A stretch of 33,269 nucleotides of DNA, taken from Nitrospirota bacterium. Its GTDB lineage: Bacteria; Nitrospirota; Thermodesulfovibrionia; Thermodesulfovibrionales; JdFR-88. The position numbers and the translations under genes were made by a program. Below, in pieces: positions 1 to 33,269 of this stretch. Location of the stretch: the NCBI GenBank assembly GCA_021789555.1, contig JAJYJK010000025.1, positions 1-33,269 of the forward strand. Direction: 5' to 3'. Each line of letters begins with the position of its first letter. Position 1 is the stretch's first letter. A model generated the notes under the pieces. That model searched no databases, was not told the DNA's origin, and was given only the letters and a program-made list of their open reading frames with translations.

Positions 1-399
1 ATTTTTGAGCTATTTTTATCATAGTTTTATCATAGTCCTATTGGTCATCTAAGTAGCCATATATACTTTTTTGAAAAATCAAGTCTGGAAATCGTGATCC
101 GCATCTCAAAAAATTTCAGCCTCCACAAAAAAAGTAATATTATTTGAGTTTCTAAAATAGATTGAAAAGGAGTAGAAAAAAATGTTCGATGATCCGTTTG
201 ATATTAAACTAGATAGTTTCTGTTGCTAAAGCCTATTTCCCCGTTGAAATTCTTTTCGTTCACTTCTCCTGAGCGCTCTTTTTTTTCCGATGAGTCTGTC
301 CGATAATGGAATCACAGCTAAATCCTACTTCTGCGCCCTTTTTTGAAAATACCTCACCGCCAGACCACTCAAAACTGCCTCTGTGCAGGTCGTTTTCCC
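1..399. other. AT-rich stretch without a gene
   Basis: No convincing reading frame, RNA gene or terminator is visible. The first 200 bases are strongly AT-rich and contain short repeats of the TATCATAGT type. The stretch lies behind the 3' end of the ISNCY-type transposase remnant, so part of it is probably the outer end of that element, but I could not define an inverted repeat. Confidence 0.5.
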
Positions 400-1203
400 T
401 TACGTCGCCGCTAGAATCACCATGTTATGGCAGAATACGGCGCACCCGGCACTGGAGGCAAAATTCTTTAATCCCTTAAAAAGGCACCTTCCGAGCTTAT
501 AGCTTCGTTTTAAGGCGGAGATCGTCCCCTCTATTCCGGCGCGGAACCTCTGCCCGGTCTTAAAGTCTTCCGTGCTTTCCCTCTCGTCTTCTTCGGCGGT
601 GCGCCTGCCTTTCTTGCAGATCGACACCGTATTGATCTTTTTCGAAAGCTTCTTGATTTGCTCCATGCTCTCATAAAAGCCCTTGTCACCGGCCAATACG
701 TCGGGCCTGCCCCCGAATACCTTGCCATGCGCACTCAAGCTCTCTTGTATCAAATCCTTGTCCGCTCTTTGTTTGGGCATCGTCTCATAATGAATGATGA
801 ATTTCTCACCGGTCTCGACCAGCAAAACCTTGTGCCCAAACTCTATCGGCTTCCCAGCCTTACCTCTTTTTAAAAGTTCCGTATGGTCTTCAAAAAGGCT
901 GAACACTTTCTCGGTCGACGGGACCTGCTCCCCATTGATTACGCGCCTTTCTGCCTGATTCGTTATTTTTTTTGCTGTCGGCAAATAGCGCTTGAGCTCC
1001 GATGCAACCGCCATCGCCTTTACCTCAAATCTCAGGGACAGCAGCTGCCATGCCAACTCGCCAGCCTCGACAATCCACTTTACACGATCAATCAGCTTTC
1101 TGTAGACGCTTTTTATCTTGCGCTGGGCCCCTTTGGCCTTCTTATCGCTGTTGCGGACAATATAAAGGGCCAGCTTCTTTATCTTCTTCGTATGGAACCT
1201 GTT
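400..1203 (-). pseudogene. ISNCY-type (ISDol1-like) transposase, C-terminal remnant
   Basis: The frame is open on the minus strand from about 1220 to the stop at 400-402, but the amino-terminal part of the transposase is missing. What remains shows family features of DDE transposases of the ISNCY/ISDol1 type: a beta-strand block FGHKVLLVETGEKFIIHYE, the motif GDKGFYES, and the C-terminal block FRAGIEGTISALKRSYKLGR followed by C-L-F-K-G-L-K-N-F-A-S. Full members are usually well over 400 residues (from memory); about 265 are left. No start codon or RBS fits the 5' end. The sequence switches at about 1203 to the terminus of the IS481-like element, which explains the truncation. It is not expected to be active. 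Confidence 0.75.
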
Positions 1204-1226
1204 GTAACCTCTCGCATTAATCTACC
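1203..1226 (+). repeat. Presumed IS481-like terminal repeat, copy 1
   Basis: The 24 bases starting TGTAACCTCTCGC match the 24 bases at 15681-15704 (starting TGTAGCCTCTCAC) at 20 positions; similarity stops after that. Both copies interrupt an open reading frame exactly at the TGT: the ISNCY transposase here and the beta-repeat gene there. That is the pattern expected for an insertion-sequence end. Confidence 0.6.
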
Positions 1227-1314
1227 CTAAAAGCAGTCCTTTTTCTTACAATCATCTAACCCATATAGGGAAGTTATAGGAATAAGTTATCCTGAAAGGA
1301 AGGAGGGTAACCGG

Positions 1315-1785
1315 GTGACTTCTGTTTGGCGGCAGATCCCCGGATACCCTCCCCATCGCGGTCTATTGTTACTGCATTTGGCCGTAAATGTAAAGGCCCT
1401 GTTGGAACTTGGAAAGAGATATCCGTGGGAGAAGCCGGGGCGGTGTCCTCGATGCGAGGGGATGAGGCTCTGGGGACACGGATACGCTACCCGGTATTTT
1501 GAGGGCATAGACCAAGAGGTTTTTGTAAAACGTTACCGTTGCCCTGACTGCAACGCGGTCCACACCTGCCGTCTCCTGGGGTATTGGAAGCTGTTTCGCC
1601 ATCCAGTCAGTATCATTGCAGCGAGCCTGGCAAACAAGCTCATTCACGGCAGATGGCTTAAGTGCTTATTCCGGCAGACGCAGGAGTACTGGCATCGCCT
1701 GCTATGGCGGCATGCTTCCAGACATGAAACGCCGTGGACGCTCACGGCCGATCATCTTCGGGAATTTCTGTGCAGGAGATTGTGA
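1315..1785 (+). CDS. Zinc-ribbon protein of the IS481-like element
   Basis: A 156-residue protein starting at GTG, with a strong RBS (AAGGAGG at 1300-1306, 8 bases upstream). Two cysteine pairs form a treble-clef or zinc-ribbon motif: CPRC at about residues 43-46 and CPDC at about 76-79, with histidines and aromatic residues between and after them (LWGHGYATRYFEG, KRYRCPDCNAVHTC). The second half is helical and rich in W, R and H. Such small zinc-ribbon ORFs (DUF6431-like, from memory) precede transposase genes in several IS families and probably help in end recognition or regulation (inference). It ends 100 bases before the transposase start and appears intact. Confidence 0.6.
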   Translation: MTSVWRQIPGYPPHRGLLLLHLAVNVKALLELGKRYPWEKPGRCPRCEGMRLWGHGYATRYFEGIDQEVFVKRYRCPDCNAVHTCRLLGYWKLFRHPVSIIAASLANKLIHGRWLKCLFRQTQEYWHRLLWRHASRHETPWTLTADHLREFLCRRL

Positions 1786-1884
1786 ACGGCCCTGTCCGCG
1801 CAAGTGACCCCACCTGGTTTTTGCGGTGATTTGGGCGTGGCGCCTCTGGTACGATTCTCAAAAATCAGGAGCAGGAGGGATCGT

Positions 1885-3419
1885 ATGGACGAAGAGGCGA
1901 AAAAGCGGGTTGCGGAGTTCCGGTTCGGCGCCATTCACGACCTGATAGGCGACAGGAAGCTCACAAGGGGGGAGCGCAGAAGGCTTCTCAGGGAGAAGTC
2001 TTCGTGCGTGTGGGAGATACCGTTTTCCAGAAGGAGCTACATAGGCTCATCCACGATAATTGCGTGGGCAAGGCGGTACGAAAAAGGCGGCAGAAGGCTG
2101 GACAGTCTCTACCCCGAGGCCAGAAGCGACCGGGGCAGGCCCAGGGTCCTTGATGAGGAGACAGTGCTTTCCCTTGTCGAACTCAAGAAGGAGATGAAAG
2201 GTGCCTCATTGCCCATAATCATGAGGCAGGCCAAGTTGAAAAAGATTCTGCCGCCGGAGCTCAAGGTATGCAAGGCGACCATCTACCGGCTTTTCAAGCA
2301 GCGGGGCTTGATGAGAAGGGAGGAGATATTCGAAGACCGGCGGAGGTTCGAGGCCGAGCTGCCAAACGACATCTGGCAATCCGACGCGATGCACGGGCCC
2401 CTGGTGGATATAGGCGGGAAGAAAAGAAAAACGTATCTCTTTGCCTTCCTGGATGATATGAGCCGGCTTATCTGCCATGCCGAGTTCTATCTGAACGAGC
2501 GGGTGGACTCCTATATAGACGCCCTCAGGAAGGCCCTTAAAAAGAGGGGCCTTCCAAGGAAGCTCTACGTGGACAACGGCCCGGCCTTCCGCTCCGGTCT
2601 TCTGGGCCACGCGACGGCCTCTCTTGGCATTGCGCTCATTCATTCCAAACCTTATCAGCCCCAAGGCCGCGGTTTTGGAAAACGATCTTCCTGGAGTTTC
2701 TGAGCCGGGCCCAGTTCGAAAGTTTTGAGGACGCAGTTGAGCGAATAAGGCATTGGGTGAAGTATTACAACCACAAGCGGCCGCATCAGGGGATCGGCGG
2801 CCTGTGCCCCGCTGACCGGTACTTCGAAATCCAGACCGACCTTAGAAAGACCATTGAGCAGGGTATCCAGGACAACCTCCTTGAGATGGCCTTGAGGGGC
2901 AAGCCAAAGCTGCCCTTCTATATGGTTGGCCGGATGGAGGGGCAGTCGGTGGTGCTCCGGGCGGAAAAAGGCAAGCTGCGGCTATCTGTGGAGGCCGAAA
3001 ACGATGACGTTACGCAAGAAGTGGTCTACAATCTTAACTCGGAAGGATATGACGATGGACAAGCAAGAGAAGACAAGGAGCGAAAAGAAGCGGCAGACGA
3101 TGAGCTACGGGGCTCTAGAGAAATGCCGGGCGGTCCTGCTGTTGTGGACGGAGCGGCGCAAGCCCGCGGAGATATGCCGGGAGATGTCGATCGCCGGGAT
3201 GGTGCTTGCCCAATGGCAGAATCGGGCGATGGAGGGGATGCTTCAGGCGCTGGAGCCCAGGGTGAATCTGGACAAGGGGCCGGCGCTCTCCCCGCGGCTT
3301 CAGGCGATGCTGGAGAAAAAGCGCCTGGCGATCCTGGCGGGCACGGCGCAGGGCAGGCTGGAAAAGAAGCTTGCGAAGGCGCAGGAGACAAGGAAACCGG
3401 GGACGCCTCCGGCAAATGA
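1885..3419 (+). pseudogene. IS481-like DDE transposase, inactivated by a 13-base deletion
   Basis: Start ATG 1885 is chosen over an upstream in-frame start because GCAGGAGGGA lies just before it. The first frame runs to a stop at 2701-2703. It contains an N-terminal helical/HTH region, then the integrase core with the catalytic aspartates in WQSDAMHGP (about residue 167) and LYVDNGPAFRS (about residue 230). After PYQPQGRG the frame is lost. The matching continuation (F-W-K-T-I-F-L-E-F-L, then NHKRPHQGIGG) is in another frame from 2673. Restoring 13 bases for the usual K-I-E-R would put the catalytic Glu exactly 35 residues after the second Asp (DD35E), so the deletion removed the third catalytic residue. 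The second frame stays open to 3419 with a G/A/D-rich tail overlapping the next gene. The protein cannot be a functional transposase. Confidence 0.8.
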
Positions 3420-3510
3420 GGAGAAACCTTCAGAGAAGATTCTGGGCGATGAAGCTGCTCTAAAGGCAGGCATCGAGTCGGTGTCTGATCGCCCCTCTCA
3501 GGGCAAATAG
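3055..3510 (+). CDS. Helper protein, third gene of the IS481-like element
   Basis: A 151-residue, K/E/R-rich protein. ATG 3055 is preferred because GGAAGG at 3041-3046 sits 8 bases upstream; another in-frame ATG at 3049 is too close. The segment MSYGALEKCRAVLLLWTERR, then K-P-A-E-I-C-R-E-M, looks like a helix-turn-helix of the kind seen in small transposase-associated proteins (A-x-x-W-x-E-G-x-x-x-x-x-I-A type). It is followed by WQNRAMEGMLQALEP and a helical, charged C terminus. The gene overlaps 365 bases of the open tail of the transposase frame. Function is not certain; a DNA-binding accessory role is inferred from position and from the HTH. Confidence 0.5.
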   Translation: MDKQEKTRSEKKRQTMSYGALEKCRAVLLLWTERRKPAEICREMSIAGMVLAQWQNRAMEGMLQALEPRVNLDKGPALSPRLQAMLEKKRLAILAGTAQGRLEKKLAKAQETRKPGTPPANEEKPSEKILGDEAALKAGIESVSDRPSQGK

Positions 3511-3605
3511 CGAAGCCCGAATTTGGGGGCTGCCTTAGGAAGAACAGCGAAAAAGGATCAAGGGGAATCACGGGGCGCAAAACTTAAAATCGTGGAAACG
3601 GGAGC

Positions 3606-3995
3606 GTGCGAATGAGCGAGTCTGAGAACTTGGAGCTTGCCCGCCGGCGAGCGGCGGTTGTATTCGCGGTACGCAGTGGTCAGATTACGGCCAAGGAGGG
3701 CGCGCGTCGTCTGGGCGTATCCCGCAAGACCTATTACGAGTGGGAACGCCGGGCACTGGAAGCCATGACGGAGGCCATGGAGGACAAAGCCCCGGGGCGG
3801 CCTGACACACCGCAGGACGAGGAGAAGCAGCGGTTACAGGAGCAAATCGCTGAACTCGAAAAAAAGCTCTTTGTCGCTGAGAAGACAGTGGAAGTTCGGG
3901 ACATGCTGCACGCATATGAGCTGCAGGTCGCCAGTGATAAAAAAAGCACCGGTGAGCCTGCGAAAAAAAAACGGAAGCGAAGGAGGAAAACATAG
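3606..3995 (+). CDS. HTH and coiled-coil protein, first gene of a two-gene IS
   Basis: A 129-residue protein. The start at 3606 is the first in-frame start codon; ATG 3612 is an alternative, and neither has a strong RBS (GGGAGCG nearby). The N terminus carries a clear helix-turn-helix: ITAKEGARRLGVSRKTYYEW at about residues 27-46. The middle (about 75-105) is a coiled coil with regular L/I spacing. The C terminus is a basic tail (KKKRKRRRK). This is the layout of an OrfA-type protein of two-gene insertion sequences, which binds the element ends. The integrase-core gene follows 5 bases after its stop. Confidence 0.6.
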   Translation: MRMSESENLELARRRAAVVFAVRSGQITAKEGARRLGVSRKTYYEWERRALEAMTEAMEDKAPGRPDTPQDEEKQRLQEQIAELEKKLFVAEKTVEVRDMLHAYELQVASDKKSTGEPAKKKRKRRRKT

Positions 3996-4000
3996 ATCGT

Positions 4001-5029
4001 ATGCTTGCCATTGTTGACCAGGTCAAGGAAAAGACCGCAATGCCCTACAGGACTATCTGCGATGCCGTCAGGCTGCCTTATCGGAGTTTCACACGGTGGC
4101 GCATGAGGCGCCAGGAAGATGCGCCTCTGGTGCGCCCGCCCGGCCCCGCCAAGATCGAACCCCCTGATTTTGGCAAGATTGAGCAGGATATTGCAAAACT
4201 GTCTCACGGGCATGATCGCACGCAGGGCACTGGCATATTATATGCGCACCACAGGTCCAGCATATCAAGGCGTGATCTGCAGAGGCTGGTGGCAATGGCA
4301 CGGCATGATCTTAACGTGGCGCATCGTCAGAACCTGCGCCGTATTCACTGGAATGTGTCTAACGTGGCATGGTCCATGGACCCGAGCGAATACTGGCAGC
4401 GCGACGCAGACGGAGACAAGCCATACCTCAACCATATGCAGGACCTCGCCTCGCGTTACAAGTTCAATCCCATGGCTGGAGACATCCCCACCGGCGAGGA
4501 AATATCCGGCTGGCTAACGACGACCTTCAACGATTTCGGGGCGCCGCTGCTTCTAAAACGCGACAATGGCGGCAACCTCAACCATAAGGCAGTCAATGAA
4601 GTGCTCGAAGAATATTACGTCATGCCGCTCAACAGCCCGGTCCATTACCCGCCTTACAATGGCGCCATCGAAGAGGCGCAGACCGAGCTGAAAAACGGAC
4701 TTGCTTCAAAACTCATGTATCAACCCTGCTGCCCACGCGAACACTTTGAGGCGTATGCCTCGACTGTCGAACATGATCTCAATCACCGGCCGCGTCCATG
4801 CTTAAAAGGGAAAAATTCGTGCCAGGTGTACTTTGCGGGTAAAAGGACTTTTTCCAAACGGGAAAGGAGGGATGCCTATGCATGGATAACAGACTTGCAG
4901 AGTGATATTCTGAATAGTGAGAGGGTTCAGCCACAGGCAGCCTGGCGCATCGCCGTCGAGGCCTGGCTGAGCATGAAAGGCTTTATCACCGTGACCATCA
5001 ACGGGAAAGTGTTACCCAGTTTTTCATAA
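4001..5029 (+). CDS. Integrase-core (DD35E) transposase
   Basis: A 342-residue transposase, probably intact. AAGGAGG at 3980-3986 lies 14 bases before ATG 4001. The N-terminal 45 residues look like a helical DNA-binding region. The catalytic core shows Asp127 in VAWSMDPSEYW, Asp188 in LLLKRDNGGNLNHKAVNEVL, and Glu224 in YNGAIEEAQTELK; the 35-residue spacing between the second Asp and the Glu is exactly DD35E. This is the rve-type retroviral-integrase fold used by IS3/IS481-like elements. The C terminus (about 270-342) is outside the core. It presumably acts with the HTH protein encoded just upstream. The precise IS family was not determined. Confidence 0.75.
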   Translation: MLAIVDQVKEKTAMPYRTICDAVRLPYRSFTRWRMRRQEDAPLVRPPGPAKIEPPDFGKIEQDIAKLSHGHDRTQGTGILYAHHRSSISRRDLQRLVAMARHDLNVAHRQNLRRIHWNVSNVAWSMDPSEYWQRDADGDKPYLNHMQDLASRYKFNPMAGDIPTGEEISGWLTTTFNDFGAPLLLKRDNGGNLNHKAVNEVLEEYYVMPLNSPVHYPPYNGAIEEAQTELKNGLASKLMYQPCCPREHFEAYASTVEHDLNHRPRPCLKGKNSCQVYFAGKRTFSKRERRDAYAWITDLQSDILNSERVQPQAAWRIAVEAWLSMKGFITVTINGKVLPSFS

Positions 5030-5055
5030 ATTTGGTGCCATAAACTCATGGCGCG

Positions 5056-6051
5056 CACACCTTTAATCTGTTTGCTGGTCCTTTCCGCGAACCGGTCAAG
5101 AAAGAAACGGCTAAGCAGAGGGATGTCATCCTTCCTGTCCCGCAAGGGCGGCAACTGGATTACAATTGGCGCGAGTCGGTAATAGAGGTCTTTCCTGAAG
5201 GTGCCTTTCCGGACCTCTTTTTCAAGGTCCTTGTTGGTTGCGGCTATTATTCGGCAATTGGCCTTAAGCATGCGTTGTGCGCCAAGAGGCCTGTATTCCC
5301 CGTCCTGGAGCACGCGCAGGAAGTGCGATTGAAAGCGTAAGGGCATCTCGCCCATCTCGTCCAGAAGGATGGTGCCGCCTGAAGCGGCCTCGAACAACCC
5401 CTTTTTATCGCTGACCGCCCCTGTAAAGGCCCCTTTTCTATGGCCGAACATTTCCGATTCGATCAGTTCTCCGACAAGCCCTCCGCAGTTGCATACTGTA
5501 AACGGCCCGTCGCCCGCGGGGCTCAGCGAATGCAGCGCTCTGGCTGTTACCTCTTTGCCCGTGCCTGTTTCGCCCATAATCGTGATTACCTTGTAATACG
5601 GGGCTACGCTCTTCATCCGGGAGATGACGTTCAGCATCTCCGGGTTCTTGCCGACAATGCCGGAAAAGGTATACTTTGAGAGCAGTTGCCTTTCAAGTTC
5701 AAAGGTTTCCTTTTTGGCCTCGAAGAAGTCTTCCATCCCCCGCAAGGTATCCTCGAATTTCTCCGGGTTCTCCAGCGAAACAGGAAAATAGGCCGAGGCC
5801 CCCTTGCGCACGGCATTCACGGCGTCTATTTCGCCGGGGCCAAAGACGATTATCTCTATCCGGGGGTCGGCTCGTTTTATCATAGAAAAATCCAGAGTGC
5901 CCTCTTCGATAAGCGCCAGGTCAGGGTTTTTTCCTCTCACGAGTTCCGCCATTCGGCCTTCGGCGGCGATTTCGACCTCGTGACGGGCCAGAAGCGGCTT
6001 CAGTTTTTCTGCGAGTGACGCGGAGCGCACGGAAAATAATATCTTAAGCAT
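5056..6051 (-). pseudogene. Sigma-54-dependent response regulator, truncated by IS insertion
   Basis: About 332 genuine residues of an NtrC-type activator. The N-terminal ~110 residues resemble a receiver domain, but the phospho-acceptor position in PDLALIEEG (residue 49) is Glu instead of Asp. The AAA+ domain is clear: Walker A GETGTGKE (160-167), the sigma-54 contact loop GAFTGA (207-212), Walker B GGTILLDE (225-232) and the block YYRLAPIVIQLPPLRDRKDD. After KQIKGV (residue 332) the frame runs into the insertion sequence for another 42 foreign codons. The end of the AAA+ domain and the Fis-type DNA-binding domain are lost, so it cannot bind its enhancer. No clear RBS precedes the start; AAGGG directly abuts the ATG. 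Confidence 0.85.
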
Positions 6052-6479
6052 CCCTTACGTATGATAACCCAAATAAATGCCTGCTTGAGTAAAAAACGGC
6101 AAAGCTGCTGGATTCCGCCAGGAAAAGGTGGGAACTTTCAGCCGGGCGCAGGTGGTGTTTAAATATCATCAGGTAAAAAGGTCAGGGTCGTGTTGATAAC
6201 CCCTTCTTATGTTGTATTGTTTCAATTTCCTGAAACTGTTTCTTTCCGGTTGTAACTGATGCTCATTTTTACATCGCTGGTCGCGCGAATTGTAAGGAAT
6301 TTCATTCCGCGTGACAATCTCATATTGGAAAACAGCTTGACCTGAATTTCCAAATCAAAAATTTTGCAAATTAATTTCAGCTATTCCCAAAAGGTGTGTA
6401 ATTCCCTTAAAATACCGCCGGGAGGGTTTTAACGTGAAACCTGAAAAAACCCGGAGCGAAAAAGCAAAAGGCTTCTGGA
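6052..6479. other. Intergenic region between divergent regulator genes
   Basis: About 430 bases separate the sigma-54 regulator (minus) from the large plus-strand regulator. No sigma-54 promoter, terminator or RNA gene can be defended. The only noteworthy part is a short frame with its own RBS (GGGAGGG, 6420-6427) and GTG at 6434, which runs 22 codons to TGA at 6500-6502 and overlaps the proposed start of the next gene. Confidence 0.5.
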
Positions 6480-9400
6480 TTGGTTGCGGGGAGCCAATCT
6501 GAATTGAGTATTAAAAAACAGAATATCCGAGCTTTTTCGCTCCCACGAACCGGGGCCGGAACCGCCACCCTTGCAAAGATAACCCGCCCCGCGTTTTCCG
6601 CTATTTTTCTCAGAAAAAGACTGTTTAAGCTCCTGGAAGCGGACGGAGGGCATTCAGCAACATGGATATCCGGGCCGCCCGGCGCCGGCAAGACTGTTCT
6701 TGCAAGCAGCTTTATGGACGGCAAATCATCGCCTTGCCTTTGGTGCCAGTTGGACAGCCGAGATGCGGATCCTGCCACTTTTTTTTATTATATGGGGCAG
6801 GCTGTCAAGAGGGCCTCTCCCCGGAGCAGGCCATTGCCGTTATTGACTCCGGAATATCTTCCAGGACTTCCCGCCTTCACTCGGAATTATTTTGAGGAGC
6901 TGTGCGGCAGATTCAAGCCGCCATTTTACATCGTCTTTGACAATTATCACGAGGTGGGTCCAAATTCCAGATTTCATGAGGTGATCAGGGACGGAATCGA
7001 GGCGATGCCAAGGAATGGGCGAGTAATCTTTATAAGCAGGGCTGAGCCGCCAAAGGAATTTGCCCGGATGCGGGCCAACAATTCAATGAAGGTGATCGGC
7101 TGGGAAGAGCTTGCCCTTCGAGCGGAGGAAACGGAAAAGATCGTCCGCCTTAAACTCAAAGGCCATGGACCAGGTGACCTGGCAATCAAACTTCATCATA
7201 TGTCCGGGGGATGGATGGCGGGGCTTGCGCTCATGATAGAGAAAGCAAAAAAAGAGGCGTTTAACCCTGTGCAAATCAGGGCCATCGCCGAAGATACGAT
7301 CTTTGAATATTTCTCTTCCGAGATATTCGAGAAACTGGACACGGAGAACGAAAATTTTCTGATAATGACTTCGATGCTGCCCGTAATGGATGCCGAAACG
7401 GCGCGGCGGCTCACGGGCATTGAAGACGCCGGGCAGATACTCCGGCACTTGTACCTGAACAACCAGTTCGTGGAAAGGCGTTTCCATACGGATCATGTAT
7501 ATCAGTATCATCCCTTATTCCGCGAATTTCTTCTTCATGCCGCAAAGGAGCGCCTTGCTGGTGATCTGCCGGCATTGAAAGAAAAAGCCGCATTAATACT
7601 CTACGAGGCCGGAAGGTACGAGGACGCATTTGAATTATTCCGGGACGGCAAGCGATGGGAGTGGATAGAGCGGCTTGTAATGGAAAACAGCCAATCGCTT
7701 GTCGCCCAGGGCAGGTGCGGGGTGCTGGAGGACTGGATAACGTGTCTTCCGGCGGACATCCTTGCCGGCAGGCCCTGGCTCGAATACAACCTGGGCATCT
7801 GCCGCATGCCTTTCAATCAGGCGGAAAGCCGCATGCATCTTGAGCGCGCCCTCCGGCTTTTTGAGGAGCGGAAAGACCCGGCAGGCGTCTTTCTCTGCTG
7901 GTCGGGCATTGCAGACTCATGCGTGTTCGGACTGGATAATCTGAAATTGCTGGATGAATGGATTCCCAGGCTGGGCGCTCTCATGCGCTCTTTTGGGGGC
8001 TTTCCTTCCGGGCAGATAGAGGCTCGGGTGGCCAACAGCATGTTCATGGCGCTTATATACAGGCAGCCGCAGCATCCGGAAACGGAGGCGTGGGGTGAGC
8101 GGGCGATTCAGTCCTCGCGAATGTCCGGGGATGAACGCCTGAAGGTACTTGCCCTCTCAAATTTCGCCTTTCACAAGCTGAATTCAGGCAGGTTGGAGGA
8201 GGCGGCAGCCGCGATAGATTCATTCAAGCGGTCTATGCGGTCGGTCGGCATGCCGCCTCTGACCGTGATTACTATGAAGTGGGTGGAGGTGATGTATTAT
8301 ACATATACAGCAGGCAATAAGGAGTGTCAAAGGGCGGTTTCGAGTGGGCTCAAACTTGCGGCCTCAAGCGGGGCCTATATAATGAACTTCCTGCTGCTTG
8401 GGCAGGGCGCGCTGAGTGCTCTTGACGCTGGAGACCTGGGAGCTGCCAACAAACTCATCGGGGAAATAGATTATTTTTCAGGCAGGGATCCGCTGACGGG
8501 CAAGGGGTATTATCGCTTTCTGCTTGCCTATAACGCGATGCTCCGGAAGGATTTCCAACTGGCCGTCGCGTATGTCGAGATAGCCCTGAGACAGGCGCTT
8601 GCCACCGGGTTTCCACTTGCCACGTCCTACTGCCATATTGAATATTCTCACATACTGCACGAGCTCAAGGAACATGAGAAGGCGCTCCATCACCTTGGAA
8701 AAGCGCACGAGATTGCAAAACAGATCAAATACAGGTATATGGAATTCATCTGTCTTTTGACAAAGGCCCACTTTGCTTTTGACAATGGGAAGGAAAAATC
8801 AGGGCTTGATTCGCTCCGCAGGGGCATGGCTATTGGCAGGGAATGCGGATTTATGAACACCTATACCCTGTTGCCTGATGTCGTGAGCGCTCTCTTTTCG
8901 AAGGCGCTTGAAGCCGGCATCGAAACTGATTACGCAAAGGCGCTTATAAGCAAGCGCAATCTGTCACCTGAAGCTCCATCTATGGATGTCGGGGACTGGC
9001 CCTGGCCCATAAAGATATATACGCTTGGCAGGTTCGGCATATTAAAAGACGGGAAACCCCTCGTGGCATCGAGAAAGGTGCAGCAGAGGCCGCTTGGCCT
9101 TCTCAAGGCGCTCATCGCCCTGGGCGGGGAAGGAGTAAGGAAAGAGACCCTGGCCGACACTCTGTGGCCCGAGGCCGAGGGAGATTTGCAGCTCAAGGCG
9201 TTCGCAATAGCCCTGCACCGGCTGCGCAATATCCTCGGGGACGAAAATGCGGTGCGCCTGAGCGGCGGAAGGGTTACGCTGGATCCGCGCCGGTGCTGGG
9301 TGGATGCGCGGGCATTCGAGAGCATGCTTGAGAAGGCCGGGTACGCCCTGAGGAATGGAGATGGGAAAGAAGTAGCGCACCTGCTTGAGAAGGCCGCCGC

Positions 9401-9500
9401 CCTGTACTGCGGCCCCTTCCTGCCCGATGAGGGCAAGCCGGTCATTAAATCTTACCGCGAGCGTTTGCAGGCCGAATTTTCCGGGCTATCAAAAAGTTGA
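6480..9500 (+). CDS. MalT/SARP-like STAND ATPase transcription regulator
   Basis: A 1006-residue signal-transduction ATPase. After about 30 residues comes a domain typical of MalT-like activators: AKITRPAFSAIFLRKRLFKL, Walker A GPPGAGKT (65-72), CQLDSRDADPATFFYYMGQA and the sensor region FISRAEPP. The middle (about 370-840) is helical and fits TPR-type repeats that bind the inducer. The C terminus (about 844-945) is an OmpR-type winged helix of the SARP/BTAD kind (KIYTLGRFGILKDGKPLVAS, LADTLWPE, ALHRLRNILGDENAVRL), not the LuxR-type HTH of MalT itself. Only the first part of a BTAD follows before the stop. The proposed start is TTG 6480 (TTG 6504 is also possible). Co-directional lipoprotein genes behind it are the likely targets (inference). 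Confidence 0.8.
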   Translation: MVAGSQSELSIKKQNIRAFSLPRTGAGTATLAKITRPAFSAIFLRKRLFKLLEADGGHSATWISGPPGAGKTVLASSFMDGKSSPCLWCQLDSRDADPATFFYYMGQAVKRASPRSRPLPLLTPEYLPGLPAFTRNYFEELCGRFKPPFYIVFDNYHEVGPNSRFHEVIRDGIEAMPRNGRVIFISRAEPPKEFARMRANNSMKVIGWEELALRAEETEKIVRLKLKGHGPGDLAIKLHHMSGGWMAGLALMIEKAKKEAFNPVQIRAIAEDTIFEYFSSEIFEKLDTENENFLIMTSMLPVMDAETARRLTGIEDAGQILRHLYLNNQFVERRFHTDHVYQYHPLFREFLLHAAKERLAGDLPALKEKAALILYEAGRYEDAFELFRDGKRWEWIERLVMENSQSLVAQGRCGVLEDWITCLPADILAGRPWLEYNLGICRMPFNQAESRMHLERALRLFEERKDPAGVFLCWSGIADSCVFGLDNLKLLDEWIPRLGALMRSFGGFPSGQIEARVANSMFMALIYRQPQHPETEAWGERAIQSSRMSGDERLKVLALSNFAFHKLNSGRLEEAAAAIDSFKRSMRSVGMPPLTVITMKWVEVMYYTYTAGNKECQRAVSSGLKLAASSGAYIMNFLLLGQGALSALDAGDLGAANKLIGEIDYFSGRDPLTGKGYYRFLLAYNAMLRKDFQLAVAYVEIALRQALATGFPLATSYCHIEYSHILHELKEHEKALHHLGKAHEIAKQIKYRYMEFICLLTKAHFAFDNGKEKSGLDSLRRGMAIGRECGFMNTYTLLPDVVSALFSKALEAGIETDYAKALISKRNLSPEAPSMDVGDWPWPIKIYTLGRFGILKDGKPLVASRKVQQRPLGLLKALIALGGEGVRKETLADTLWPEAEGDLQLKAFAIALHRLRNILGDENAVRLSGGRVTLDPRRCWVDARAFESMLEKAGYALRNGDGKEVAHLLEKAAALYCGPFLPDEGKPVIKSYRERLQAEFSGLSKS

Positions 9501-9611
9501 CCCTGAACCTGCCGTAAAATAAAGATATTCGCTTCCCGGCCTCCGGTTTGCAGTGGCCCCGCATTCTGTCGAATCCGTATCCAATCCGTATCATCGCAAC
9601 AATTACAATTG
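9120..9611 (+). repeat. Regulator 3' end plus downstream promoter, original copy of a duplication
   Basis: This block begins at GGGCGGGGAAGGAGTAAGG inside the winged-helix coding region, continues through the regulator stop and ends in the promoter region of the next gene. It recurs at 11494-11925 with scattered substitutions, small indels and one 57-base deletion. This copy is intact and in frame. The arrangement puts nearly the same promoter region in front of two different lipoprotein genes. Confidence 0.9.
9572..9609 (+). promoter_or_regulatory. Promoter with tandem AATCCGTAT repeats, copy 1
   Basis: AATCCGTAT occurs at 9572-9580 and again at 9583-9591, an 11-bp period. Twelve bases after the second repeat lies TACAAT (9604-9609), a good -10 hexamer. 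There is no consensus -35 box; the repeats occupy that place. SARP/OmpR-type winged-helix activators are known to bind direct repeats spaced one helical turn apart over the -35 region, so this is a plausible operator for the regulator ending at 9500 (inference). The same arrangement is kept at 11884-11921. Confidence 0.5.
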
Positions 9612-9656
9612 AGCTTCAGCCAGGCAAAAGGGAAGTCAACCATAAAGGAGGGCATC

Positions 9657-11369
9657 ATGAAAAAGCCACGCAAGCAGCATTGGTATTTTATGTTTTTCGC
9701 ATTATTAATAACCTTGTCTTTGTCTCTGTTCGGATGCGGCGGTGGAGGCGGCTCCGCCACTAACACTGGGCAGACTGTCTCAGGTGTTGCGGCTGCTGGC
9801 GCGCCGGTAATCGGGTTTGCTTATCTTAAGGACAGCAGCGGGAAAACCCTTGGGCCAAATGATATAGCCTCTGACGGGTCTTTTTCATTCGATGTCACAG
9901 GGCTTACGCCGCCTTTTTTCCTCAAGGCCGACGGCACTGTGGGTGGCAGCTCCTATGACCTCGTTTCCGCCGCAGTAGGAGCGGGGACGGCCAATATAAA
10001 CCCGCTTACAAACCTGGCGGTCGCCAGTGCCGCAGGTGTTAACGACCCGGCCGCCTGTTACAACAATCCGTCTGCCTGTAATAGTAATATCACCCAGGCC
10101 AATCTTGACACCGCCATAGCCGGCATACAGCATATGCTGCAGCCGCTTCTCACAGCCTATAATGCAGATGTAAATCCCATATCGTCACCCTATACGGCAA
10201 ATAATACCGGTTTGGACGGCGTCTTCGATGTCATGGAGGTCAGCCTGGACACATCAAATGGCTCCGTTACCTTTACGGACAAGACGACGGGCTCGAATAT
10301 CGGCACAGCGACAACCACTACAATGGGCAGCAATCAAATTTCAGCCGTGCCATCAACTCAGACCCTGACCGATATCCAGGGGATAGCGGCCATGCTTTCA
10401 AACTTCGCCACAACCGTTAACAGCAAAGGCGCTAACCTGAGCGCCAACGACCTGGACCCATACTTCGCAACCAATTTTGGCGTCTCTAACGGTTACGACA
10501 GAACCCAGGCCATAGAAGACGCAGTACAGCAATTCTCCAGCCTTAAACAACAAATAACAAACATAACCGGCCTGACGATAATCGCAAAAAACGGCAGTGG
10601 CGATTATGAAATTTCATATACGACCCACATGTCCGACGGCTCATATTTCCAGATGGACCCGCAGCAGGATGATATCTCATTTTGGGTCACTAAGGAAAAC
10701 GGATCGTGGAAGTTCACGGGCAACGGCTACTATAGCACCGTCTGGGCATTAGTCCATACTGAAAGGGAAGTAGCCGTAAACAATTCCGTATCTACAAATA
10801 GCGGCATTTATCTTGAGGTGGATGATCCCGGGAATTTTGGGATTCAAAATGCCGTTGTTACAGGCCCGGGCTTGCCAGCGGGCGGAGTGCAGCTGACCCT
10901 GAATTACCATCCCATGGTTACGATGAATGATGCCACTATAAGCCAGATACCGGATAACGCCGTTTATACTTTTGCCGTCTATAATGGAACGGGACTTGTT
11001 GAGACGAGGACAATAACAGTCCCGAAGAGGCCCTTCATGTCATCAGAGCTTAATGGCATCTTCCCGACACTTGGAGGGGTGACTTCCCACTTGCTTCCGG
11101 CGGCCAATATCGGTGGAACATTCACATTTTCATATACGCCGGCGACGGCATATTCGACAGCCGGCCTCCGGAGCAAATTCGAGTTTTATGACAATAACGG
11201 AGATGGAGCCGACTTCGGCCAAAACTTAATGCTAAATAAAACATCGGCCAGCTACACCACCACATCTCCAACCACCTGGACGCCCACTGGTGCGGAGCTG
11301 AGCTTGGTCTCATCTGATGCCTTTGGCAGAGAAATGTGGTACACGTGGTATTTCGGCGCTATGCCGTAA
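9657..11369 (+). CDS. Secreted lipoprotein, 570 residues
   Basis: ATG 9657 is chosen because AAAGGAGGG ends 4 bases upstream; in-frame codons before it lack an RBS. The protein starts with a lipoprotein signal peptide (KKPRKQHW, a hydrophobic stretch, lipobox LFGC with Cys at about residue 27) and then a Gly run typical of a flexible tether. A short beta-rich region follows (GVAAAGAPVIGFAYLKDSSG), of the carboxypeptidase-regulatory-like kind often found at the start of such lipoproteins. The rest is rich in T, S, N and G and probably beta-structured, with no enzyme motif recognised. It is the first gene behind the regulator and carries one copy of the tandem-repeat promoter. A strong hairpin follows. 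Function unknown; cell-surface or periplasmic location inferred. Confidence 0.75.
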   Translation: MKKPRKQHWYFMFFALLITLSLSLFGCGGGGGSATNTGQTVSGVAAAGAPVIGFAYLKDSSGKTLGPNDIASDGSFSFDVTGLTPPFFLKADGTVGGSSYDLVSAAVGAGTANINPLTNLAVASAAGVNDPAACYNNPSACNSNITQANLDTAIAGIQHMLQPLLTAYNADVNPISSPYTANNTGLDGVFDVMEVSLDTSNGSVTFTDKTTGSNIGTATTTTMGSNQISAVPSTQTLTDIQGIAAMLSNFATTVNSKGANLSANDLDPYFATNFGVSNGYDRTQAIEDAVQQFSSLKQQITNITGLTIIAKNGSGDYEISYTTHMSDGSYFQMDPQQDDISFWVTKENGSWKFTGNGYYSTVWALVHTEREVAVNNSVSTNSGIYLEVDDPGNFGIQNAVVTGPGLPAGGVQLTLNYHPMVTMNDATISQIPDNAVYTFAVYNGTGLVETRTITVPKRPFMSSELNGIFPTLGGVTSHLLPAANIGGTFTFSYTPATAYSTAGLRSKFEFYDNNGDGADFGQNLMLNKTSASYTTTSPTTWTPTGAELSLVSSDAFGREMWYTWYFGAMP

Positions 11370-11399
11370 GATACGTCCGCGCTTTCTGAATTTTTCCGT

Positions 11400-11423
11400 G
11401 AGGGCGGGGCTTGCCCCGCCCTC
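11400..11423 (+). terminator. Strong GC hairpin behind the 570-residue lipoprotein gene
   Basis: GAGGGCGGGGC at 11400-11410 and GCCCCGCCCTC at 11413-11423 form a perfect 11-bp stem with a TT loop, 31 bases after the stop codon. Only a short T-containing tail (TTC) follows, so termination may be inefficient, but position and stem strength fit an intrinsic terminator separating this gene from the next transcription unit. Confidence 0.6.
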
Positions 11424-11493
11424 TTCAAAAACTTGCGATCAATTAATGGCACCAAGGATTTCAGAAAACACGGTTGACACATTTTTTCTGTAG

Positions 11494-11813
11494 GGCGGGG
11501 AAGGAGTAAGGAAAGAGACCCCTGGCCAATACCCTGTGGCCCGAGGCCGATGGGAATTTGCAGCAAAGGGCGTTCACAATGGCTGCAGTGGCTGCGCAGT
11601 ATCCTCGGGGACGAAAATGCAGTGCGTCTGCGCGGCGGAAGGGTTTCCCTGGATTCGCGCCGCTGCTGGGTGGATGCGCGGGCATTCGAGAGCATGCTTG
11701 AGAAGGCCGCCGCCCTGTATCGCGGCCCCTTCCTGCCCGATGAGGGCAAGCCGGTCATTAAATCTTACCGCGAGCGTTTGCAGGCCAGATTTTCCGGGCT
11801 ATCAAAAAGCTGA
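11494..11813 (+). pseudogene. Duplicated 3' fragment of the STAND regulator gene
   Basis: This fragment corresponds to the last ~125 codons of the regulator at 6480-9500. The first part is out of frame (a base added near 11521 and further small changes). From about 11597 the frame reads RSILGDENAVRLRGGRVSLD and continues to RERLQARFSGLSKS and a stop at 11811-11813, like the parent. A 57-base segment is missing where the parent has two copies of TGCTTGAGAAGGCC; exactly one copy remains, so the loss occurred by recombination between them. No start or RBS is present, so it is a coding relic carried along with the promoter region. Confidence 0.85.
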
Positions 11814-11883
11814 CCCTGAACCCGCCGTAAAATAAAGATATTTGCTTCCCGGTCTCCAGTTTGCGGAGACCCGCATTCTCTCG

Positions 11884-11921
11884 AATCCGTATGCAATCCG
11901 TATCATCCCAACAATTATAAT
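11884..11921 (+). promoter_or_regulatory. Promoter with tandem AATCCGTAT repeats, copy 2
   Basis: AATCCGTAT at 11884-11892 and 11895-11903 keeps the 11-bp period of copy 1. The -10 box is a perfect TATAAT at 11916-11921, again 12 bases after the second repeat. The two bases between the repeats differ (GC here, CC in copy 1) while the repeats themselves are unchanged. It drives the 184-residue lipoprotein gene and perhaps the genes after it (inference). Confidence 0.55.
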
Positions 11922-11999
11922 TGCACCACTGTGCTTATCCCGCCAACCTAAAAGAGGCTTGCGGACAAGTTCGGATTAAAAAAAGGAGATAAACATAAC

Positions 12000-12554
12000 G
12001 TGAATGCACGGATTTATGACCATATAATTTCAAGAAGCAGACTGCTTCAGAGCCGGTGGCCTTTGCATCATGCATTAACCTTACTCCCCATAGTAGCGCT
12101 AAGCGTAACGCTCATGGGGTGTGCGACATTCTATGCACCTGCTATCGGAAAGACGACACTCAATGATGTGACAAAGAAACTCGGCGCTCCTCTTCAAAAA
12201 ACAGAGATTGATGACGGTGTAACGAGAGTGCGCTGGTGGCGGAGCGATTTTAGTGGGGTTTCTCGTAGTGGGCAGCAGATCACTATTTTTCTTACATTTT
12301 ATGATGGAGAATTTGGACAGGATAGAGTCTTACGTCGTTGGCGGGCCGTGGATAACAGCATATCACTTGATGACTCCCTTTGGATTCGGCCCCCAAAAAA
12401 CCTTGACTGGTCTAACGGTTACTTTCGCTTCCACGGTAAGTCCGTTCAGTTCGTGGACGACCACCGCACGTGTGCACTTACAACGTTTTTTCCTGATCAT
12501 CAATATCAGGAGTTCAAGGGAATCTTGTATATTGGCCAATGGTCCTGCCGCTGA
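12000..12554 (+). CDS. Lipoprotein, 184 residues
   Basis: GTG 12000 is the start: AAAAGGAGAT lies about 10 bases upstream and no ATG fits. A long n-region is followed by a hydrophobic segment (ALTLLPIVALSVTLMGC) ending in a lipobox with Cys at about residue 41. The beginning of the mature part (IGKTTLNDVTKKLGAPLQKTEIDDG, split here as a run of short motifs) resembles the SmpA/BamE-like layout, in which a G-x-T-x-x-D-V-x-x-x-L-G-x-P helix precedes a small beta sheet. No function is known. The next gene starts 33 bases downstream, so the two are probably co-transcribed from the tandem-repeat promoter. Confidence 0.65.
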   Translation: MNARIYDHIISRSRLLQSRWPLHHALTLLPIVALSVTLMGCATFYAPAIGKTTLNDVTKKLGAPLQKTEIDDGVTRVRWWRSDFSGVSRSGQQITIFLTFYDGEFGQDRVLRRWRAVDNSISLDDSLWIRPPKNLDWSNGYFRFHGKSVQFVDDHRTCALTTFFPDHQYQEFKGILYIGQWSCR

Positions 12555-12587
12555 CAGGCTTTAATTTTCTCCAGGAGGGTTACTAAG

Positions 12588-14285
12588 GTGAGTAAGATGA
12601 GCGCCGGTTGTCATAAAGCGGGAAGGCGAAAAGACATATTCCCAATCTTGTTAACGTTGGGCTTCCTGTGCATGTTTTTTTCCGGCTGTGGGTCGAACTT
12701 CCAATACATTAGAAACATGCATGACCAGGGCAAACTCGCCGAGATTGCGGTAAAGGACAGCAATCCGGCCGCCAGGCGAGTTGCCGTAACGATGCTCACC
12801 GACCAGTCCTTGCTCGCAAAAATCGCTCTTGATGATAAAGATCCTGGAGTTCGCGGGGCCGCCACATGGAGGATCACCGATCAATCCTTGCTGGCGAAAA
12901 TAGCGGCCGAAACCAGGAGTGTGGGCGTCCGGACCGTTGCCATGGAGAGACTTACCGACCCGGTCCTGTTGGCCAGGTTTGCCCTGGAAAACAAGGACAA
13001 GAAAATTCGTCTCTCCGCGGTGGAGACAATTAAAGACCATGCCTTGCTGACGAAGGTCGCGCTAAATGACAGCGCTTGGGAAGTCCGCCGCGCTGCGGCG
13101 CGAAAGATTACGGACCAGACCGTGCTTGCAAAAATCGCCCTTGCGGACAAGGACCGGCGGGTCCGAAAAACCGCGGCCGGGGCGCTCACCGATCAGGCAT
13201 TGCTTGCAAGAATTTCCACGGAGGGCCAGGACGAGGAAGTCCGCGGCATTGCGGCGGCCAAGCTCAAAGATCAAGACATACAAAAAAAGATTGCCCTTGG
13301 GGACAAGGATCCATATATCCGCAGCGTTGCGGTTGGCAAACTGACCGATAAGGCCTTGCTTGCCAGCATTGCGAAGAACGGTCAGGATGCGTTTGTTTGC
13401 GAAACAGCATATGAAAGACTTGATGACCTGAATCATTATCCGTTATTGGCTGTTCTTCGGTCAAAATCCGGCGCGCAGGATAAAATCAAAAGCCTGTTAA
13501 CTTCAAAAGTGTCAAAGGAAGAACTAACTGCCGCGTTACTTGAAGCGGTACGCTTGGGGGACTGGAAAATCTGCAATATGCTGATATCGGCAGGTGCTGA
13601 TATCAATTCGTTAGATTGTGTTAACGTTCTCTACCTGGCGGTGCCTGACCCAAAAATAACAGAGGCCCTTCTCCAAAATGGCGCCCGGGTCGATGATATT
13701 AAAGGTGACAGCGAAAATCCCGTGCAAGCCGCATTTGCCTATCAATGGCTCGCCCGCTTTATGGAAAAGGAGATCAAACAGGGGCGCCTTCCCCTAACTT
13801 TAAAGGGCTATATGATACTTGCCTATGAAATTGCCGCAAGGCATTTCGATTTCGTCGCAAAAAATTATGGCCGTAAGGCGAATTGGGGCATTGTTAAAGA
13901 AATTGGAGTAGCACTGGCAGGGGGCGCCTACGCAGGCCTTAGCCAAATGCAGGCGGCCCAGCAGTCCAATCAGTTGGCCCAAGTCGGTGCCTTACGTCAT
14001 GCCGCCGATTACGGAGGTGGCATTCAGGGCTATGACAGGGCCTTGACCGCTTATGAAAGCGCGGCAAACCAGGAAGTGCTTGCAACCGAACCAGCACATC
14101 TTGCTTCAGCTCAAAACAGTATTAATGCCGCGGCAGATACCGTTTGGGGTTCAGCCGAAACGGACCGTGAAAAGGAGCACGCGGCTCAAAAACTGGCGGA
14201 TGAATGCAAAAAAAAGGCGGCTTGTTATAAGAAAACAGTATCGGGCCTGGGCAGTTGCTACGATTTAATTAAAAACGGCTCATAA
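12588..14285 (+). CDS. Lipoprotein with nine 26-residue HEAT-like repeats and an ankyrin-like segment
   Basis: GTG 12588 is chosen because AGGAGGG (12573-12579) is 8 bases away; ATG 12597 would be too far. The signal peptide ends in FFSGC (Cys34). Residues 46-279 are nine head-to-tail 26-residue repeats of the form D-Q-x-L-L-A-K-I-A-x-x-D-K-D-x-x-V-R-x-x-A, which resemble HEAT or leucine-rich-variant repeats and should form an alpha solenoid. About 314-372 resembles two ankyrin repeats (LLEAVRLGDWKICNMLISAG, ITEALLQNGARVDD). The C-terminal ~170 residues are helical, Ala/Gln-rich and end with three Cys. A membrane-anchored binding scaffold in the periplasm is likely (inference). A 165-residue lipoprotein gene follows 26 bases later. 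Confidence 0.75.
   Translation: MSKMSAGCHKAGRRKDIFPILLTLGFLCMFFSGCGSNFQYIRNMHDQGKLAEIAVKDSNPAARRVAVTMLTDQSLLAKIALDDKDPGVRGAATWRITDQSLLAKIAAETRSVGVRTVAMERLTDPVLLARFALENKDKKIRLSAVETIKDHALLTKVALNDSAWEVRRAAARKITDQTVLAKIALADKDRRVRKTAAGALTDQALLARISTEGQDEEVRGIAAAKLKDQDIQKKIALGDKDPYIRSVAVGKLTDKALLASIAKNGQDAFVCETAYERLDDLNHYPLLAVLRSKSGAQDKIKSLLTSKVSKEELTAALLEAVRLGDWKICNMLISAGADINSLDCVNVLYLAVPDPKITEALLQNGARVDDIKGDSENPVQAAFAYQWLARFMEKEIKQGRLPLTLKGYMILAYEIAARHFDFVAKNYGRKANWGIVKEIGVALAGGAYAGLSQMQAAQQSNQLAQVGALRHAADYGGGIQGYDRALTAYESAANQEVLATEPAHLASAQNSINAAADTVWGSAETDREKEHAAQKLADECKKKAACYKKTVSGLGSCYDLIKNGS
12723..13424 (+). repeat. Nine tandem 78-bp coding repeats
   Basis: The DNA encodes nine 26-residue units without interruption. 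Units 2 to 7 keep D-x-x-L-L-A-x-x-A near their start and V-R-x-x-A in the middle. The DNA units have diverged, so this is an old array maintained at protein level and not a recent microsatellite-like expansion. Confidence 0.75.
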
Positions 14286-14422
14286 ATGAATCTTCAAGGA
14301 GGGATCTGCTAATGGGCATGCGATTTTTGAGGACGTTTATGCTGGCTATCGCGGTAATTGCGGTTTCCGGCTGTGCCGGCACAAGATTGACCGATGACGC
14401 GCTGATGCACTATCAGGTCTCC
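14280..14422 (+). repeat. RBS and 5' end of lipoprotein gene, original copy
   Basis: This 143-base segment, from the intergenic bases before the RBS through codon 37 of the 165-residue lipoprotein, recurs at 14833-14975 with only about ten substitutions and no length change. It is the source of the truncated lipoprotein gene downstream. Confidence 0.9.
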
Positions 14423-14809
14423 GCTGACCGCGCGACGATTATTGTCAAAAGGCCGTGTGTCCTCGGCTTGGGTCGCACTTTTTACGTTCAGGATGATAAG
14501 TCGGAAATCGGCAAAATCGGAACATGCGGGAAGTTAACGTGGGGGCACGAACCCGGATATATTGCTGTTTTAGCGATAAATGACCACAAACAGGCGTCGC
14601 AAGTCATTATTTTCCCCGTAGAAGTCGGCAAAACATACAAATTGGTTTATGAAGTCAAGGGCGCTTATGTCTATTTTGAGCCGGGAAATTTTCCTCAAGA
14701 GTTGATTGCCTTCGAAGATGAATCCAAACCTGAATTCTGGGGGGGATTGTCGCCTCTGCCTAACAAATGGCAAATCGAGTTAAAGAAATTGCAGAAGGGG
14801 CAGCATTAG
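14312..14809 (+). CDS. Lipoprotein, 165 residues, DUF2846-like
   Basis: ATG 14312 follows AAGGAGGG by 8 bases. The signal peptide is short and typical, with lipobox VSGC (Cys at about residue 21). The mature part has the beta-strand pattern seen in small DUF2846-type lipoproteins (from memory): ATIIVKRPCVLGLGRTFYV, then IGKIGTCGKLTW, GYIAVLAI and FPVEVGKTYKLVYEVKGAYV. It probably folds as a compact beta sandwich in the periplasm. The ligand is unknown. It follows the repeat lipoprotein by 26 bases and belongs to the same run. Its 5' end is duplicated just downstream. Confidence 0.7.
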   Translation: MGMRFLRTFMLAIAVIAVSGCAGTRLTDDALMHYQVSADRATIIVKRPCVLGLGRTFYVQDDKSEIGKIGTCGKLTWGHEPGYIAVLAINDHKQASQVIIFPVEVGKTYKLVYEVKGAYVYFEPGNFPQELIAFEDESKPEFWGGLSPLPNKWQIELKKLQKGQH

Positions 14810-14832
14810 GGCGTGCTGCGGTTTAAACCGGT

Positions 14833-14975
14833 TCATAAATGAATCTTCAGGGGGGAATCCGCTAATGGGCACGCGATTTTTGAGGACGTTTATGCTGGCT
14901 ATCGCGGTAATTGCGGTTTCCGGCTGTGTCGGCACAAGATTGACCGATGACGTGCTGATGCACTATCAGGTCTCC
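14833..14975 (+). repeat. RBS and 5' end of lipoprotein gene, second copy
   Basis: Near-identical copy of 14280-14422. It stops abruptly after TATCAGGTCTCC, where the sequence changes to the remains of the beta-repeat gene. This is a recombination junction between two different genes. Confidence 0.9.
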
Positions 14976-14987
14976 ACTTGGCAGTGA
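14865..14987 (+). pseudogene. Truncated lipoprotein gene copy, 40 codons
   Basis: ATG 14865 keeps an RBS-like sequence (CAGGGGGGAA). The frame encodes the signal peptide, lipobox (VSGC) and about 16 further residues, then TWQ and stop at the fusion point. Compared with the full gene, A22 is V and A30 is V. It could still make a tiny membrane-anchored lipopeptide, but most likely it is a relic of the duplication. Confidence 0.7.
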
Positions 14988-15680
14988 AGTAAGGATAACA
15001 ACGATTGTAAGCCATTCCTCAAGCGATTTAAACGGCACGTGGGAGCTTTATTCATTCGAGTCAGGTTCGTACCCTTGGTGGAGCAGGGCACATTTACCAT
15101 CAATAACGGAGCGTGGTCGCTAAATGCAAACCAATGGGACGGCCCTACGATTATGGGGAGCGGGAAAACAACCATTACTTCCACCGGTATTATGAACGTC
15201 ACCGGAACGCTCTCGGATGGAACAAACGTTGACCCGTCCTTCCAGTGCGCGATGGATTCAGGCAAAACCGTGGCTGTTTGCACCCAGACAGACGAAACGG
15301 TCACAACTGCAACAGAAATATATATAATGGTAAAAGCACCTTCAACAAGCATATCCCTGGCCGACCTTGCCGGCACATGGCAGGAGCAGGCGATCGAGTA
15401 TCAGGGGCCTGAATGGGAAAGAGGTCCGATGACACTTAATTCCAGCGGCAGCATCACGGCATACTCGATTACGTATTCAAATGGCTCTGCCGATACGACG
15501 CCGTCTTTCTCGTTTGCAATAAGCGGGCCGGATACGATAACAGCGTCGAATCCGCAAGACAGTTACGCTGCGACATCGCAGTGCTCCCTGGACGCGGACA
15601 AGACCTTAATGGTATGCACTGCTGGCGGCCCAAGCGATTCGGACGCAAAGATGGTTATTTTTCTGAAGAATAGCCGTACG
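14976..15680 (+). pseudogene. Beta-repeat secreted protein gene, truncated at both ends and frameshifted
   Basis: Two related domains are visible, each beginning D-L-x-G-T-W: SDLNGTWELYSFESGSYPWW (from about 15022) and LADLAGTWQEQAIEYQGPEW (from about 15357). Each goes on with beta strands and a final C-x-x-D-x-x-K-T-x-x-V-C motif. The first domain changes frame at a G run (15086-15088). One extra G there would restore AGC AGG GGC ACA and the fit to the second domain. The 5' end is cut by the lipoprotein duplication. The 3' end is cut at 15681 by an IS-like terminus; the frame runs on to a stop at 15698. An extracellular repeat protein is inferred. Confidence 0.65.
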
Positions 15681-15704
15681 TGTAGCCTCTCACATTAATC
15701 CGCC
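15681..15704 (+). repeat. Presumed IS481-like terminal repeat, copy 2 (solitary)
   Basis: Starts TGTAGCCTCTCACATTAATC and matches the terminus at 1203-1226 in 20 of 24 bases. No IS481-type gene follows; the IS21-family element begins 31 bases later, so the rest of this element has been lost or displaced. Confidence 0.55.
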
Positions 15705-15735
15705 ATTTTCTGTCTCGCAAATTCGGATTCCAGGA

Positions 15736-15850
15736 TGTTACGGCCGGTTAAGATCGGACCCATCTGGTCGTTATAAACGGACCCACCCAGAAGTTGCTTG
15801 TTTTTGAGTTCCTGAAGAGATAATGGCGGTTTAAGGATCCACCGGGCGGG
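15736..15850. repeat. Left terminal repeats of the IS21 element
   Basis: The outer repeat is 15736-15762. Related motifs follow at 15766-15787 (TTATAAACGGACCCACC) and 15826-15849 (GGCGGTTTAAGGATCCACC). They are inverted relative to the three copies at the right end. Multiple transposase-binding sites at each end are a hallmark of the IS21 family. Confidence 0.75.
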
Positions 15851-15934
15851 TTTTTTTTGTGGGATTGTATGGATTGTTTCCGGGGACATGGATATCGTAA
15901 TGAGGGGATTGGGGGGAGCCGAGCCTTACGACGG

Positions 15935-16735
15935 CTATTTCTTTTTTGACTTTCTTGCCTGAGCGTTCAGCTTTTTCGATTCGTGCATCCTCCAGCTTGG
16001 CCCCTGTATGCTGATTATGATGGAGTGATGGACCATGCGGTCTACGATGGCGGTGGTGATGACGGGGTCGCCCAGGTAATCGCCGAGCTCGGCAAACCCG
16101 ATGTTCGAGGTAAGGATTGTAGAGCCCTTGCAGTAGCGGCCGTCTACGACCTTGAAGAACAAGGAGGCGTTCCTGGCGTCCTGCTGCTCGAGCCTGTCGA
16201 ACCCCACTTCATCGATGAGGAGGATATCGGGCGAGGTGTATTGCCTGAGTTTTCTGTGCAAGCTGTCGTCGGCCCGGCTGGCCATAAGTTCCGTAAGCAT
16301 GGCGGCCGCCGTGGTATAGCGGCACCGGTAGAGCTGCCTACAGCCAATGATAAGCAATGCCTTTGCGATGTGGCTTTTCCCCGTGCCCGAATCTCCGGCG
16401 AGGATGAGCCCCTGTTTGCGCCCCACGAAGTCCAGTTTGGCAAGCTCCATGATCTGGGCCTTATCAAGGCCAGTCTGGAATTCGAAATCGAAATCCGAAA
16501 GGAGCTTGCGCTCGGGAAGCTTTGAATCTCTTATCCTCCGCTCTATCCGCCTTTCTATAAGCGCGTTTGCCTCTATGGCAAGCAGCCGCTCAAGGAGTTC
16601 CGTTGGAGCCATCGCCTTCTGAGCCGCCTCCGAAAGCTCCCTCTCCAAGGCCTTCTGTATCGCGGCAAGCTTCAGAAGATTCAGGTGCTCCCTGATTTTT
16701 TCCAGAGTCTTTTCTTTCACTGCCTGGTTTTTCAT
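15935..16735 (-). CDS. istB: IS21 helper ATPase IstB
   Basis: A 266-residue AAA+ ATPase that works with IstA in strand transfer and target selection. ATG 16735 is chosen because AGGAGGAGGAAG lies immediately upstream; longer in-frame starts have no RBS. The N-terminal helical domain (LLKLAAIQKALERELSEAAQ) is typical. Walker A GDSGTGKSH is at about 114-122, Walker B ILLIDEVGF at about 171-179, and the sensor ILTSNIGFAELGDYLGDP follows. Length matches the family (about 250 residues). The gene overlaps the 3' end of istA by 146 bases, a strong sign of translational coupling. The C terminus ends in a short basic tail. Confidence 0.92.
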   Translation of the reverse strand: MKNQAVKEKTLEKIREHLNLLKLAAIQKALERELSEAAQKAMAPTELLERLLAIEANALIERRIERRIRDSKLPERKLLSDFDFEFQTGLDKAQIMELAKLDFVGRKQGLILAGDSGTGKSHIAKALLIIGCRQLYRCRYTTAAAMLTELMASRADDSLHRKLRQYTSPDILLIDEVGFDRLEQQDARNASLFFKVVDGRYCKGSTILTSNIGFAELGDYLGDPVITTAIVDRMVHHSIIISIQGPSWRMHESKKLNAQARKSKKK

Positions 16736-18248
16736 CTTCCTCCTCCTGTGTAAGCAGGGTGCTGTATTCGGCAAGCGGCCACTGCGTAATCCTGGGCAGG
16801 GTCCTCTCCAGTAGCCGCCCGGCGCGCTCATTGCGCACGGACTCCAGCGTGCGCGGGACCGCTTTGGCCCGCAGTATCCGCTCTATCGCTTTCCCCTCGA
16901 AGGCCTGATACCTAAGGGCGTGCTCCAGGGCTTTGTGGATATCTCCGCTTTGGTAGTGCTCTTTCATGCGCAGGATATACCTGGCGTGGGCCCCGCAGTT
17001 TCTTGGATGTCTGCCGGTAAGACCCGTCAGGAACTCCTCTGCGGCTTCCCCCAACTCCAAAAAGGCCTCCCTTACCGGCTCAAGGCCATATCGTGAGATT
17101 TTCGTCTTGAAGTGCGCGGGGTCTTCAACCCGTTTGCCCGCTCCCGCCGGCTGCCTTTCGTGTACGGCTATGCGCTCAAGCTCCGGAGTGTAGACCATGA
17201 TCTCATGCTCCGTGGCCTTTATGCTCAGAATGTCTGCGATATGGTCTGAGGGCACGGAGTACCTGTTTGTCTCAAACTCGACAAACCCCCCTGCGTCGCA
17301 GACCTTCAAGGCGACCTCCGCCGTGTCATAAGGATGAAGCGGCAGGGGCTGAAGCGCCGCCTGTTCCCGCTCCATAAACAGCTCTATCGGGGGCCGCTTC
17401 GTAGTGTCGTGGACGTGAAGGTCGGATTTTTCCCTGAGCCACCATCTGGCCGTCGCCCTCAGATCCTCAATATCCTGAAAATCCCTGCCGCCAAGCAGGT
17501 TAGACTCAACATATTTAAAGGGCGACTCGATTTTACCCTTTGTTTGGGCGCGCCCTGGGCGGCACGCCACGGGTTTACAGTTATAGTACGTGATGAAGGC
17601 CGTGAAGGCGGGGTTGAAGACGGGGCGCCCGCACTCCCATCTGAGGACAACGGTTTTTTCATTGTCGTAGAGGCACTCTATTGGCACCCCGCCATAGTAC
17701 TCGAAGGCGTCCTGATGCCGGCGGATGAGCGTGTAGAAGTCATGGCGTGGCACAAAGTCGATATATTGTCGGCGTGAGTAGCCCAGGATATAGGAGAAGC
17801 ACTGCACCATTTTTTTGCCCGTGCGGGTAAAGGCAATCGTGTACGGGCTCCAATCCATCTGCCCTTGGCGAGCCGGCCCTGTTTCAAACCGTATCACCGG
17901 CTCTTTCTTGGGCTTGCGCAGTTTCCTTAGCTTCTCCTTGAGGATGCTGCGGCCACCTGTATATCCAGCCTCCTTCAGCTCTTCATAGATGCGCACGCCG
18001 GTGATGTCCGGATATTTTTCAAGCAGGTTTCTTATCATCGGCAGGAAGGGATCGAGCTTGCTGACCCGCTTGAGCTTCTTTGTAAGCGCCTCGTGGCCTT
18101 TGTCCCTTTGGTTTTCATGTTCGCGGAGGATTCTCCGTATCGCGTTTCGGGAGGTGTGGAAGTGGCGGCAGAGGGCGTGTATCGACCACCCCTCATTGTG
18201 CATGATGATCACGGCATGTTCAAACTCCTGGCGGCTGCCAATCAGCAT
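16590..18248 (-). CDS. istA: IS21 transposase IstA
   Basis: A 552-residue DDE transposase. ATG 18248 overlaps the stop of the ParB-like gene as ATGCTGA, which favours this start over ATG 18257. An N-terminal HTH is visible (WSIHALCRHFHTSRNAIRRI). The catalytic residues are Asp132 (GQMDWSPY), Asp195 (CLYDNEKTVVL) and Glu241 (TKGKIESPFKYVE), spaced as in IS21. The C-terminal half has the usual IstA beta region (FVEFETNRYSVP) and an acidic, Gly-rich tail that overlaps istB. It catalyses cut-and-paste movement of the element with IstB. It appears complete. Confidence 0.92.
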   Translation of the reverse strand: MLIGSRQEFEHAVIIMHNEGWSIHALCRHFHTSRNAIRRILREHENQRDKGHEALTKKLKRVSKLDPFLPMIRNLLEKYPDITGVRIYEELKEAGYTGGRSILKEKLRKLRKPKKEPVIRFETGPARQGQMDWSPYTIAFTRTGKKMVQCFSYILGYSRRQYIDFVPRHDFYTLIRRHQDAFEYYGGVPIECLYDNEKTVVLRWECGRPVFNPAFTAFITYYNCKPVACRPGRAQTKGKIESPFKYVESNLLGGRDFQDIEDLRATARWWLREKSDLHVHDTTKRPPIELFMEREQAALQPLPLHPYDTAEVALKVCDAGGFVEFETNRYSVPSDHIADILSIKATEHEIMVYTPELERIAVHERQPAGAGKRVEDPAHFKTKISRYGLEPVREAFLELGEAAEEFLTGLTGRHPRNCGAHARYILRMKEHYQSGDIHKALEHALRYQAFEGKAIERILRAKAVPRTLESVRNERAGRLLERTLPRITQWPLAEYSTLLTQEEEDEKPGSERKDSGKNQGAPESSEACRDTEGLGEGAFGGGSEGDGSNGTP

Positions 18249-19108
18249 TGGGCACATTTGCTTTGTCCGCACGCAAGCCTCAGTGTCTGCGCCGCACGCT
18301 CAGCTGAGGCAAGAGACGCCGATATGAGGCCTGAAAGCCTTTCGGCTTCCCCAGGGGTAATTGCAGCCTCCGATACGGCTCTGCAGACACGCTCCATCGA
18401 TATGAGCCTAGCCTCAAGTCCCATGGGCCTCGGCTGTTTCGGCTCCACGATCTCCCATGGACTGGCCAGTATCGTCTGATATTCCCACCTGGGCCGCGAC
18501 AGCAGATGCGAGATGAGCTTTGCAGCCTCACGAGTCGAAAATCTGTGCTTTATAACGGCGGCGGCCGCATCCGGTTGGTTGCCGCGCGGCAACTTCGCCA
18601 ATTCTCTGCCCGTGACTACCGATACCAAGCCCAGCCTGATATCATCCTGGACCGCCTCGCTTAACCGCTCAATCAGTGATATCCGCCGGCTTACCCAGCT
18701 CTTGTGCCGGCCCAGCAGGACCGCAATCTCTGCCTGCATGAGCCGATCCTCGCGGTGAAGGGAACAAAGCACCATCGCCTCTTCCATCTCGTTTATCGAC
18801 CGGCCGGGCTGATTCAGCTGTATGATGGCCGCCTTGCAAACCCGCTCCGCCGCTTCCCATACTTTCGCGGTAAGCGACTCCAGATTGAGCTGGCGGCTGG
18901 CCCTGAGTCTCTTGAATCCGTCTATCGTCTCGTAACCGTCTCCAGTCCTGACGCACACTATCGGGGTCAGCTGCCCGTACTTCCGCATCGACTTCATCAT
19001 GGCGGCGTCCAACCGCGGGCTCACAATCCGCAGCGCCGCGTACTTCTCTCCGATCTTCGCCGCGTCTATCTCTTCTATTGCCGGATTCCCGTTCATTTCA
19101 GCCAGCAT
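18242..19108 (-). CDS. ParB/KorB-like DNA-binding protein carried in the IS21 element
   Basis: A 288-residue protein starting at ATG 19108; a weak GAGG lies 5 bases upstream. The N-terminal part (about 10-85) is a ParB/Srx-like domain: IDAAKIGEKYAALRIVSPRL, MRKYGQLTPIVC and DGFKRLRASRQL. In canonical ParB the last motif is G-E-R-R-x-R-A, the nucleotide-binding arginine patch; here it reads G-F-K-R-L-R-A. An HTH domain follows (MQAEIAVLLGRHKSWVSRRI and a following helix), as in KorB/ParB. Its stop overlaps the istA start by 7 bases and the zinc-ribbon gene ends 44 bases before its start, so it belongs to the transposition operon. A role in end binding, copy control or target choice is possible (inference); no parA is nearby, so plasmid-type partition is unlikely. 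Confidence 0.75.
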   Translation of the reverse strand: MLAEMNGNPAIEEIDAAKIGEKYAALRIVSPRLDAAMMKSMRKYGQLTPIVCVRTGDGYETIDGFKRLRASRQLNLESLTAKVWEAAERVCKAAIIQLNQPGRSINEMEEAMVLCSLHREDRLMQAEIAVLLGRHKSWVSRRISLIERLSEAVQDDIRLGLVSVVTGRELAKLPRGNQPDAAAAVIKHRFSTREAAKLISHLLSRPRWEYQTILASPWEIVEPKQPRPMGLEARLISMERVCRAVSEAAITPGEAERLSGLISASLASAERAAQTLRLACGQSKCAQC

Positions 19109-19152
19109 AACAGCCTCGAAAAGGCAAAAACCAGATAGTCCTCTCTTTGCAA

Positions 19153-19605
19153 TCACGGACCGATTTGCGCCCCGGCGGAAAACCCCTTTGAAATCACGCC
19201 TATCTCCACGATTAGCTCGTCCATCTTTGCAATCAGCCCGTTGCAAACGGGGACGAGTCTGTAACATCCCGGAATTATGGCGTTTTCCGCCTTCAGCGCG
19301 TCCATCTTTGCAATCAGGCGCCTCCGCCGGTTGCGCTCCCGCTGCTCCTGGCGGTTCCGCTCCGCATAGGCAGGGTTCCTCTGCCGGTACCGCCTCCAAT
19401 AATCCGGGTTCCTGCTGCACCACTGCCGCTGGGCCTTCGTCTGAGCCTCCCGGTAATCGCTGTCTTTTGCCCGTTTCTCCTTTTGCCATTGCCTCTTTCG
19501 CGCCCTCTGGCATTCGGGATCCGAACAATACCGTTGATAGAGCACCTTGATTACCGCCGGGTGCGGCAAAAATCTCATCCCGCAGCACGCACAAGTCCTT
19601 TCCAT
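19153..19605 (-). CDS. Small zinc-ribbon, Arg-rich protein, first gene of the IS21 operon
   Basis: A 150-residue protein. ATG 19605 has GGAGGAG about 3 bases upstream; a longer frame exists but lacks an RBS. The N terminus carries two cysteine pairs (ERTCACCGMRF and RYCSDPECQRAR), as in small zinc-binding proteins. The middle is a strongly basic, Arg/Gln-rich helix (about 40-100) with spaced aromatic residues (DYWRRYRQRNPAY). The end carries a repeated LIAKMD motif. No enzyme motif is seen. Placed directly inside the right terminal repeats, it is the promoter-proximal gene of the element's operon; DNA or RNA binding is likely (inference). Confidence 0.65.
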   Translation of the reverse strand: MERTCACCGMRFLPHPAVIKVLYQRYCSDPECQRARKRQWQKEKRAKDSDYREAQTKAQRQWCSRNPDYWRRYRQRNPAYAERNRQEQRERNRRRRLIAKMDALKAENAIIPGCYRLVPVCNGLIAKMDELIVEIGVISKGFSAGAQIGP

Positions 19606-19697
19606 GACTCCTCCGCAATCAGGTCGATAGGCAATCATGAACCATACTTGCGCAGGAAAAAAGATATGCGGTGGGAGAAAGACGTCCTTGGGGATTT

Positions 19698-19798
19698 GCC
19701 GGGTGGGTCTCTAAACCGCCCGGCCTCCGTCAATCAAAGGCCGGTAAATGGGTCCGTAAACCGGCCAGGGGTGGGTCCGTTTTAAACCGGCCGGAACA
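19698..19798. repeat. Right terminal repeats of the IS21 element
   Basis: Three related motifs lie at about 19698-19719 (CGGGTGGGTCTCTAAACCGC), 19743-19765 (ATGGGTCCGTAAACCGGCC) and 19769-19798 (GGTGGGTCCGTTTTAAACCG, then CCGGAACA). The outermost is the inverted partner of 15736-15762. The promoter of the four-gene operon must lie within or next to this block. Confidence 0.75.
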
Positions 19799-20163
19799 AC
19801 AAGGAGCTAAACGGCGGCCAGTGAGGGGATATCAAAGTATAGGGCGCTCCGGGAAAACCCGTCCTGGGGCAAACGAGAAGGCCGCTTTCGGCCGGCAAAG
19901 GCTAAAAACCGCCTCTCATCGTACTAACCCCGTGGAAGACCCCCCAGGTGGTACACTTTTCCACGCCCATAATTGGTACACTTTTACATGCCCATTGACA
20001 AAAGGTCTATTTTGAAATGGAATGTGCATAGTTGACAGAAACTCGCGGGAACATAGGGTGACTTTGAAATGCATAGTTTGCCCTCTAGTCTGCACCGGCG
20101 GGCAGATTATAATTGTGGTGAATACGGGTTGAAAGTAACACCCCGAGAAAATGTTCACCGTTC
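19799..20163. other. Non-coding stretch between IS21 element and the five-gene operon
   Basis: About 365 bases without a credible gene. It holds the solitary end of a second IS21-type element (19950-20000) and a small hairpin GGCCG-CTTT-CGGCC (19880-19893). The sequence from 19925 (CCCGTGGAAGACCCCCCAGG) into the end repeats looks like the region behind an istB gene, so a whole second IS21 element may once have been here. I see no terminator for the minus-strand operon that ends at 20164. Confidence 0.5.
19950..20000. repeat. Solitary end of a second, different IS21-family element
   Basis: Two direct copies of GGTACACTTTT-x-CA-x-GCCCAT lie at 19950-19970 and 19975-19995, followed by TGACA ending at 20000. 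Read inward on the minus strand this begins TGTCAATGGGCATGTAAAAG, the typical TG...CA-type end with multiple subrepeats of IS21 relatives (family knowledge). It does not match the repeats of the neighbouring element, and no genes of its own remain. Confidence 0.6.
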
Positions 20164-20718
20164 CTAACCGATCTTTGGCAAAGGCTTCCCGCAGTGAACA
20201 CAGAAGCGGCTTCGCGAGGAATTCTGTTTGCCGCAATTTATGCAGAATATCTTTTTCTCCACTTCTTCCTGGACCGGTCGACCCATCTGCACAGAGTTTT
20301 CAACTGAGGCCCCTTCAACCTGTACTGATTGCCCGGCAGGCTGAATGCTCTGTTCCTGGACGCCTTGCGCGGTATTCCCCGATAAATTGCCGGAAGGGTC
20401 GACAGCCGCTCCTGCGGCACCGGTTGCACTGTAAACAATATCCCTTTTCCCAGCCGATGATCCATGAGATTGCAAGGCCGGCCAATCGGCATTGGCGAAT
20501 TTCCACACTGCATACAGGTTTACAATGGGAACAAGGGAAATTAAAATGTAGATGCCTTTGCCCTTATAACCGGCTTTTTCAATTATTCTCGCTCCAGCTA
20601 TGAAAAATAAGACAGCACATGCCAGAGATAAAAGTGGAAGTACAATTCCCAAAACCGCAAACATTGAACCCAGACCCGCGCATACTGATGCTGCTCCTAC
20701 AGCTGTCGGTCCGTACAT
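20164..20718 (-). CDS. Membrane protein with C-terminal zinc ribbon (last gene of the five-gene operon)
   Basis: A 184-residue protein. ATG 20718 has GGAGGAAAAAAC directly upstream. The first 75 residues hold two to three hydrophobic helices (VLGIVLPLLSLACAVLFFIA, GIYILISLVPIVNLYAV). A low-complexity linker rich in S, G, Q and V follows, and a zinc ribbon ends the protein: FCINCGKQNSSRSRFCVHCG at about 157-176. The layout is the mirror of the zinc-ribbon/TM protein earlier in the operon. Zinc ribbons of this type are common in small membrane proteins of unknown role. It starts 69 bases behind the TIG lipoprotein gene. Confidence 0.65.
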   Translation of the reverse strand: MYGPTAVGAASVCAGLGSMFAVLGIVLPLLSLACAVLFFIAGARIIEKAGYKGKGIYILISLVPIVNLYAVWKFANADWPALQSHGSSAGKRDIVYSATGAAGAAVDPSGNLSGNTAQGVQEQSIQPAGQSVQVEGASVENSVQMGRPVQEEVEKKIFCINCGKQNSSRSRFCVHCGKPLPKIG

Positions 20719-20787
20719 TGTTTTTTCCTCCTCGATCTTTTATAAGCCAAGCATCATACTTATCAGGGCTCTATCATAGAAACGGGC

Positions 20788-21672
20788 TTACTCGCCCCCG
20801 ACCGTTACATTATATTTCCCGTAGGGCGCGCCTTCGAAGGGAGATTCAGACTGAGGTAGCTCCCCAGACGCTTGCGGATCCGCGACATAAAATTCCAGAA
20901 TGTCTCCGGATTTAAGCGGGAAACCGGACTGAACACCATCAATGATGACTTGCGTATTCGTCCAGCGAGTAACGTTAATGCTATAGCCTCCTGACTTACC
21001 CGCAATCTGATTGCTCTCGGTAATGTTTATTATGGCCAAATACTGGGTATTGCCGTTAAACGGCGCATTTTGTCCGAACCCGCTGCCGCTGATTACGATT
21101 GTTTGAGAATCAAATGGGCCTACCGGACTGACGGAAGTTATTTTTACTTCATGCGAAGGAGCGGCCGCAACGTTCACCTGATATTTACTATATGGGGCAC
21201 CTTTAAAATTTGAAAGTATGGGCTGTTGAGGACTTGGACACATCCCGGTTTTTTGGGGATTTGCAATATATACATAAACAAGATCGCCAGGATTAAATGC
21301 AACAGGGAGTCCGTTTACCACAATCTCGGAATCAGTCCATTGCGTGACATAAAAGTATGAGTTATAATAAAATGTCCATTGTTTTGCTATGATATCATGA
21401 AATGATATAAAACGATTTCGCCCGTTAAACGGATCCTGTGTGCCAAATCCGGTGCCCTGGATAACTATTCTCTGTTTGAGTTGGGGGTAGACAGTGCTCA
21501 CGGATGTTATATGTATTCCAGCGGAAGCATTGCAGGCATCTACTGCACCTGCTTGTTCTTTTTTCGGTATCCAAGGACGAAGCCGCTCCGTGAGATTTTG
21601 CATATTCGCGCAACCTGCCAGCAAAATAACTATCGAAAGAAGTCCCAAAATCCACGTCAATGCTTTTTTCAT
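20788..21672 (-). CDS. Lipoprotein with two TIG/IPT-like domains
   Basis: A 294-residue protein; ATG 21672 has GGAGGC about 8 bases upstream. The signal peptide (WILGLLSIVILLAGC) has its lipobox Cys at about residue 21. Two similar ~110-residue domains follow, each with I-T-S-V-S at the first strand, then I-x-I-x-G-x-G-F-G in the middle (VIQGTGFGTQDPFNG, VISGSGFGQNAPFNG), W-T-x-x-x-I-x-x-x-G, G-D-x-x-x-x-Y-x-A-x-P-Q and a closing F-x-G-A-P-Y-x-K-Y-x-V. This is the Ig-like TIG/IPT pattern, also found at both ends of the 1326-residue protein encoded upstream. The protein probably sits in the envelope and binds or anchors the secreted partner (inference). Confidence 0.7.
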   Translation of the reverse strand: MKKALTWILGLLSIVILLAGCANMQNLTERLRPWIPKKEQAGAVDACNASAGIHITSVSTVYPQLKQRIVIQGTGFGTQDPFNGRNRFISFHDIIAKQWTFYYNSYFYVTQWTDSEIVVNGLPVAFNPGDLVYVYIANPQKTGMCPSPQQPILSNFKGAPYSKYQVNVAAAPSHEVKITSVSPVGPFDSQTIVISGSGFGQNAPFNGNTQYLAIINITESNQIAGKSGGYSINVTRWTNTQVIIDGVQSGFPLKSGDILEFYVADPQASGELPQSESPFEGAPYGKYNVTVGGE

Positions 21673-21716
21673 TTTCTAAGCCTCCGTATCAGGATAAAAA
21701 TTATCATGCGCGCTAT

Positions 21717-24700
21717 TTATTTGCATCTTAGAGGTAATCCAGCTTTTTCAGCGAGCAAATTCACAAACATTTTCCAATAAGTATTAGGATCCGAATATGT
21801 TAAAAGTATATAACCATCATTTTCAATCTGCTCTGAAAAATGATCTGATTCTAAACCATATTTAGCTAAAATGGGACCAAGCGTTTGCAGAAATGAGATC
21901 GCATCTTCTTTAGTTGCTTCTGCTGCAGTCATCACTCCTTTTATAGGCACGGAAATGGAAATGGGAGCGAGCATAATAGTTCCGCCATTACAATCTACAT
22001 CATTAAATAGTGGGATCATATAAGTATTGTTAAAATTATGCAGTCCTTTTTCAAAATTTTCTAATTGTTGAAATGCTTCTGGGTTCTGCTCATAATAATT
22101 AACAATCGCATTCCAAATGGGATAACTATCGACGACGATGGCTTGTACGGATGTTGATTTGGTTGCTGGGCCAGTGCCAGTTTGTGGATTCCAAACTGAA
22201 ATAGTCAGTTGATCTCCCGGATTCAGTTTCCAACCACCGACATAATCTCCATCAAAGCCACTGATAACAATTTGATTATCCGTCCAGCTTTGAACTTTGA
22301 GAGTGACATAATCATTTCCAAGTATTCCTCCAGAATATGTAGCCCAGGAATTTTTGGCCGTATGTCCGGCATCCCAATTTCCTGTATTATCTGCAATTTC
22401 AATATATCGGGAATTTCCAGTATAGGGAAGTTTATGGGTAAAGGTGCCAAAACACGAACCCTTAATTGTAATTCCGTCTATAGGCTGACTATTTGTTTGA
22501 ATTGGCAGAACAACATGCACACGAAGTGCATAAATAGGGGACACGGACACTGATGTGATATCTGGAGTACACGAGTTCTCCTGGGGAGATGGCAATTCTG
22601 TTGATTGCATTTGCACAGATACTGAAACGCTGCCTGTATTATCATAACTATTGCCAGAGTAAGCATCATCATTCATCCCAAGCCATAATTCACCCGAGGC
22701 TGGAGCCGTCACCGTGGCATCAGCCCCTAATACGACCATGTGAGCGATGGCGGCCTGCCGCTGTGCTTTCGTCAAATACCTATAAGAGCCGATTTGTGGC
22801 GGCACATTTCCAATAAAACCTATAAGAGCTCCGAAATGAGGACCATTGAAATTACCGCTACCATCTAGAAACTGGTCATACCAATGATAAGTGCTACCAT
22901 CCGGCCCGAAGTTAGATGTTCTGCCTACCCAGGCATTCCAAGTGCCCGTCGCGGCTACATTAACTGACTTGCCACGGGACACCTTAATACCGCTGTCGAC
23001 CCACCAGCCTGAGCTATTCCAGGCGGCGGGAACTTGGATAGTCGCAGATGAGCCATTGCCATAAATAGGATGATTAACAAAAGCAGTTCTGAGATAGCCA
23101 GCCTTAATGGCCCAATCGGGCGTTTGATTAAGATTCGTCAATATATACCACCCGTCGGCATTATTTGTTGAAAGGATTTCTTCACCAGAAGGCCCCGTCA
23201 GGTCGAAATGAAAGCCGGTGTAATTATTATTTCCGCATCCACCAAAATTAGAGCAAATAACTTCGCTTGAACTGTTGTCGTTATTGGTAATCTCTGCTTC
23301 AAGCAAGTGTTTCCCGGCAGTCAGCGTAATCTTCCGGGGTTGAAACAAATTTCGCAGACTGCCAACACCGATGGCTCTGTCGTCGAAGTACATAATAAAA
23401 CCGTCATCGGCCCATGCGCTTATATTGTAATCTCCCGTAGAAGAGATCGTAAAAGACCGCCTTATAAACCATATGCCATTTGGTGAAACTCCCGGCCCAA
23501 TTACGTCCGGCCCTGACGGATTCCATGGAGGACGGATCCATTCCATCATGTCCGGTTGCCATGCGTATGGCGCTGGTGCTGGCGTCCACCCGCCGGACCT
23601 CGGTGCTGCCCCGCCAAATGAAGGATTATTTATATTTCGGGTCCCATTCATGGCAGATTCAGGCATCCCAAAAATAAAGACTCCAACAAGGTCAGCCATG
23701 TGATTGGGATTCTGTCCCGCAGCGAGAGCAGCGCTCTGTTCGACGATGGTGTACTCGCCGGGGGGCAAATATGCATGGCCTATGACCATGGCTATATTGG
23801 CCGATGGCCCGGAGTTTATCGCATCGGTCTGGAGCCCCTGGAGGCCGCTAAGGGAAATGCTTTGCTGGCTCGAAGCCGTCCCTACGACTACGACGAGAGA
23901 ATTACCCGGCAATGTGAAGCTGACGGAGGCATTAGATGCCCCCGGTGATTCGTTTGAGCCGTATACGGCGTGGAAGCTCTTCCATGTGCCGGCGACGGAA
24001 ACGCCTCCGATGACAGTATATGCGCAACCTGTTGTAAAGCTGTTCTGGTTGCTCTCTCCGAAGGCAAGCTCCGCGGCGACTTGCCCGGATGCATCCGTGG
24101 CCTGGCTATATTGACCCGAGACAAAGGGACTGGAAGAAAGCGCGCCGCCCGTGGCCATGCCGTAAATGTTCAAGCGCCCGGGAGGCAGCTCGATAGACCT
24201 CCCCATATTATGAATTACTGCATTGACTGTGGCCGATTGGCCGCTATTGGCGGAGCTGGGAGACGATGAACCGTTGCCTTGGCCCCCTGGCTGCGGTGGC
24301 GCGGGTGGCGCCATAATGGGTGGTTGCTTAACTGTATTTGTCGCGCCAGATGGAGAAAAGGAACTGTCGGCAAGCGGCACCGAAATGGTCTGAGAAGATG
24401 TGCTTATATTGGTAAAGGTTATATTGATTGCAGTTTTGGAGACCCTGACAACCGGTGTACCGTTTCCCTGCGATACATACTCTTGACTATCGGTCTCGGC
24501 GTTAGTGTAAGAAATTTCGGGAGAAATAGATAAGGATGGTATGTTATTCATAGAAAGCCCGCGAATCATTACAGCTATCCCCATGCCAGGCGCGGCGCAA
24601 AATTCAGGGGTATATGAGTTGTTGCCAGCTTTAAATATGCTCCTATAATTTTCAAGAAGTTCCTTGCAATTTGAATCACCGATGGAACTGTATATCCCAT

Positions 24701-25697
24701 TAGCAACTTTAGTGACAATATCAGGTGGAGCTATCTTGAATCTTGTATTAGCGAAGCCTTCATAAAAACCTAAGCCAAGAGCATAAGCACCGGTGTCTGA
24801 TAATTCTGCGGCTGATGACAAAATCTCGGGCGAGCTGAGTATGGCATCAAATGCCTCAACATCGGTCTCATTAACCAAGTCAGAATTTTCCTCTGTTATC
24901 AAGGCCTGCGGCTTTTGATTTTCTGGCAATTGTAAACTTTTATCAATATCGGAAAGAATACCTTGTGTCTGAGAACTGTCCAAAAATAAAGTATATTGCC
25001 CGTTTATGGCTGTATTCGGCGCAATATCTATAATTAAATCATATGATCCATTTTCAGACTGGTACGGGGATAAAGAGGCTGTTGCGATAAAAGGGGTTGA
25101 AATGGAAGGTGGAGGTAGATTTTGCTGAAGCAGCTGCGCCTCCTGGCCTGTCCAATCTGGAAGAGTGCCCTTCCAAGTATTTGATTGCTCATTGTTTTGA
25201 GGGTTTGTTACGGTGATGCTTACCTGGTCTCCGGCCTGGACTTGCCCCACTTGTAAAGCTCCACCAGCGCAATTTGGACAAAATACGCCGCTGATGACAA
25301 TTTGATTGTCGCACCAAGAGCTTATTTCTAGTGGATTGCCAGTATTGTCTCCCGCAGAAAATCCTCTTCCTCTACTATCTTTAAATGATATATTATCGGT
25401 TTCAGAATTATTAGGGTTGTTGCCAAAACCGGATCCATCAATGGTAATTTCCGGGAAATCATAAATGCCAGGAGACACTGTGACACTTGTGATAGTGGGA
25501 GTTGTCTGGTTTGAAGGATGCGAATTCATTAAATTAGAACCCCAACCAGAAAGCCAATTCAACGCGCCAGTCCACCAATCATTATTTTGCGCCATGGCAT
25601 TAGCCGGGCAGCTCAGGCAGAGCATAATCATTAAAGCCACAACAATTGGCCAAAATGTAAACTTTGATTGATTATTTGTTTTTCGTCTATCAGTCAT
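21717..25697 (-). CDS. Large secreted multidomain protein: TIG-like, shared domain, PA14-like, LecA-like lectin, TIG-like
   Basis: A 1326-residue protein. An N-terminal signal peptide is visible (WPIVVALMIMLCLSC, then ANAMAQ near residue 36). Domains in order (rough residues): TIG-like 68-175 (ITIDGSGFG); a region with no recognised fold; a domain at 490-682 shared with the 357-residue protein encoded upstream; a PA14-like domain at 712-850 (RRSFTISSTGDYNISAWADD, then GFIMYFDDR); a PA-IL/LecA-like calcium-dependent lectin domain at 877-1029 (WWVDSGIKVSRGKSVNVAAT, FGALIGFIG, APASGELWLGMNDDAYSGNS); TIG-like 1046-1189; then ~135 C-terminal residues of unknown kind. LecA-type domains bind galactosides. 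The DNA is AT-rich except for the shared domain, which is GC-rich. No RBS consensus is obvious. A carbohydrate-binding surface or secreted factor is inferred. Confidence 0.75.
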   Translation of the reverse strand: MTDRRKTNNQSKFTFWPIVVALMIMLCLSCPANAMAQNNDWWTGALNWLSGWGSNLMNSHPSNQTTPTITSVTVSPGIYDFPEITIDGSGFGNNPNNSETDNISFKDSRGRGFSAGDNTGNPLEISSWCDNQIVISGVFCPNCAGGALQVGQVQAGDQVSITVTNPQNNEQSNTWKGTLPDWTGQEAQLLQQNLPPPSISTPFIATASLSPYQSENGSYDLIIDIAPNTAINGQYTLFLDSSQTQGILSDIDKSLQLPENQKPQALITEENSDLVNETDVEAFDAILSSPEILSSAAELSDTGAYALGLGFYEGFANTRFKIAPPDIVTKVANGIYSSIGDSNCKELLENYRSIFKAGNNSYTPEFCAAPGMGIAVMIRGLSMNNIPSLSISPEISYTNAETDSQEYVSQGNGTPVVRVSKTAINITFTNISTSSQTISVPLADSSFSPSGATNTVKQPPIMAPPAPPQPGGQGNGSSSPSSANSGQSATVNAVIHNMGRSIELPPGRLNIYGMATGGALSSSPFVSGQYSQATDASGQVAAELAFGESNQNSFTTGCAYTVIGGVSVAGTWKSFHAVYGSNESPGASNASVSFTLPGNSLVVVVGTASSQQSISLSGLQGLQTDAINSGPSANIAMVIGHAYLPPGEYTIVEQSAALAAGQNPNHMADLVGVFIFGMPESAMNGTRNINNPSFGGAAPRSGGWTPAPAPYAWQPDMMEWIRPPWNPSGPDVIGPGVSPNGIWFIRRSFTISSTGDYNISAWADDGFIMYFDDRAIGVGSLRNLFQPRKITLTAGKHLLEAEITNNDNSSSEVICSNFGGCGNNNYTGFHFDLTGPSGEEILSTNNADGWYILTNLNQTPDWAIKAGYLRTAFVNHPIYGNGSSATIQVPAAWNSSGWWVDSGIKVSRGKSVNVAATGTWNAWVGRTSNFGPDGSTYHWYDQFLDGSGNFNGPHFGALIGFIGNVPPQIGSYRYLTKAQRQAAIAHMVVLGADATVTAPASGELWLGMNDDAYSGNSYDNTGSVSVSVQMQSTELPSPQENSCTPDITSVSVSPIYALRVHVVLPIQTNSQPIDGITIKGSCFGTFTHKLPYTGNSRYIEIADNTGNWDAGHTAKNSWATYSGGILGNDYVTLKVQSWTDNQIVISGFDGDYVGGWKLNPGDQLTISVWNPQTGTGPATKSTSVQAIVVDSYPIWNAIVNYYEQNPEAFQQLENFEKGLHNFNNTYMIPLFNDVDCNGGTIMLAPISISVPIKGVMTAAEATKEDAISFLQTLGPILAKYGLESDHFSEQIENDGYILLTYSDPNTYWKMFVNLLAEKAGLPLRCK
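23824..23945. repeat. 122-bp block identical to 25896-26017
   Basis: Read base by base, the block from TCGGTCTGGAGCCCC to GATGCCCCCGG is identical to 25896-26017. It codes for the core of the domain shared by the 1326-residue and 357-residue proteins. Sequence outside it is similar but diverged, including at silent sites. Confidence 0.9.
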
Positions 25698-25729
25698 GAC
25701 CCTTATTAATAAGTCGCCTCATCCTGAAG

Positions 25730-26803
25730 TCAGCGCATCCCAAAAGTAAAAACCCCCACAAGATCCGCCATGTGGTTGGGATCCTGTCCGCCTGAGAGGG
25801 CGGCGCTCCGCTCGACCACGGTATACGCGCCAGGAGCCAGATACGCATGCCCTATAACCATTGCTATGTTGGCCGATGGTCCCGACTTTATCGCGTCGGT
25901 CTGGAGCCCCTGGAGGCCGCTAAGGGAAATGCTTTGCTGGCTCGAAGCCGTCCCTACGACTACGACGAGAGAATTACCCGGCAATGTGAAGCTGACGGAG
26001 GCATTAGATGCCCCCGGCGACTCGTTTGAGCCGTACATCACATGGAAGCTGTCCCATTTGCCTGTGATGGAAACGCCTCCGATGACAGTATATGCGGCAC
26101 CGGTTGTAAACCGGTTTTGGTTACTCTCTCCAAAGGCAAGCTCGGCAGCTACATGCCCTGCCGCATCCGTCGCCTGCATGAATTGGCCTGAGGCAAAAGG
26201 ACTGGAAGAAGCCGCGCCGCCCGTCGCCATGCCGTAGATGTATAAGTGGCCCAATAGCACCGTGATGGACTTTTCGTTATTATGGATCGTTGCTTGAACG
26301 ACAACGGGTGCACCGGGCGGTATGGCAGGGAATGGCTCAGGCTGTTTGCGCACATAGCCTTCCGGAGCTTTTCTTTGTTGGCCACGAGGAACTCTGGCAG
26401 GGGGCACCGGAGGGGTGGGGAAAACAATTGCTGGCGGCTGTATCGGAGGAACCGGGGCTGGAGGAACAATTTGTGGCTTAGTCGCATTTGCGACAACTGC
26501 ATTACTATTGCGTGATGGCAGATGGTTTTTTATTGAGTTACGAGCATGTCGAAATACAAAAAACGCCGCCCCGGCAATTATCAAAACACCTATAATAATC
26601 AGCGTCCCCCAAGGCAGCCCGCGATGCTTTTGCGCGGCTCCGCTATTTCCAGCCACTGTCGTCGGCTTCTGCGGCGTATTCTGGGTTGGCTGGGACTGTG
26701 CTTTGGGTTTAGATCCCGTGCCTTTTATTTGGGCGCCGCACTGCCCGCAAAACGTTGCGTCGGGTTCAATTTTCGCGCCACAATTTGTGCAGAAATCAGC
26801 CAT
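25730..26803 (-). CDS. Zinc-ribbon, single-TM protein with exported shared domain
   Basis: A 357-residue protein. The N terminus is a zinc ribbon (FCTNCGAKIEPDATFCGQCG), followed by a Q/K/P linker, one hydrophobic helix (LIIIGVLIIAGAAFFVF, about 66-83), a Pro-rich spacer (about 105-165) and the C-terminal domain (about 168-357). That domain matches residues 490-682 of the 1326-residue protein: IYGMATGGA, SSPF-x-SGQ, ELAFGESNQN, YTVIGGVS, YGSNESPGASNASVSFTLPG. The zinc ribbon should be cytoplasmic and the domain outside (inference from topology). ATG 26803 follows the stop of the upstream gene by 29 bases; the RBS is weak. The domain itself is not one I recognise. Confidence 0.7.
   Translation of the reverse strand: MADFCTNCGAKIEPDATFCGQCGAQIKGTGSKPKAQSQPTQNTPQKPTTVAGNSGAAQKHRGLPWGTLIIIGVLIIAGAAFFVFRHARNSIKNHLPSRNSNAVVANATKPQIVPPAPVPPIQPPAIVFPTPPVPPARVPRGQQRKAPEGYVRKQPEPFPAIPPGAPVVVQATIHNNEKSITVLLGHLYIYGMATGGAASSSPFASGQFMQATDAAGHVAAELAFGESNQNRFTTGAAYTVIGGVSITGKWDSFHVMYGSNESPGASNASVSFTLPGNSLVVVVGTASSQQSISLSGLQGLQTDAIKSGPSANIAMVIGHAYLAPGAYTVVERSAALSGGQDPNHMADLVGVFTFGMR
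25896..26017. repeat. 122-bp block identical to 23824-23945
   Basis: Partner of 23824-23945, same orientation, about 2.07 kb apart. The perfect identity inside otherwise diverged copies indicates recent gene conversion or very strong constraint. Confidence 0.9.
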
Positions 26804-26832
26804 CTAATTTCACCCTGTGCTCCTCTTTTTGG

Positions 26833-27669
26833 TCAACCCGCCATCAATTGACCGCACCTGGCGCAAAACTTGGCACCCTGCGGATTTTCAGAGCCGCAAG
26901 ACGGACAGAACTGCTTCGTGCCTGCGGACGAAGCCAAGGGTGCGGCTTTTACGGCAGCGCCGCAATGCGGGCAAAACTTACCGCCCGCCGCGACCGGCTG
27001 TCTGCAACTTTCGCATGGAATCGAATCCTGAGATACCTGGGCAGAAACCACTTTGCTTCCACCCTGCATCACAACGGCAGTAATGGCGTCCATATTTCTG
27101 GCAACCATGACACCAATCCCCACAAGAGGGGCAAGCCCCAGCAGAAGAAAAATCCATCCGTAAATATTCAGATTGTCCGGCCACAGGAAAGGGTAGGCAA
27201 GTGCCTGATATGAATGATAGGCCAAGACCGCTACAATTGTGAGTATGCCAAGATTAATCATCTGGCCCAGGTCGGGCAACTTCGCATACCCGGAACGGAT
27301 AATGACGGCCACGTTTCTGCCAAATACGATCAGTATGGCAAAAATCAGCGTATCTACAACAGTCTGAGCTATTGTTATTGGAAAGATAGCCACATGACTC
27401 TTGAGTAAAGCATCGGCAACTGCACCAGATAATGAACCTCCAGTAACGGCCTGCAATGCCTGAAAAGCCTGTTGTTGCCACTGAGCAAATTGCCCGGCAC
27501 TGGTTGCTGTCTGGCCGCCCGAAAACGACGGCATATAAACCACGGAACTTTTAAGTATTGGCAAAGCTGATAAAATAGCATCAAGGATCAGTAGCCCGAC
27601 AACGGCTATTACCACCCTGATTAACTTCTCCCCAATCTGGTGCCCCATAGAGACTTTTTGTTCACTCAT
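26833..27669 (-). CDS. Polytopic membrane protein with two C-terminal zinc ribbons (first gene of the operon)
   Basis: A 278-residue protein. ATG 27669 is preferred over the in-frame TTG 27678; GGGAGGGAGG lies about 10 bases upstream. Four hydrophobic helices are visible: VVIAVVGLLILDAILSALPI, VVDTLIFAILIVFG, LGILTIVAVLAYHSY and IYGWIFLLLGLAPLVGIGVM. The segment between helices 1 and 2 (about 40-85) is Gln/Ala/Ser-rich and probably outside the membrane. The C terminus holds two zinc ribbons: IPCESCRQPVAAGGKFCPHC (about 211-230) and FCPSCGSENPQGAKFCARCG (about 253-272). It heads the five-gene minus-strand operon (gaps 29, 32, 44 and 69 bases). Function unknown; a membrane platform for the exported partners is inferred. 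Confidence 0.65.
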   Translation of the reverse strand: MSEQKVSMGHQIGEKLIRVVIAVVGLLILDAILSALPILKSSVVYMPSFSGGQTATSAGQFAQWQQQAFQALQAVTGGSLSGAVADALLKSHVAIFPITIAQTVVDTLIFAILIVFGRNVAVIIRSGYAKLPDLGQMINLGILTIVAVLAYHSYQALAYPFLWPDNLNIYGWIFLLLGLAPLVGIGVMVARNMDAITAVVMQGGSKVVSAQVSQDSIPCESCRQPVAAGGKFCPHCGAAVKAAPLASSAGTKQFCPSCGSENPQGAKFCARCGQLMAG

Positions 27670-28414
27670 ATGGCCCAAACCTCCCTCCCCTTGGCAAGTT
27701 GCATAAGAGATGTCTCAAAGGTGGTGCTTGACCACCCTATGATATTGAATTTTCTAGAAATTATCTTATTGGGATTTTTATAACAAAAAAGGAAAGCGCA
27801 CAAACGATGAATTCCCCGATGCAGGAAAAACTCCCACCCCTCTCGCAACTGAGACATGCCCCCCGATCTGAATTTGCCCCCCTGCTAAAAACACTGTTTC
27901 ATAACATAGATTTTCATTAGAAGTCAAGAGAAGTCAAATTTCAGGGTTTTAATTTGTTAAGTGATTAGTTTGAAAAATTTTGGATTCAATTAGCAATTTT
28001 TCAATCCTGGGAAAAACAACACGCGCTTTTTTTCAAAAAAATAGGGCATGTTTATTACGGGATAACCATTTTTCGCCTCCTCACCAATTCGGGTTATACA
28101 CTTCATTCTGGAAAGATGAGGCTATATGCTCAATTTAGGGCGAAACTTGAGCCCAAAAGGGAAACCCTGATTTTCAAGGTTTGAAGGGGGACTTTTCTAC
28201 CGGGACTAACCAGTGCTGCCGCGTTTATCCGTTCGAAGTCCGCACTTTTAAACCAGGTTTTAGTGAGATTTAAGCCATTCCGGAACTACTCAGAGGCGAA
28301 TTTTGGTCCCATCCTTTAATCCATAAATAAAGGAACTCCGTCCCGAATTGAAAACCTATTTACTCCCTGAAAAGTTTCTCAGACCCCGAAGTGTCGATTT
28401 ACTGATTTATTTTT
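27670..28414. other. AT-rich intergenic region ahead of the five-gene operon
   Basis: About 745 bases without a supported gene. It must contain the operon promoter, but no single promoter stands out. Visible elements: a hairpin GGTGGT-GCTTG-ACCACC (27720-27736); ATGTCTCA near 27709 with its inverse TGAGACAT near 27848; and a direct repeat AGAAGTCAAG/AGAAGTCAAA near 27930. A 63-codon frame between 27666 and 27857 lacks an RBS and family resemblance and is not called. The far end lies behind the recombinase gene and could hold an attachment site, but no repeat partner is in the window. Confidence 0.45.
27720..27736. repeat. Short inverted repeat in the operon leader
   Basis: GGTGGT and ACCACC form a 6-bp stem with a 5-base loop, about 50 bases upstream of the first gene of the five-gene operon. 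There is no T run, so an operator or leader hairpin is more likely than a terminator. Confidence 0.35.
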
Positions 28415-29254
28415 TTATTTTCCGTGCAGCATATCCATCCATCTGATCGCCTCGGCATCGCTGATCTTACCCAAATATATCTGGGTTGTCTTCAGGTCCT
28501 GATGCCTCAGGATGACCTTGGAAATGATCTCCAGAGGCACCCCGTTACGGCTGGCATACGTGGCGGAATGCCGGCGCAAGTCGTGCGGCGTTAGTTTGAC
28601 ATTTACCTTTCCCCCCAGCCGGCTTACGATATTTCTCACGGCCGTGTAGCAAAGTGGGAAAATCCTGTCCCCGGGAGAAAGCTGTTTGCTTTGGACGTAT
28701 TCAGCGAGCCTAGTGGCAATGTGCTCCGGCATGAAGGCGACCTCGGCATCCCGGCCGGACTTTGGCTCCTCTATTATGATCTTTCTGCCGGAGATATCAG
28801 AAGCCCTGAGGTTCAGGACCTCTCCGATTCGCAAACCGCAGCGCGCCTGAAGCTCCAGGATAAGCCGGTCCCTGACAGAACGTGAATTGAAGATAAGCTC
28901 ATCCACTGTTTCCTTGTCCAGTATCTTTCGCGGGCGGTGACAGACGTTTCTATACGTCTTGGACAGCAAGGTGCCATCGCATGGGTTCTTTATATTCAGG
29001 TCGTTTGCCTCGATGACGTAGTTGAAAAGCGCTTTTATCTGGGCGTAGCGGAGATGACGGGTGGATTTGTTGAGCGATTCAGTGCACTCCTCAAGGAAAT
29101 TGCTGATATCATCCGCTGAAACAGACAGAATGTCATGCTTGGCAAACCTTTTCTCGAACTTGTCCAGAAATTTTCCGTAACTCTTAAGGGTACTTTTCTT
29201 TACGGTGCTCTTTTGATGGTTCTTGAAGAGCTCTATGGCTTTTTGAATGGTCAT
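28415..29254 (-). CDS. Tyrosine recombinase / phage-type integrase
   Basis: A 279-residue site-specific recombinase. ATG 29254 has GGAAGGAGAT about 5 bases upstream. The N-terminal ~105 residues form the SAM-like core-binding domain (TLKSYGKFLDKFEKRF). The catalytic residues are all visible: Arg142 (CGLRIGEVLNL), Lys165 (EEPKSGRDAEV), His234 and Arg237 (LTPHDLRRHSA), His261 (LRHQDLKTTQIYLG) and the nucleophile Tyr270. The protein looks complete. It is transcribed away from the conjugation genes that start 243 bases to the right, as is common at the end of integrative elements. A XerC/D-like housekeeping role is possible, but the context favours element integration and excision. Confidence 0.88.
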   Translation of the reverse strand: MTIQKAIELFKNHQKSTVKKSTLKSYGKFLDKFEKRFAKHDILSVSADDISNFLEECTESLNKSTRHLRYAQIKALFNYVIEANDLNIKNPCDGTLLSKTYRNVCHRPRKILDKETVDELIFNSRSVRDRLILELQARCGLRIGEVLNLRASDISGRKIIIEEPKSGRDAEVAFMPEHIATRLAEYVQSKQLSPGDRIFPLCYTAVRNIVSRLGGKVNVKLTPHDLRRHSATYASRNGVPLEIISKVILRHQDLKTTQIYLGKISDAEAIRWMDMLHGK

Positions 29255-29496
29255 TTGGAATCTCCTTCCATGATTGGTAGCTCTCGGGGTCTGCTTAATA
29301 TGATTTTATGGCCTCCAGAATTGGAGATGGTTTCCATTCAAGAGCATCTGAGGTTCAGCTTTCGATTTGGCGGAGTCCGAACTCGGCTTGGCCGTCAAAA
29401 GTGTTTTTTTTCGAAAGAATTCTTGCCCCTTGCCTCGACCTAAAAGCGACCTAGAACCAATGAATCTAAAGTTGCCCCCGTCCTATATCACTATAG

Positions 29497-29925
29497 ATGG
29501 ATATAAAAAGGGTTTTTATTGCCTTGATCCTCATTTTTTCATCCGCCGCCCCGGCCTTTGCCTTCTGCTTCGAGGCCGCCGGGGCGGAGTACGACATATC
29601 CCCTCGCCTCCTCTGGTCGATCGCTAAGGTCGAGTCCGATTTCACCCCTCAGGCGGTCAACTGGAACCAAAACGGCACTTACGATTACGGCCTCATGCAG
29701 ATAAACTCCGGCTGGGCCCAGAGGCTCGGCATGGGCGTCTGGCGGTCCCTCGGAGACCCTTGCACAAACATCAAGACCGGTGCCTGGATACTGGCCAAAT
29801 GCGTTCAGAGGTACGGCTACACATGGGAGGCGGTGGGCTGCTACAACGCCTCGAATAATGAAAAAAGAGAGAGGTACGCAAGGAGGATCTATGCGGTTTT
29901 TAAAAAATATTTCAGGCGACGCTGA
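29497..29925 (+). CDS. Lytic transglycosylase of the conjugation locus (VirB1/IagB-like)
   Basis: A 142-residue exported enzyme that cuts peptidoglycan to let the transfer apparatus pass. A signal peptide is visible (RVFIALILIFSSAAPAFAFC, cleavage after about residue 22). The SLT fold shows its marker motifs: catalytic Glu46 in LLWSIAKVESDF, the block YDYGLMQINSGWAQ, GAWILAKCVQRYGYTWEAVGC, YNAS and a closing RRIYAVFKKY. Two Cys pairs could form disulfides. No good RBS precedes ATG 29497. The gene overlaps the next one by 35 bases and opens the four-gene transfer operon. Confidence 0.85.
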   Translation: MDIKRVFIALILIFSSAAPAFAFCFEAAGAEYDISPRLLWSIAKVESDFTPQAVNWNQNGTYDYGLMQINSGWAQRLGMGVWRSLGDPCTNIKTGAWILAKCVQRYGYTWEAVGCYNASNNEKRERYARRIYAVFKKYFRRR

Positions 29926-30634
29926 CCTCCGGTCCGTCGCTGACAAGTACGAGATCCCCTGCGACGAGGCGAAGGCGGCCATCGAGAGGTCCATATCCAG
30001 TACGCTCTCGGGCATCTTTCGCTCTGATGTGGAGTGCCTTCTGACCGGCGACGGATGCGAAATCTACGTGTTCCGGGAAAACGGGGTCGAAAGGCTGCCC
30101 GTGGAGAGGCTCAAAAAGAACATCCTGCGGGCGATCAAGTACGGCATCGTCTCCGCCCTTCAAGAGGAGGCTACGGCCCGCGGTTATGAAAAACTCCGAT
30201 ACCTGGCGGGCGGGATCCTCGGCGGGCACGTCGCCGTGGTGTTCGAGGAGCGCATATTCGTCGAGTTGGATGGCAGCGCCGGCAGGCTCGTGGTCGGCGT
30301 ATGTGAAAAAGAGCACCAGACGCCCAAGGAAAGGGGCCTTTACCGGACCGGGGAATACCTTAACTTCTACGTATCAAGCGTGACGTCATCATCAAACGGC
30401 CGCGTCCCGGTCTTGAAAGTCTCCCTGAGCAGGACGTCGATGAGCCTCACGGAGGGTCTTCTCCGGAGGGAACTTTCGGAAAAGCTCCTGGCCATAAGGG
30501 TCAGATGCGTGAAACGGGTCGCCGGAGTCTTCAGCCTTGTGGAGGCGGAGGGCAGGATCCCCGGGGAGTGCATAAAGCCGGTCTCTGATGAGCTGAAGGA
30601 AAGGATAATCGTCCATTTTGCCCGGAGGAGATAA
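29891..30634 (+). CDS. NusA-like protein (N-terminal domain, S1, shortened KH region)
   Basis: A 247-residue protein; ATG 29891 has AGGAGG at 29881-29886, inside the end of the transglycosylase gene. The order of motifs follows NusA: a helical N-terminal domain (ADKYEIPCDEAKAAIERSIS, then RAIKYGIVSALQEEA); an S1-like barrel (GGILGGHVAVVFEERIFVEL ... GLYRTGEYLNFYVSSVTSSS); then VLKVSLSRTSMSLTEGLL, which corresponds to the NusA L-S-R-T-x-x-x-L-L entry into KH1; and IRVRCVKRVAG with PVSDELKERIIV. The G-x-x-G RNA-binding loop of KH1, KH2 and any C-terminal repeats are missing (NusA has about 350-500 residues). An elongation or antitermination factor for the transfer operon is the obvious hypothesis. 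Similarity is judged by eye. Confidence 0.6.
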   Translation: MRFLKNISGDADLRSVADKYEIPCDEAKAAIERSISSTLSGIFRSDVECLLTGDGCEIYVFRENGVERLPVERLKKNILRAIKYGIVSALQEEATARGYEKLRYLAGGILGGHVAVVFEERIFVELDGSAGRLVVGVCEKEHQTPKERGLYRTGEYLNFYVSSVTSSSNGRVPVLKVSLSRTSMSLTEGLLRRELSEKLLAIRVRCVKRVAGVFSLVEAEGRIPGECIKPVSDELKERIIVHFARRR

Positions 30635-31991
30635 GGAGAGCCAGCTCATACTCGGCCGGGGCCAGAAACTCGCCGATCCCACCCGCAACATCCGGATAGC
30701 CATCCCGGACGCTCACCGGAACGGCCACCTCTGGTGCTTCGGGACCACCCGCGTGGGCAAGACCCGCGTCATAGAGAACATGGCCGAGCAGGACATAAGA
30801 AAGGGCCACAGCGTGGTCCTCATAGACCCCAAGGGGGACGTGGAGCTTTTCTCCAAGATAGTCCAGGCGGCCTTTGAGGAAGGCAGGCAGGAGGAGCTTA
30901 TGCTTGTCACGCCGGTATTTCCGGCCTACAGCGTCATCATAGACCCTCTGGCCTATTATTTCATGCCCGAGGAGCTGGTGGGGCACATAGTCTCCGGCGT
31001 GGAGGTCGGCAAGGAGAAGTTTTTTTATAATGTGGCCTATGAGGTAAGCCTCGTCGTAGTCCAGGGTCTCATCCTCCTGGCCAAAAACGAGGGAAAACCT
31101 CCCCTTTTTAACCTGAACGACGTCAAAAACCGGATTTCCCATACCGATCTCGAAAACCTCAAAGCCGAAATCGACTCGATAGATTCCAATGAGGCCAGGC
31201 AGCTTTCCTCGGATATGCAAAAGATTCTCGACTCCCCACAGGACTACTACGGAAAGGTCTCCTCCTCCCTGCGCGTGGCCCTCATGGAGCTTACATCCGG
31301 CAACATCGGGAAGATCATCGGCCGCGCCGACGAAAACAGGTTTTTAAAACGGCTGGAGGAGGGAAAACGGGTGATAATGATCGTCCAGCTTGCCTCTCTC
31401 ATCACCAGGAGGGCCGCCTACACCCTGGGAAAGGTGGTCATCTCGATGATACAGAGCTTCGTGGGCAGGGTGTTCGCCTCCGGCCGAAAGGTCACGCCGC
31501 CGCTTTGCCTCTACATAGACGAGGCCCAGAACGTCCTTTACTACGGCATAGACGACCTCTTCGCCAAGGCCGGCGGGGCGGGCGTGTGGGCACATGGGTT
31601 TTCCCAGTCCGTGAGTCAGCTTTACGCGGCCCTGGGCGAGGACTACGCAAACGTGATACTGGACAACACGAACACGAAGCTCTTCATGAGGGTCCCGGAC
31701 GCGAAGACCGCCCAATACGTGGCTGACCACTTCGGGGAAAAGGCGAAGTACGCGCCCATACTGAGCGTGGGCGGCGGCATGACCGTGAGGCAGATGGAAG
31801 AGCCGGTGCTAAAGCCACAGGACGTGCTCAATCTTCCCGCGAGAAAATTCTACATGATGGGATACTCCGGCGCCTTTGTCGGAAAGACCGAGGACGTCTC
31901 GAACCCATATGTTCACATCAAGCTTCCAAACATAAGCGCCGAGGAAGGGGCGATGGAAGCCAATGGTCCCCCGAATGGCGGGGCGGACTGA
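30618..31991 (+). CDS. Conjugative coupling ATPase, TraD/VirD4-like
   Basis: A 457-residue ATPase that links the relaxosome to the secretion channel. Walker A GTTRVGKT is at 42-49, DPKGDVEL at about 69, Walker B LCLYIDEAQNVLYYG at about 293-307, then AGGAGVWAHGFSQSVSQLYA and NTNTKLFMRVPDAKTAQYVA, all typical of SXT/R27-type TraD proteins. Unlike most coupling proteins it has no N-terminal membrane helices. The annotated start is TTG 30618, which overlaps the NusA-like gene by 17 bases and has only a distant RBS. A better RBS (AAGGAG, 30633-30638) points to about 30648, where the codon is ATA. The stop overlaps the start of the HD gene by one base. Confidence 0.85.
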   Translation: MPGGDKESQLILGRGQKLADPTRNIRIAIPDAHRNGHLWCFGTTRVGKTRVIENMAEQDIRKGHSVVLIDPKGDVELFSKIVQAAFEEGRQEELMLVTPVFPAYSVIIDPLAYYFMPEELVGHIVSGVEVGKEKFFYNVAYEVSLVVVQGLILLAKNEGKPPLFNLNDVKNRISHTDLENLKAEIDSIDSNEARQLSSDMQKILDSPQDYYGKVSSSLRVALMELTSGNIGKIIGRADENRFLKRLEEGKRVIMIVQLASLITRRAAYTLGKVVISMIQSFVGRVFASGRKVTPPLCLYIDEAQNVLYYGIDDLFAKAGGAGVWAHGFSQSVSQLYAALGEDYANVILDNTNTKLFMRVPDAKTAQYVADHFGEKAKYAPILSVGGGMTVRQMEEPVLKPQDVLNLPARKFYMMGYSGAFVGKTEDVSNPYVHIKLPNISAEEGAMEANGPPNGGAD

Positions 31992-33269
31992 TGTTTGAGC
32001 TGGCTCTGATCGCCGGGATCGCGGCTGCCGCTTACGGCCTCTGGAAGACGCTTTTTCCGTCCGCCGGGCCAGTGCCGGGCCTTCCTTCACATAAAAGGGG
32101 CTGGGGCAAGAAGGAAATCGCCCTGGAGGCCCTGTCCACCATCTGGTCGCGGCACAGAAACACCGAGATATACCTGGAGCAGCTTGCATGCCTCTGGAGG
32201 AACCAAGCCGGTCAGCCTCTACCTGCGGAGGCTGAAAGCCCTGTCTTCGAGCATCCGGAGATACAGGATTTTTATGACGAGTACTTAAAGAAGCGGACCT
32301 TTTCCGCCACCCCGGGCGGCGCCGTAGTCAGGGAGATTCTCCAACTTCTCGATCGGGAGGGGGACTGCCCGTCCGTCGTCAACGGGAAGGGCGAAGCCGA
32401 GGGCCTCACGGACAAAAACGCCTACGATGTCTTGGCCGGGATTAAACTCTACCGGCATACCCTGGACGTGGCGGAAGAGATGATAAAGACCTTCAAGGGT
32501 TCGGCGGCGATGCTGCCAAAAGTCCTGATAACGTCCCTTGGGCATGACCTGGGAAAACTCCCCTCTTACCGAAAGACTCTTTATTCCCTTGGAGACCACC
32601 CCCTAATAGGCGTTACCATTCTTGAGGGCCTCCCGGGCTACGCAGGGCTTCCCTACAAGGACGAGGTCAATAAGGCCATTGTCGACCACCACAGGTACCC
32701 GAAGGGGCTGCTTGGAGAGAAGCTCAAGGAAGCGGACCAGGATGCCAGGCGAACGGAGATAGCCAGTAACATCCAGGAGCGCCCAGCCGAGGGCGGGGCC
32801 GGTCCGGATCCCGGTAGACCGGAGGAACCTCTTCAGCCCGCCCCGAAACCGGAAGCGGACCCGGCCGAAAAAGACAGTGTCTTTATCACCCATGCCAAGA
32901 AAGAAAAAGAGAAGGTCAAGCTGAAGGAGTTGCCCCTGCTCTGGTTCGACGCCGAAAGGTTCCTGGCGGAGCTGAAACCTTTTATCAACCGCCTGGACGG
33001 CGCCAGGTGGAGCGCCTTCTCGATGCCGGATGGGCATGTGTATTTTCAGGCGGCGGTTCTTGAAGAAGTAGCAAAAAAACTCGGCAAGGGCGACCCGAAT
33101 ATCGCCCTCATGGACTCGGACAAGGAACTAAAGAGAAATATCCTTTATTCGGTCGTATGCCTTCTCCGCCGGGAAAAGGACGCCATCGCGCGCGGGCTCA
33201 TCAAGGACGGTTATTTCGGAGGGCCGTTCATTGTCCGGATGCAGGACGGCCGTGAAATCTCTTCGTACT
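31991..33269 (+). CDS. HD-domain protein, possible MOBH/TraI_2-like relaxase (3' end outside window)
   Basis: The frame is open from ATG 31991 (TGATG overlap with the coupling-protein stop) to the window end, 426 codons so far. Residues 1-17 are hydrophobic (FELALIAGIAAAAYGLW), a possible membrane anchor. The HD core lies at about 140-240: LYRHTLDVAEEMI, ITSLGHDLGKLPSY, GDHPLIGVTIL and NKAIVDHHRYPKG, so the metal ligands H...HD...H...D are present. A charged Pro/Glu linker (about 255-310) follows. The next part (FSMPDGHVYFQAAVLEEVAK, then ILYSVVCLLRREK) resembles the winged-helix C-terminal part of TraI_2 proteins. MOBH relaxases carry an HD-type domain and sit next to traD in SXT-like elements, so a relaxase role is plausible, but the H-H-H motif I expect there is not seen. 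Confidence 0.6.
   Translation, partial: MFELALIAGIAAAAYGLWKTLFPSAGPVPGLPSHKRGWGKKEIALEALSTIWSRHRNTEIYLEQLACLWRNQAGQPLPAEAESPVFEHPEIQDFYDEYLKKRTFSATPGGAVVREILQLLDREGDCPSVVNGKGEAEGLTDKNAYDVLAGIKLYRHTLDVAEEMIKTFKGSAAMLPKVLITSLGHDLGKLPSYRKTLYSLGDHPLIGVTILEGLPGYAGLPYKDEVNKAIVDHHRYPKGLLGEKLKEADQDARRTEIASNIQERPAEGGAGPDPGRPEEPLQPAPKPEADPAEKDSVFITHAKKEKEKVKLKELPLLWFDAERFLAELKPFINRLDGARWSAFSMPDGHVYFQAAVLEEVAKKLGKGDPNIALMDSDKELKRNILYSVVCLLRREKDAIARGLIKDGYFGGPFIVRMQDGREISSY

Follow-up and report, generated by a model that had tools for sequence, protein, structure and literature searches.

Genes and boundaries of the element

The window, i.e., the whole analyzed stretch of 33,269 nucleotides, contains an IS21-family element with four genes between its ends. 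All of them are encoded on the minus strand, in the order ZnR (zinc-ribbon protein), ParB-like, istA and istB. The features of the element are:

15736..19798, minus strand: IS21-family element, 4063 bp, terminal TG...CA, four-gene operon
15736..15790, plus strand: left terminal inverted repeat, sub-repeats GGACCCATC (15756) and GGACCCACC (15779), 23 bp apart; third sub-repeat GGATCCACC at 15835
15935..16735, minus strand: IstB, AAA+ helper ATPase, NCBIfam NF038214, 226 bits (cut-off 200), Walker A GDSGTGKS
16590..18248, minus strand: IstA, IS21 transposase, NCBIfam NF033546, 262 bits (cut-off 160)
18242..19108, minus strand: ParB/Noc-like protein, 288 aa, HTH_ParB/KorB domain; GFKRLR replaces GERRxRA, no ENxxR
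19144..19155, minus strand: array copy 3, TGATTGCAAAGA, starting at the stop codon of ZnR and hence non-coding; 80 bp from copy 2
19153..19605, minus strand: ZnR, zinc-ribbon protein of 150 aa, CX2C-X18-CX4C
19219..19234, minus strand: array copy 2, GATTGCAAAGATGGAC; 81 bp from copy 1
19300..19315, minus strand: array copy 1, GATTGCAAAGATGGAC, within the ZnR gene
19744..19798, minus strand: right terminal inverted repeat, sub-repeats 19770-19778 and 19747-19755, 23 bp apart; third sub-repeat GAGACCCACC at 19702-19711

Four co-directional genes inside matched inverted ends had been proposed in the original prediction, and coordinates, ends and gene calls agree with this description. Of the outer 30 bp, 24 are identical between the left end, TGTTACGGCCGGTTAA at 15736, and the inverted right end, which closes at 19798; dinucleotide shuffles (n = 300) reached a best value of 23/30 and a mean of 18.3. 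Sub-repeats of the GGACCCA type are located at offsets 21, 44 and 100 on the left and 21, 44 and 88 on the right. The element thus exhibits the terminal inverted repeats, the TG...CA termini and the at least two sub-repeats spaced by 23 bp which characterize IS21 ends. In IS21, the L1/L2 and R1/R2 repeats show the same 23-bp spacing and are bound by an IstA tetramer (PMC10122671). The idea that the ParB-like protein marks the ends was not borne out, as the GGTGGGTCC-type end repeats fit the two 23-bp-spaced sites of IstA and no ParB is needed.

On contig C82 of the same genome, the first 118 bp are identical to positions 19682-19799 and are followed by a different flank. This second copy of the right end points to movement or copying of the window element and places its edge at 19798 (or 19799). 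No empty site emerged from G001, a relative within the genus: its match to the left flank breaks off 55 bp before the junction, and the right flank is missing.

In IstA, D132, D195 and E241 are invariant, and the istB gene directly follows istA, as is typical for IS21. The stop codon of the ParB-like gene and the istA start codon share the predicted ATGCTGA (18242-18248); the predicted overlap of istA and istB exists as well, but at 146 bp it is longer than implied. For ZnR, the ATG at 19605 with GGAG upstream was chosen as start; an alternative start at 19638 (161 aa) is less likely. The protein comprises helices rich in Arg, Lys, Trp and Tyr and a tail with two IAKMD repeats, and it matched no family in Pfam, NCBIfam or PDB. 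None of the four proteins of the element matched TniQ/TnsD in a Pfam search, and no ParA is present in the element. AlphaFold models of the ParB-like protein (pLDDT 42) and of ZnR (pLDDT 69, tail below 50) were too poor to support a fold, and Foldseek found nothing. With two ORFs besides istA and istB, the element departs from the "two ORFs only" description of IS21. Since we take two-ORF content as a descriptive trait, the element is regarded as an IS21 variant and not as a non-member.

Recurrence of the four-gene order

The four-gene order was expected to recur within matched ends in other hosts if it were more than a local association, and two such elements were detected. Locus L028 (genome G090, contig DAIDTZ010000445.1, Nitrospirae bacterium) derives from a different Nitrospirota family than the window genome. 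It encodes a ZnR-like protein, ParB, IstA and IstB, all inside its own ends, with sub-repeats at offsets 22, 45 and 102, a layout equivalent to that of the window element. Identities to the window proteins are 64% for ParB, 72-73% for IstA and 82% for IstB. The second element (L032) lies on the complete plasmid pHRM2a of Desulforapulum autotrophicum, a member of another phylum, and shows the same gene order plus a CHC2 protein. Here the identities are 46-47% (ZnR), 28% (ParB), 23% (IstA) and 28% (IstB). The pHRM2a element has inverted ends of 50 nt and is flanked by a target duplication of 6 bp, TGGAGG, without mismatch.

Further evidence comes from incomplete loci. G179:C95 carries a ZnR-like gene, ParB and IstA, the latter two with 53 and 59% identity to their pHRM2a counterparts. 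In G008, ZnR and the beginning of a pHRM2a-type ParB are found at a contig end and a pHRM2a-type IstA-IstB pair on another contig, both pieces being fragments. At a further locus, L029, a reverse-transcriptase ORF cuts the istA start, and this istAB copy therefore speaks neither for nor against an accidental association.

Taken together, L028, pHRM2a, G179:C95 and G008 place the four-gene order in two phyla and in two IstA lineages that diverged deeply. The association would have been accidental if istAB homologs carried their own ends directly upstream of istA; no such homolog was found, and the nearest complete relative encloses both additional genes. We consider it very probable that the four-gene unit is real and transposes as such. 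Between an undescribed IS21 subgroup and a case of passenger capture, which had both been proposed, the recurrence speaks for the former: the view that ZnR-ParB-istA-istB elements are an undescribed kind of IS21 element and not a one-off capture is supported.

A repeat array within the ZnR gene

Direct repeats at the 3' end, with two or three copies 62-81 bp apart, were present in 15 of 20 ZnR genes examined. The repeated motif is GATTGCAAAGATGG in the window type and GATACAAGACGAGAT or GTTACAAGATG elsewhere, with a different motif in L027; the third copy is usually located beyond the ZnR stop codon. Over 19 loci, a joint motif pattern matched 40 times on the gene strand, never on the opposite strand and once in the reversed control. 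Coding copies of the window type encode IAKMD twice. Ten coding copies from five diverged lineages invariably use ATT-GCA-AAG, a uniformity with a chance probability of about 1e-17 given the codon use of the partner genes, provided that sites are independent, and with related lineages counted as independent. The fixed codons in the coding copies and the non-coding position of copy 3 indicate that it is the nucleotide sequence which is selected.

An array of the second motif occurred in 3 of 296 genomes, always at a ZnR gene and with no control matches, and the exact window motif is found in the window's own 2.85-Mb genome in this array only. The ZnR-like genes of L028 and G179:C95 contain no internal array, and the array is thus not essential to the architecture. 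Two other readings of the array were discarded. One is a structured RNA, but the folding of the window segment barely exceeds that of shuffled sequences (z = -1.6). The other is a motif of genomes or viruses in general, but viral contigs contained five single exact matches, each without a second copy, about as many as expected by chance.

The array, the three-gene elements described below and the exchange of ZnR go beyond the original prediction.

ZnR in other mobile elements

IS21 elements with the genes ZnR, istA and istB and no ParB were found at L027, L056 and L057, on C82 and in G243 as well as in G007 and G075. The C82 element possesses 35-nt inverted ends and the 6-bp target duplication GGCTTA. 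At L060, at L061 and on Caballeronia pSBC1_4, a winged-helix-like gene occupies the position of ParB. In several IS21 lineages ZnR is the first gene inside one end.

ZnR is not confined to IS21. On three Burkholderiales plasmids (L033, L034, L035), ZnR is followed by a serine recombinase, a ParB and a RepB-type ParB. The recombinases of these loci are 69-73% identical and the ZnR proteins 43-48%, and both ZnR and its array are retained. Related alphaproteobacterial serine-recombinase operons carry no ZnR, and the link between ZnR and serine recombinases is limited to one clade. GmtY/GmtZ/GmtX had appeared as a third ZnR partner at L058 and was rejected, as the junction reveals an insertion of the trio into the gene after ZnR, within a ZnR-IS21 element; in plasmid GMT loci no ZnR-like gene was seen. 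Phage and viral collections contained no relatives of ZnR or of the window ParB.

The similarity of ZnR does not track that of IstA. Window and pHRM2a share 47% identity in ZnR and 23% in IstA, whereas window and L028 share 30% in ZnR (over 57 residues) and 73% in IstA. Moreover, at L053 a window-type ZnR (88% nucleotide identity) is combined with a ParB of another kind, the changeover lying shortly after the ParB start. We conclude that ZnR, together with its array, was swapped between elements.

Motifs of the ParB-like protein

The HTH domain of the ParB-like protein exceeds its Pfam cut-off (PF17762, 43.0 bits, cut-off 22.6) and suggests a putative site-specific DNA binding. The N-terminal domain remains below the cut-offs of PF02195 (23.6 vs 26.3) and TIGR00180 (43.3 vs 58.45), and a sequence match to a solved Spo0J/Noc-type protein extends over about 165 residues. 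GERRxRA and ENxxR are the CTP-binding motifs of ParB. In the IS21 ParBs of the window, L028, pHRM2a and G179, GFKRxR stands in place of GERRxRA and ENxxR is absent, whereas all 16 chromosomal ParBs examined from the same order contain both motifs. The loss of these motifs makes a sliding clamp unlikely, and the ParB-like proteins of IS21 elements have, judging from their sequences, probably lost the clamp chemistry. The spreading on DNA which the original prediction had ascribed to the protein is accordingly unlikely. In the phylogenetic tree, the ParBs of window, L028 and pHRM2a group together (support 100/97); as the pHRM2a protein occupies a long branch, we regard the single IS21-ParB clade as tentative.

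Proposed mechanism and alternative explanations

We propose that the element is an IS21 transposon with two additional genes, ZnR as a self-binding repressor and the ParB-like protein as a non-clamp accessory; this explanation as a whole seems to us about equally likely to hold or to fail. Transposition would proceed as in IS21, with an IstA tetramer on the 23-bp-spaced end repeats and IstB as activator (PMC10122671, PMC11208146). As the array accompanies ZnR whatever the recombinase, the most parsimonious interpretation is that ZnR is an array-binding protein which holds back the genes behind it. It would recognize its own array as DNA or within the mRNA, the array extending from the 3' part of the ZnR gene into the gap that precedes the next gene, and would repress the downstream ParB-istA-istB genes so that transposition is kept low. 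The ParB-like protein, translationally coupled to istA, could be a site-specific DNA-binding accessory, either for operator binding or as an adaptor which brings the IstA/IstB complex to DNA. Both roles are inferred, and we put their chances somewhat below even.

A broader reading, likewise with chances somewhat below even, would see ZnR and the triple array as a control module that mobile elements exchange, with ZnR representing an undescribed zinc-ribbon family that recognizes its own array. The module would be paired with DDE-type IstAB as well as with a serine recombinase and ParB/RepB, often beside ParB-like proteins, and the ParBs of the IS21 elements would no longer be CTP clamps.

The additional genes could instead serve target selection, which had been among the functions predicted for ParB. 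The ParB-like protein, perhaps together with ZnR, would then steer IstA/IstB as TniQ/TnsD does in Tn7-like elements. ParB is co-translated with istA, the gene between ZnR and istA varies (none, ParB or winged-helix-like) as do the selectors in Tn7 relatives, and a review reports no target selector for IS21 so far (PMC10293859). However, no obvious common target and no array motif are seen around the copies in the window, on pHRM2a and on C82, among the few insertions known, and we consider a selector unlikely.

It is also quite unlikely that ZnR and its array play no part in transposition and are a separate passenger, or a landing pad into which other elements insert. Such a role-free module would be consistent with the exchange of ZnR between elements, with the gamma-mobile-trio element of L058 inserted just downstream of ZnR and with the alphaproteobacterial operons devoid of ZnR. 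It does not readily account for the recurrence of ZnR as first gene after one end in several IS21 lineages, nor for its retention with the array in three diverged Burkholderiales loci.

The ParB-like protein might also be a working CTP-dependent clamp which loads at repeats of the element and spreads, thereby providing target immunity or copy-number control as originally suggested. The HTH_ParB score and the match to a solved Spo0J/Noc-type protein would fit, but the replaced and missing CTP motifs in all IS21 ParBs examined, which the chromosomal ParBs of related genomes retain, and an element without ParA, in which no palindromic parS-like site was noticed, render this very unlikely. Finally, a misassembly of unrelated genes or two nested insertions, for which one could cite that the window genome and L028 are drafts and that no target-site duplication was seen at either copy (or at that of G243), is refuted by the recurrence elsewhere, in one case on a complete plasmid and with a flawless duplication, and is extremely improbable.

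Comparison with known systems

IS21 elements are described as two-gene systems in reviews and structural papers (PMC10122671, PMC11208146). Our search of the open-access literature returned no description of IS21 elements with ParB, zinc-ribbon or passenger genes. In at least two bacterial phyla, the type thought to comprise two genes also occurs with four, and a system regarded as a minimal combination of transposase and AAA+ ATPase offers a small model for the acquisition of extra control. The array is a DNA or RNA motif of near-fixed spacing, conserved against codon choice and common to recombinases of different chemistry. Furthermore, a ParB-fold protein would be used outside partitioning, probably without a CTP switch.

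The window element resembles IS21 and IS5376 in its IstA and IstB scores above the NCBIfam cut-offs, the TG...CA ends, the 23-bp sub-repeats and the istA-istB overlap. It differs from published members, which carry two ORFs (PMC10122671, PMC11208146), by ZnR and the ParB-like gene between one end and istA. The three-gene elements (C82, G243, G007, G075) are similar in that ZnR comes first, followed by a triple array, istA and istB, with inverted ends in C82 and G243 and a target duplication in C82; they differ by the missing ParB and by the array motif GATACAAGACGAGATA or a close variant. The serine recombinase-ParB-RepB operons of the Burkholderiales share the homologous ZnR in front, the GATTGCAAAGATGG array and ParB-like partners, whereas a serine recombinase replaces the DDE-type IstAB and the ParBs belong to other clades. 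With the CTPase clamps ParB and Noc (Spo0J), the window protein has the HTH_ParB domain and the Noc/Spo0J-type match in common; its CTP motifs are replaced or absent, no ParA accompanies it and it is part of a transposon operon. Tn7-like elements with TniQ/TnsD, finally, also combine a DDE transposase, an AAA+ regulator and a variable accessory gene, whereas the window element has no TniQ homolog.

Genes Adjoining ZnR

The genome of the window harbors a second type of IS21 element on its contig C82, in which the zinc-ribbon gene ZnR is directly followed by istA and istB. This three-gene element possesses inverted ends of 35 nt and a 6-bp duplication (GGCTTA), and its array, the direct repeats at the 3' end of most ZnR genes, has the motif GATACAAGACGAGATA. 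At locus L053 the ZnR gene shares 88% nucleotide identity with that of the window and a different ParB comes next, the switch point lying just within the former ParB start. A winged-helix-like gene of about 130 aa occupies the position of ParB, between ZnR and istA, at loci L073, L060, L061 and L058.

L062 3245-6075 (G000, C82): ZnR-istA-istB element, 2831 bp
L053 2407-3189 (G008, C249): ZnR and differing ParB
L073 5470-5868 (Caballeronia pSBC1_4): winged-helix-like gene

On pSBC1_4, a TniQ family gene is located 500 bp beyond istB. L058 (G304, C184; 581-5954) contains an IS21 element of the ZnR type whose second gene has been interrupted by insertion of a gamma-mobile-trio element encoding GmtY, GmtZ and GmtX.

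Neighboring Mobile-DNA Genes

Locus L029 encodes an istA 57% identical to that of the window; a reverse-transcriptase ORF (4800-5819) overlaps the truncated istA start. Reading by eye indicated a putative tyrosine recombinase, a lysozyme-like protein and a coupling-protein-like ATPase at window positions 28415-31991, which suggests a conjugative or integrative element nearby, and a tyrosine-recombinase-like ORF (L003 119-400, C82) abutting the second right end of the four-gene element.

On Burkholderiales plasmids (L033, L034, L035) a ZnR with the same array precedes serine recombinase-ParB-RepB operons; related operons in Alphaproteobacteria are devoid of ZnR.
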